IMG/VR virus record: IMGVR_UViG_3300048916_000052 | Coordinates: 1 to 38,970 of that record | Length of the DNA: 38,970 nt | Strand: one strand, 5' to 3' | DNA from: a virus | In this document: positions 1-38,970 of the stretch, piece by piece | How positions within the stretch are numbered: position 1 is the stretch's first letter | Layout: each line of letters starts with the position of its first letter | Program-made: the position numbers and the translations under genes | Notes under the pieces: model-generated | Database searches by the model: none | What the model was told of the DNA's origin: nothing | The model's input: only the letters and a program-made list of their open reading frames with translations

Positions 1-117
1 GCAAGCCGTTGTGCATCATCAGGTTTTCATCGCTTGGCTCGACGTGGAACAGGTTGCGTTCATCGATCAGGATGCGCGGGCCGACTTCCGGGCCGAAGAT
101 CTGTTCTGTGCCCATTT
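1..117. repeat. Assembly end overlap, left copy
   Basis: These 117 bases are identical to 38854-38970. The portal gene reads in frame across the join when one copy is removed, so the repeat is best explained as the overlap left when a circular (or circularly permuted) genome was assembled. It is unlikely to be a true terminal repeat, because a physical end here would cut the portal gene. Confidence 0.9.
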
Positions 118-1873
118 CCAGAATGGGGCCCACGTTCAGACGACGCCCGTCCAGTTGTTGTGGCGGGATGCCTCGCAAGACGTTCATCCATGCAATCATC
201 TGCTGCATGCGCTGCATGCCCGTCTGGTAGGCCGTGCCGCACCAACGGAAGAAGTATCGCTCGTTGAACGCCTGCACGGGAATCTCTTCCTGCTTGGCGC
301 GCGCGCCGACTTCGCCCATTGTGACCACGGTCAGTTCCTTCGTGCGGAACTGTCGGTCAAGTTCGAACATGCGCTCAAGCAACGGGTTCAGGATGCAGCC
401 TTCGTAGCGCTTTGCGTGGTCGATGATGTTCGACTGCTGTTCCTGCGCCTGGGCTGCGGCCTGCGCCTGATTCTTGCGGCCTGCTGGCATCTTGCCGAGC
501 ATGGCATCGTTGACTTCCATGCTCTCGTTGATCTGCGCCTTGATCGCCTGACAGAGTGCCACGGCATCCTTGTAGATAGCCGGGAACTGCGCAAACTGCG
601 TCTTCTGCGGATCGGTCAGCCACACGGCGGCCAGGCCCATCACCATTGACTGGTAATTAGGATTGGCTAACGGATCGGTCATCACGATAGGCAGAAGCGC
701 GTACTGCGCGCTGTCTTGCCCCATGTTCCAGTAGTCGTTCAGGTTCCATTGCAGGTACTTGACCGGTTCGACGCGCGAGGTGCCGTAGATGGTTCCCTGA
801 ATCCGTTCGACGGGCGCTGTAATGATCGGGCGCTTCTTCGACCAGAACGGGTTCCGGATGATGCCAAGAATGACTTCCGGGCCGGCGTAGTAGACGAAGC
901 ACGGTTCCTTGCCGCGCCCATCTTCCAGTTCAAGATTCGTGTGTACCTCATAGACCAGCGCGTACTTGTACGTGCCTTCCGTGCGTACGCCCGCGTCCGC
1001 CGTGCGTCGTTTATTCGGGACACGCTTCTGACGACTTCCGTCCGGTTCGTTCAGATTGTCCATGATTTCTTTCGCGTTCCAGCCGACGAATACACCTTCA
1101 TCGATGAACTGCTGGACGGATTCCTTCGACAGGCGCAGCCGTACCGCCGTAGCGGTCGCGCGCTCGATGTCGTTCACAGTCGGCGGGTAAACGGCCAGAT
1201 CATCAACCGCCATCGGCGTGATGTCCGGCATTTCGTCAACAACTTCCGTCTCTTCCGTGTCCCACTCTTCTTCAGCCGTCACGTCTTCAACGTCAACGCC
1301 CGCCTCTTCATCGCTCAGGATTGGCGGTTTCTTGACGAGTTCCGTCACGCGGCGCGTCGTCTTCATCCAATCGATGTACAGCAGCCATTGGCCGGACACA
1401 TCGCCCGACAGCAGATCCGCGCGAACGATATCCTTCAGATTCGTTTTACGGATGTAGTGCTCTAGAAGGGCAAGTGTGGGGAAAGGCGTAACGCTAGCCG
1501 GCCCCACGGCGTCAACGTGTTTATAGTTGGCGGGGAACAAAGTGGCAAGTGTGCGCTTGCAACGCGCGTTGATTGCATCCCGGACCGCAGGAATATAACA
1601 CTGGCTATTTCCGGTGTACTGCTGGTTCTCGTCGGGGCGGGCATTGTAGATATTCCAGTACTCTTCAACCCAGTCGGACTGCTGCTGTTTGTTTTCATAG
1701 CACTTCTGGATTTTCGGATAGAGCTTCGCCGCGTCGATGTACGCATCGGAAGACAGGTCTTCCGCGAAATTCTCAATCTCTTCCCCTGTCCGCTCAGCGT
1801 CAATCGCCCGGCTATCGACAGTTTCGATGACGGGCTGTTCGTCCTTCTTTTCTTCTTTCTTTTTGCGCGCCAT
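1..1873 (-). CDS. Portal protein, N-terminal 624 codons (continues at 38853)
   Basis: This is the portal protein, the dodecameric ring at the capsid vertex that docks the terminase and passes DNA. The frame starts at ATG 1873 with MARKKKEEKKDEQPVIETVD and stays open to base 1. It then continues from 38853 to the stop at 38546, giving 726 aa, close to the length of P22-type portals. Visible portal-like stretches include IYNARPDENQQ near the N-terminus, an acidic DVEDVTAEEEWDTEE segment, and NDYWNMGQDSAQYALLP in the middle. The start overlaps the upstream stop as TAATG. Family assignment rests on length, composition and position between the large terminase and the head genes. No single catalytic motif exists for portals. 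Confidence 0.85.
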   Translation of the reverse strand, partial: MARKKKEEKKDEQPVIETVDSRAIDAERTGEEIENFAEDLSSDAYIDAAKLYPKIQKCYENKQQQSDWVEEYWNIYNARPDENQQYTGNSQCYIPAVRDAINARCKRTLATLFPANYKHVDAVGPASVTPFPTLALLEHYIRKTNLKDIVRADLLSGDVSGQWLLYIDWMKTTRRVTELVKKPPILSDEEAGVDVEDVTAEEEWDTEETEVVDEMPDITPMAVDDLAVYPPTVNDIERATATAVRLRLSKESVQQFIDEGVFVGWNAKEIMDNLNEPDGSRQKRVPNKRRTADAGVRTEGTYKYALVYEVHTNLELEDGRGKEPCFVYYAGPEVILGIIRNPFWSKKRPIITAPVERIQGTIYGTSRVEPVKYLQWNLNDYWNMGQDSAQYALLPIVMTDPLANPNYQSMVMGLAAVWLTDPQKTQFAQFPAIYKDAVALCQAIKAQINESMEVNDAMLGKMPAGRKNQAQAAAQAQEQQSNIIDHAKRYEGCILNPLLERMFELDRQFRTKELTVVTMGEVGARAKQEEIPVQAFNERYFFRWCGTAYQTGMQRMQQMIAWMNVLRGIPPQQLDGRRLNVGPILEMGTEQIFGPEVGPRILIDERNLFHVEPSDENLMMHNGL

Positions 1874-2088
1874 TACCCGATCACTTTTCCGGCCAGCTTG
1901 CGTGCGAGGGAACTGCCCGTGTTACGGTCAGCCGGCGTGCGCGCGGGCCGGTCATCTTCTTCCGGCTTCTTCGACGTGCGTCCGTACGGCGTCTTGCTGT
2001 CTGCCCACATCTTGCCGCTGCGCAGATCAACCGATTGCGACCAGTTGCGCCCGCTGTTGCCGCGCATGTCCTTCTTCGATGCTTTCAT
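1873..2088 (-). CDS. Small basic protein, 71 aa, directly upstream of portal
   Basis: The gene starts at ATG 2088, which overlaps the previous stop as ATGA, and ends in a TAATG overlap with the portal start. The protein is hydrophilic and strongly charged (MKASKKDMRGNSGRNWSQSV at the start, RKLAGKVIG at the end). It has no membrane segment and no recognised domain. It is the last of four tiny translationally coupled genes between the large terminase and portal, so a role in packaging or early head assembly is an inference from position only. The tight coupling on both sides is the main reason to accept it as real. Confidence 0.72.
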   Translation of the reverse strand: MKASKKDMRGNSGRNWSQSVDLRSGKMWADSKTPYGRTSKKPEEDDRPARTPADRNTGSSLARKLAGKVIG

Positions 2089-2240
2089 TTCCGCCCCTTC
2101 GGTTTGACGTCGGCGTGCCGCGCGATGATCTTGCGCTTCGCGCCCATCGGCGGGAGCTTGGCGCCCTTGCCCGGCGTCTTGCGCGTGTCGCGCTCCGGGC
2201 CCTGGCTGCCTTCACTCTTGTGATGGTCGCGATAGCCCAC
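2085..2240 (-). CDS. Tiny basic protein, 51 aa (GTG start)
   Basis: The frame opens with GTG at 2240, two bases after the stop of the upstream gene, and closes as ATGA on the next start. It encodes MGYRDHHKSEGSQGPERDTR and then a lysine-rich half with GAKRKIIARHAD. The ribosome binding site is weak, so translation probably relies on coupling. No domain is recognised. The composition (high Lys/Arg/Gly/Pro) matches the three neighbouring small proteins, which suggests a disordered nucleic-acid- or capsid-binding peptide. That function is inference. The absence of an in-frame ATG near the start lowers confidence. Confidence 0.55.
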   Translation of the reverse strand: MGYRDHHKSEGSQGPERDTRKTPGKGAKLPPMGAKRKIIARHADVKPKGRK

Positions 2241-2242
2241 GA

Positions 2243-2392
2243 TCAGCCGCCCATCTTGCCTTTGGTGGTTCGATGCTTCTCGGTGCGCTCACCGCGCTCC
2301 GGCATCTTGCCGCCTTTCTTGACCTGTTCGGGCGTGGCCTTTTTGCCCGGCGCGGTGTATACACGCGACATGCGGCCTTTCTTGCCTTCCAT
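2243..2392 (-). CDS. Tiny basic protein, 49 aa
   Basis: ATG 2392 overlaps the upstream stop (TGATG). The protein begins MEGKKGRMSRVYTAPGKKAT and ends in RTTKGKMGG. It is rich in Lys, Gly and Arg, lacks hydrophobic segments, and resembles its neighbours in composition but not clearly in sequence. It is part of the coupled small-gene run between the large terminase (2556-4556) and portal. No function is recognised. Its reality rests on the overlapping start/stop and on continuous coding on both sides with no other plausible frame. Confidence 0.62.
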   Translation of the reverse strand: MEGKKGRMSRVYTAPGKKATPEQVKKGGKMPERGERTEKHRTTKGKMGG

Positions 2393-2553
2393 CACAGACC
2401 GTTGCGGCGCATTTTTTCGCGCATCGGGCCACCCTGAAGCTTCTCAGGAACGCTGGTCGGCTTGCCGTGCGCGCCGCCCTGCTGTTCGCCCTTGTAGAAG
2501 GCGGTCGGGTTTTGCGTGGGGGCTTTCGGGACAATCGTACGGGAAACGGCCAT
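2392..2553 (-). CDS. Tiny protein, 53 aa, directly after large terminase
   Basis: ATG 2553 is preceded by a strong AAGGAG located in the last codons of the large terminase gene. The product begins MAVSRTIVPKAPTQNPTAFY and continues with a GEQQGGAHGKPTS linker and a basic end (REKMRRNGL). It is the first of four short reading frames before portal. The good ribosome binding site supports it more strongly than the next three. No domain is recognised. It could be a small head or packaging accessory protein, judged only by position. Confidence 0.7.
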   Translation of the reverse strand: MAVSRTIVPKAPTQNPTAFYKGEQQGGAHGKPTSVPEKLQGGPMREKMRRNGL

Positions 2554-2555
2554 GA

Positions 2556-4556
2556 CTATCTCCTTGGGAGAGAGGTAAAGTATTGAGCACCATGCGGATT
2601 CATAGCAGAATGCAGGTCTTCCGGCAAGGTGTTTTGACGCGATGTTAGCACAAATACTGCTGCCTCAAGCCCTTCAAGCAAGGTGCGATGTGCGCCGCGC
2701 TCCGGCTCCTGCGACTGTTGCCCGGTCTTGCTGACCTGATAGCAATACCCACCCGCCAGCGCGTTGAGCGTCTGCCGCGCGTTGCTGTCCACGAGGAAGA
2801 GGCGCTTGCCCTTGCTCTCCGTGCGGATCATGGGTGACAGCGCGCCGCGCGCCATCGTCGGATAGGCCCCGCGCATCGGGTTCATTTTCGAAGTTCGCAG
2901 GGCCGTCATCAGCGGCAGGCGGTCCGCCTGGTCGGCCACGTCGCCCGGCACCCAGCATGTCAGCCTTGCTCTCGGGAAAGCTGCGCGTACAAGTTGCAGC
3001 ACGTCCGGTACAGCCTGCGCTGGCACGACTGGCGAAATCCAGTCGGCAACCACGGCCAGTCGCTCACCCTCAACAGCCACAAGCGCCGCCGTAGTCTCGC
3101 TCCCGTTCGCGTTGAAGCAGAGCGCCATTGCATCGCGGGCAGAAGGTTCATATCCGTCGATGATGTTCCAGCTTCCGAAGTCTTCATAAACCGGAACTCC
3201 TGAAAAGACCCGCTGCGCGTACGCCAGCGCGTTGAGAATGTCGCGCTTGCCCGACGGAAAGTTGAGAATCTCCGCGACCAGCTGCTTGTGCTGGCCCGGG
3301 CCGCCGACCAGAACAATGTCTCCGGCTTCGAAGAACGGCTGAAGCCCCATGATGAACTGTTCTTTCGAACGGTCCTGCGGCGCCTGAATCGCTTTCAGCG
3401 GCAGGCTCACCCCGCGCCGGAGCATCTCCGCACGCATCGGCTGGAGCAACCACTCGTCCAGCGAGTTCTTTTCAATCGCCACATTGGCATCATCAAACCG
3501 GCGCGACGTGTCGAACGCATCCGCGATTATCTGATCGGGTTTCCAGTACTCGCCGGAACTTGCGTGCACGTAGATGCGGGTGCCGAGTCGGCTAAGCACC
3601 ACACGGCCAGTGCGGTCGCTACTGGTAACACTCGCCGTTCTGGCAGGGTCAACGACAAGCGTCTTAGGAAGCCACGGCGCGGGGTCGATTGCGATTTCAC
3701 GGATGTGTTCACTCTCGAAAGGTTTGTCCTGGCTGCCGATCGCCATCAGCATGTATTCCTGCATGAACCCGCGCAGCTGGCCGGCGGACTCCATCTTGTC
3801 GCGCTCGCGCCGCACCCACTCCATCGGGTAGCGTTCCGGCCACGTGGCGACGGTTGTCGGGTCGTCGATATCCCCGTTGCAGATCGGGAACCGCATGCTG
3901 GTCCAGAACCGGTCGCCGCGCAACCGCGTAATCATGCAGTCTTCGGCCAGCGGGGTCCCTGTCACGCGGATTTTCCCCTTCTCCTTGTCCATCGCGGGCA
4001 TCAGTTCAAGGTAGATCTTGCGCATGCTGGCATCTACCGCCGCCTTGTCCTTGACGCGTTCCTTGTTCTCGATGTCGTCCAGGTACGCGCGGTCAGGCCG
4101 CAGATCATGCCACTTGAACCCCCGGATTTCTTCTTCCCACCCGTGGGCCTCGATCAGCACGCCGTTCGGGAGTTCGAACTGGTGTTCGTTCCAGAGATGC
4201 CCGGACACCTTCAGCTTGCCAAAGAGACTCGCCAGCTTCATGTTCCGCGACGCCTCGAACTTGATCGCCTCCAGTCGCTGGCATGCCTTCGTGTACGTCT
4301 CACCAATGATGATGCAATAGCCGAAGTTGCCGAGGCATGCCTCCAGCAACAGGAACTCTTCCGACAACGTTGACTTCCCACCTTCCCGGAACATCTCGAT
4401 CAGCACATACTCGTCCTGCGCGCGCCACGCGTCCATGATCTGCACGTGCGCCGCCGGCGAGTTCTGTGGATGCCGGTGCGGGAACACCATCGCTGACGCC
4501 AGCGCCCGGTCTTCCGAGATGATGCGTAAGGTTGCTGCTGAAGTCAGACCTGTCAC
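2556..4556 (-). CDS. Terminase large subunit
   Basis: This is the packaging motor ATPase and nuclease that cuts concatemeric DNA and pumps it through the portal. The 666-aa protein has an atypical Walker A (FREGGKST, residues about 56-63) and a Walker B-like RAYLDDIENK. An RNase H-fold nuclease region opens at LVVDPAR (Asp about 303) and includes AIEKNSLDEW and GKRDILNALAYA. About 190 further residues follow, from FNANGSETTA (about 481), and look like a second, degenerate RNase H-like domain. The gene starts with GTG at 4556, overlapping the upstream stop as GTGA, with only a weak ribosome binding site. A later start at the in-frame ATG about 22 codons in is possible. Confidence 0.9.
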   Translation of the reverse strand: MTGLTSAATLRIISEDRALASAMVFPHRHPQNSPAAHVQIMDAWRAQDEYVLIEMFREGGKSTLSEEFLLLEACLGNFGYCIIIGETYTKACQRLEAIKFEASRNMKLASLFGKLKVSGHLWNEHQFELPNGVLIEAHGWEEEIRGFKWHDLRPDRAYLDDIENKERVKDKAAVDASMRKIYLELMPAMDKEKGKIRVTGTPLAEDCMITRLRGDRFWTSMRFPICNGDIDDPTTVATWPERYPMEWVRRERDKMESAGQLRGFMQEYMLMAIGSQDKPFESEHIREIAIDPAPWLPKTLVVDPARTASVTSSDRTGRVVLSRLGTRIYVHASSGEYWKPDQIIADAFDTSRRFDDANVAIEKNSLDEWLLQPMRAEMLRRGVSLPLKAIQAPQDRSKEQFIMGLQPFFEAGDIVLVGGPGQHKQLVAEILNFPSGKRDILNALAYAQRVFSGVPVYEDFGSWNIIDGYEPSARDAMALCFNANGSETTAALVAVEGERLAVVADWISPVVPAQAVPDVLQLVRAAFPRARLTCWVPGDVADQADRLPLMTALRTSKMNPMRGAYPTMARGALSPMIRTESKGKRLFLVDSNARQTLNALAGGYCYQVSKTGQQSQEPERGAHRTLLEGLEAAVFVLTSRQNTLPEDLHSAMNPHGAQYFTSLPRR

Positions 4557-5335
4557 AGCAGATCCACGTTGTCGATCAGAATCCCCTCGAACGCCGAGTA
4601 CCCTTCCACTGTGCCCGTCACCGCCTTTACGCGGTTCGTCAGTGTCGTCTTCTCAGGCACCAGCGCCCCTACGATCACACTGCGCTGAACCGGAAACAGC
4701 GGCCCCGCGATGTACTCGCTGGTCGTCTGGATGGTGTTCGCGATGAAGTTCATGCGCGTGAAGCTGAACACGATATCCGTCGTCGTTCCCGTGCCGCCGC
4801 ACTCCAGCAACAGGTCCGTCACCAGCAGCGTGAACCCCGCCGGCACGGTGTAGATCGCCTGCTTCGCATACCCGTACCCGGCCCGGGCGATGGCCTGCGT
4901 AGCCCCCGCGCCCGTCACGCGCAACGTCACATCCCCCGCGTTGGTCATGCCGCTGCCGCCACTGGCAAGGTTCAGGCTGTTCACGCGCAGATACTGCTTC
5001 GTGCTCTGTACGGGCGTCACGCCCGCCATTGTCAGCGTCTCGCTGATAACGTTGTAGTTCGCGTCCAGTCCCGTGAGGGTGAACGTCCGTGCGCCCGTAC
5101 CCGCCGCCGTGTCGTTCGCGCTCGCCGAGAGAATCTCCAGCGTGACGGCTGCCGCCTGAAACGGGTACGCCCCGCTCCCCTCCCACACGTCAGCACCCGC
5201 CGTCACCGGGCTAGGATGATGTCCGTACACCGCAATCCGGCTATGCCCGCCAATGCGGTTCAAGGTCGCGGCCAGCGGGAACACGATCTGTACCGGGTCC
5301 TGCGCGACGTTCTTCAAGTATCCATTGTTCGCCAT
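4553..5335 (-). CDS. Predicted virion structural protein, first gene of the late block, 260 aa
   Basis: The start is ATG 5335 (MANNGYLKNVAQDPVQIVFP), chosen because an excellent AGGAGG lies 5 bases upstream; a longer frame to 5506 has no such site. The protein is rich in Thr, Ala, Gly and Val with alternating beta-type segments, typical of phage decoration, fibre or neck proteins. It has no signal peptide and no recognised catalytic motif. It precedes the large terminase with a GTGA overlap, an unusual place for a structural gene, and probably opens the late transcript. Exact function is unknown; a head-surface or fibre role is inference. Confidence 0.75.
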   Translation of the reverse strand: MANNGYLKNVAQDPVQIVFPLAATLNRIGGHSRIAVYGHHPSPVTAGADVWEGSGAYPFQAAAVTLEILSASANDTAAGTGARTFTLTGLDANYNVISETLTMAGVTPVQSTKQYLRVNSLNLASGGSGMTNAGDVTLRVTGAGATQAIARAGYGYAKQAIYTVPAGFTLLVTDLLLECGGTGTTTDIVFSFTRMNFIANTIQTTSEYIAGPLFPVQRSVIVGALVPEKTTLTNRVKAVTGTVEGYSAFEGILIDNVDLL

Positions 5336-5632
5336 ATACCCTCCTGGGGGTTTCGCGCGATTATAGCCCGCGTGTTGCGGATCGCGGACTGGAATTATTT
5401 TCCATCGGTGTTTTTCCGGTGCGCGGTTCGGGAAACACGTCTCCAAATTTAGCCACCCGTCCGGCGGGGAGGGCCAGGGTTCCCAGAGTTTGAGAATGCT
5501 TTTCATTCCGGACCGAGAACCCCGATTCGACAGGCGAAAGTTCGATAGTTTCCATTATGTCAAATCGTTGTGCATTGCACCAATCGTTTAGAATCAATGA
5601 CTTAGCGGAAGTGCACATGCACAGACGCATTA
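5336..5632. other. Non-coding region ahead of the late block
   Basis: No convincing gene is seen in these roughly 300 bases. Reading on the minus strand toward 5335, there is a perfect TATAAT at 5365-5360 and an AGGAGG at 5344-5339. Further upstream is a possible weaker promoter: TTGGTG at 5583-5578, an 18-base gap, then CATAAT at 5559-5554. A minus frame with ATG at 5555 continues into this leader, but it has no ribosome binding site and is not called. Confidence 0.4.
5360..5365 (-). promoter_or_regulatory. Candidate late promoter -10 (TATAAT)
   Basis: A consensus TATAAT reads on the minus strand 24 bases before the start codon of the first late gene, which would leave a very short leader holding the AGGAGG. 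No good -35 stands 16-18 bases upstream, and the shared TTTTGCA box is absent. The site may therefore need an activator or may be chance. Confidence 0.35.
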
Positions 5633-5836
5633 TCAGACCGTGATTTGCTGGCCTAGGCAATCATTATTCGCTGTTACGTTATAGCGTTCCGCAAGCCGCT
5701 GATCGATGTTTTCGAGACGCGCGGAGGGGGTCACTTCGCCACCAATTCCCAATTTGCGTATGGCGAACCCTTTCGCTATTCGCAAGACTTTCGACGGCGC
5801 TCGCGCGTCCATAATGCGTAACTGCGTCAGTTGCAT
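5633..5836 (-). CDS. Small hypothetical protein, 67 aa
   Basis: ATG 5836 follows a modest AAGGAA. The product begins MQLTQLRIMDARAPSKVLRI and contains AIRKLGIGGEVTPSARLENI. It is mixed charged with no membrane segment and no recognised domain. It lies just outside and divergent from the plus promoter at 5845-5873, so the two would share a control region. Base use looks less GC-rich than the late genes. No homologous family is recognised and the frame is short, so it is a tentative call. Confidence 0.42.
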   Translation of the reverse strand: MQLTQLRIMDARAPSKVLRIAKGFAIRKLGIGGEVTPSARLENIDQRLAERYNVTANNDCLGQQITV

Positions 5837-5844
5837 TTGTTTTC

Positions 5845-5873
5845 CTTGCTCTTCGTTTTGCAATTGCTATACT
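5845..5873 (+). promoter_or_regulatory. Promoter of the shared TTTTGCAATTGCTATA class
   Basis: The box TTTTGCAATTGCTATACT occupies 5856-5873, giving an extended -10 (TGCTATACT). A -35 CTTGCT lies at 5845-5850 with a 17-base gap. GCAATTGC is a perfect 8-base palindrome immediately upstream of the -10. The site precedes the 5899 gene by about 25 bases. Confidence 0.75.
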
Positions 5874-5898
5874 GGAATCTCCACAACAGGAGACCATC

Positions 5899-6045
5899 AT
5901 GAAGCTGACCTCGCTGCACACCGTCCTGATCCTGCTATCCAACGCCTACATGGAAGTCGCCTGTCCTGACATGGAAGCGCCTGAAATGCGCCGGCACTGG
6001 CTCATCCGTCGCACGGTTGACCTCCGCCACGTGGTGTGGTGCTGA
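5899..6045 (+). CDS. Small early-type protein, 48 aa
   Basis: ATG 5899 follows an AGGAG and lies just downstream of a strong promoter. The product begins MKLTSLHTVLILLSNAYMEV and ends with HWLIRRTVDLRHVVWC. The first 15 residues are fairly hydrophobic but too short for a confident membrane span. It is the first gene of a three-gene unit (5899-6486), with its stop one base before the next start. No family is recognised. Position under a strong promoter suggests an early, host-directed role, which is inference. Confidence 0.6.
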   Translation: MKLTSLHTVLILLSNAYMEVACPDMEAPEMRRHWLIRRTVDLRHVVWC

Positions 6046-6046
6046 C

Positions 6047-6307
6047 ATGGCCGATACTTACGAAGACGGCTTCAACCGGGGCTATGAAGCGGGCTATCGC
6101 GCGGCGTGTGAACGGCCCGAAAGCGAACACAGGCATTTGGGGCATGAACTCCGGGCATTGATTCACTGGGCACACGATCAAGGCGGTTACTGGGTTCTCG
6201 ATAAATGCCAGCCAGAACTTGACGCACTGGTGAGGGCTGCAAGGAAAGAAGGGATGCCGCCCTTGGATGCAATAAAATTCAACAACATGCCCACGGGAAA
6301 GAAATGA
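6047..6307 (+). CDS. Hypothetical protein, 86 aa
   Basis: The start at ATG 6047 (MADTYEDGFNRGYEAGYRAA) is preferred over an upstream in-frame start at 6017, because 6047 lies one base after the previous stop. The protein is acidic and soluble. The N-terminal DGFNRGYEAGYRAA pattern is common in small phage proteins of unknown function. It ends in an ATGA overlap with the next gene. No catalytic or binding motif is apparent. Confidence 0.7.
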   Translation: MADTYEDGFNRGYEAGYRAACERPESEHRHLGHELRALIHWAHDQGGYWVLDKCQPELDALVRAARKEGMPPLDAIKFNNMPTGKK

Positions 6308-6486
6308 TCCGCTACGCCATCCTGATTCCCGGAGACGAGATGATCGGCTTCATCGACTGTTGCGGGCTCCCTACGCTGGAGATGTGCGCCGACGCTTTGG
6401 CAGCGGAAGCCGGCTTCCCTGACCGCGATTCCTTCCTGCTCGCCAACCCCGAACTGAACACAATCGGCTTCGCGCCCATCCACTAG
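6304..6486 (+). CDS. Small hypothetical protein, 60 aa
   Basis: ATG 6304 overlaps the preceding stop (ATGA). The product begins MIRYAILIPGDEMIGFIDCC and is compact and acidic, with a possible small alpha/beta fold. No domain is recognised. It is the last gene of the 5899-6486 unit, and a hairpin (6500-6520) follows 14 bases after the stop. Coupled translation is the chief evidence that it is real. Confidence 0.68.
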   Translation: MIRYAILIPGDEMIGFIDCCGLPTLEMCADALAAEAGFPDRDSFLLANPELNTIGFAPIH

Positions 6487-6499
6487 GGACAAACCCTCG

Positions 6500-6520
6500 A
6501 ACTGGAGAAATTTTCCAGTT
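6500..6520. promoter_or_regulatory. Inverted repeat abutting the 6526 promoter
   Basis: AACTGGA (6500-6506) and TCCAGTT (6514-6520) form a perfect 7-base stem around a 7-base loop, ending 6 bases before the -35 of the next promoter. It could terminate the upstream unit, although there is no clean T-run, or serve as an operator. Confidence 0.4.
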
Positions 6521-6525
6521 CGCGC

Positions 6526-6554
6526 TTGTCTTTCCGTTTTGCAATTGCTATAGT
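6526..6554 (+). promoter_or_regulatory. Promoter of the shared TTTTGCAATTGCTATAGT class
   Basis: TTGTCT (6526-6531), a 17-base gap and TATAGT (6549-6554) form a sigma70-type promoter. The 18-base box at 6537-6554 is identical to the one at 16903-16920. It drives the gene starting at 6592. Confidence 0.82.
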
Positions 6555-6591
6555 GGAGTCACTGGATAACACAACACGAAGGAGAAACGAA

Positions 6592-6861
6592 ATGCAAAAG
6601 TTCAAGACGGTTTCGGCTTCAGGCGCAATCTACAAATGCGAATCCTTTCAGGTCGTCGCCTACAACAAGGATGGCTCGCAATCGCGCCTGTACAGCGCAG
6701 GCAGCCTGGGCGACCTCCTGACGGGCTACGCGAAGGTCATCGAACGCATGATGAAGCACCCGGCCACGGTGGGCGTGATGAAGTCCTACACGAAGATCTT
6801 CGTGTGGAACGTGGATGACGGTTTCACGGGTCTTGAACTCCCCTTCATCGAAACGGTTTAA
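6592..6861 (+). CDS. Hypothetical early-type protein, 89 aa
   Basis: ATG 6592 (MQKFKTVSASGAIYKCESFQ) follows GAAGGAG and is preferred over the longer frame from 6526, which would begin inside the promoter. The protein looks like a small mixed alpha/beta soluble protein with no membrane segment or known motif. It stands alone between its own promoter and a hairpin terminator at 6872-6891, so it is a monocistronic, probably highly expressed gene. Function is unknown; a host-takeover role would fit the context but is inference. Confidence 0.78.
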   Translation: MQKFKTVSASGAIYKCESFQVVAYNKDGSQSRLYSAGSLGDLLTGYAKVIERMMKHPATVGVMKSYTKIFVWNVDDGFTGLELPFIETV

Positions 6862-6871
6862 AACCCCCCAC

Positions 6872-6891
6872 AACGCCCCGCAAGGGGCGTT
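6872..6891. terminator. Hairpin between convergent genes
   Basis: AACGCCCC and GGGGCGTT pair perfectly over 8 bases around a GCAA tetraloop, between the plus gene ending at 6861 and the minus gene ending at 6906. The T-tract is poor on the plus side. On the minus side a short T-run lies 8 bases beyond. It could act in both directions. Confidence 0.55.
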
Positions 6892-6905
6892 CTGCTGCCT
6901 CGGTA

Positions 6906-7091
6906 TCACTCCCGCTCTACAAACGGCTCCTGTGCCCGTCTCGCGCGCGAGGCCGCCTCTGCCAGCTCGGTATCGGCATACGTGATACACGGCTGGCACC
7001 AGAGCGGCCCTTCCCACCTCACCAGTTCCAGCAGGCGCACGCTGAACTCCCGGCCACAGCACACGCACAGCACTGAGTCGTCTTTTCTCAT
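6906..7091 (-). CDS. Small putative zinc-binding protein, 61 aa
   Basis: The product begins MRKDDSVLCVCCGREFSVRL and carries two cysteine pairs, CVCCGREF (about residues 9-12) and WCQPC (about 32-35), which could bind one metal ion as a compact zinc ribbon. ATG 7091 overlaps the stop of the upstream gene (ATGA). It is the end of the minus-strand replication unit that begins at the AlpA-like gene, and it lies next to a hairpin. Zinc binding is inferred from cysteine spacing. The partner and function are unknown. Confidence 0.72.
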   Translation of the reverse strand: MRKDDSVLCVCCGREFSVRLLELVRWEGPLWCQPCITYADTELAEAASRARRAQEPFVERE

Positions 7092-7246
7092 TTGCTCATC
7101 TCGTTCAGAACTTCGACCACGCGGGCGATCAATTCGCTTTCTTGAACCTGATCCGTGTTTCGCTCTTTCAGCATCAGTTTCAGGGTTTGGATGATGAGTG
7201 CTTCCCTTACAGTTTCGTCAGTCCAGTTATCCCAGTCGTAGTTCAT
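7088..7246 (-). CDS. Small acidic protein, 52 aa
   Basis: ATG 7246 has a GGAG about 8 bases upstream. The product begins MNYDWDNWTDETVREALIIQ and ends with ARVVEVLNEMSK. It is acidic and looks helical, with no recognised domain. It is coupled to the following putative zinc-binding gene through ATGA. It lies just downstream of the iteron-like repeats (7274-7381) and the replication gene, so it may be co-transcribed with them or start from a promoter inside the repeats. Function is unknown. Confidence 0.65.
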   Translation of the reverse strand: MNYDWDNWTDETVREALIIQTLKLMLKERNTDQVQESELIARVVEVLNEMSK

Positions 7247-7273
7247 CGTCAAATCTCCATTCGGTAAAGTTGC

Positions 7274-7381
7274 TTGCTGAGGTTACTGACGTTGCTGACG
7301 TCTTATAGACACGTCAGCAACATCAGAAAGTCAGCAAGAAGTCAGCAACAAAGTCAGCAAGAAGTCAGCCAAAGTCAGCAA
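7274..7381. repeat. Iteron-like repeat cluster, candidate replication origin
   Basis: The 8-mer GTCAGCAA occurs exactly at 7313, 7330, 7341, 7353 and 7374, with a one-mismatch copy at 7364. The reverse form TTGCTGAC lies at 7292, with one-mismatch copies at 7274 and 7283. The direct copies from 7330 on are spaced 10-12 bases, about one helical turn, and the inverted copies are 9 apart. The innermost pair forms a perfect 11-base inverted repeat, GTTGCTGACGT and ACGTCAGCAAC. The last copy includes the stop codon of the primase/helicase gene. Iterons next to a replication gene are a known origin arrangement; the origin call is inference. Confidence 0.68.
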
Positions 7382-9375
7382 GCGTCAAGATCATCGTCCG
7401 CTAAGTTAAGCCCAGCTTCGGTTCGGCGAATTACGCCAAATTCTTCCAACCTCAGCACAAGGGGTACCATGTTGCGTCTGAGTTTGCTCGGAAACTTCTT
7501 GACGATAGCGTCCAGCAACTGATCGTCAGTCACCACCTTGGTAGGCGATTCGTCAGTGATACGTTCGAAAATTGTAAGGATCTCCCGGTGCATGTCGTAC
7601 CGTGAATCCTCAAGATTCGCCAGCTTGCGGGGCCGCTTCGGCGTCTTGCTGACCTCTTTCTGTACCGCCTCGATCACGCACGTGGTTACATCGTCGCCTT
7701 CGTCATCCACACCGACGGTTACGCGCTTCAGTTCAAACCCGAAACTGGTTCCGGTTACGTCATCTCGCGATTTGGAAAGCATGGCGCCGTGCTCGAAACG
7801 GTCGCCCACCTTGTTCTTGAAGATCTCCATCACGAAATCGGCGCCCGCGAACAGGGCGGATGAGCCGCGCATGCCCTTGCTGTCTTCCTTGCCTGTGTGG
7901 TGTACGGCAAGCACCATCGCGCCTGTAGCGTGGCTGATGTCCTTGCACGCGGCGAGAAAAAGGCCCATGTCCTTCGCGCTGTTCTCATCCCCTGAATGGG
8001 AAGCGGCCATCGTGTCCAGGATAATCAGGCCGGCGGAACCGATGGCCTCTATCAGTTGTTTCGTGTCCGTCGATAGCAGGTTCGGTGCTGACGCGATGAT
8101 GTCGGGACGCGAACCGTCGGCGCAGACATGCTGGTCGTAGGCGTCCATGCGCTTCTTGATACCTTCGCGCGCTTCAGCCGCAACGTAGACGACACGGCAG
8201 TTGCTGACCTTGCGCCCTCGCCATTCAGCGCCACGCGCCACGCAAGCCGCCATGTCCAGCACGAAGAAAGTCTTCCCTGACCCTGACTGGCCATAGAGAA
8301 TGCCGACCTCAGCCTGCGGCAGTACGCCCTTGATGATCCACGGAGTGGAAAGGTAATTCTGTTTGTAGGAAGACCATTCGTGAACGGCGAACGGGTTAGC
8401 GGAGCCGTCGGCGCGCGGCTTGTGCTCGGCGGCAGGCGGCTGACCGAAGTCCTTCATCAGGCTGCGTACCGTCTCCGGCGCGCCATCCCTATGGCCGAAC
8501 GACTCCCATACGCGCCGCTGGTCGTCCGCGTCGTACTTCTCATGCGATTCGCTAAGCGCGGTCCAGAAGTCGAAACCCTCTTCGGATGCGTCGTACTGAT
8601 GATGCAGAATGCGCCCGGCGCGCAACCACCCATCGCGATCCGCCAGCGGGAGTTTCTCCAGCAGCCATCCGATCTGCGCGGGCGTCAGATCCGTGACTGG
8701 CTCTGCGTGCCCAGCGAAAGGATCATCGCTGCCCAGATGATCGCCAGACCTCGGTTCCACTTGTACGTTAGCGGCAACCCGCCACTTGCCTTGCGCAACG
8801 AGACCGGACGCAATGCGTTCGAATGCGTCAATAACCAGCCGAGCATGGCTGGCGTCGAGTTCGGGAAGCGCAGAGCGCGCGACGCTCCGAATACCGTCGT
8901 CCGTGAATCCATCAAACCATTGATACGGCTGTTCAGTGTCTGGGTGGATGTGGTAGGCCACCCACTGCTGGCCGTCCCCGAGAATCTCGACTTTGTGCTC
9001 ATTTTCGCCGTCCGTGTAGATAGCAGAAGTCATCTTCCGGAAGGGAGCATCCGAACGGAAGGGTACCAGAAACTTTGGATACAACCCCGTACGCGTCCAC
9101 AGGCCGGCCCCGAAGATCGCGTCGATCTCGTCCGACATCTGCTGCGCAACATCCGTGTCTAGGACATCTACATCGATGGCGGGAGTGTTGCGCGCATTCA
9201 CTCCGGCGCCGTGATTCGCGCGTCCGTTGCTGTACCACGCAACCACATCTTCCGCTGTCGTATTGTGGTTCGGCCAGTTCTTCAGATCCGGGCGCTTTGT
9301 CCCAGGCCTGATCGGCAAAACCGTATAGCCGAGCGCGACCAGCTGCTCGCCGTACTGTTTTAGAAATTGGGGCAT
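7375..9375 (-). CDS. Primase-polymerase / RepA-type helicase fusion, 666 aa
   Basis: This is probably the replication initiator and helicase-primase. The N-terminal ~200 residues resemble bifunctional primase-polymerase domains: VLPIRPGTKRPDLKNWP, an AIDVDVLD acidic metal site, and HKVEILGDGQQWVAYHIHP. A short middle region with GWLRAGRILHHQYDASEEGF resembles a PriCT-type domain. The C-terminal half is a RecA-fold RepA-like ATPase with Walker A GQSGSGKT at residues 362-369, Walker B LIILDTM, and an AVHHTGKEDSKGMRGSSAL sensor region. The start overlaps the AlpA-like stop (TGATG). Its 3' end carries an iteron copy, which fits a protein acting at the adjacent repeats. Confidence 0.88.
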   Translation of the reverse strand: MPQFLKQYGEQLVALGYTVLPIRPGTKRPDLKNWPNHNTTAEDVVAWYSNGRANHGAGVNARNTPAIDVDVLDTDVAQQMSDEIDAIFGAGLWTRTGLYPKFLVPFRSDAPFRKMTSAIYTDGENEHKVEILGDGQQWVAYHIHPDTEQPYQWFDGFTDDGIRSVARSALPELDASHARLVIDAFERIASGLVAQGKWRVAANVQVEPRSGDHLGSDDPFAGHAEPVTDLTPAQIGWLLEKLPLADRDGWLRAGRILHHQYDASEEGFDFWTALSESHEKYDADDQRRVWESFGHRDGAPETVRSLMKDFGQPPAAEHKPRADGSANPFAVHEWSSYKQNYLSTPWIIKGVLPQAEVGILYGQSGSGKTFFVLDMAACVARGAEWRGRKVSNCRVVYVAAEAREGIKKRMDAYDQHVCADGSRPDIIASAPNLLSTDTKQLIEAIGSAGLIILDTMAASHSGDENSAKDMGLFLAACKDISHATGAMVLAVHHTGKEDSKGMRGSSALFAGADFVMEIFKNKVGDRFEHGAMLSKSRDDVTGTSFGFELKRVTVGVDDEGDDVTTCVIEAVQKEVSKTPKRPRKLANLEDSRYDMHREILTIFERITDESPTKVVTDDQLLDAIVKKFPSKLRRNMVPLVLRLEEFGVIRRTEAGLNLADDDLDAC

Positions 9376-9557
9376 CAGGCTACCTCGGAACGCAGATCCT
9401 TTTGCACCTGTACCCAGGCGTTGATTTCCTTGTCATCCCAAAACACGCGCCCGCCTACGCGAACGGGCTTTGGGAAATCGGAACGCTGCATCAGCAGGTA
9501 GAGCGTAGAGCGCGCAACAGGAACGAGCGACAGCACATCAGAAACGGGAATAAGCAT
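9375..9557 (-). CDS. AlpA / excisionase-type DNA-binding protein, 60 aa
   Basis: The protein starts MLIPVSDVLSLVPVARSTLY and continues with LMQRSDFPKPVRVGGRVFWD and KEINAWVQ. This is the winged helix-turn-helix layout of AlpA and MerR-like excisionase proteins, in which the first helices bind DNA and RVGGRVFW forms the wing. ATG 9557 has GGAG 8-10 bases upstream. It is coupled to the replication gene by a TGATG overlap, so regulation of replication or of that operon is likelier than excision, given that no integrase is present in the genome. Confidence 0.85.
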   Translation of the reverse strand: MLIPVSDVLSLVPVARSTLYLLMQRSDFPKPVRVGGRVFWDDKEINAWVQVQKDLRSEVA

Positions 9558-9650
9558 AATTCAGACTCCTTCGGACAGTTTCGTACAGAATAGGCGGAAT
9601 TCATCCCGCCTCGTCCAAGCATCCTACACCCGACCCGCGAACCACGCAAT

Positions 9651-9675
9651 AGAAAAAGCCCGCATTGCGCGGGCT
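9651..9675 (-). terminator. Rho-independent terminator of the accessory operon
   Basis: Read on the minus strand, AGCCCGC, a GCAAT loop and GCGGGCT form a 7-base GC-rich stem followed by five T. It lies 32 bases after the stop of the 9708-10112 gene and separates the accessory operon from the AlpA/replication unit. Confidence 0.82.
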
Positions 9676-9707
9676 CTGAAAACAACAAAGGAGACGGGGC
9701 TAGTGTA

Positions 9708-10112
9708 TCACGATCCGCGATCAGCGAGAAGCGCGCTCAACACTTTTGCTGCTGTCTGTAGATGCACATAGTCAACAGGGGTAGACGAGCCATTGCGACC
9801 GTTGTGGGCCGGGAATGTCGATCCTCGCGCGATCAAATGTTTAATCGCTTCGCGCTGCTCATCCGTCAGAGTCACCGCTTTCGGCTCGCTGGCGGGGTGG
9901 GTGTAGAGTTTCGTGCCCTTCTCAACGTCGCGTAGCCAACGCAGTTTGTAATTGCGGTGATAGCTTCCGTTCGTCCATGACTCGACTTCCGCCACCGCTC
10001 CGGTAGTCAGCGCATCAACGGCTGGCGCGGCGCGCTCTTCGCAGGAATATTCAGCATGTGTGACTCCGCAAGCTGGACAGCCAATTCTTGTGTTGTGCTT
10101 GAACATGCTCAT
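9708..10112 (-). CDS. Hypothetical protein with a repeated phage module, 134 aa
   Basis: ATG 10112 overlaps the preceding stop (ATGA); an in-frame ATG two codons later is equally possible. Near the N-terminus are CPACG and YSCEE, a possible metal site. The segment DALTTGAVAEVESW followed by GTKLYTHPA also occurs in the upstream 210-aa protein as DALTTGAVAWIQHR and GTKFFLHPA, so the two share a module. The C-terminal part (LTDEQREAIKHLIARG onward) is a helical segment of a type common at the end of such phage proteins. Function is unknown. Confidence 0.72.
   Translation of the reverse strand: MSMFKHNTRIGCPACGVTHAEYSCEERAAPAVDALTTGAVAEVESWTNGSYHRNYKLRWLRDVEKGTKLYTHPASEPKAVTLTDEQREAIKHLIARGSTFPAHNGRNGSSTPVDYVHLQTAAKVLSALLADRGS
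9991..10016. repeat. 26-base direct repeat, copy 1
   Basis: These 26 bases recur exactly at 10608-10633. A shorter copy beginning GGTAGTCAGCGCATC lies at 10466-10480. All three encode the DALTTGAV/DALTT segment on the minus strand, consistent with duplication or recombination of a coding module between two neighbouring genes. Confidence 0.8.
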
Positions 10113-10741
10113 TTCTTTTCTCCATTCGCATCGACGGCTTGCTTAGATAGCGGACGCCATTTGTATGATCCGATAGCCTCGATCAATCCTTGTGCCTCAG
10201 GACGAATCCACAGTGGTTCGCCCGTGGCACTCCATGCCTCGCCCCCGTTCAGCTTCGAACCGGGCCTGTTTCGCACAAGTTCGACAAAGGCGCGCTCTTC
10301 ATCCGTCAGCGCGGGCGCTGCATTGGCTCGCGGGGATGCGGCGAGCATGTCCTGCCAATTTTTCACACCGTAGGCAAGTCCGAACCCGTCAATATGAGTC
10401 CCATACGCAGCCTCCAGCATTTCACGCGTCGGCTCAATTGGCACCAGCTTCCATCCTTCGGGCGCGGTAGTCAGCGCATCGACGGCTGGCGCTTCCGGCG
10501 AGGGGGCGGGGTGGAGAAAGAACTTCGTGCCGTGCGGCAAGTCTTCCAGACGCTTGCATTCCCCGAGCGTGTCGAGAAATACTTGACCGTCGCGATGCTG
10601 AATCCACGCCACCGCTCCGGTAGTCAGCGCATCGATAGTGGCAAGTGCGGCGCGGGCTTGCCACGCAGACCACAACCCGCATGACCGGCCTTCCCTATGG
10701 GCCTTCTCAAGCCAAGCGTCAAACTGTTCTCGTTCATCCAT
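10109..10741 (-). CDS. Hypothetical modular phage protein, 210 aa
   Basis: The start is ATG 10741 with an AAGGAG a few bases upstream. The sequence is modular: an N-terminal FDAWLEKAHREGRSCGLWSA segment, a DALTTGAVAWIQHRDG block ending in GTKFFLHPAP, then EGWKLVPIEPTREMLEAAY and a C-terminal LTDEERAFVELVRNRP block. Such mosaic proteins are frequent in accessory regions of proteobacterial phages and have no established function. It lies between the outer-membrane-barrel gene and the related 134-aa gene. Three copies of a DNA repeat inside and after it point to recombination. Confidence 0.75.
   Translation of the reverse strand: MDEREQFDAWLEKAHREGRSCGLWSAWQARAALATIDALTTGAVAWIQHRDGQVFLDTLGECKRLEDLPHGTKFFLHPAPSPEAPAVDALTTAPEGWKLVPIEPTREMLEAAYGTHIDGFGLAYGVKNWQDMLAASPRANAAPALTDEERAFVELVRNRPGSKLNGGEAWSATGEPLWIRPEAQGLIEAIGSYKWRPLSKQAVDANGEKK
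10608..10633. repeat. 26-base direct repeat, copy 2
   Basis: Exact match of 9991-10016, 617 bases away. A partial copy sits between them at 10466-10480. It falls in the reading frame of the 210-aa protein. Confidence 0.8.
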
Positions 10742-10742
10742 A

Positions 10743-11390
10743 TCAGAATCTCCTTTTTATCTCGATCACGTCCGCATCGTTCCACAGTGGCGGAACGTTC
10801 TGACGCGCGCTGTTAAACCGCATGAAGTAGTGCCGGTAATTCACTGACCACTTGCCGTCACCCACGGACACACCCACGACAGGGGCAACGTGCCAACCAG
10901 TGGCCGACAGTGACAGGTTCTGTGTCGGCGCATCACTGACCGTCCAGCCCTGCACCTGTTCGCTCCACGTGGACCGGTAGACGTACGTGCCGGCTTCCGC
11001 ACCGAACCGCCAGCCGCCATACCACCGGTAAGGCTCGACAGTCAGCGCGACGCCCTGCGCGCGGCCTGATCCAGTGTAGTACGCCGTGTGCTTCGTTGTA
11101 TGCGCCGCGTAGTCGGCGTCCGACGTGTCGCACTGGCAGGAGGCAACAGCACGGCCCAGGTTCACGTAGTCCGCGTGCCAGTCCACGCCCCAGGCGCCGC
11201 GCGAGACGAGAGCGCCCGTCACGCCAACCGAGTACTCCGGCGCGATCGTCGTCAAGTCGTGTTGCATGCGCTGCTGATACCAGCGTCCTTCAACCGTCTC
11301 GTAAGACGTGAGGCCGGCTCCCGCTTCGTACTCAAACCACGAAGCGTGGGCAGCGACTGGCAGGGCAAGAAGCAGGAGAAGGGATTTCAT
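10743..11390 (-). CDS. Secreted outer-membrane beta-barrel-like protein, 215 aa
   Basis: The protein begins with a clear signal peptide (MKSLLLLLALPVAAHA, cut likely after residue 16). It continues in alternating aromatic/polar strands (WFEYEAGAGLTSYETVEG, YRWYGGWRFGAEAGTYVYR, WSVNYRHYFMRF) and ends in a C-terminal Phe, as outer-membrane barrels usually do. Two cysteines (SCQC) sit in a probable loop. ATG 11390 overlaps the XRE stop (ATGA). Phage-encoded barrels such as the Lom family are known to alter the host surface; a role in surface change or superinfection exclusion is inference. It could also be a periplasmic beta protein. Confidence 0.78.
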   Translation of the reverse strand: MKSLLLLLALPVAAHASWFEYEAGAGLTSYETVEGRWYQQRMQHDLTTIAPEYSVGVTGALVSRGAWGVDWHADYVNLGRAVASCQCDTSDADYAAHTTKHTAYYTGSGRAQGVALTVEPYRWYGGWRFGAEAGTYVYRSTWSEQVQGWTVSDAPTQNLSLSATGWHVAPVVGVSVGDGKWSVNYRHYFMRFNSARQNVPPLWNDADVIEIKRRF

Positions 11391-11608
11391 TTCAGTCTCG
11401 GTTTATCGGAAAGCCCCAACAGGAAGTCGGCGGATACGTTCAGCGCTTGGCACAACTTCGTCAGCATCTCCCGGCTCGGATCGCGCTTGTCCAGGCGCAG
11501 ACCGGAGATGGTAGAGGAACTAGTCCCAGTCGCGCGGGCTAGGGCGTTGGTCCGCATCTCCGCTCTGCTTTGCGCCTTCATCAGCCGCACCCCGAATGTG
11601 TCTTGCAT
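11387..11608 (-). CDS. XRE/Cro-type helix-turn-helix regulator, 73 aa
   Basis: The protein has a standard XRE fold: NALARATGTSSSTISGLRLD holds the recognition helices, followed by SREMLTKLCQALNVSADFLL and a GLSDKP end. ATG 11608 is chosen over a TTG two codons earlier because AGGAGA lies 6 bases upstream of the ATG. It overlaps the barrel gene by ATGA. The first 89 bases of its gene also encode the end of a 64-aa protein in another frame. It is a candidate repressor for the GCA-N2-TGC operator boxes found at the phage promoters, but that link is only inferred. Confidence 0.85.
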   Translation of the reverse strand: MQDTFGVRLMKAQSRAEMRTNALARATGTSSSTISGLRLDKRDPSREMLTKLCQALNVSADFLLGLSDKPRLK

Positions 11609-11714
11609 TTTCAATCTCCTGAATCGCTTCTGTAAGCAGTTTTGCTCGGCGATGGTTGCCGTTCATGTCGGCCCAAAGAGCCTCATCCAGTAACCGTTTA
11701 CAAAGATCGTTCAT
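11520..11714 (-). CDS. Small helical protein, 64 aa, overlapping the XRE gene
   Basis: ATG 11714 overlaps the upstream stop (ATGA). The product begins MNDLCKRLLDEALWADMNGN and contains HRRAKLLTEAIQEIENARHI, an amphipathic helix, then a polar tail. The last ~30 codons are read in a different frame from the start of the XRE regulator. The N-terminal half looks like genuine protein and the coupling is good, but the long overlap is unusual and the polar tail may be poorly constrained. No family is recognised. Confidence 0.55.
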   Translation of the reverse strand: MNDLCKRLLDEALWADMNGNHRRAKLLTEAIQEIENARHIRGAADEGAKQSGDADQRPSPRDWD

Positions 11715-11986
11715 GAGCACGCCTTATAGTGTTGGCACTTCGCGCATGCTTCGGCCAGATCCCCGCGACGCAGTTCGGGAAGCGGTTTATGGCGTTTGCG
11801 TTTGCCGATAAGCGCTGCCGCCTTCTCGATCCTGCCAGCCAGTTCGCTACTCGCTTTCCGGTTGTTCGGCGGATCGTACGACAGCTGGTAGAGAAGCGAG
11901 AGCGACGTTTCCGCGTGCGCCGCCAGTTCTCGCTTCTCGTCAATCGTTGATTCCTTCATCCAGATCTTGAATTTTCCTATCGCCAT
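11711..11986 (-). CDS. Putative Cro/YdaS-like DNA-binding protein, 91 aa
   Basis: ATG 11986 overlaps the preceding stop (TGATG), and GGGGG lies just upstream. The central segment DEKRELAAHAETSLSLLYQL with KASSELAGRIEKAAALIGKR matches the layout of small Cro/YdaS-type regulators, where AAHAETSLSLLYQL would hold the helix-turn-helix. The C-terminal CAKCQHYKAC has three cysteines that could bind a metal. It is the second gene from a strong promoter at 12169-12197, an appropriate place for a regulator. The DNA-binding role is inferred from sequence pattern, not proven. Confidence 0.65.
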   Translation of the reverse strand: MAIGKFKIWMKESTIDEKRELAAHAETSLSLLYQLSYDPPNNRKASSELAGRIEKAAALIGKRKRHKPLPELRRGDLAEACAKCQHYKACS

Positions 11987-12147
11987 CAAATCCCCCTATC
12001 CTCAAATTCCTTCCTGTTACGACGTTCAAAGCGACGCGCCCACTCGTCGCGCTCTTTCTTCAGTAGTACTTCGCGGATCATGGCGAAGATGCACAGCATG
12101 CCAACCGCTGCGCATCCCACGATCAGACTGATTGATGTGTCGTCCAT
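11986..12147 (-). CDS. Single-span membrane protein, 53 aa
   Basis: The start is ATG 12147 with a strong AGGAGG; the longer frame to 12192 would begin within the promoter. It encodes MDDTSISLIVGCAAVGMLCI, FAMIREV and then a highly charged KKERDEWARRFERRNRKEFE tail. This is a single N-terminal membrane helix with a cytoplasmic basic tail. It is the first gene of the minus accessory operon. No family is recognised. Such small membrane proteins in phage regulatory operons often act on host membranes, which is inference here. Confidence 0.72.
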   Translation of the reverse strand: MDDTSISLIVGCAAVGMLCIFAMIREVLLKKERDEWARRFERRNRKEFEDRGI

Positions 12148-12168
12148 ATTTCCTCCTGACGTGAACAG

Positions 12169-12197
12169 ACTATAGCAAATGCGAAACAGCAATGCAA
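12169..12197 (-). promoter_or_regulatory. Promoter of the shared box class, accessory operon
   Basis: On the minus strand TTGCAT (12197-12192), a 17-base gap and TATAGT (12174-12169) form a good promoter. Its box TTTCGCATTTGCTATAGT keeps the GCA-N2-TGC arms. It drives the 12147-9708 operon. Confidence 0.8.
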
Positions 12198-12210
12198 GTG
12201 CAAAAAGACC

Positions 12211-12239
12211 TTGACAGCGAAATTTTCCGCGACTAAATT
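12211..12239 (+). promoter_or_regulatory. Divergent sigma70 promoter for the DNA-metabolism operon
   Basis: TTGACA (12211-12216), a 17-base gap and TAAATT (12234-12239) stand 36 bases before the 12276 start. It lacks the TTTTGCAATTGC box, so it may be controlled differently from its divergent neighbour, whose -35 is only 13 bases away. Confidence 0.72.
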
Positions 12240-12275
12240 ACGAACCGCAGTCACCCACCAACCAAGGAGATACAA

Positions 12276-12740
12276 ATGTCATTGGAAGAAGCGCTTAACC
12301 GTAATACCGAAATGCTTGAACGACTGTGCTCGATCATGGGCGCTGTTCCGTTTCGCGCTCCCGATCCGCAAGGTTATGGTACGAACTATGGCGATGCAAT
12401 GAAGCAACTCCCGTCAGGTTCGCCGGAAAAGATCGCAGAGAACATCCAGCGCGAAATCGATGAAGCAAAGGAAGAAGTCCCAAACGAACAGACGAAATCC
12501 TCGCCCGCTACCGATACTTCGCCGCCTTCCTCGAACGAATCGCAAGCGGTGACTTACGATGACGTTAAGGCCGTCACCATCGCCGTTAGCAAGATCGACA
12601 AGGCGAAGGCAGTCGCAGGCCTCGCGCGGTTCGGTGCAAAGAACGCGAAGGAGTTGCAGGAAACCCAGTGGTCCGACTACGTGGTCTACATGAAGCGTGT
12701 CGCAGCAGGCGAGATCGATCCGGAGTCGTCGCATGAGTGA
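12276..12740 (+). CDS. Hypothetical protein, first gene of DNA-metabolism operon, 154 aa
   Basis: ATG 12276 has AAGGAG 7 bases upstream. The N-terminus (MSLEEALNRNTEMLERLCSI) is helical. A low-complexity middle holds the TKSSPATDTSPPSSNES linker. The C-terminal TYDDVKAVTIAVSKIDKAKA plus VAGLARFGAKNAKELQ resembles the small helical domain often found in phage proteins encoded before a DUF2800 nuclease. It overlaps that gene by 8 bases. A role as a recombination or single-strand-binding accessory is plausible from context but not shown. Confidence 0.75.
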   Translation: MSLEEALNRNTEMLERLCSIMGAVPFRAPDPQGYGTNYGDAMKQLPSGSPEKIAENIQREIDEAKEEVPNEQTKSSPATDTSPPSSNESQAVTYDDVKAVTIAVSKIDKAKAVAGLARFGAKNAKELQETQWSDYVVYMKRVAAGEIDPESSHE

Positions 12741-13968
12741 CGAATACCACGCACTCGCAAGCCCCTCATCGTCCGCCAAATGGTTGAACTGCGCGAACTC
12801 GCTGGCAATGGAGATCGGCCAGCCAGGTGGCGACACGGGCGCCGCAGACCTGGGCACGGACAAGCACGAACTGCTGGCCCTGTGTCTGGAGTTTGGTAAA
12901 AACGCGGTGGACTACGCGGGCCACATTCTCAAGAAGGGTCACACGGTCAACAAGGAGCTTGCCGCCGACGTGCAGACCGTGATCGACAACGTCATGGAGC
13001 GCAAGCGCCATTATGAGTTGTTAGGCTGCACCGTCGAACTGCTGATCGAGAAGGACGTACCTATCGATCACATAACAGGTGAGGAAGGTGCCACAGGCCG
13101 TGTAGACGTTCGTCTGATTATCCGCTGGCCCGATGGTCACGCCACGAAGGACGTGATTGACGCAAAGTTTGGTTATCAGGAAGTGAAGGCCGAAGAGAAC
13201 TCACAACTTCTGATGTACGGTGCCGGTTCGATCGAAGAACTGTCGCTGACTGAAGAGTTCTCTGGAATCACGCTTGTAATCGATCAGCCGACACGCGGCG
13301 CACCCGATGAGTGGCCGACGACGCCGGAGCGCATCGCGGAGTTCGTGGAGTATGCGAAACCGCGCGCCGCCAAAGCGATTTTGATTCACAAGATGGCAGG
13401 CGAACGCGCGCTGAAGGAAGAGGACTTCGCGCCGGCAGAAAAGACCTGCCAATGGTGCAGGGCGAAGGCGGTTTGTCCTGCGCTAAAAGCAAAGGTTGAG
13501 GAAATCACTGAAGCGGGATTCGAAACATGTGAACCCGAACCGGTGCAACCGCTCGCGATAAGCATCGAACGCCTTGGCGCAATATTCGAGCATCTGGAGC
13601 TAGTAGAAGACTGGATCAAGGCGATCCGTGCACGCATCGAAGCGGAGGTCCTGAACGGTCGCCCGGTGCCCGGCGTGAAGGTAGTTGCAGGCAAGAGGGG
13701 GAATCGGGCATGGGCTTCCGAGGAAGAGGCGGAAGCGATGATGAAGAAGTTCAAGATGAAGCAGTATCAGATGTACAGCTTCAAGCTGTTAGGCCCGAAG
13801 CCGATTCTTGATGCGCTGAAGGATCAGCCGCGACGCCTGAAGCAGATCGAAGCACTGGTCGTGCAGCCCGCCGGCAAGCCCCATGTTGTTCTGGAGTCGG
13901 ACAAGCGTCCGGCGATTGAGATTACACCTGTCGAAGATGGCTTCGACACTGTTGATGAACTTTGTTAA
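12733..13968 (+). CDS. DUF2800-like, Cas4/PD-(D/E)XK nuclease, 411 aa
   Basis: ATG 12733 (MSDEYHALASPSSSAKWLNC) is preferred over a start at 12697 because the typical family opening HALASPSSSAKWLNC follows it and it overlaps the previous stop. The PD-(D/E)XK core is visible as VIDAKFGYQEV (Asp143, Lys145) followed by NSQLLMYGAG. A cysteine group TCQWCRAKAVC (Cys239, 242, 248) resembles the Fe-S-linked cysteines of Cas4-type exonucleases. The family accompanies DUF2815 and family A polymerases in many phages and is thought to act in recombination or replication-linked DNA processing. The exact substrate is unknown. Confidence 0.85.
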   Translation: MSDEYHALASPSSSAKWLNCANSLAMEIGQPGGDTGAADLGTDKHELLALCLEFGKNAVDYAGHILKKGHTVNKELAADVQTVIDNVMERKRHYELLGCTVELLIEKDVPIDHITGEEGATGRVDVRLIIRWPDGHATKDVIDAKFGYQEVKAEENSQLLMYGAGSIEELSLTEEFSGITLVIDQPTRGAPDEWPTTPERIAEFVEYAKPRAAKAILIHKMAGERALKEEDFAPAEKTCQWCRAKAVCPALKAKVEEITEAGFETCEPEPVQPLAISIERLGAIFEHLELVEDWIKAIRARIEAEVLNGRPVPGVKVVAGKRGNRAWASEEEAEAMMKKFKMKQYQMYSFKLLGPKPILDALKDQPRRLKQIEALVVQPAGKPHVVLESDKRPAIEITPVEDGFDTVDELC

Positions 13969-13980
13969 GGAGATTTGAAA

Positions 13981-14568
13981 ATGGGTACTATCGTTCAACT
14001 GAAGCACGTCCGCATCGCGTTCATCGATGATCTGTTCGAACCGGGTCAGTATGAAGGCAAGGGTGATTTCCGCCATACCGCCACATTCATCGTGGAACCG
14101 GGTTCGGCAAACGACAAGGCGATTCAGGAAGCCATCACGAAGGAAGCTACCGCGATGTGGGGCAAGAAGGCGGACAGCATGCTCGAAGACATGCGCGGGA
14201 ACAAGAACAAGTTCTCGTACATGAAGAACAAGAAGGACAAGACGGGTGAAGTGTACGACGGTTTTGAGAACATGTTCGCACTGTCGGGTGTGCGCAAGCA
14301 GAAGGACGGCGCGCCCCTGTTCCTGCACAACGTGAAAGACCCGTCCACGGGCAAGGCGCAACGCCTGACGGGCAAGGAAGGCATCATCTACGCCGGTTGC
14401 TACGTGAATGCCAAGGTGGAGATGTGGGCGCAGGGCGGCACGTACAGCGGCATGCGTTGCGGCCTCCTGGGCGTGCAGTTTGACGGCCAAGGTGACAGCT
14501 TCGGCGGCGCGAGCCGCGCGACGGATGACGGCTTCGACGCAGTGGACGCGGAAGACGAATTGGCGTGA
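13981..14568 (+). CDS. DUF2815-like protein, probable ssDNA-binding, 195 aa
   Basis: ATG 13981 with AAGGAGA upstream is chosen over an in-frame TTG two codons earlier. The sequence shows typical DUF2815 pieces: GKGDFRHTATFIVEPGSAND near the start, KSMW-like AMWGKKADSM, DGAPLFLHNVKDPSTGKA, IYAGCYVNAKVEMWAQ and GMRCGLLGVQFDGQGDSF, with an acidic C-terminal tail (DAVDAEDELA). The beta-rich core plus acidic tail matches phage single-strand binding proteins. It lies between the nuclease and polymerase genes and is followed by a terminator-like hairpin that may set expression levels. Confidence 0.82.
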   Translation: MGTIVQLKHVRIAFIDDLFEPGQYEGKGDFRHTATFIVEPGSANDKAIQEAITKEATAMWGKKADSMLEDMRGNKNKFSYMKNKKDKTGEVYDGFENMFALSGVRKQKDGAPLFLHNVKDPSTGKAQRLTGKEGIIYAGCYVNAKVEMWAQGGTYSGMRCGLLGVQFDGQGDSFGGASRATDDGFDAVDAEDELA

Positions 14569-14571
14569 CGC

Positions 14572-14591
14572 AAGGCCCTTCGGGGCCTTTT
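14572..14591 (+). terminator. Short hairpin terminator after the DUF2815-like gene
   Basis: AAGGCCC, a TTCG tetraloop and GGGCCTT form a 7-base stem ending in TTTT, starting 4 bases after the stop. The short T-run suggests a partial terminator that lets some transcripts continue to the polymerase. Confidence 0.68.
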
Positions 14592-14610
14592 CCAACGAAG
14601 GAGATAAGCC

Positions 14611-14832
14611 GTGAAAATGAACTACGGTAGTTGGAAGGACGATGAATTGCGCCGGGCGCTCAACGCCGATCCTGACGACATCGACGCGATTATTGAAGCG
14701 GCGGAACGTTTCCGCAAATTCGAAGAACCATACGTTCCGGAACATCGGCATGAGTTTGATGTTGCGATGGAGTGTCCTGAATGCGGCCACGAGTGGGACG
14801 AGGTTGTGGATTGTGAGGACTACCAGTTATGA
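14611..14832 (+). CDS. Small protein with zinc-ribbon-like end, 73 aa
   Basis: The frame starts with GTG 14611, placed 7 bases after AAGGAG; an ATG two codons later has a poorer distance. The first half (WKDDELRRALNADPDDIDAI) is a helical acidic segment. The second holds EHRHEFDVAMECPECGHEWD with CPEC and a later Cys in VVDCEDYQL, suggesting a small metal-binding knuckle. It overlaps the polymerase start by ATGA, so polymerase translation is probably coupled to it. Function is unknown. Confidence 0.75.
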   Translation: MKMNYGSWKDDELRRALNADPDDIDAIIEAAERFRKFEEPYVPEHRHEFDVAMECPECGHEWDEVVDCEDYQL

Positions 14833-16895
14833 AACTCTGGTGGGATCTGGAAACCTACTCCGAAACCCCAATCAACGACGGCGCACACCGGTACGCGGAG
14901 AACGCGGAGGTGCTGCTGTTCGCGTGGGCGGTCGATGACGGGCCGGTTCAGTGCTGGGATGCCACGCGCACGGATTTCCCTTCAGGCATCCCAAACGGGA
15001 TCATCGACGTGATAAAGGATGCCGATGAGTATTGGGGCCACAATTCCGGGATGTTTGATCGGGTAGTGATAAAGCATGCGCTACCCGAAGTGGCGAAACA
15101 CATGGACGAGTCGAAGCACAGAGACACGATGGTCCAGGCGCTCTGCCACGGCTTACCCGGTTCGCTAGGCGCGCTTTGCGATATCTTCCGCCTCAGTACC
15201 GACGTAGCGAAGGACAAGCGCGGCAAGCAACTGATTCGCATGTTCTGCATGCCGCAACCCGCGAACCAGAAGCTGCGTCGCAAGACGCGCGAGACGCATC
15301 CCGCTGAGTGGGCGGAGTTCATCGAGTATGCGAAGTCGGATATTACTTCCATGCGCATCCTGCATCAGAAGATGCCGAAATGGAACTATCCGAATCTGGA
15401 CTGGCATCTTCGCGAATGGCAGGACGATCAACGAATCAATCAGGAGGGAATCTATGTCGATCTTGAACTATCTGCGAAAGCCATCGAAGCGGTTGACGTT
15501 GCGCAAGCCGGCCTTGCAAGCGATGTTAGCGAAGCAACGAACGGAGAAATCGAAAGCGCAAGACAAGGAGCCGCGCTGCTCAAGCACATCCTCGCGGAAT
15601 ACGGGGTATCGCTGCCTGATATGCGTGCAGACACACTGGAGCGCAGGTTGTCCGACGCTTCGCTCCCTGATGGAGTCCGTGACCTGATCGCGATACGCCT
15701 GATGGCGTCTACGTCGTCGGTTAGCAAATACAAGCGCGTGATGCGATGCACGTCTTCTGACGGCTATCTGCGCGGCGTGATCCAGTTCTCAGGCGCGGGG
15801 CGCACAGGACGCGACGCAGGGCGTCTCTTCCAGCCTCAGAACCTGATGCGCCCGACACTCGAAGCCGACGAGATCGAAACGGGTATCGAGGCTATCAAAG
15901 CGGGCTGCGCGGATCTGGTGACGGATAACGTGATGGAGTTGTGCGCTAACGCGATGCGCGGCGTCATCATCGCGCCGCCGGGCAAGAAGATCGTAGACGT
16001 TGACCTGTCGAACATCGAAGGGCGCGTACTGGCATGGCTGGCGGGCGAAGAGTGGAAGTTGCAGGCGTTCCGTGATTTCGACGCAGGCAATGGGCCCGAC
16101 TTGTACCTTGCCTCCTACGCGCGCACGTTCGGCGTATCTATTGATGAGGCCAAACGCCAGGTGGGGAAGGTGCTGGAACTGGCTATGGGCTTCGGCGGGG
16201 GTGTTGGCTCGTTCCTGACGTTCGCCGCCGTCTATGGTCTCGATCTGGCGAAGATGACCGCCGGTCTGTCGCTTGCGGATGACGTGGTTGCGGAAGCGAA
16301 GAACTTTTGGGAATGGTCGGTCGAGACGAAGCGGTCCACGTACGGCCTGCCGCAGGAAGTGTTCATCGCTTGCGATTCGCTAAAACGCCTGTGGCGCCGC
16401 GCGCATCCGAAGACAGAGGCGATGTGGAAGAGTGATGAGAACGCGTTTCGCGATGCCGTGATGAATGAAGGTGAGGAGTTTATCTCCGGACGCTGCCGGT
16501 TTGTTCGAAAGGGTAACTGGCTGCGCGCGATCCTGCCTAGCGGTAGATCGGTATCGTATCCCGCGCCTCGCGTTGAAGACAAACTGTCTTACATGGGCCT
16601 GAATCAGTACTCGCGGAAGTGGCAAAGACTTTCCACGTATGGTGGCAAGCTGACGGAAAATCGTACGCAGGCCGTTGCGCGCGACGTGTTCAAGTCCTGC
16701 TATCCGGCAGTGCTGGAAGCAGGCTACAGCATCCGTCTCCCGATCCATGACCAGCTGATTACGTACGCGCCAGACGGCCTGCTGTACAACGCGAAGCATC
16801 TCGCACAGATGATGGCGACGAACCCTGCCTGGGCGTCGGGTTTGCCGCTTGCCGCGAAGGGATTCGAGACGTACCGATTCCGAAAAGAAGATTGA
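14829..16895 (+). CDS. Family A DNA polymerase with 3'-5' exonuclease, 688 aa
   Basis: This is the replicative polymerase. The N-terminus opens with the exonuclease motif LWWDLETYSE (Asp6, Glu8). The polymerase motifs follow in order: motif A VDVDLSNIEGRVLAWLAGE near residue 390, motif B RQVGKVLELAMGFGGG near 440, and motif C LPIHDQLITYA near 640. Motif C has Gln where many family A enzymes have Glu, a change shared by a number of phage polymerases. Length is usual for the phage type lacking a 5'-3' nuclease. The start overlaps the upstream stop (ATGA) with no separate strong ribosome site. Confidence 0.93.
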   Translation: MKLWWDLETYSETPINDGAHRYAENAEVLLFAWAVDDGPVQCWDATRTDFPSGIPNGIIDVIKDADEYWGHNSGMFDRVVIKHALPEVAKHMDESKHRDTMVQALCHGLPGSLGALCDIFRLSTDVAKDKRGKQLIRMFCMPQPANQKLRRKTRETHPAEWAEFIEYAKSDITSMRILHQKMPKWNYPNLDWHLREWQDDQRINQEGIYVDLELSAKAIEAVDVAQAGLASDVSEATNGEIESARQGAALLKHILAEYGVSLPDMRADTLERRLSDASLPDGVRDLIAIRLMASTSSVSKYKRVMRCTSSDGYLRGVIQFSGAGRTGRDAGRLFQPQNLMRPTLEADEIETGIEAIKAGCADLVTDNVMELCANAMRGVIIAPPGKKIVDVDLSNIEGRVLAWLAGEEWKLQAFRDFDAGNGPDLYLASYARTFGVSIDEAKRQVGKVLELAMGFGGGVGSFLTFAAVYGLDLAKMTAGLSLADDVVAEAKNFWEWSVETKRSTYGLPQEVFIACDSLKRLWRRAHPKTEAMWKSDENAFRDAVMNEGEEFISGRCRFVRKGNWLRAILPSGRSVSYPAPRVEDKLSYMGLNQYSRKWQRLSTYGGKLTENRTQAVARDVFKSCYPAVLEAGYSIRLPIHDQLITYAPDGLLYNAKHLAQMMATNPAWASGLPLAAKGFETYRFRKED

Positions 16896-16920
16896 CATCG
16901 CGTTTTGCAATTGCTATAGT
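16892..16920 (+). promoter_or_regulatory. Best-consensus promoter of the shared box class
   Basis: TTGACA (16892-16897), exactly 17 bases, then TATAGT (16915-16920), with the box TTTTGCAATTGCTATAGT at 16903-16920. It overlaps the last codons of the polymerase gene and drives the 16947-20805 genes. Confidence 0.88.
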
Positions 16921-16946
16921 CTGTTCAACAACCAAGGAGAAACAAA

Positions 16947-17261
16947 ATGCCGTGTACAGATGGTGGCGTACCTTACCCGCCGAGCCGTGAAGAGATTCTC
17001 GACTCGAAAACCCCCGCCATGCTTTGTGCTTTGATTGGCGCTCTGGAAAAGAGCGATTACCTAGATGCTCTCGACCGTATCGACTGGAAAGAGTCTGGCT
17101 TAACGCGAAATCAGTTTGAAGAGTGGTGGGGCATCCACCAGCAACGAGACGAAGCACGCCGTAAGCGTGAAGCAGAACAGAAACGTATAGCGGCACTTCG
17201 CGAGGAAGGTTTGAGCAAACTTACCGACGCGCAGAAACGTGCTCTCGGTTTGAAGGAGTAA
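16947..17261 (+). CDS. Hypothetical protein, 104 aa
   Basis: ATG 16947 has AAGGAG upstream. The product begins MPCTDGGVPYPPSREEILDS, then KTPAMLCALIGALEKSDYLD, FEEWWGIHQQRDEARRKREA and LSKLTDAQKRALGLKE. A long basic/acidic helix occupies the C-terminal half (coiled-coil potential). Similar small proteins are common in phage DNA-metabolism operons, with no established role. It is the first gene after the strong promoter at 16892. Confidence 0.76.
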   Translation: MPCTDGGVPYPPSREEILDSKTPAMLCALIGALEKSDYLDALDRIDWKESGLTRNQFEEWWGIHQQRDEARRKREAEQKRIAALREEGLSKLTDAQKRALGLKE

Positions 17262-17264
17262 TCC

Positions 17265-17444
17265 ATGTTCAGCAGAGACGCAAAACACTACCGCCCTACA
17301 CCTCGCACGACTCAACAGGCGTTTGGCGCGTACCACAACTTCTACACGACCAACACGCCGAAGAAGCACGAACGGCTGGTCGTGATTGTTGGCGTGATCT
17401 TCGCCGGCGTGGTTCTCGGTTTGCTGTTTGGGTGGCGCGGTTGA
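17265..17444 (+). CDS. Small C-terminal membrane protein, 59 aa
   Basis: ATG 17265 has GAAGGAG 7-8 bases upstream, overlapping the previous stop. The product begins MFSRDAKHYRPTPRTTQQAF. After a polar N-terminal half (KKHERL) comes a single membrane helix VVIVGVIFAGVVLGLLFGW near the C-terminus, so it would be tail-anchored. It overlaps the nuclease start (TTGA). No family is recognised. Confidence 0.7.
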   Translation: MFSRDAKHYRPTPRTTQQAFGAYHNFYTTNTPKKHERLVVIVGVIFAGVVLGLLFGWRG

Positions 17445-17719
17445 GAGAGTCGGTAATCGAAGCGTACTTCGTGAAGCGCGTCAAAGCAACGGGCGGGTTG
17501 GAGAGAAAGTTTAAATCGCCTGCCCACCGTTCGGTTCCGGATCGCATATGCGGGTATCCGGGCGCACGGTTTGCCTTTGTCGAACTGAAGGCAACAGACG
17601 AAGTGCCTCGCGACGACCAATTGCGCGAACATAACCGCTGGCGGAAGTTGGGCTTTGCGGTGTACGTGATCGATTCGAAAGAAGGTGTTGACGAATTCAT
17701 TAAGGAGATGACGAAATGA
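17441..17719 (+). CDS. VRR-NUC endonuclease, 92 aa
   Basis: This is a stand-alone virus-type replication-repair nuclease of the PD-(D/E)XK fold. Motifs in order: RESVIEAYFVKRVKATGG, then SVPDRICGYPGARFAFVELK with catalytic Asp, Glu and Lys, then DDQLREHNRWRKLGFAVYV. The start is taken as TTG 17441, which overlaps the upstream stop and gives the usual family beginning (RESVIE). A GTG at 17432 would add three residues. Such nucleases cut branched or flap DNA and are typically encoded beside an SNF2-like helicase, as here once the intervening HNH gene is disregarded. Confidence 0.87.
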   Translation: MRESVIEAYFVKRVKATGGLERKFKSPAHRSVPDRICGYPGARFAFVELKATDEVPRDDQLREHNRWRKLGFAVYVIDSKEGVDEFIKEMTK

Positions 17720-17799
17720 GCGGACTTTCAATGCTTATTCTGTGCTGGGGTATCGCGATTCTGGCTTTCGCTTGCGGATGGAGCCTGCGTCCGCGATGA
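17716..17799 (+). CDS. Membrane micropeptide, 27 aa
   Basis: ATG 17716 overlaps the VRR-NUC stop (ATGA) and has AAGGAG in place. It encodes MSGLSMLILCWGIAILAFAC and a GWSLRPR tail, a single membrane helix. Its stop overlaps the next start (ATGA). The coupling on both sides and good ribosome binding site argue that it is translated, though such a short frame may serve mainly as a link. Function is unknown. Confidence 0.55.
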   Translation: MSGLSMLILCWGIAILAFACGWSLRPR

Positions 17800-18299
17800 T
17801 TTCACTTGACCGACTTCGTGAACTGTTCACCTACGATCCGGATACCGGCGTTCTTACACGCTTGAGCACGGGAAAGCCTTGCGGCTCCCCGAACGGTAAC
17901 GGGTATCTGCGTGTGAACATACAAGGGACGATGGAGTACGCGCATAGAATTGCTTTTGCGCTCCATCACGGCTATGTACCCGATACGGTAGATCACCGGG
18001 ACCACGTGCGCACGAATAACCGTGCCTATAACTTGCGAGACTGTTCGAAGCATCAGAACAACAAAAGCAAGTCGAAGAGATCGAATGCGCGCACTTCGGA
18101 TTTTATCGGTGTGTCTTTTGATACGCAGACAGGCCGCTGGCGCGCACAGATTACCGTCAACGGTAAGCATGTGTCGATAGGTCGGTTTGACGAAGAGGAA
18201 ACAGCCGCACATGCTTATGACGAAGCGGCCCGAAAGTATAACGGCGAATTTGCTAAAACAAACTATGGAACTGCGACCGTATCAAACGATCATCCGTGA
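17796..18299 (+). CDS. HNH-AP2 homing-type endonuclease, 167 aa
   Basis: ATG 17796 (MISLDRLRELFTYDPDTGVL) is chosen because it overlaps the upstream stop and begins at the usual family start. An HNH core is visible around residues 48-90 (YAHRIAFALHHGYVPDTVDH, RDHVRTNNRAYNLRDCSKHQ). An AP2 DNA-binding domain follows around 104-152 (FIGVSFDTQTGRWRAQITVN, IGRFDEEETAAHAYDEAARK). This is the common free-standing homing endonuclease architecture of phages. It separates the VRR-NUC and helicase genes and overlaps the helicase start by 35 bases, as expected of a mobile insertion. Confidence 0.9.
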   Translation: MISLDRLRELFTYDPDTGVLTRLSTGKPCGSPNGNGYLRVNIQGTMEYAHRIAFALHHGYVPDTVDHRDHVRTNNRAYNLRDCSKHQNNKSKSKRSNARTSDFIGVSFDTQTGRWRAQITVNGKHVSIGRFDEEETAAHAYDEAARKYNGEFAKTNYGTATVSNDHP

Positions 18300-19635
18300 C
18301 TTTATTCTGGAGAAAGATCGCTGTAATGCTTTCGTGCCGATGGGCCTTGGAAAAACCGTGTCCACGCTCAAAGCCATCGAAGCGAACACCTTGGTGGATG
18401 ACGGTCCGGTGTTGGTACTGGCCCCGCTCCGGGTGGCGCAGAGTACGTGGCCGGATGAGGTGAAAAAGTGGAAACTTGATCTCCCGGTGACGGCGGTAGT
18501 TGGGTCATCACAGGAACGAATGATGAGGTTAAGGGATGACTCTGCGATCTTCACGATCAACTATGAGAATGTCCCCTGGCTGGTTGATTTTTTTAAGTAC
18601 AATCCCCGCCCCTGGCCGTTCAAGACGATAGTCGCAGACGAAGTCACAAAACTCAAAGGCTTCCGCACGCGTCAGGGTACGAAGCGCGCAAAGGCGCTCG
18701 CGGAAGTCGCACACAAGAAGGTGGACAGATGGATAGGACTGACTGGAACACCGGCGCCGAATGGGCTGAAAGACTTATGGGGGCCGATGTGGTTCGTAGA
18801 TGGCGGCCAGAGACTTGGGAAGTCTTTTTCGGCTTTCTCACAGCGGTGGTTCCGGGCGAGCTACGACGGTTATGGTATGGAGCCGATGGAGCACTCACAG
18901 AAGGAGATCCAGACGTCAATTTCCGACGTGTGCTTATCGCTGGATGCGAAGGACTACTTCAATCTCTCCGAACCGATCCGCAACAAGATCATCGTGGATC
19001 TGCCTCACAAAGCGCGGCAGATGTATCGCGATATGGAAAAGAAAATGTTCCTGGAACTGGAGGGGCATCTCGGACCCACGGAAATCGAAGCGCTGAACGC
19101 GGCCAGCAAGACGCAGAAGTGCCTCCAGCTGGCAGCAGGCGCGATCTATACCGATGACCAACGCAACTGGCAGGAGGTGCACGATGCAAAGATCCAGGCT
19201 CTTGACGACATCATTGAAGAGGCGAATGGTGCTCCAGTACTGGTCGCTTATCATTTTCGCCACGATCTGCATCGCCTTGTTTCCGCTTTTCCTAGGGGCC
19301 GCGTTCTGGACTCTGATCCAGAAACTATCAGGGCTTGGAACGCTGGGAAAATTCCTGTTCTATTCGCTCATCCTGCTAGTGCCGGTCACGGTCTTAATCT
19401 TCAGGATGGCGGAAATATACTCGTTTTCTTCTCTGTCAACTGGTCGCTAGAAGAGCATCAACAGATTATTGAACGCATCGGCCCGACACGCCAGATGCAG
19501 GCAGGACATGATAGACCGGTATTTATTCATTACATTCTGGCAAACGATACAGTGGACTTTGACGTACTTGAGCGTCTTGAAAGCAAGAAGACGGTTCAGG
19601 AAATTCTGATGCAGGCTATGAAACGAAGGGGATGA
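18265..19635 (+). CDS. SNF2/DEAD-type helicase, 456 aa
   Basis: This is a superfamily 2 helicase. Motif I is VPMGLGKT (residues 24-31), with LVLAPLRVAQSTWPDE next. Motif II is VADEVTKLK (Asp125-Glu126), motif III LTGTPAPNG, and the C-terminal lobe has ASAGHGLNLQDGG and EEHQQIIERIGPTRQMQAG (motif VI). Start ATG 18265 (MELRPYQTIIRDFILEKDRC) matches the usual beginning of this family; a longer frame from 18187 runs through the AP2 domain of the upstream gene. It lacks its own clear ribosome site, consistent with disturbance by the HNH gene. It likely works with VRR-NUC in repair or replication restart. Confidence 0.9.
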   Translation: MELRPYQTIIRDFILEKDRCNAFVPMGLGKTVSTLKAIEANTLVDDGPVLVLAPLRVAQSTWPDEVKKWKLDLPVTAVVGSSQERMMRLRDDSAIFTINYENVPWLVDFFKYNPRPWPFKTIVADEVTKLKGFRTRQGTKRAKALAEVAHKKVDRWIGLTGTPAPNGLKDLWGPMWFVDGGQRLGKSFSAFSQRWFRASYDGYGMEPMEHSQKEIQTSISDVCLSLDAKDYFNLSEPIRNKIIVDLPHKARQMYRDMEKKMFLELEGHLGPTEIEALNAASKTQKCLQLAAGAIYTDDQRNWQEVHDAKIQALDDIIEEANGAPVLVAYHFRHDLHRLVSAFPRGRVLDSDPETIRAWNAGKIPVLFAHPASAGHGLNLQDGGNILVFFSVNWSLEEHQQIIERIGPTRQMQAGHDRPVFIHYILANDTVDFDVLERLESKKTVQEILMQAMKRRG

Positions 19636-19636
19636 T

Positions 19637-19993
19637 ATGAACCCGTGCAACGATATGAATAGCGGTTATAAAACCAGCGTGGATTTCAGCGTTGAACGCA
19701 ACCAGATACGCGATTTGTACGCGCGAGTGACTCAACTCGAAAAACTGATCCACTACCCGAACACGTATCAGAGCGAGATGACGAAGTTAGCGAAAGACCG
19801 TTACACCGATTTAGCCGCCGCGCGGGACGCGCACAAAGCCACGGAACACCTCTACGCGCCCCTGCGCAGCGATACGCGAGCCGTGATCGACCTGGCAGCG
19901 TTCGCGCGCCGCCTGATCGACATGCAGGACCTCGGCCACGCCGTGACGGATGAGGTGCGGGAACTTGCGAAACGGGCTTTGGGGTTGAAATGA
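19637..19993 (+). CDS. Hypothetical protein, 118 aa
   Basis: ATG 19637 lies one base after the helicase stop, with AAGGGG upstream. The product begins MNPCNDMNSGYKTSVDFSVE; RNQIRDLYARVTQLEKLI suggests a helical, possibly coiled-coil segment, and LAAFARRLIDMQDLGHAV lies near the end. No family is recognised. It overlaps the next gene by ATGA and belongs to the DNA-metabolism operon. Confidence 0.74.
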   Translation: MNPCNDMNSGYKTSVDFSVERNQIRDLYARVTQLEKLIHYPNTYQSEMTKLAKDRYTDLAAARDAHKATEHLYAPLRSDTRAVIDLAAFARRLIDMQDLGHAVTDEVRELAKRALGLK

Positions 19994-20805
19994 AGCTGTA
20001 TTCAACAACCGACATCGCGGCTTCAGTTCGCAAGGCGTACGAGACGTTCACGCATGTCGTGCTGAGTCGCGGTTACACGATCCTGAAGCCTGTCTACTTC
20101 AAGACAGAAACGATTCAGGATCTGGCGCCGCTCTACCAGTACGCCAGCTGGATACCCGCGTCAGCGCCGCAACTGAAGCGCTGGACGAACCTGGGTGGCG
20201 TGCTGATCGAACAGGACACGCACCCGGCGGACGACTTCCCGAAGACGGACGTAACGGTTATGGTGGAAGCGCCGTACGACATGGATCGCCTGAAGAAGTG
20301 CAACTGGCGCAACAATGAGTATGGTGTGATTCCGAACCCCGTATCGTGGTCCACGCATGAGGAGTGCATAGACCTGCGCTTCCCGACTTCGGAACTGTTA
20401 CGCGAGATCTGGACCGTTGCTAACGGCCAGCCGTTCACGAATTACGAACTGGCGACGGAAACGGGCATCCCCGTCAGCCAATTGCAGTACATCAAGAATG
20501 CGCTTCACCCGGTCGAACACTGGTACATACAGAAGCGCCTGGCACCGGAGCGCGAAGAGATGCTGCCCGCGTGGGAGTGGCTGGAGGCGGGCACCGTGCC
20601 GAAGTGGAAAATCATTGAATCCGGCCACAAAGCGATGGTTGAGGAGTTGGGTAAATTCGGGTATATCAACCTGAAACGCTACCAGCACTACCCGGCTGAA
20701 GAACCGGATTGGACGGTCGTTGACCGCAAGCGGCAACGCGCGCTTAGCGATCTGGCATCTGTTCGATCGTTAGTGGAGTCACTTCCCGACCATCTGTCAT
20801 TGTGA
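19990..20805 (+). CDS. Hypothetical protein, 271 aa, last gene of the plus operon
   Basis: ATG 19990 overlaps the preceding stop (ATGA). The product begins MKLYSTTDIAASVRKAYETF. Aromatic-rich beta/alpha segments follow (YQYASWIPASAPQLKRWTNL, VMVEAPYDMDRLKKCNWRNN), and a helical part ends in RALSDLASVRSLVESLPDHL. No signal peptide, membrane segment or catalytic motif is seen. The 3' end overlaps the convergent small-terminase gene by 62 bases (20744-20805). A DNA-metabolism role is only suggested by the operon. Confidence 0.75.
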   Translation: MKLYSTTDIAASVRKAYETFTHVVLSRGYTILKPVYFKTETIQDLAPLYQYASWIPASAPQLKRWTNLGGVLIEQDTHPADDFPKTDVTVMVEAPYDMDRLKKCNWRNNEYGVIPNPVSWSTHEECIDLRFPTSELLREIWTVANGQPFTNYELATETGIPVSQLQYIKNALHPVEHWYIQKRLAPEREEMLPAWEWLEAGTVPKWKIIESGHKAMVEELGKFGYINLKRYQHYPAEEPDWTVVDRKRQRALSDLASVRSLVESLPDHLSL

Positions 20806-21277
20806 TGACGGTTTGCCGTATCTCTTTAATTCGAGGGGCGTTAGCATGATAGAGAGCATTCAGTTCCGCGAGGGCGTTCTCAGTCTCACTATTTCCCTGC
20901 CGCGTCGTCCCCCCACCAGTGAGAGCGAGCGCAGCATCCAGTTTGACTTTGGCGAGGGCGGCGCTATCACCGAACTCCATCGTTGCGAGCTTATGGACTT
21001 CATTGATCCCGTCTACCCGGAAGGCTCGCACCAGATCCGCGACCTGGTTTTCAAATTGCTCGGTACTCATGCGCGAGTACGTCGGATCTACCTTAACTGT
21101 TTCTACCGCACCCGCGAAAGCCTGGAGGGCGGCACTGCGACGGATGAAGATGTCAAGCTCGCGCGGGGTACAGTCTAGCGCGCACGCAGCCAGGAAGATG
21201 TCTCCCTTGGCTTCTGTCAGCGCGGTCTTGATTGACTGTTCGGAAATCAGGCCGCTCTTTCGCGCTCTGCTAGTCAT
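20744..21277 (-). CDS. Probable terminase small subunit, 177 aa
   Basis: The N-terminal third (TEAKGDIFLAACALDCTPRE then LDIFIRRSAALQAFAGAVET) reads as a homeodomain-like helix-turn-helix of the type used by small terminases to recognise DNA. The middle is helical (FENQVADLVRAFRVDGINEV, AALAKVKLDAALALTGG) and could form the oligomerisation part. The 177-aa length is typical. ATG 21277 overlaps the upstream stop (ATGA). It is unusual that the gene lies with an ATP-grasp ligase and far from the large terminase. A general DNA-binding regulator is an alternative. Confidence 0.6.
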   Translation of the reverse strand: MTSRARKSGLISEQSIKTALTEAKGDIFLAACALDCTPRELDIFIRRSAALQAFAGAVETVKVDPTYSRMSTEQFENQVADLVRAFRVDGINEVHKLATMEFGDSAALAKVKLDAALALTGGGTTRQGNSETENALAELNALYHANAPRIKEIRQTVITMTDGREVTPLTIEQMPDR

Positions 21278-21426
21278 TTCTTCGTCCGCCGTTCAGGAAG
21301 TCGTTTCAGGGATTTGCCGTGTTGCTCTTCCACGAATTTCTTGCCGACCTTGGCAGGCACCTTGGAAGACTTGCCCGCCGCTGCCGCGTGCATAAGTCGG
21401 CTTTGCGCTTTCGATTTCATAGGCAT
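21274..21426 (-). CDS. Small conserved phage protein (DUF3008-like), 50 aa
   Basis: ATG 21426 is chosen over a longer frame because AGAGG stands upstream and the family start follows: MPMKSKAQSRLMHAAAAGKS, then KVGKKFVEEQHGKSLKRLPE. This SKAQ-R-AAA-GKS / VGK-FV / GKSLK-LPER pattern is a small, widespread phage protein of unknown function. It sits 10 bases after the ATP-grasp stop and overlaps the putative small terminase by ATGA. A link to packaging is suggested only by neighbourhood. Confidence 0.8.
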   Translation of the reverse strand: MPMKSKAQSRLMHAAAAGKSSKVPAKVGKKFVEEQHGKSLKRLPERRTKK

Positions 21427-21436
21427 GATATGACCT

Positions 21437-22789
21437 CTAGTAAGAAAGACCTGTTCCGTATCCAAGTTTCTGAAGGTCTGGTAACTGCTTCTTTAACCGG
21501 CCGGCTCCTATGTCTGTCCTGTAAAAAGGAGAGTTCGGTATCTTTACCTTTTTTAGGGCACTGTACGCACTGCGGCGCGCGCCAGTTATCGTTTCGCCGA
21601 GACCTGTTGCGATCAGAACATAATCCCCCGCCGTCACCGGACCCGGAAGATCCACCACCTTCCCGTTAATCTCGCGCGGCGCGTCGCCGATCATGACTTC
21701 CGAGAAGTGAAGATGCTCCATATCTTCCGCATTGTAAATCGGTATGCCGCAAAGTTCCTTGTTCGTTATTTTCGAGTAGGGAAAGTCGGGCAGCGCCATC
21801 AGGACAGAGATGGAGACTACATCGGTCTTCACCTTCAGCGTGTCTCGCCCGTTCACCAGATCGAGCATCCATTGGGCCTGATCGCCTTCGATCAATGCGG
21901 TAAGGTTGTGGCGGATCGGCCAGCCGTCACGCATCGTCCACTCCAACGGATAGGGGGTTCCATCGTGCGTTATCATGCAGTTCACATCAACGTAGCCGAC
22001 GTACCCCACGCGCTGGAGATGATCTGTAGCCGGCTTGAGTACCTGGTCAGCCAGTTTCGACTTCTTCACGACGCGCACAGTAGTGCCCATCTCGCCCGTA
22101 TTCACGCCGAGATCGCCGTTCATCAGTTTCTTGTTCTCCCAGTTCTCAACCCATCCTGCTTTGGACCATCCAGCAGGCCCGAACCACCCGCCCACGGCCA
22201 TCTCCATCCCGTCAATCTTCTCCTGGAGAATAAATCCGTCTTCTTTGGCCGATTTGACGTATTTCGGGACTGTTTTCCAGCGCTGAAGCATGTAGACCAG
22301 ATCCGCCGCCGAGTTCGCAACATAGGACATTGCCCGCTCGCCGTCACCGGACGGCTTGGAGACAAACGCTTTACCCTGCTTTTTTACGTAGGCGATAGCT
22401 GAGTCGTAATCGTGGAACGTCTTGCCGTCGATGCACGGCATGCCGCACTCTTCCATAATCTTCTGGCCGACCTCGCGGTCGAGTTCCCATTCGACGGCAT
22501 CTAGATTGCAACCGAAGATCGGATAGCCGATGCGCCGGAAGGGCTCCAGCAGGTCGAGATAATGCGTGTTGTCGGGCGTGTAGATGAGATCCGCCCACCC
22601 GATCCACTTCTTGCGAAGATCGTTGAAATCGCGGATCTTGGTGACGAACCCCTCGCCCGCGTGGCGGTCTGTACCGTCGGGGCGCGGTTTGTCGTACCAG
22701 CGCACTTCATGCCCTTGCATCTGCCAGCGCATGCACAGGTCAAGCGCGTTGGAACCGACGTCAATCACCAAAATTCGTAGCTTTGTCAT
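21437..22789 (-). CDS. PurD-like ATP-grasp ligase, 450 aa
   Basis: The protein resembles glycinamide ribonucleotide synthetase (PurD), which joins an amino acid carboxylate to an amine using ATP. It has an N-terminal Rossmann-like start (LRILVIDVGSNALDLCMRW), then an ATP-grasp domain with GKAFVSKPSGDGERAMSYV and FILQEKIDGMEMAVGGW. Clear PurD signatures are NKKLMNGDLGVNTGEMGTTV and GYVGYVDVNCMITHDGTPYP. The metal-binding region reads LEWTMRDGWP, where PurD normally has an E-x-N pattern, so the Asn is replaced by Thr and the active site has diverged. Length matches PurD. It opens the unit ending with the putative small terminase. Role unknown; purine supply or base/protein modification are candidates. 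Confidence 0.8.
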   Translation of the reverse strand: MTKLRILVIDVGSNALDLCMRWQMQGHEVRWYDKPRPDGTDRHAGEGFVTKIRDFNDLRKKWIGWADLIYTPDNTHYLDLLEPFRRIGYPIFGCNLDAVEWELDREVGQKIMEECGMPCIDGKTFHDYDSAIAYVKKQGKAFVSKPSGDGERAMSYVANSAADLVYMLQRWKTVPKYVKSAKEDGFILQEKIDGMEMAVGGWFGPAGWSKAGWVENWENKKLMNGDLGVNTGEMGTTVRVVKKSKLADQVLKPATDHLQRVGYVGYVDVNCMITHDGTPYPLEWTMRDGWPIRHNLTALIEGDQAQWMLDLVNGRDTLKVKTDVVSISVLMALPDFPYSKITNKELCGIPIYNAEDMEHLHFSEVMIGDAPREINGKVVDLPGPVTAGDYVLIATGLGETITGARRSAYSALKKVKIPNSPFYRTDIGAGRLKKQLPDLQKLGYGTGLSY

Positions 22790-22806
22790 TTTGCATCTGC
22801 TATAGT
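22789..22806 (+). promoter_or_regulatory. Shared-box promoter, divergent from the ATP-grasp gene
   Basis: TTTTGCATCTGCTATAGT carries an extended -10 (TGCTATAGT) and GCA-N2-TGC arms; the -35 is poor. It overlaps the first codon of the ATP-grasp gene, so binding here could couple the two directions. It precedes the 22832 gene. Confidence 0.68.
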
Positions 22807-22831
22807 GGTCGTAACAACCTGGGAGATCACC

Positions 22832-23083
22832 ATGAAACTCGTACTCGCTTTACTGCTTTGCGTTCCGGCTTTCGCGCACGCGTGGGGCGTGGCCGGCATG
22901 CAGTACATGTACCAGCCGCCGCAAACGCAGCAACAACCCCCGCAGCCTTCGTACAGCGAACAGTATAACGCTGGCTACATGGACGCCTACCAGAATGCGC
23001 ACGGTTACCAGTCAAGTACGGGTCAGGGTAACGCCTACTCGGAAGGGTACCGCGCAGCGTGGAAAGCGGAGCATCGCCAATGA
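22832..23083 (+). CDS. Small secreted Gln-rich protein, 83 aa
   Basis: ATG 22832 has GGGAG upstream. A signal peptide is plain (MKLVLALLLCVPAFAHA), giving a mature protein of about 66 residues that begins WGVAGMQYMYQPPQTQQQPP and is rich in Gln, Tyr, Gly and Ala. No lipobox or membrane span follows. It is coupled (ATGA) to a tiny membrane gene. Such proteins could act in the periplasm during lysis or as a surface change, but no family is recognised. It is the only plus-strand unit inside the late half of the genome. Confidence 0.72.
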   Translation: MKLVLALLLCVPAFAHAWGVAGMQYMYQPPQTQQQPPQPSYSEQYNAGYMDAYQNAHGYQSSTGQGNAYSEGYRAAWKAEHRQ

Positions 23084-23175
23084 ACCTGAACCCGTGGCTG
23101 GATATCATTGCGGCGGTGATGCTAATTGTGTGCTGGTGGATGTCGGGTTCGTCGGACCACCACGACCATCGCTAG
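23080..23175 (+). CDS. Membrane micropeptide, 31 aa
   Basis: ATG 23080 overlaps the secreted-protein stop (ATGA). It encodes MNLNPWLDIIAAVMLIVCWW then MSGSSDHHDHR: one membrane helix with a His/Asp-rich tail that could bind metal. Its last 71 bases are antisense to the 3' end of the large minus-strand virion gene (23105-25069). The frame is short but coupled, and the signal-peptide/membrane pairing makes a membrane or lysis role conceivable. It does not match a spanin layout. Confidence 0.5.
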   Translation: MNLNPWLDIIAAVMLIVCWWMSGSSDHHDHR

Positions 23176-25069
23176 GCTGTCCGAACTGCGCGCGCAATGC
23201 GCCTACCGCCGCTTGCTGCGCCTTACCGCTCGTTGCGGCGTACGCCTTGCGAAGCAGATCACGCCCTTGCTGCGTCAGCAATGCTTTCGACGCAACGTAA
23301 GGCGTTACGACTGCGCTAACTGCCGCCAAAGGGTGCGAGATGGCGAGCGCCGGCAGGCTGGCAAGGTGGGCGACTCCCGTTGTTTTGGACGTGTTCACGC
23401 CTGTCTTATCACCCGCGCGCGCCATAGTGTCCGTGACGTCCTTGATGTCTTTTATCTCTTTGTTCGTGAATCCCATTTCAGCCAGCTTGGGCTGCACTTT
23501 GTCGATTTCCTTGCGGAACTTCGCAAAGGAGATCGGTGGTGCGCCGGGCACGTCGTTCTTTGCGGCCTCCAGGCCGTTTCGCAAAACGAAAGACTTCACG
23601 TCCTGAAGTGTTTGCGGATCGTGTTGCTGGAGAATCGAGGTGACCGACTTGGCTTCGCTCGGATTCATGTTCAGATACCGCTTCGCGATCAGTTCAGGCG
23701 CCTTGGTGGACGCCGTTGCGCCTGTGAATGCCGCGTCCGTCACGTCTTCGCCTAGCAGTTTGCCGAGCGCGGATTTCTTGATGAAATCAATGGATTGCGA
23801 AGCCTTCGCGTAGTTCGCGTTAGCTTTCGCCAAAGCCTGCGCGATAGGAGTATTACCACTGGACGCGTCTACAAAATCTTTGTTGATGGCCGCGAACAGG
23901 CGCTTCGCGTACACCTGATTGGCGTTCTGATCGATGTCGGAAAACACATTGCCCGTGCGGCGCGAGGCTTTCCCCCATGCGCTCCGGGTCTTCATGGCGT
24001 CGTCTACCGTGGCCGTGCCTTGCTTTGCCAGCAGATCTTTCGCCTGCTGAGCCTGCTTGACGATCTTCGGCGCGTCACCAGTAGGAACGTTTTTGTTTTC
24101 CGCGATGATCTTGTCGAGTGTGTCGAGCGTGTTTTTGTAGCCGATTACCGGCTTGCCCGCCGCCAGGGAGCGCACCGCGCCATAGTCAGTGGAAGCCTGC
24201 GAACTGCGCAACTTGTCGATGTTCTCGACAGTGTTTTTGTACGAACTGCGCAGCTGGTTGCCGATTGCTTCCGGGTCTGCCGTGGCTCGCCCCATCGCGC
24301 TTGCGAGATCATCTACGCGCTTTGCGCCGGCTGTCACCTGCGCCAGTTCGTCGGCGTGCGCCGTGCCGGCGGACGGGAACAGATCACGCAGCGTGTTCTC
24401 AGTGAAGGTAAGCGCCTTGCTTCCGGTCTCCTGCCCAAGCGTAAGCGGAATACCGGAAGCCTGCGACGCGCGCGTCGCTTCCGAAGGGGGTTTAGGGATA
24501 CCGCGCGCCGCGCCGGCCATACCGCCAGCCGCACCACCGATAAGCGAACCTGCGATCTGCCCCGGCGTGCCGCCAATCTCGCGCCCTGCTTCACCGCCCA
24601 ATCCACCGCCCACGGCTGCGCCTACGCGCGACAGTGCAGAAGCCCCGCCGCCCGGAATGGCAGCGGAAGGCAGCGCCTGCAAAGCGGCTGCGCCATACCG
24701 CTGCGCCGTGGTTCGCGGTTCCGCTGACTGCGTGATGACGCCGTGCTGTCGCAATAGGTCTTCGATATGCTCGGTGCTTCCAATCATCGGAGAATCGGAA
24801 CGCTTTTCAGCCGGCGCCTTGATGAGTTTGGCGAACTTCTCTGCGCCGGGGCCTTCCGTCGCTGCCTTCAACTGGCTTCCGATAGCAGCAGGGATGCCTG
24901 CGACTTGCGCGGCGCCTTTCGCCAGATTGCCGCCAACGAAGCCCGCCATGCTTTGCGGGGGTTGTTCGGGCGTTGCCGGTTCCGCCTGTTGCTTGTACTT
25001 CTCCCACGGCGCGACAGGTGCGCCGCTTTCCGGCGTGGCCTGCGCTGCGTACTTTTCCCAAGGGTTCAT
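23105..25069 (-). CDS. Large internal virion / DNA ejection protein, 654 aa
   Basis: ATG 25069 (MNPWEKYAAQATPESGAPVA) is chosen over a slightly upstream start because it overlaps the previous stop (ATGA) and NPWEKYA is a typical start of phage internal virion proteins, here repeated as APWEKYKQQ. Long Ala/Gly-rich glycine-zipper-like stretches (VGAAVGGGLGGEAGREIGG, AGSLIGGAAGGMAGAARG, around 150-200) could insert in membranes, followed by a long helical region. This resembles proteins ejected with DNA to form a channel through the cell envelope. It is the last gene of the late block. Confidence 0.8.
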   Translation of the reverse strand: MNPWEKYAAQATPESGAPVAPWEKYKQQAEPATPEQPPQSMAGFVGGNLAKGAAQVAGIPAAIGSQLKAATEGPGAEKFAKLIKAPAEKRSDSPMIGSTEHIEDLLRQHGVITQSAEPRTTAQRYGAAALQALPSAAIPGGGASALSRVGAAVGGGLGGEAGREIGGTPGQIAGSLIGGAAGGMAGAARGIPKPPSEATRASQASGIPLTLGQETGSKALTFTENTLRDLFPSAGTAHADELAQVTAGAKRVDDLASAMGRATADPEAIGNQLRSSYKNTVENIDKLRSSQASTDYGAVRSLAAGKPVIGYKNTLDTLDKIIAENKNVPTGDAPKIVKQAQQAKDLLAKQGTATVDDAMKTRSAWGKASRRTGNVFSDIDQNANQVYAKRLFAAINKDFVDASSGNTPIAQALAKANANYAKASQSIDFIKKSALGKLLGEDVTDAAFTGATASTKAPELIAKRYLNMNPSEAKSVTSILQQHDPQTLQDVKSFVLRNGLEAAKNDVPGAPPISFAKFRKEIDKVQPKLAEMGFTNKEIKDIKDVTDTMARAGDKTGVNTSKTTGVAHLASLPALAISHPLAAVSAVVTPYVASKALLTQQGRDLLRKAYAATSGKAQQAAVGALRAQFGQPSDGRGGPTNPTSTSTQLASPPQ

Positions 25070-26619
25070 TGCGCACGCTCCCAACTGGACGGAGAAGCCG
25101 GGTCACCGCCTTTGAAGCGGTAACCACTTTCCACGGTTCCGACTGCCGGACCGCCGGTGCCGGGCTCAGTAGGCTCTGCGCGTCCGCTGATCCGCGCCTT
25201 CTGGCGCGCCATCACTTCAGTAGGCGCCTTCTGTGCTGCCGCCATTTCCTTTTCCATCACATTCAGCACCGCATTCAACTGATCCGGCGTACTGGCCGTG
25301 GACAGCAGTTCGCGCGCGTGCTCCTTGTCGGCCACGGTCGGAACGCCTGTCGGGCTGATCGCGCGAGCATAGGCGTTGATCGACGTGTTAATGGCCGTGC
25401 CGAGGGCCACAACGCGCGGATCGCCTGAATTCGTCTGCGCGGCCTGCAATGCGCGGTTGACTGGCACAAACTCCGTGCGCGGCAGTGCGGCAGACGCCTG
25501 ACGAACCAGCGGGAAGGTGTTCTTAGCTTCTGATACCGCCATGCCGATATTCGCGGCGCGCGTGGCGCCCGTACGTGCCGCCGCCTTCTCGCCCTGGAAT
25601 CCAGCGTTGGCTGCTGCGATGTCGGCGCCTGTCTCGCCTGCTTCGCGCGTCTGCTTCATGACTTCGCGTCGCAAGGCTATGATGTTCTTCGCGCCCTGCG
25701 CTCCGCGACCAAGGTTCTGGTAGACGGACGTGTCCCCCTGTCGGGCCTGTTCCGCGAGAAACTTCAGGTCGTCCGGTGAGAACTTCGCGTCATCGCCATT
25801 GCTCAGTGCAACCTGCTGTTTCCGAAGCGCGATTGACTCACCGCGCAGCGCTGCGGACTCCCGCGCAGCGTCTGCGCGCTGCTGGATACTCAGGCGCCGG
25901 TCTTCCGAGGCCTGCTGCGCCGCTTCGCGCCGCTGGTCCAGTGCGTCGTGCCGATCCTGGACCGCCTGCAATTTCAACTCATTGTTGAACTGCCGTTGCA
26001 GTTGCGCGGCCTGCGCTTTCGATGCCGAATCGAGAACCGGCGTCAATTGCGCGAGTCCGGCCATCAGGTCCGCGCCTGACAGGCCCTGATCCTGAAGCAC
26101 CTTCACCGCGCCTTGAAGCGTCAGCGGTCCCCCTCCCTGTTGGGGAGCGGTTGCCGCAGCCTGTGCCGGCGGCGCGGGAATCGCGCCTTGCGGAGCCATC
26201 GACTGCGGCGGCGTGGTCGGCATCGGACGGAAAGGCGGGATCGGTTGTTGCTGCGCGCCTTGCGGAACACCGCCAGGGGGCAACGGAGGCTGCACGCCAC
26301 CCGGCGCCGGACCCTGACCGGGAAGCGGAGCCGCGCCTTGCGGTTGTTGCATAGGCTGCGACGCCTGCCCCGGTGCGGGAGGCTGCGGAGGGGGCGGCAT
26401 TTGCCCTTGCGGTTGCGCGGCCACCTGTCCGCCTGCCAGCAGTTGCGGCAAGGCGTTACCCGCAGCGGTCTGCGCAGCCTGCGCGCGCTGTCTGTCCTGC
26501 TGGGCTTGCTGGAACTGCAACATTTGCTGCTGCTGTTGCTGTTTCGCAAAGTCCTGTTGCTGAAGCTGCTGCTGGTACTGGAGGAAGTACGGCAGCGCGC
26601 CCACGTTAAACCCTGCCAT
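25066..26619 (-). CDS. Gln/Pro/Ala-rich virion protein, likely ejected, 517 aa
   Basis: ATG 26619 has AAGGAG upstream. The N-terminal 60 residues are extremely Gln-rich (YFLQYQQQLQQQDFAKQQQQ). Next is a Pro/Gly/Gln-rich linker to about 165, and then a long charged helical region (QRREAAQQASEDRRLSIQQR, ESAALRGESIALRKQQVALS). This arrangement, encoded between two other large late proteins at the end of the block, fits an internal or ejection protein. No enzymatic motif is seen. It overlaps the next gene (ATGA). Confidence 0.76.
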   Translation of the reverse strand: MAGFNVGALPYFLQYQQQLQQQDFAKQQQQQQMLQFQQAQQDRQRAQAAQTAAGNALPQLLAGGQVAAQPQGQMPPPPQPPAPGQASQPMQQPQGAAPLPGQGPAPGGVQPPLPPGGVPQGAQQQPIPPFRPMPTTPPQSMAPQGAIPAPPAQAAATAPQQGGGPLTLQGAVKVLQDQGLSGADLMAGLAQLTPVLDSASKAQAAQLQRQFNNELKLQAVQDRHDALDQRREAAQQASEDRRLSIQQRADAARESAALRGESIALRKQQVALSNGDDAKFSPDDLKFLAEQARQGDTSVYQNLGRGAQGAKNIIALRREVMKQTREAGETGADIAAANAGFQGEKAAARTGATRAANIGMAVSEAKNTFPLVRQASAALPRTEFVPVNRALQAAQTNSGDPRVVALGTAINTSINAYARAISPTGVPTVADKEHARELLSTASTPDQLNAVLNVMEKEMAAAQKAPTEVMARQKARISGRAEPTEPGTGGPAVGTVESGYRFKGGDPASPSSWERAQ

Positions 26620-26628
26620 GATCGCTCC

Positions 26629-27663
26629 TTACATGGTGAAGCCGTAGCTGTTCCCGCCGCCGGAGTAGTACGGGCTGGACGTGAACGCGCCGCTGAAGTC
26701 GCCACCGCCGAAAGAACCCGTCGTACCGCCAAACAGGTTGCCGAAACTGCCGGCGTTCTGGTACGCGTTGCCGAGGCCTTGAACAGCCTGCCCCGCCAGC
26801 GCGCCCGCTGCGCCCGCGCCTTGTTGCTGCGCCTGATAGGGGACCGCTTGCGCACCAATACCGGCGTTCATGTACGGAATCGCCTGTTGCTGGAACCCCT
26901 GCGCCGGTCCGTAAGTCGTGTTTTGCAGATAGTTGCCGTAGTTCTGGCCGATCTGTGCCGGCGCGCCGCCAAGCTCTTGCCCCACCTGATACGGCAACTG
27001 ACCGCTCTGCAAGGTGTACCCGGCGCCTGCCGCGCCGAGCGCGCCGCCCTGCGCCGCTGCCTGCCCCGCCTGCCCGATGGCGGACCCGTAGCCCTGAAGA
27101 CCGGACAACTGGCGTTGCAGCTGCTGGTTCTGCCAATCGATGTTGAAATTGCCAAGCGCCTGATTCGCGACGCCTGCGCCGGCAGCACTGGACCCCAGCC
27201 CGTACATGCTGTTCGTGGCCCCCGTCTGGTCCTGCAACTGCTGGACGGTGCGGTTGTATAGCGCGTTCTGCGGATCGAATGCCGTGTTGTAAACCTGCTG
27301 CCCGGCGTTAATCAGTCCCTGCTGCTGCCCGAACTGAAGGTTCGAAGCGTTCGTCAGGTTGTTACCGAGGCTGCCGTATTGCTGGCCCGCGACGTTCGCC
27401 GCATTCTGGTAGGGGCTACCGTACTTGTTGTAGGCGTCCAGTTGCGCGGCCAGCGACTGCTGACCGTAGTCCTGCAACTGCTGTTGCGAACCGCTGAACA
27501 CGTTGTAGTTCTGGTTTTGCAGGTTCTGCCATTGCTGGTCGGCGCCTTGCAAACCGGTAGGCACATAGTATGAACCTGAACCGCCGCTCCCGCCTGAAGG
27601 CGATGGGGCCAGGGCGGCGGACACTCCCGCACCAACTGCTGCTGCTGCGACTCCCCATGGCAT
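26629..27663 (-). CDS. Gln/Gly/Asn/Tyr-rich virion protein, likely ejected, 344 aa
   Basis: ATG 27663 has AAGGAG upstream, inside the end of the cupin gene. A hydrophobic Ala-rich start (MPWGVAAAAVGAGVSAALAP) precedes a long low-complexity region of Gln, Asn, Tyr, Gly and Ala with heptad-like repeats (QWQNLQNQNYNVFSGSQQQL, NFNIDWQNQQLQRQLSGLQG). It ends in Gly/Ser/Phe-rich sequence. Composition and position match the smaller of the trio of ejection proteins in podoviruses. It follows a hydroxylase/cupin pair, raising the possibility that it is their substrate; that is speculative. Confidence 0.74.
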   Translation of the reverse strand: MPWGVAAAAVGAGVSAALAPSPSGGSGGSGSYYVPTGLQGADQQWQNLQNQNYNVFSGSQQQLQDYGQQSLAAQLDAYNKYGSPYQNAANVAGQQYGSLGNNLTNASNLQFGQQQGLINAGQQVYNTAFDPQNALYNRTVQQLQDQTGATNSMYGLGSSAAGAGVANQALGNFNIDWQNQQLQRQLSGLQGYGSAIGQAGQAAAQGGALGAAGAGYTLQSGQLPYQVGQELGGAPAQIGQNYGNYLQNTTYGPAQGFQQQAIPYMNAGIGAQAVPYQAQQQGAGAAGALAGQAVQGLGNAYQNAGSFGNLFGGTTGSFGGGDFSGAFTSSPYYSGGGNSYGFTM

Positions 27664-27667
27664 GATG

Positions 27668-27949
27668 TCACTCCTTATCGATGTCCGGGTCCGCTATCGC
27701 TTCCGAGTGAATGCAGAGCCAGGTAATATCTGTTAGCGCCTGAATCGTATGCTTCTTTCCGGCCTTGATTTCCAGCATGCAGGGCCCGTGCAGGACCTGC
27801 AGTTCGCCATCTATGTCTACGGTCGCGTGACCCGCGCCGAGATAGCTCAAGTGGTCGTAGTCGTGCACGTGCTTCTCGACCACCTGGCCGGTCCGCAACG
27901 TCTGTTCGCGCGCGTACACCCCGCCGGCTGAAAAGTGATGCTTAATCAT
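27668..27949 (-). CDS. Small cupin-fold protein, 93 aa
   Basis: ATG 27949 overlaps the oxygenase stop (ATGA) and replaces an upstream GTG. The sequence MIKHHFSAGGVYAREQTLRT, then EKHVHDYDHLSYLGAGHATV (His27, His29 and His33 region), HGPCMLEIKAGKKHTIQAL (His67) and WLCIHSE has the two short motifs of a single-domain cupin with a histidine metal site. Such proteins can be dioxygenases, isomerases or sensors. Pairing with a 2-oxoglutarate oxygenase suggests one small-molecule or protein modification pathway. No substrate can be assigned. Confidence 0.8.
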   Translation of the reverse strand: MIKHHFSAGGVYAREQTLRTGQVVEKHVHDYDHLSYLGAGHATVDIDGELQVLHGPCMLEIKAGKKHTIQALTDITWLCIHSEAIADPDIDKE

Positions 27950-28509
27950 CGCTCGCACCGCAGGCAGATAATCAGCGTGATCCGGTCATCCGGACCGTCG
28001 TTCGTGACTTCGTGCTCTTTCAGGTTATCGAAGTACCAGACTTCGCCTGGCGCCATCGCAACCCGTTCTTCTTCCACGCGGTTCACGCACTGCGGATTCG
28101 ACTGCAAAACCACGTACAGCTTGGTATTGTAATACTTCGCGTGCCAGCCATCGTCCGCGTGCGGCTCGATGCGGCCGCCGGGTGGGATACGGGTAATCAT
28201 GACCCCGCCGATCCGGACCGCGCGCACGCGGTGCGCGAGATCGAATACCACCTGATGGAGCGACGGCAGCGCGAACCATTCCGGGTAGAATTTCGCGTCG
28301 TGCTCATCGTTGAACTTCGAGTAGTCGCCCGATTCCTTGAACGGCTTTTCGTCGTTGTATCGAAGCCAGATATCGTCCATTGCCGCGTGCGGAGTCTCCG
28401 GCGCGGTCTTCCTGACCGTGTGCCGGTTCCACAGTTTAGGCTGGCGCGCGATTTCCAGAAGCATGGGCGCCGTGTCGATACCTGCTGCGATCTTTACAAG
28501 GTTCCTCAT
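27946..28509 (-). CDS. Aspartyl/asparaginyl hydroxylase-like 2-oxoglutarate oxygenase, 187 aa
   Basis: The start is ATG 28509, overlapping the holin stop; the frame extends far upstream, but that part is the shadow of the holin gene. The Fe(II) facial triad and 2-oxoglutarate Arg are visible: EPHADDGW (His117, Asp119), KEHEV (His166) and DDRITLI (Arg176). RIPPGGRIEPHADDGWHAKY and YVVLQSNPQCVNR match the Asp/Asn beta-hydroxylase group. The enzyme would hydroxylate an Asp/Asn-type side chain or related target. It sits between the holin and cupin genes. The substrate is unknown; a virion or host protein is possible. Confidence 0.85.
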   Translation of the reverse strand: MRNLVKIAAGIDTAPMLLEIARQPKLWNRHTVRKTAPETPHAAMDDIWLRYNDEKPFKESGDYSKFNDEHDAKFYPEWFALPSLHQVVFDLAHRVRAVRIGGVMITRIPPGGRIEPHADDGWHAKYYNTKLYVVLQSNPQCVNRVEEERVAMAPGEVWYFDNLKEHEVTNDGPDDRITLIICLRCER

Positions 28510-28889
28510 TTGCTGACGCCCTTTACGCGTTCGAATGTGTGCAGACCGCCGAGCCCTAACATTCCCATGAGAACCGGCATCATTTCCGACAGGTCGGCGG
28601 GACTTAGCGTGATCGGATGGCCGGCGAGCGTCAATCCGAGCTTCGCGATAGGCAGGCCCATCCAGTTCCATACGCAGGCCATGCCGCAGGCCCAACCGAT
28701 GAACGGACGCCAGCCCGCGACGAACGTACTCTCGTTCGACGCTTCTGCCTGGTTGATCGCCATCTGGCCTTGCACCATCGTCAGGACGGCGGCCAGCTGC
28801 TGCTGTTCCTGCTGCGACTTGTCCGGCCAGATGCGAGAAACGATAGTGCTCGCGAAGTCCAGTCCAGCCGTGATCGGGTCTAGTGCCAT
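28506..28889 (-). CDS. Holin, GTA/3TM type, 127 aa
   Basis: This is a lysis-timing membrane protein. It begins MALDPITAGLDFASTIVSRI with a charged/Gln helix (PDKSQQEQQQLAAVLTMVQG). Membrane segments follow: FVAGWRPFIGWACGMACVWN and MGLPIAKLGLTL around residues 57-90, and a C-terminal MMPVLMGMLGLGGLHTFERV. This order, with the W-R-P-F-I-G-W motif, is characteristic of the 3TM/GTA holin family. ATG 28889 has GGAG upstream and overlaps the endolysin stop by 10 bases. Confidence 0.87.
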   Translation of the reverse strand: MALDPITAGLDFASTIVSRIWPDKSQQEQQQLAAVLTMVQGQMAINQAEASNESTFVAGWRPFIGWACGMACVWNWMGLPIAKLGLTLAGHPITLSPADLSEMMPVLMGMLGLGGLHTFERVKGVSK

Positions 28890-29440
28890 GATTCGCTCCA
28901 GTAGCCGTCACCGACGCCAAGCGCGGTGCAGCACATCTTCCACAGGTTCACGCGGTCATCGTACCCGTTCAGCCCGCCGTTGATGACTTTCGTGATGCCT
29001 TCGAAGTCCATCAGTTCGGCGCAGACGTTCAGACCGTGCGTATTCCAGAACCAGGCCGCCGACTGCGCAGCGTTGCCCGGTTGCTCTAGCAATTCAGGGT
29101 GATCCGTCAACGGCAGCACGAGCGCATCGCCCGCGCGCTGGTAGTTCGCGCGGCCCGTGACCTGGATCAGGCCCCGGCCCCGGAACTTGAACCCGTCGCC
29201 CTTCTCGGTGTTGCCGAGATCCGCGCGGCCTTCGTAGCGCTCCTGCGCGGGCGTCGGGCCCCACAGTTCCCTTACGTAGACCAGTCGTCCAGATTCGTGG
29301 CCGATCTGCGCAAGGAACGCAGCCTGGCGCTTAGGCGAATCGATCGCATAAAGCGCCATTGCCGCAGACAGCGGATCAGTCCACGTTTGCGCGCGAGCGA
29401 GAGGAATCCCAAGGCAGGCGGCCAGTTCTTCCGGAATCAC
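28880..29440 (-). CDS. Endolysin, glycoside hydrolase family 19, 186 aa
   Basis: This lysozyme/chitinase-type enzyme degrades peptidoglycan. Motifs are IGHESGRLVYVRELWGPTPA with the first catalytic Glu (Glu49), ERYEGRADLGNTEKGDG, then KFRGRGLIQVTGRANYQRAG and AAWFWNTHGLN. There is no signal peptide, so export through the adjacent holin is expected. ATG 29440 overlaps the upstream stop (ATGA). Length is typical for phage GH19 enzymes. Confidence 0.92.
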   Translation of the reverse strand: MIPEELAACLGIPLARAQTWTDPLSAAMALYAIDSPKRQAAFLAQIGHESGRLVYVRELWGPTPAQERYEGRADLGNTEKGDGFKFRGRGLIQVTGRANYQRAGDALVLPLTDHPELLEQPGNAAQSAAWFWNTHGLNVCAELMDFEGITKVINGGLNGYDDRVNLWKMCCTALGVGDGYWSESWH

Positions 29441-29649
29441 AGCTTGCCAACCAGCGTCAGGAGTTCCGTCACCTTCTCCGGCGTCGCCTTGCTGCCGTCG
29501 TCAATGATGGTCGTGAACTGCGTCGTGAGCGCCGTCATCTGCTGGGCGCGCGTCTGGATGCCCATCAGGTTTTCAAGCTTCACCGCCACGCTGTCTGCGC
29601 TCGCGATGACCGCGTTGTAATCTGCTTCGATCTGATCCCAAAAAGCCAT
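29437..29649 (-). CDS. Small helical protein in lysis group, 70 aa
   Basis: ATG 29649 (MAFWDQIEADYNAVIASADS) has GGAGCAGG upstream; the longer frame to 29805 is rejected as it runs through another gene. The sequence VAVKLENLMGIQTRAQQMTA with a following TIIDDGSKATPEKVTELLTL is amphipathic helical. No membrane segment or motif is seen. It overlaps the endolysin start. A role in lysis or tail assembly is suggested only by position. Confidence 0.72.
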   Translation of the reverse strand: MAFWDQIEADYNAVIASADSVAVKLENLMGIQTRAQQMTALTTQFTTIIDDGSKATPEKVTELLTLVGKL

Positions 29650-29659
29650 GATCCTGCTC

Positions 29660-29851
29660 CTATTTGAAGAATTTACTGAAACCCCCGGCCGCACCGTAGG
29701 CGGCAAGCCAGAGTATGAGGTAAAAACACGCCTTCCATACCAGGGAGAGAACGCCTTTCCCGATATTAAGCTGGAAGCGCTGCGCAGCACGTCTCTCAAG
29801 TTCATCGACTATCGCCTTCACGTCGCCTTCAGTAAGCGTTCTTCCGTCCAT
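29660..29851 (-). CDS. Small C-terminally anchored membrane protein, 63 aa
   Basis: ATG 29851 (MDGRTLTEGDVKAIVDELER) is preceded by a G-rich stretch. The N-terminal two-thirds are polar and helical; one membrane helix follows near the C-terminus (SLVWKACFYLILWLAAYGAA). It overlaps the upstream gene by 34 bases. It could be an antiholin-like or second holin component in the lysis group. It is not an inner-membrane spanin, which would have its span at the N-terminus. Confidence 0.7.
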   Translation of the reverse strand: MDGRTLTEGDVKAIVDELERRAAQRFQLNIGKGVLSLVWKACFYLILWLAAYGAAGGFSKFFK

Positions 29852-30135
29852 TCCTGTTCCCCGATCTGCTTTGCCGTCTGTCGCTGGCCTAACGCGACGG
29901 CGTTGTTAAGAGCGTCCTGCCTTTGAACCACTTCGTTTCTCATACTCTCTACCGCCGCCTGCGCGCCCTTGACCGAACGGGCGTTCTCGACCAGTAGCAT
30001 GGGAAGCCATTTGATCGAGCAATCGAACTGATCGAGCCGCGCGCCCGTCTGCGGGTGCGTGCCGGAGATGTGCGTCCAGAACGTGCAGCCATTTTCGAGG
30101 CACGGCTTCTTGACGAGCGGGCAGATAACCTTCAC
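29818..30135 (-). CDS. Conserved cysteine-containing phage protein, 105 aa
   Basis: GTG 30135 overlaps the upstream stop (GTGA), with AGGAG 8 bases before it. The N-terminus is MKVICPLVKKPCLENGCTFW followed by THISGTHPQTGARLDQFDCS. Cysteines at 5, 12, 17 and about 39 could bind a metal or Fe-S cluster. The rest is a helical charged region (GAQAAVESMRNEVVQRQDAL). Similar proteins occur near lysis or tail genes in many phages, without a known function. Confidence 0.78.
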   Translation of the reverse strand: MKVICPLVKKPCLENGCTFWTHISGTHPQTGARLDQFDCSIKWLPMLLVENARSVKGAQAAVESMRNEVVQRQDALNNAVALGQRQTAKQIGEQEWTEERLLKAT

Positions 30136-30758
30136 GACTTCACTCCTACGACGCCCTGCGCGTAGTTCACGTTGAACGTCTTCGTGTGCGTGTGCGCGTT
30201 ACCCGAGCCTGCGTTTTGAACGGTTACGCCGGTTGGACTTGACAGGATGCTGACCGCCACGGCGTTAGTAAGTGTTTCCTGATTGATACTTGACGCGCCG
30301 CCTGACAGGTTCGTGGATGCGCCGCCCGTAGGCGTGGCAGTCCAAAAGTTGAAGCCCGATGCTGTCGCGTGCTGGTGGCCGGGGCTAGTGTGACTGTGCT
30401 GCGGGTCGTTGACTCCGTGCGCGTGCACCGCCAGTTCAGCCGTCGTCAATGCGTGGCCATCCGAAGTCCACGCAGCCTGAAACATGCCTGTATACCCGTT
30501 CCCGGTGTTGCCGATGCCGCCGCTAGCCGCCGTCAGGTGCAACGTATGGTCGGTGATCGTGGCGTCGGCTGTCCAGCCGAGTGGAGCGGTCGCCTGCTGA
30601 AACACGACGCGTGTACCGGCAGGCGCCGCCAGCGTGCCTACCTGCACACCGTTCGCGTTCACCTGGTTGACGATGAAGTTAAAATCGGCCATGACGGGCG
30701 TGGCGTCCACCGCCTGCCCGTTGCTGATGATGTTTGGAAGAGTGCCGATGATCGCCAT
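30132..30758 (-). CDS. Tail collar / fibre-type protein, 208 aa
   Basis: It starts MAIIGTLPNIISNGQAVDAT, three bases after the stabiliser stop. A segment VVFQQATAPLGWTADATITD resembles the tail-collar domain of fibres. His-rich HAHGVNDPQHSHTSPGHQHA and NAHTHTKTFNVNYAQ could bind metal ions along a trimer axis, as seen in phage fibre tips. It is Thr/Ser/Gly/Ala-rich overall. It probably forms part of a short tail fibre. Confidence 0.8.
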   Translation of the reverse strand: MAIIGTLPNIISNGQAVDATPVMADFNFIVNQVNANGVQVGTLAAPAGTRVVFQQATAPLGWTADATITDHTLHLTAASGGIGNTGNGYTGMFQAAWTSDGHALTTAELAVHAHGVNDPQHSHTSPGHQHATASGFNFWTATPTGGASTNLSGGASSINQETLTNAVAVSILSSPTGVTVQNAGSGNAHTHTKTFNVNYAQGVVGVKS

Positions 30759-30761
30759 TGC

Positions 30762-32381
30762 TTACCCCATGTTCGTGTAGCCGGTGTCCTGATACCGGGC
30801 AAAGAAAGTGCCAATCGTCACGCTGTTCGAAGACGACGCGAGCACGTCCAGTGACATTTTCTGGAACACCAACGGCACAGTCCAGGGGATCGTGTACACC
30901 TTCGGAATCTGCGACGACGTGGACCACAGCGCCCCGCCGCCCCATAGCGCGCCGCCGCCCCATGTGATACCTGTCGGGTTCGTCAGGACGAAAGTCGAAT
31001 TGATCGAATTGTATGACGTGTCAAGCGCCGTAATGTTGTAGTTCACCGAGGCGCCGGAAGACGACAGTTCAATAGTCGATTCCACGACCTGAACTTCGGC
31101 CATGTGACCGGTCTTCGGGAACGAAGACGACCGCAGATGACTGGTGAGATTCACGCCCGCGTCATTGTAGACACTGTTCGTGTCGGGAATCGTCTGGCTC
31201 TTGTACAGCGCCGCGCCGTGCGTCGATCCGGACAGGATGAAGAAGTCACTGATCTGCGAAGCGCAATCGTATTGAAACGAATGGGGCCCCGTCCACCTCA
31301 TACGCCGGATGTCGTACCAGTAATCGTTCGACTGCGCGATGCCTTGGATAATCGTATCCATAAACGTGCGGTACGTGTTGCCGGAGAACGAGGCCGCGAT
31401 CCGTGAAGGCGTCGTTGCGTTCTGGAACGGCTGCTGGATATCCGCAATCGGGATGCCCTGGCGCGCGAGCGGCCCAACCACGCCGAAGTAGCTCAGCAGG
31501 TACGGGCTGTCCACGCCCGCGAAGAAAATCCCAAGCGGCCCCTGCACGACGCTGCGGGGCGATACCGTGCCCGTCGTCAGCGTAATGTAGTTCAGCGCGA
31601 GGTTATTCGTTACCGGGTCACCTGTGATCTGCCAGATTTGCGTTCCCTTGAACACGACCAGCGCACCAAGCACGCCGGATGATGTGGTCTGGATCGGCAG
31701 GCCGGATTGCGCGGTGATCGGCGTCGTATCGCCAATCGTCACCGACTGGCTGGCGTTCGTGCGGGTGAGCGGCACTAACACATCGCTGAAGTAATCGACG
31801 TTCCCGACCGCGTAGTACGCGCGGTTGTTGAAGTTCGCCACACTGGTCGGTACGCCCGGAAGCGCATTCGTTGCCGTGTTGGCCGAAGTCCACGTGGGCG
31901 CCGCCGGATTCGCGATGTCGATCACGCCAAAGAAGTTCGCCCCGACACCGTTAAACCCCGGATGCGTCACGATAATCTTCGTGCTGATAACCGCCATCGT
32001 AGGCGGCGTCCACGGGCCAGACGTTGCGGGCGAGGTCGGCGTATTGCCGGCGGTTACCCCGCTGATCGTGATGAACACGTTGCCAACCGTGTCGTAGGCG
32101 AACGGTTCATCATGGCCGGGGTTGCGCGCGGTCGACACCATACCGTAGATCACGTTGCCGAGCGCCACATGCACCGACACGAAAGTCGGGGATGTGAAGC
32201 TGCCGAACGTGGTTAGCGCGGTGCCGACACCCGGGCGTGAGACCACGACTTCCGGGTTCTTCTGGTCGAACGTGAGATTGGACAGCAGCTGGCAGGCGCC
32301 CGCGAACGCGTCCGTAGCGTCGAACGCATCACAGATCCCTTTGGGCGTGAAGCGTACCGGTTGACCGTTGCGGATTGCCAT
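30762..32381 (-). CDS. Tail/neck stabilisation protein, P22 gp10-like, 539 aa
   Basis: ATG 32381 has AGGAG upstream. The sequence is beta-rich throughout, consistent with a propeller: LSNLTFDQKNPEVVVSRPGV near the start, GNVDYFSDVLVPLTRTN, VVFKGTQIWQITGDPVTNNL, GIFFAGVDSPYLLSYFGVVG. The pattern and length fit packaged-DNA stabilisation (tail hub) proteins of short-tailed phages, which seal the portal vertex. It directly follows the adaptor gene. A T7 gp12-like tubular protein is a less likely alternative. Confidence 0.75.
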   Translation of the reverse strand: MAIRNGQPVRFTPKGICDAFDATDAFAGACQLLSNLTFDQKNPEVVVSRPGVGTALTTFGSFTSPTFVSVHVALGNVIYGMVSTARNPGHDEPFAYDTVGNVFITISGVTAGNTPTSPATSGPWTPPTMAVISTKIIVTHPGFNGVGANFFGVIDIANPAAPTWTSANTATNALPGVPTSVANFNNRAYYAVGNVDYFSDVLVPLTRTNASQSVTIGDTTPITAQSGLPIQTTSSGVLGALVVFKGTQIWQITGDPVTNNLALNYITLTTGTVSPRSVVQGPLGIFFAGVDSPYLLSYFGVVGPLARQGIPIADIQQPFQNATTPSRIAASFSGNTYRTFMDTIIQGIAQSNDYWYDIRRMRWTGPHSFQYDCASQISDFFILSGSTHGAALYKSQTIPDTNSVYNDAGVNLTSHLRSSSFPKTGHMAEVQVVESTIELSSSGASVNYNITALDTSYNSINSTFVLTNPTGITWGGGALWGGGALWSTSSQIPKVYTIPWTVPLVFQKMSLDVLASSSNSVTIGTFFARYQDTGYTNMG

Positions 32382-32389
32382 ACGGTCTC

Positions 32390-33094
32390 CTAGTCAGTGA
32401 TTTTGGTCGGTTTCAACGATCTGTTCGAATGGAAACGGCGCGGATCGAGGCGAACGGATTTCACGACCTGCTGTTCGTCGCCTTCCATGATGAGGTGCAC
32501 GCGCAGCATGTTCTGGATCTGCTGAAGGAAACTCTCTCTCCGCGTGTCGTCCGTAATGTCCATCAAGCGAACCGCTGTCGCCTTGATGAGGTAGTCCTGA
32601 TCCGGAAACCACGGGATGACAGCCGAGTTTTCAGGTGCCACAATGTCAGGTTGCTTCACCATGTACCGATGGGTGAGCGAGATCTGGCCGGACGACTGCG
32701 GGTAAATGAACAGCGTGCCTGCCGAGTTCTGCGACAGCGCCGTCGTTTCATCGACCAGAATGGTCATGAACTCGTACGGGTAGTTCGCAATCGACGGGTC
32801 TTTGAACTCCTGGTCGTACTCTTCCGTGCTAATCGGATTCAGAAAGTACGGCAGGTTGTTCTGTTCGAAGAACAGGTCATACGTGCGCAGGTAGTTCAAC
32901 GGCAGAGGGAACGGGCCGAAGTTGTTCGCCTGCACGAGAATGGATTCCGTGACCCGGTTGATCTTCAGGTCACGGTGCAACCACAGGTCCTCAAGAGCCA
33001 TGTTCAGAAATTGTCCGCCGATCTGCATAAAGCCGGGGCACTTGGCAATCTGACACGCCAAGGTGACAATCTGCTGGCTCGTGAGATAGGCCAT
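32390..33094 (-). CDS. Portal adaptor / tail tubular protein, 234 aa
   Basis: ATG 33094 overlaps the upstream stop (TAATG). The product begins MAYLTSQQIVTLACQIAKCP and includes ALEDLWLHRDLKINRVTESI, FPLPLNYLRTYDLFFEQNNL and YKIRPQ-like QDYLIKATAVRLMDITDD. This helical-bundle-plus-beta layout is that of P22 gp4 / T7 gp11 type adaptors that bind below the portal ring. Gene order before the stabiliser supports it. Confidence 0.8.
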   Translation of the reverse strand: MAYLTSQQIVTLACQIAKCPGFMQIGGQFLNMALEDLWLHRDLKINRVTESILVQANNFGPFPLPLNYLRTYDLFFEQNNLPYFLNPISTEEYDQEFKDPSIANYPYEFMTILVDETTALSQNSAGTLFIYPQSSGQISLTHRYMVKQPDIVAPENSAVIPWFPDQDYLIKATAVRLMDITDDTRRESFLQQIQNMLRVHLIMEGDEQQVVKSVRLDPRRFHSNRSLKPTKITD

Positions 33095-33480
33095 TACGCT
33101 GCCTTTTTCACAGACGAAATCTTCGACTGGCCTTCCTTGAGCTTGGTTTCGATCTGTTTGATCTGGACCGGCAGGTTACGCATCGACGCGTCATCCTGGC
33201 TCGTGAGCTTGTGCTTTGCCTTCGAACGTTCCAGAAGGTCAGCATACGCCTTGCGATGGTCTTCCAGCATGCGCTCCAGTGCTTCGACTTCCTTCTGAAG
33301 GACGGGCACTTCAAGAATCGACTGTTGGCGGATCAGGGCTTCCCGGCACGTGTCCATGCGTTCGTTCAACGATTCCAGCGATTCGGATTCGTAGACGTAA
33401 CCACTGATCGACACGGACGCACCGTTAGGCGCGGGCAGGTTGATCTGGAAATTACCGAGAACTGCGGTCTGTTCGCTCAC
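33094..33480 (-). CDS. Coiled-coil head/neck protein, 128 aa
   Basis: GTG 33480 has AGGAA upstream. After a short beta-like N-terminus (MSEQTAVLGNFQINLPAPNG) comes a long coiled coil (QKEVEALERMLEDHRKAYAD, QIKQIETKLKEGQSKISSVK). No membrane span or motif is seen. Located between capsid and adaptor genes, it is probably a minor structural or assembly protein. The exact role is unknown. Confidence 0.72.
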   Translation of the reverse strand: MSEQTAVLGNFQINLPAPNGASVSISGYVYESESLESLNERMDTCREALIRQQSILEVPVLQKEVEALERMLEDHRKAYADLLERSKAKHKLTSQDDASMRNLPVQIKQIETKLKEGQSKISSVKKAA

Positions 33481-33491
33481 TTTGGTTCCTC

Positions 33492-33977
33492 TTATCGACG
33501 GCGGTCACCACCGCGCAGAACGCGGTCTTGTGCCACCTTGTAGGCGTTTTCATTCGCCCCGTTGATGTTGTTTTCGTGGTCCCACGTGCGGGCCACGATT
33601 TCCTTGACGCTGCGCAGAACGTCCGTGGTGAACTCGTACGTTGTGCCGTGGACATACTGCTGTCCGTTCAGGCGGATATCGATGCCCCCGCACGGTGCCA
33701 GGTCGATACGATACCACCACATATCCACGCCGTCCGATGTCTTGCGCGAGAAGCGCTCAGTGACGTTGGTCGTGAACATGGACGATTGGGCCTGCGCCGA
33801 CAGACGGGCAGACTCTTCCTCTGCGATCAGCCGGCCAGCGGTCGATTTTTCCAGTTCGGCTTCAAGGGCCTTGATTCGGGCCTTGAGCTGTTCCGGCGTC
33901 TCAACTGCGGACGGCAGATCGTTTTCGAGGTTTTCGTCTCCGCCTTCCGGCGGAGTGTTAGGCGTGCGCGGGGGCAT
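33492..33977 (-). CDS. Small head-region protein, 161 aa
   Basis: ATG 33977 follows AGGAG. A Pro/Glu-rich start (MPPRTPNTPPEGGDENLEND) and coiled coil (EQLKARIKALEAELEKS) lead into a globular part with GVDMWWYRIDLAPCGGIDIR, LNGQQYVHGTTYEFTTDVLR and RTWDHENNINGANEN. It sits directly after the major capsid gene, a usual place for head completion or decoration proteins. No family is recognised with certainty. Confidence 0.74.
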   Translation of the reverse strand: MPPRTPNTPPEGGDENLENDLPSAVETPEQLKARIKALEAELEKSTAGRLIAEEESARLSAQAQSSMFTTNVTERFSRKTSDGVDMWWYRIDLAPCGGIDIRLNGQQYVHGTTYEFTTDVLRSVKEIVARTWDHENNINGANENAYKVAQDRVLRGGDRRR

Positions 33978-33989
33978 TTATGCTCCTGA

Positions 33990-35507
33990 TTACGGGGTTG
34001 TCACAGTACCGGCAGTATACCCCGGCGTGAAGGCCGAACCGGCTTCGACGCGCGCGAGGAACGCCTGATTCAGGATGATCGAGCCGTAGAAGACCTTCCA
34101 CGACACGACACGCGTCTGATTCAGCGGGTCCGACTTGTCAGCACCCGTCAGGTAATGGAACTCGGGGTTTTCGAGCAACACCTGACCGTACGAGTGGTTG
34201 CCGATAAAGATCGTCGGGAACACGCTCACGCCCGTGGCGGGGGCCGCCGGCGGCGTTTGCGCGACGCCGATACCCGTCAGCGTAACCGTCTGGTTCGGGA
34301 GCAACTGCGTCGCCTGACCGGCCAGCGGGCCCGTGACGGGAACACCGTTGCCGATTGCCGTTGCCAGATTACCCGGCGTGGCCGACGTGCCGATGTAAAC
34401 GTTGAACACGTAGTTCGGTACGTTCGGGATCACGACCGAGATCGAGCCTGTCGGGCCCGTAACGCTGATCGCGTTCGACACCTGATAGATGATCTGTTCG
34501 ACCGATGTTTGCGCAGGCGATGCCGTCACAATGATCTGGTAACCGGCGTTCGTGGCCAGTGTGCCGCCCGACGCCGACGCCGTACCCTGGATGGCTGCCG
34601 CACCCGTCCAGTAGGGCATCATGTTGGACTCAACAAAGCGCGCGCCGTTGAACGGACCGAGCTCGTTGTTGTACAGGCGGTTCACGTCGCTGTACGACCA
34701 CGCGTTGACGACCGTCGTGTTCTCGCGCATGTCCTGCGCCGACAGCGGATGGATCAGCGCAACGTAATGTTGCATGACAGCCGGTGACTTCGACGGGTCG
34801 CGATACGCGCCCGCTTCAATCATCATGTCTTCGCGTTCGTCGCCCATGAAGCGCGGTACGCCGTACGTGAGGAACGAACCAACGATGCGGTTCGTTTCGT
34901 GCGGGGTCATCACGTCGGTTGCCAGCAGGTTCGCGCGCGAAGCCTTGCCGTTCGCGTAGTTCACCTGCGTGGTCGCCAGAAGCGTGTTGAACGTGTTGCG
35001 TTCGAGCGTTTCCGGCAGTTGCAGGCCAACCAGTTCGCAGGCTTGCTGGAACAGCGGATGCTTGATGGTCAGGTTCGCCACGTCGGTGATGATGACGCGA
35101 TCGCCCCATTGCTGCGCGGTCGCGCTGACCTGTTGCAGCGTCATCGCTTCGCCGGGAGGCGCAACGCCTTCCTGCAACGGCGCGAACGGCAGCGGCAGAC
35201 GCTGATAACGCGATGCCGTGTACGTCGTGCCACGATTCGTGTCCAGCTTCAGCGGTTTGCCGAACTGATACGCGACTAGCTGGCGGCGCGCGAGCGGCTC
35301 GACTTCTTCCTGAATGTACGCTTCAACGTCCGCCGTGAAGCTGGTGGACTGGTTGGTGACGCCGGGGAACAAATACATTGGAAGTTGCCGGTACGCCATC
35401 AATGTCCACGTCCGTCCGCTATCGCGCTTGTGATAGTTGACGAAGAACGAGATGATAGTTTGCAGCGTGAGGGCCCACAAGAGGCCCAGTTTCTTGAGGT
35501 ATTTCAT
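33990..35507 (-). CDS. Major capsid protein, N4-gp56 family, 505 aa
   Basis: The start is ATG 35507 because GAGGAAACC lies upstream; this adds a hydrophobic lead, MKYLKKLGLLWALTLQTIIS. An internal ATG at 35399 (MAYRQLPMYLFPGVTNQSTS) would match the usual family start but lacks a ribosome site. Capsid features include VEAYIQEEVEPLARRQLVAY, GDRVIITDVANLTIKHPLFQ, MTPHETNRIVGSFLTYGVPR, HYVALIHPLSAQDMR and VVSWKVFYGSIILNQAFLAR. An Ala/Thr/Gly/Val beta insert (about 315-425) looks like an added surface domain. Confidence 0.87.
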   Translation of the reverse strand: MKYLKKLGLLWALTLQTIISFFVNYHKRDSGRTWTLMAYRQLPMYLFPGVTNQSTSFTADVEAYIQEEVEPLARRQLVAYQFGKPLKLDTNRGTTYTASRYQRLPLPFAPLQEGVAPPGEAMTLQQVSATAQQWGDRVIITDVANLTIKHPLFQQACELVGLQLPETLERNTFNTLLATTQVNYANGKASRANLLATDVMTPHETNRIVGSFLTYGVPRFMGDEREDMMIEAGAYRDPSKSPAVMQHYVALIHPLSAQDMRENTTVVNAWSYSDVNRLYNNELGPFNGARFVESNMMPYWTGAAAIQGTASASGGTLATNAGYQIIVTASPAQTSVEQIIYQVSNAISVTGPTGSISVVIPNVPNYVFNVYIGTSATPGNLATAIGNGVPVTGPLAGQATQLLPNQTVTLTGIGVAQTPPAAPATGVSVFPTIFIGNHSYGQVLLENPEFHYLTGADKSDPLNQTRVVSWKVFYGSIILNQAFLARVEAGSAFTPGYTAGTVTTP

Positions 35508-35523
35508 GGTTTCCTCTTCGTGG

Positions 35524-36243
35524 TTAAATGTTCTGATTCTCAAGACGCGCGCGAAGCTTGTCTTTGTCCGAACGCCCTGAACGGGCGGGCACATCGCTGC
35601 GCACGCCCGCTGTCTTGCCCCGGTTGACTGCCGGCGCGGAACTGGCTTTGGGCTTCGCCTTAAGCTTGCCTTCAGCAATGTCCTTGCCGAGCATCCAGTA
35701 GTACACGTCTTCGCGCGAGGCTTGCTGGCCGCGCGAGCGCGCCTTCTGGACTTCTTCTTCCACGCGCTCCGTGTACTTCGCGCGGCGCGGTTCGCTCGCA
35801 ATCTTAGATTCGAAGCGCGTACGATCCGACATGTCCTGCGCCTGGAACATCGCCTGCTGCGCCTGGCGCTGCGTGTCGCGCAGCGTGCGGTTCGCCTGAA
35901 TCTGCCAGCGCTCCATCTCCGACGTGTCCGGATTGCGGAGACGCTCTTCTTCGCGCTGGTGCTCCGGGTCTACTGTGGACTGACTCGAAAGCCGCGCTTC
36001 GGCAGCGAGTCGCCCGCGACGTTCGACTTCAGCTTCCAGACGAGCCAGACGCTCAGCAGAATCATCGCGGCGCGATGTGGCCCGTGCAGGAGGATCGTCA
36101 GGCAGGTCATCAGCAGGCAGATCCAGATCGTCATCATCAACGGGATCAGATGCAGGAAGGTCATCAGGTAGGGGATCATCGTCAGGTTCTCCGTCAATCC
36201 CCGGAAAAAGAAGGCCTAAGAGTTTTTTGAGCAGCTTGTTCAC
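35524..36243 (-). CDS. Scaffolding protein, 239 aa
   Basis: GTG 36243 follows AAGGAA. The N-terminus MNKLLKKLLGLLFPGIDGEP is hydrophobic and resembles the start of the next two head proteins. A very acidic stretch (PDDDPLPDDLPASDPVDDDD) is followed by a long charged helix (SAERLARLEAEVERRGRLAA) and a basic C-terminus (RSDKDKLRARLENQNI). Acidic N-terminus, helical middle and basic end immediately before the capsid gene is the classic scaffold layout; the basic end would contact the capsid protein. Confidence 0.82.
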   Translation of the reverse strand: MNKLLKKLLGLLFPGIDGEPDDDPLPDDLPASDPVDDDDLDLPADDLPDDPPARATSRRDDSAERLARLEAEVERRGRLAAEARLSSQSTVDPEHQREEERLRNPDTSEMERWQIQANRTLRDTQRQAQQAMFQAQDMSDRTRFESKIASEPRRAKYTERVEEEVQKARSRGQQASREDVYYWMLGKDIAEGKLKAKPKASSAPAVNRGKTAGVRSDVPARSGRSDKDKLRARLENQNI

Positions 36244-36252
36244 TTGGGTTCC

Positions 36253-36774
36253 TTACGATTGCGTGCCGGTGCCAACAGCCTGAAGTGTCATCGCAGCCGA
36301 AGCGCCGACACCCGTAATGTTGACGATGAAATCGCGCCACGTGTTCTGTGCAATCGTCATTGTGCCGTTCAGCGTCCAGCCGGATGCTGTCGTCACAGTC
36401 CACGCGAACGCACCGCCGGAACTATTGATAACACGAAGGATGACGGACGAGCCCACAACAGCCTGTTGGGGAGTCATCGTGGCTTGCATGACCGCCGCCG
36501 TGGGAAGAGTAAGCGCCGCGCCTGCGCCGAGTGTACCGGTCAAATTCAAGACGGTGAACTCTGCGCCCATAATTTGCGAACTGGTAGCGGTGAAGCCTGT
36601 CGTGTTAGTTGCTGCGTTATACACGGCAGCCTGCCACGGGTTGATCGACAGAATAGAGTTGATGAGGCCGGTCTGATCCGCGAGCGCGCCGAGCATCGGC
36701 GTAATAACGGGAGTCTGGCCTTGAACGCCAGGGAAAAGCGCGCCGATCAGGGCGCCGATACGGGTTTTCTTCAT
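36253..36774 (-). CDS. Putative head decoration protein, 173 aa
   Basis: ATG 36774 (MKKTRIGALIGALFPGVQGQ) is chosen over a longer frame because AGGGGA precedes it. After the N-terminal segment, which shares LFPG with the scaffold, the protein is beta-rich and Thr/Ala/Gly-rich (FTATSSQIMGAEFTVLNLTG, GSSVILRVINSSGGAFAWTV, FIVNITGVGASAAMTLQAV). It opens the head-gene segment driven by a promoter at 36804-36830. It is likely a decoration or head-fibre protein. No named family is certain. Confidence 0.7.
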   Translation of the reverse strand: MKKTRIGALIGALFPGVQGQTPVITPMLGALADQTGLINSILSINPWQAAVYNAATNTTGFTATSSQIMGAEFTVLNLTGTLGAGAALTLPTAAVMQATMTPQQAVVGSSVILRVINSSGGAFAWTVTTASGWTLNGTMTIAQNTWRDFIVNITGVGASAAMTLQAVGTGTQS

Positions 36775-36803
36775 GGTAATCCCCTGATTAGGCTTTCGCC
36801 GGT

Positions 36804-36830
36804 TGTATAGCATTTATTGCAAAAAGTCAA
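36804..36830 (-). promoter_or_regulatory. Shared-box variant promoter for head genes
   Basis: On the minus strand TTGACT (36830-36825), 15 bases, then TATACA (36809-36804) with an extended TGC before the -10. TTTTGCAA precedes the -10 as in the other boxes, but the GCA and TGC arms are 5 rather than 2 bases apart. It lies 29 bases before the decoration gene. Confidence 0.62.
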
Positions 36831-38221
36831 CGTACGCGCCGCGCGCGTATGAATCCGTCACAAGTCATGGTGCTGACGCCGAACGAGGCCTGCGCGACAA
36901 GAAACACAGTAGTAGTAGAAGCCAAAGATACTCTTATCACTGGCGCCGACTGCCGCTGGGCGGTCCCTGTTGTAAATGCTGTGTTAGTTTGCGTAAACGT
37001 GCCTAGGCCGCCTAGGGTGGCCGAAACAGTATTCACCCCCTGTGTTAGGCCGTTTACGGTTGTCGTTCCCGCAGGGTTATATTGGACTACCCCGGAGACA
37101 TCCCAATCGCCCGCAGTAAGACTTACACTCGTGATATTCGCGGGCGTAGCGCTCGTAAGAGAAGTCCCCGTCGTTGTGTTGGAGACGTGCTCGCCTACGC
37201 TGCCTGCGTTCGCGTTGTTGTTCGTGGTCGTACCGACGATACCGTTCAGTTGATCGGGCGTGAACGTGCCTGTGGAACTGAGTGTCGTGAACGCGCCGGT
37301 ACTCGCTGCCGTGTTTCCGATAGGGCCGGGAGACGCGAAGCGCGCCGTAAACCCCGCGCCGGTTACCGCACCACTCGCTGCCAGTGTCGTGAATGTGCCG
37401 GCATTGGCCGCCGTGCCTCCTATGGCGGGAGGCGAAGCAAACAGGCTGGTGAATCCCGCGCCGCTAACCGTCGAACTGGCAGACAACGTAGTGAAGGCGC
37501 CGGTTGACGGTGTGGTGTTGCCGACAGCCGTGCTGTTCAGGCCGCTTGACGCGGACAGCGTAGTAAAGGCGCCGGTTGACGGCGTGGCATTCCCGACTGC
37601 TGTGCTGTTGATACCGCCCGTCGCACTGAACGTGCCTGTATGCGCCCACGCGCCCGTACCGCTGTTGGACGTGATGCCGCTGATACCGATCGCCTGCCCA
37701 CCTGTGATCGTGATCGCGTTCACGAAACCCGTGAATGCGTCGTTGGCGAATCCCATCGACAGGACCGTCAACCCCCATTGAATGAATGCATTCTTGTTGT
37801 TTGCGCTGCGAATGGAGTCGATAAACTGAACAGTCGGATTCGGGCTGTTGTAGACCTGCGTGCCCGTGGCGGTTACTGCCGGTACCGCGCCACCGGACGC
37901 AAACACGCTGCCGGCTGTCGCCGTCGTAAAGGTGCCTGTGTTCGGCGTGGTCGCGCCAATCGGCGTGTTGTTGATCGAGCCTGTAGTGATCGCGACGCCC
38001 GACATCGTGCCGGAAGTCGCATGCACGGCTGATACAGTCGGATTCGGGTACGTTCCCGACAGATCGCCGCCCGCTGGCCCGGTCGGGTCGCTGGCGACGC
38101 TGTTCAGTGCAACGGTTGTCTGCTGCGCGAGCGAGTTGATAGCAGCCTGCACTTCTTCAGGCGGCACATCGGTGCCCGCGCTGCGCACGACGTACGGAAT
38201 GATCCGGAATGTGTCAGACAT
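36827..38221 (-). CDS. Repeat-rich fibre protein with receptor-tip-like C-terminus, 464 aa
   Basis: ATG 38221 overlaps the upstream stop by 8 bases. The N-terminal part includes GPAGGDLSGTYPNPTVSAVH, common in phage fibres. Five or more repeats of about 24-29 residues follow, based on STGAFTTLSASS with N-x-T-A-V-G-N. The last ~110 residues (TAGDWDVSGVVQYNPAGTTT and FLVAQASFGVSTMTCDGFIR) resemble a trimeric C1q/TNF-like tip. It lies between portal/protease and head decoration genes, so it may be a head fibre rather than a tail fibre. Confidence 0.78.
   Translation of the reverse strand: MSDTFRIIPYVVRSAGTDVPPEEVQAAINSLAQQTTVALNSVASDPTGPAGGDLSGTYPNPTVSAVHATSGTMSGVAITTGSINNTPIGATTPNTGTFTTATAGSVFASGGAVPAVTATGTQVYNSPNPTVQFIDSIRSANNKNAFIQWGLTVLSMGFANDAFTGFVNAITITGGQAIGISGITSNSGTGAWAHTGTFSATGGINSTAVGNATPSTGAFTTLSASSGLNSTAVGNTTPSTGAFTTLSASSTVSGAGFTSLFASPPAIGGTAANAGTFTTLAASGAVTGAGFTARFASPGPIGNTAASTGAFTTLSSTGTFTPDQLNGIVGTTTNNNANAGSVGEHVSNTTTGTSLTSATPANITSVSLTAGDWDVSGVVQYNPAGTTTVNGLTQGVNTVSATLGGLGTFTQTNTAFTTGTAQRQSAPVIRVSLASTTTVFLVAQASFGVSTMTCDGFIRARRVR
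37482..37609. repeat. 72-base tandem coding repeat in the fibre gene
   Basis: Two successive near-identical units begin at 37482 and 37554, each encoding a 24-residue STAVGN-STGAFTTLSASS unit on the minus strand. More divergent units flank them (about 37260-37640). Such repeats can vary in number by slippage or recombination and lengthen or shorten a fibre shaft. Confidence 0.75.
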
Positions 38222-38549
38222 GAAGAGCCCTTAGCCGTTTGCTTATCGATGGGCGCCCGCCGGGGCAGTGCATCAGCAGGTAAGTCACCAGACCGGGCCC
38301 GTAGCCGCATGCTTTGGCGTACTGATCTGCCTCCAGTTCCTGCGCTTCGCACATCGCGAAAAACTTCTCAGTCTGAAAGAATGCTCGCAGCGTCAGGAAC
38401 CACAGAAGCCTGGTGCGCACGTGCTTATGGTGCAAGTGGCCGCGCTCGTGCGCCAGAATCGCGTTCTGCTCGAAGCGCGACAGAACGGCGAACTGGTCGC
38501 CCGTCTGTATTGTGCCCCACGGCGTCACGCGTGCGCAGAAGTCTTTCAT
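38214..38549 (-). CDS. Minimal M48-like zinc metalloprotease, 111 aa
   Basis: The zinc site is visible: AILAHERGHLHHKH holds HExxH (His34, Glu35, His38), and CEAQELEADQYAKACGYG supplies the third ligand Glu71 in an E-x-E-A-D motif, as in M48 peptidases. The protein is only 111 aa and has no strong membrane helix, so it resembles minimal gluzincins. ATG 38549 overlaps the portal stop (ATGA), and the stop overlaps the fibre start. A head maturation, lysis or host-targeting role is possible; none is shown. Confidence 0.8.
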   Translation of the reverse strand: MKDFCARVTPWGTIQTGDQFAVLSRFEQNAILAHERGHLHHKHVRTRLLWFLTLRAFFQTEKFFAMCEAQELEADQYAKACGYGPGLVTYLLMHCPGGRPSISKRLRALHV

Positions 38550-38970
38550 CGCGGCCCCATCTGCGGGTCCTGCACCTGATCCGGATGGACTGCACCGGGA
38601 GGCGACTGCGGACGCGGCTGACCGGGCTGCGCGCCGGGGCGCGGTGTGCCTGCCACGCCGGGGCCCGCGCCGCCGGGTACGCCCGGTTGGCCCTGTGGTG
38701 CACCCAGCTGCTTCTGCATCTTCTGGTTCATGGCCTGCTGGTGCGCCTGAATGTGCGCGCGGAACAGGCCGTGCGGATCGCCTGTCAGCGTCGCGCCTTG
38801 CATATGCTCTGCGATGTGCCGCTGGTCGTCGTCCGCCGGATGCACTTCGGCAGGCAAGCCGTTGTGCATCATCAGGTTTTCATCGCTTGGCTCGACGTGG
38901 AACAGGTTGCGTTCATCGATCAGGATGCGCGGGCCGACTTCCGGGCCGAAGATCTGTTCTGTGCCCATTT
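38546..38970 (-). CDS. Portal protein, C-terminal part (continues from base 1)
   Basis: This is the end of the 726-aa portal whose start is at 1873. Bases 38854-38970 duplicate 1-117, so residues of that stretch (around MGTEQIFGPEVGPRILIDER) appear in both segments. Unique sequence from 38853 down encodes PAEVHPADDDQRHIAEHMQG, an AHIQAHQQAMNQKMQKQLG helix and a Pro/Gly/Gln-rich tail ending DPQMGPR. Such flexible C-terminal tails are common in podoviral portals. The stop overlaps the protease start (ATGA). Confidence 0.85.
   Translation of the reverse strand, partial: MGTEQIFGPEVGPRILIDERNLFHVEPSDENLMMHNGLPAEVHPADDDQRHIAEHMQGATLTGDPHGLFRAHIQAHQQAMNQKMQKQLGAPQGQPGVPGGAGPGVAGTPRPGAQPGQPRPQSPPGAVHPDQVQDPQMGPR
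38854..38970. repeat. Assembly end overlap, right copy
   Basis: Exact copy of 1-117. It marks the circular closure of the assembled genome; the unique length is 38,853 bases. Confidence 0.9.

Follow-up and report, generated by a model that had tools for sequence, protein, structure and literature searches.

Background

Phage ejection proteins refold and penetrate membranes, and their assembly and the accessory factors involved are poorly explained. Gene 13 of T7 and gene 14 of P22 are located directly before the first ejection gene, with the product of the former being called a probable scaffold in Pfam and that of the latter being assigned to head morphogenesis in PHROG. In the available sections of PMC6775973, a GNAT encoded beside internal virion proteins (cobavirus pc40) is equated with T7 gp13, both being small genes beside the first ejection genes with a suggested role in virion morphogenesis, a position like that of the gene pair described here. 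The cupins of Thalassomonas phage BA3 and Vibrio phage VPMS1, which are of the kind labelled “short tail fiber” or “tail fiber adhesin”, also directly precede a gene annotated “DNA ejection”, as our pair precedes a gene for a 344-aa protein.

PF05118-type oxygenases have been mentioned in pelagimyophages (PMC7029224) and in Limnohabitans phage DC33 (PMC12195039), and the accessible parts of both papers do not describe a context before ejection genes. A roseophage paper (PMC11288001) lists, in its accessible part, GNATs and 2OG oxygenases by subgroup, and the available text of a review on ejection proteins (PMC8954989) contains neither “acetyltransferase” nor “post-translational”. No description of an oxygenase or a cupin in the slot before ejection genes was met in the accessible text of the literature searched.

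Organization of the locus

The window, i.e. the whole stretch of DNA analysed here, is a virus record of 38,970 bases with its late block on the minus strand, where the order of genes is endolysin, holin, oxygenase, cupin, 344-aa protein, 517-aa protein, 659-aa protein and ATP-grasp protein. No tRNA and no Rfam match at the gathering threshold were detected in the whole window. The upstream neighbours of the oxygenase and the cupin are a GH19-type endolysin (28880..29440, minus strand; phrog_181, 7.4e-66; Glyco_hydro_19, 1.1e-8) and a holin (28506..28889, minus strand; GTA_holin_3TM, Pfam 2.9e-20).

The enzyme pair was correctly placed at 27668-28509 in the earlier note. It consists of a 2OG/Fe(II) oxygenase of the PF05118 type with the length of 187 aa (27946..28509, minus strand) and a single-domain cupin of 93 aa (27668..27949, minus strand) counted from the ATG, which was taken as its start although the mechanical ORF list begins at an upstream GTG at 27958. 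The coupling of the two genes proposed earlier would agree with their reading frames, which overlap by an ATGA read from the sequence at 27946..27949 (minus strand) and comprising the oxygenase stop and the cupin start; in 45 of 81 relatives the boundaries of the oxygenase and cupin profiles lie at the same offset as this overlap.

Downstream, the gene for the 344-aa protein (26629..27663, minus strand) is followed by genes for a second putative ejection protein of 517 aa (25066..26619, minus strand) and a third one of 659 aa (23105..25084, minus strand), both assigned by position, with no Pfam or PHROG match for the former and no significant family match in Pfam and PHROG for the latter. A PurD-like ATP-grasp protein of 450 aa (21437..22789, minus strand; GARS_A, 2.6e-11), which scores 109.5 bits against the purD model, below the cut-off of 288, is encoded further along in this block, following the ejection genes. 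PurD-like ATP-grasp genes also occur in further phages whose slots hold an oxygenase, a GNAT or a cupin (L251, L252, L254, L255, L101).

The oxygenase

The oxygenase was assigned on the basis of its Pfam match (E 1.6e-15), its fold model and the conservation of its ligands. It scores 57.7 bits against the PF05118 cut-off of 22.6 and so belongs to this family, whose double-stranded beta-helix fold and Fe(II)/2OG residues were found in the predicted model, the Foldseek matches and the HxD...H...R motif. The full His-Asp-His/Arg set attributed earlier to an Asp/Asn-hydroxylase-like enzyme was recovered as H117-x-D119...H166...R176, of which, judging by what is known of the PF05118 family, H117, D119 and H166 are presumably Fe ligands and R176 the 2OG-binding residue. 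H117 and D119 are present in all 115 distinct oxygenases, H166 in 114/114 aligned ones and an Arg at the position of R176 in 109 of these 114, the other five having no aligned Arg there; since the sequences are related, these ligand counts and those given for the cupin below are not independent.

The AlphaFold model, built with 24 clade sequences, has a pLDDT of 93.4 and is closest in Foldseek to L-proline cis-4-hydroxylase (4p7w, 9.6e-11), with human AspH (6.4e-8) and proline 3-hydroxylase (1.6e-7) among the other near folds. L-proline cis-4-hydroxylase 4p7w and proline 3-hydroxylase 1e5r are also the best PDB relatives by sequence; the alignment shows that 4p7w shares the HxD...H...R motif of the phage oxygenase, and the 4p7w and 1e5r chains are longer (260-292 aa versus 187 aa). 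The human aspartyl/asparaginyl beta-hydroxylase (5apa, 5jqy) has the Pfam family name and the fold in common with the phage protein, but possesses HxG (5apa) instead of HxD and a TPR part which the phage protein lacks. An identity as AspH, the beta-hydroxylase of EGF-like domains, was rejected given the invariant HxD and the length of only 187 aa, and so was that of an LpxO lipid A hydroxylase, as the score against the NCBIfam equivalog was 22.7 with a cut-off of 500 bits.

Both members of the pair are under purifying selection. In pairwise comparisons with relatives, the oxygenase has dN/dS values of 0.045-0.168 and the cupin values of 0.051-0.155 (six comparisons each), and those of the 344-aa gene are 0.19-0.34 (five comparisons), all of these ratios being rough because dS exceeds 1 in many comparisons.

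The cupin

The cupin scores 27.9 bits, just above the Cupin_2 cut-off of 27.2 (E 1.9e-6), and is therefore a member of that family; it also matches, by sequence only, phrog_12032 (4.8e-14) and phrog_24280 (1.1e-12), which bear short tail fiber and adhesin labels. The model (pLDDT 87.6) is a single small barrel whose structural neighbours include many small cupins, several of which bind metal. The fold is like that of the manganese cupin TM1459 and other small metallocupins, with an identity of about 13-22% among the matches listed, from which no function is deduced.

The His ligands of both cupin motifs are present as a four-His site (H27, H29, H33 and H67), which by sequence makes the protein a probable metallocupin. 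The site is complete in 86/86 distinct cupins from oxygenase loci, whereas among 93 distinct cupins from loci with no oxygenase in view it is complete in 57 and incomplete in 36. The BA3 and VPMS1 cupins are homologous to that of the window (37% identity, 5e-10 and 29% identity, 1e-5, respectively) but, unlike it, carry an N-terminal extension and each have other residues in place of two of the four His.

The 344-aa protein

The earlier note described the gene following the pair as an Asn/Gln-rich virion gene. This is right as to composition, with 16.3% Q and 8.1% N along with 18.6% G and 14.8% A, but the identity of the product as an ejection protein is positional. The protein, which starts with MPWG, is also nearly devoid of charged residues (K 0.3%, H 0, R 0.6%, E 0.3%, D 2.0%), and an FN(I/L)DW motif is conserved in the clade.

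The recognised ejection family is phrog_598 (“DNA ejection”), to which P22 gp7 itself belongs and which shows a weak similarity to the Pfam families P22_gp7 and T7_gp14. For the 344-aa protein there is no match in either Pfam or PHROG, nor is it picked up by the profile of the phrog_598-like family, and a profile-profile comparison (hhalign) with this family aligned 24 columns at the MPW start with a probability of 82%. A direct homology to the recognised family was therefore not established, membership in phrog_598 finding no support in the profile tests. In the absence of a family match, the ejection role rests on position and synteny: the gene is located before two more large genes and has similar neighbours, so it is likely to be the counterpart of the recognised ejection gene, in the position of P22 gp7 and T7 gp14. 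Synteny, the clade alignment and the weak N-terminal profile match all point to a likely ejection protein.

The composition of ejection proteins was compared between loci with and without the oxygenase. The raw difference in Asn content (p = 7.6e-5) was gone after clustering (Asn p = 0.21, Asp 0.35, Pro 0.77), and for Ser content the clustered value was 0.0496. The idea of an Asn/Gln-rich substrate was thus rejected as evidence, the Asn difference having vanished.

Conservation of the block among relatives

In IMG/VR, 55 loci were found with the oxygenase query and 47 with the cupin query, and alignment queries gave more; each scan yields the best 80 loci at most, so the counts below are not a census. 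The loci fetched by the oxygenase or the cupin comprise 85 distinct blocks, three of which were too short, leaving 82. The cupin is located next to the oxygenase in 81 of them, and an ejection-type gene is present in all 82, being of the window's type in 79 and of the MPW type in three. The ATP-grasp gene is found in 69/82, and the other 13 blocks end at most 7.3 kb downstream. The recurring order is oxygenase, cupin, 344-aa gene, more genes and ATP-grasp gene. Among the best 80 loci anchored on the ATP-grasp gene, 29 were too short and all 51 usable ones contain the oxygenase, the cupin and the ejection-type gene, this set consisting of close relatives partly on the same contigs as the blocks above.

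The pair had been described as inserted between lysis and ejection genes. The holin and the endolysin do lie on one side of it, but the word “inserted” gives the wrong picture, as it is the pair that stays constant, with the endolysin and some tail genes being undetected, i.e. missing or diverged, in several relatives.

The window's block is also carried by two GTDB genomes of Paraburkholderia (L242, L243), which suggests this genus as the host group. One IMG/VR contig of 79,073 bases carries the oxygenase locus twice, in differing copies separated by about 40 kb (L059 and L062), which may be tandem prophages or a joined assembly.

Oxygenase loci beyond the clade

A scan of 84,980 species genomes gave no loci with a single-protein query and 25 with an alignment query. 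In 14 of the 25 a recognised ejection gene lies downstream, at most 1,300 nt from the end of the oxygenase, two of these loci (L242, L243) belonging to the window's clade and two others (L244, L247) coming from one genome. The slot contains the oxygenase followed by a cupin in four of the 14 loci, the oxygenase followed by a GNAT in four, the oxygenase alone in four, and the oxygenase preceded by a sulfotransferase-like gene or by a cupin in one each. A similar arrangement is seen in L246, L248, L249 and L257 before a frame starting with MPF, MGF or MPW which is not recognised by the ejection profile.

There are also exceptions. In L258 and L260 the oxygenase gene is located elsewhere, on the opposite strand from the ejection gene, and in L357 it lies about 2.7 kb upstream of it. 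Five oxygenases are outside a phage context, with L262-L265 sharing a non-phage neighbourhood and L266 having no phage genes around it. The PF05118 oxygenases of L262-L265 come from Roseobacter-group genomes, where hydrolase-like, 355-376-aa and 558-aa genes are shared, and that of L265 is in two frames.

Among named phages, Pseudomonas phage PfAn1 shows the order oxygenase, GNAT, ejection gene, Limnohabitans phage DC33 has an oxygenase followed by a GNAT, and in ctXG1253 the oxygenase is followed by a weak ejection match. L097 and L098 possess a cupin with no oxygenase at the same place before the ejection gene. Clustering of the 119 distinct oxygenases at 55% identity gave 23 clusters, 16 of which include a recognised ejection gene according to a table read by eye.

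The earlier note had reasoned that a pair lying next to unrelated genes with no consistent partner would argue against its reading, and had proposed looking for its co-occurrence with the 344-aa protein. A consistent partner was found both in the clade, where it is the gene of the window's type described above, and, as an ejection-type gene, in many distant phages and prophages, with L258, L260 and L262-L266 as the exceptions.

Variable content of the slot before ejection genes

The oxygenase-cupin pair immediately precedes, in the same orientation, the first ejection-type gene, and this is the position of T7 gp13 and P22 gp14 provided that the positional assignment of the 344-aa protein holds. 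Oxygenase, cupin, GNAT, sulfotransferase-like and gp13-like proteins were counted as slot families. Among the best 80 loci anchored on the ejection gene, 77 were usable, and a slot enzyme ending at most 1,300 nt upstream was found in 59 and none in 18, frequencies which are inflated because the survey was seeded with sequences from oxygenase and cupin loci and because slot proteins were the source of the GNAT, sulfotransferase-like and gp13-like models. Only three matches of the slot families were located elsewhere in 686 kb, and this positional contrast is less affected by the seed bias than the frequencies. The GNAT and sulfotransferase-like calls were made from matches to phrog_1249, Pfam Acetyltransf_1, phrog_10855 and Sulfotransfer that fall short of the Pfam cut-off.

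A second, related set anchored on the ATP-grasp gene (best 80 loci, 42 usable) has a slot enzyme in 31/42 when filtered by position, namely a GNAT in 20, a cupin in seven, a cupin with an oxygenase in three and a sulfotransferase-like protein in one; seven of the remaining loci have no slot enzyme, three have no room upstream and one has no recognised ejection gene, and a single cupin match was located elsewhere.

A random draw was made among genomes from the orders, classes or phylum of three host genomes, with 19 loci taken and 18 usable (L277 was not). L268 (reached via the oxygenase), the partial loci L279 and L280, and L281 (a second weak match in the same genome) had been dropped before the count, and L370, L374, L382 and L383 were also dropped as weak. 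A slot family was recognised by model in 8/18, represented by one oxygenase, two cupins, two GNATs and three gp13-like proteins (two of them from one genome). The other ten ejection genes have no recognised slot enzyme, including L368, which is GNAT-like by eye only.

Several further occupants were observed. A 355-aa slot protein in which a sulfotransferase-like and a GNAT domain are fused is encoded in L315 (1767-2831) and L360 (3887-4951), the fusion being based on a PHROG match for the former and near identity by eye for the latter. An unrelated family of about 145 aa fills the slot in L319, L331, L339 and L342, with L319 matching phrog_21390 (unknown function). Directly before the slot, a gene of about 111 aa starting with MTVTV, which is probably structural, recurs in many phages (L096, L097, L252, L276 and others).

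The oxygenase and the cupin did not match PF11090, PF11039, phrog_308 or phrog_651, the families of T7 gp13 and P22 gp14, and no sequence relation was found between the pair and gp13 or the pc40 GNAT. As for the gp13-like slot proteins, their five-sequence alignment gave no significant hhalign match to GNAT and no link to T7 gp13, its match to P22 gp14 was weak (75%, 2.4e-5), and one of its members, L329, matches phrog_1249 (“acetyltransferase”) at 6.2e-4. With these comparisons being negative or weak, gp13 and gp14 are not claimed to be GNATs.

The context of the pair is therefore more general than the earlier note supposed; the arrangement was sparsely known before, and its occupancy by an oxygenase and a cupin was not met in the literature searched.

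Discussion

Catalytic competence and linkage of the pair are supported by sequence; what is proposed below on the substrate, the product and the reaction of the cupin is inference. Our tentative reading, to which we give serious weight, is that the pair may represent an active 2OG oxygenase and a metal-binding cupin in an exchangeable slot for accessory enzymes, with the adjacent ejection protein as its most likely target. Both proteins would be made late in the host cell alongside the ejection protein, and the oxygenase would hydroxylate this protein or one of its partners prior to packaging. The four-His cupin may act in the same step, e.g. by carrying out a second oxidation or by holding or processing the product, and the modification could tune folding, solubility or membrane insertion of the channel-forming protein. 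Oxidation of the ejection protein before packaging is favoured because of the tight linkage, the overlapping frames and the intact active sites, and because the ejection gene is the most constant partner. Against it counts that the slot chemistries differ widely and that many ejection genes have no recognised enzyme, as seen in the random draw (10/18) and in the ejection-gene-anchored survey (18/77). The oxygenases located away from an ejection gene or outside phages, the five with no aligned Arg, the composition values after clustering and the positional identity of the 344-aa protein weigh in the same direction.

The earlier note had offered modification of a virion protein or, alternatively, of a small molecule or base. 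For the former, the consistent ejection-type partner and the conserved catalytic residues speak for an oxygenase that works and is tied to a virion protein, but the hint from Asn richness failed. Nothing pointing to base modification was seen, the family-library scans having covered proteins outside the early region.

More cautiously still, it is possible that the slot is a modular protein-tailoring site of short-tailed phages, in which hydroxylases, metallocupins, acetyltransferases and sulfotransferase-like enzymes replace one another and the channel carrying DNA across the host envelope is modified, T7 gp13 and P22 gp14 being old members.

The location of T7 gene 13 and P22 gene 14 in the same position, with their scaffold and head morphogenesis annotations, would also fit an assembly chaperone or scaffold, i.e. 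enzyme folds reused as binding proteins by which the ejection protein is brought into the procapsid; gp13 and gp14 themselves may be of this kind. Such a role would agree with the loss of two or more His in some slot cupins, including those of BA3 and VPMS1 and the 36 incomplete sites outside oxygenase loci. Nevertheless, it appears rather unlikely for the window's pair, as conserved iron ligands and four-His sites in every cupin of the oxygenase loci are not expected of mere scaffolds, and neither protein has a sequence link to gp13 or gp14.

Adjacency to the ejection gene, small soluble enzyme folds and interchangeable chemistries would likewise suit enzymes that are packaged with the ejection proteins, ejected and then act on a host target, and the cupin of Shewanella phage X14 was labelled a structural protein by its annotators, on grounds which are not visible. 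We consider this improbable; none of the five proteins tested had a match in PADLOC, by which the candidate role of a defence protein was rejected as well. Metabolic cargo, i.e. a free amino-acid hydroxylase of the proline-hydroxylase kind acting with the cupin in host small-molecule metabolism from a permissive late-operon site, is suggested by the free L-proline hydroxylases being the closest solved structures (4p7w and 1e5r by sequence, 4p7w by fold) but is equally improbable, given the late-operon position and a linkage with the ejection-type gene that is almost without exception in the clade and recurs across clusters, which is tight for loose cargo.

The finding of one or another small enzyme at the same spot in many phages suggests chemical tailoring of the DNA-injection machinery. 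If it is true that alternative modifying enzymes recur beside ejection genes, they would provide a direct handle on the maturation of ejection proteins, and a meaning would be suggested for the little-understood genes 13 of T7 and 14 of P22, as well as for some phage oxygenases now filed as auxiliary metabolic genes.
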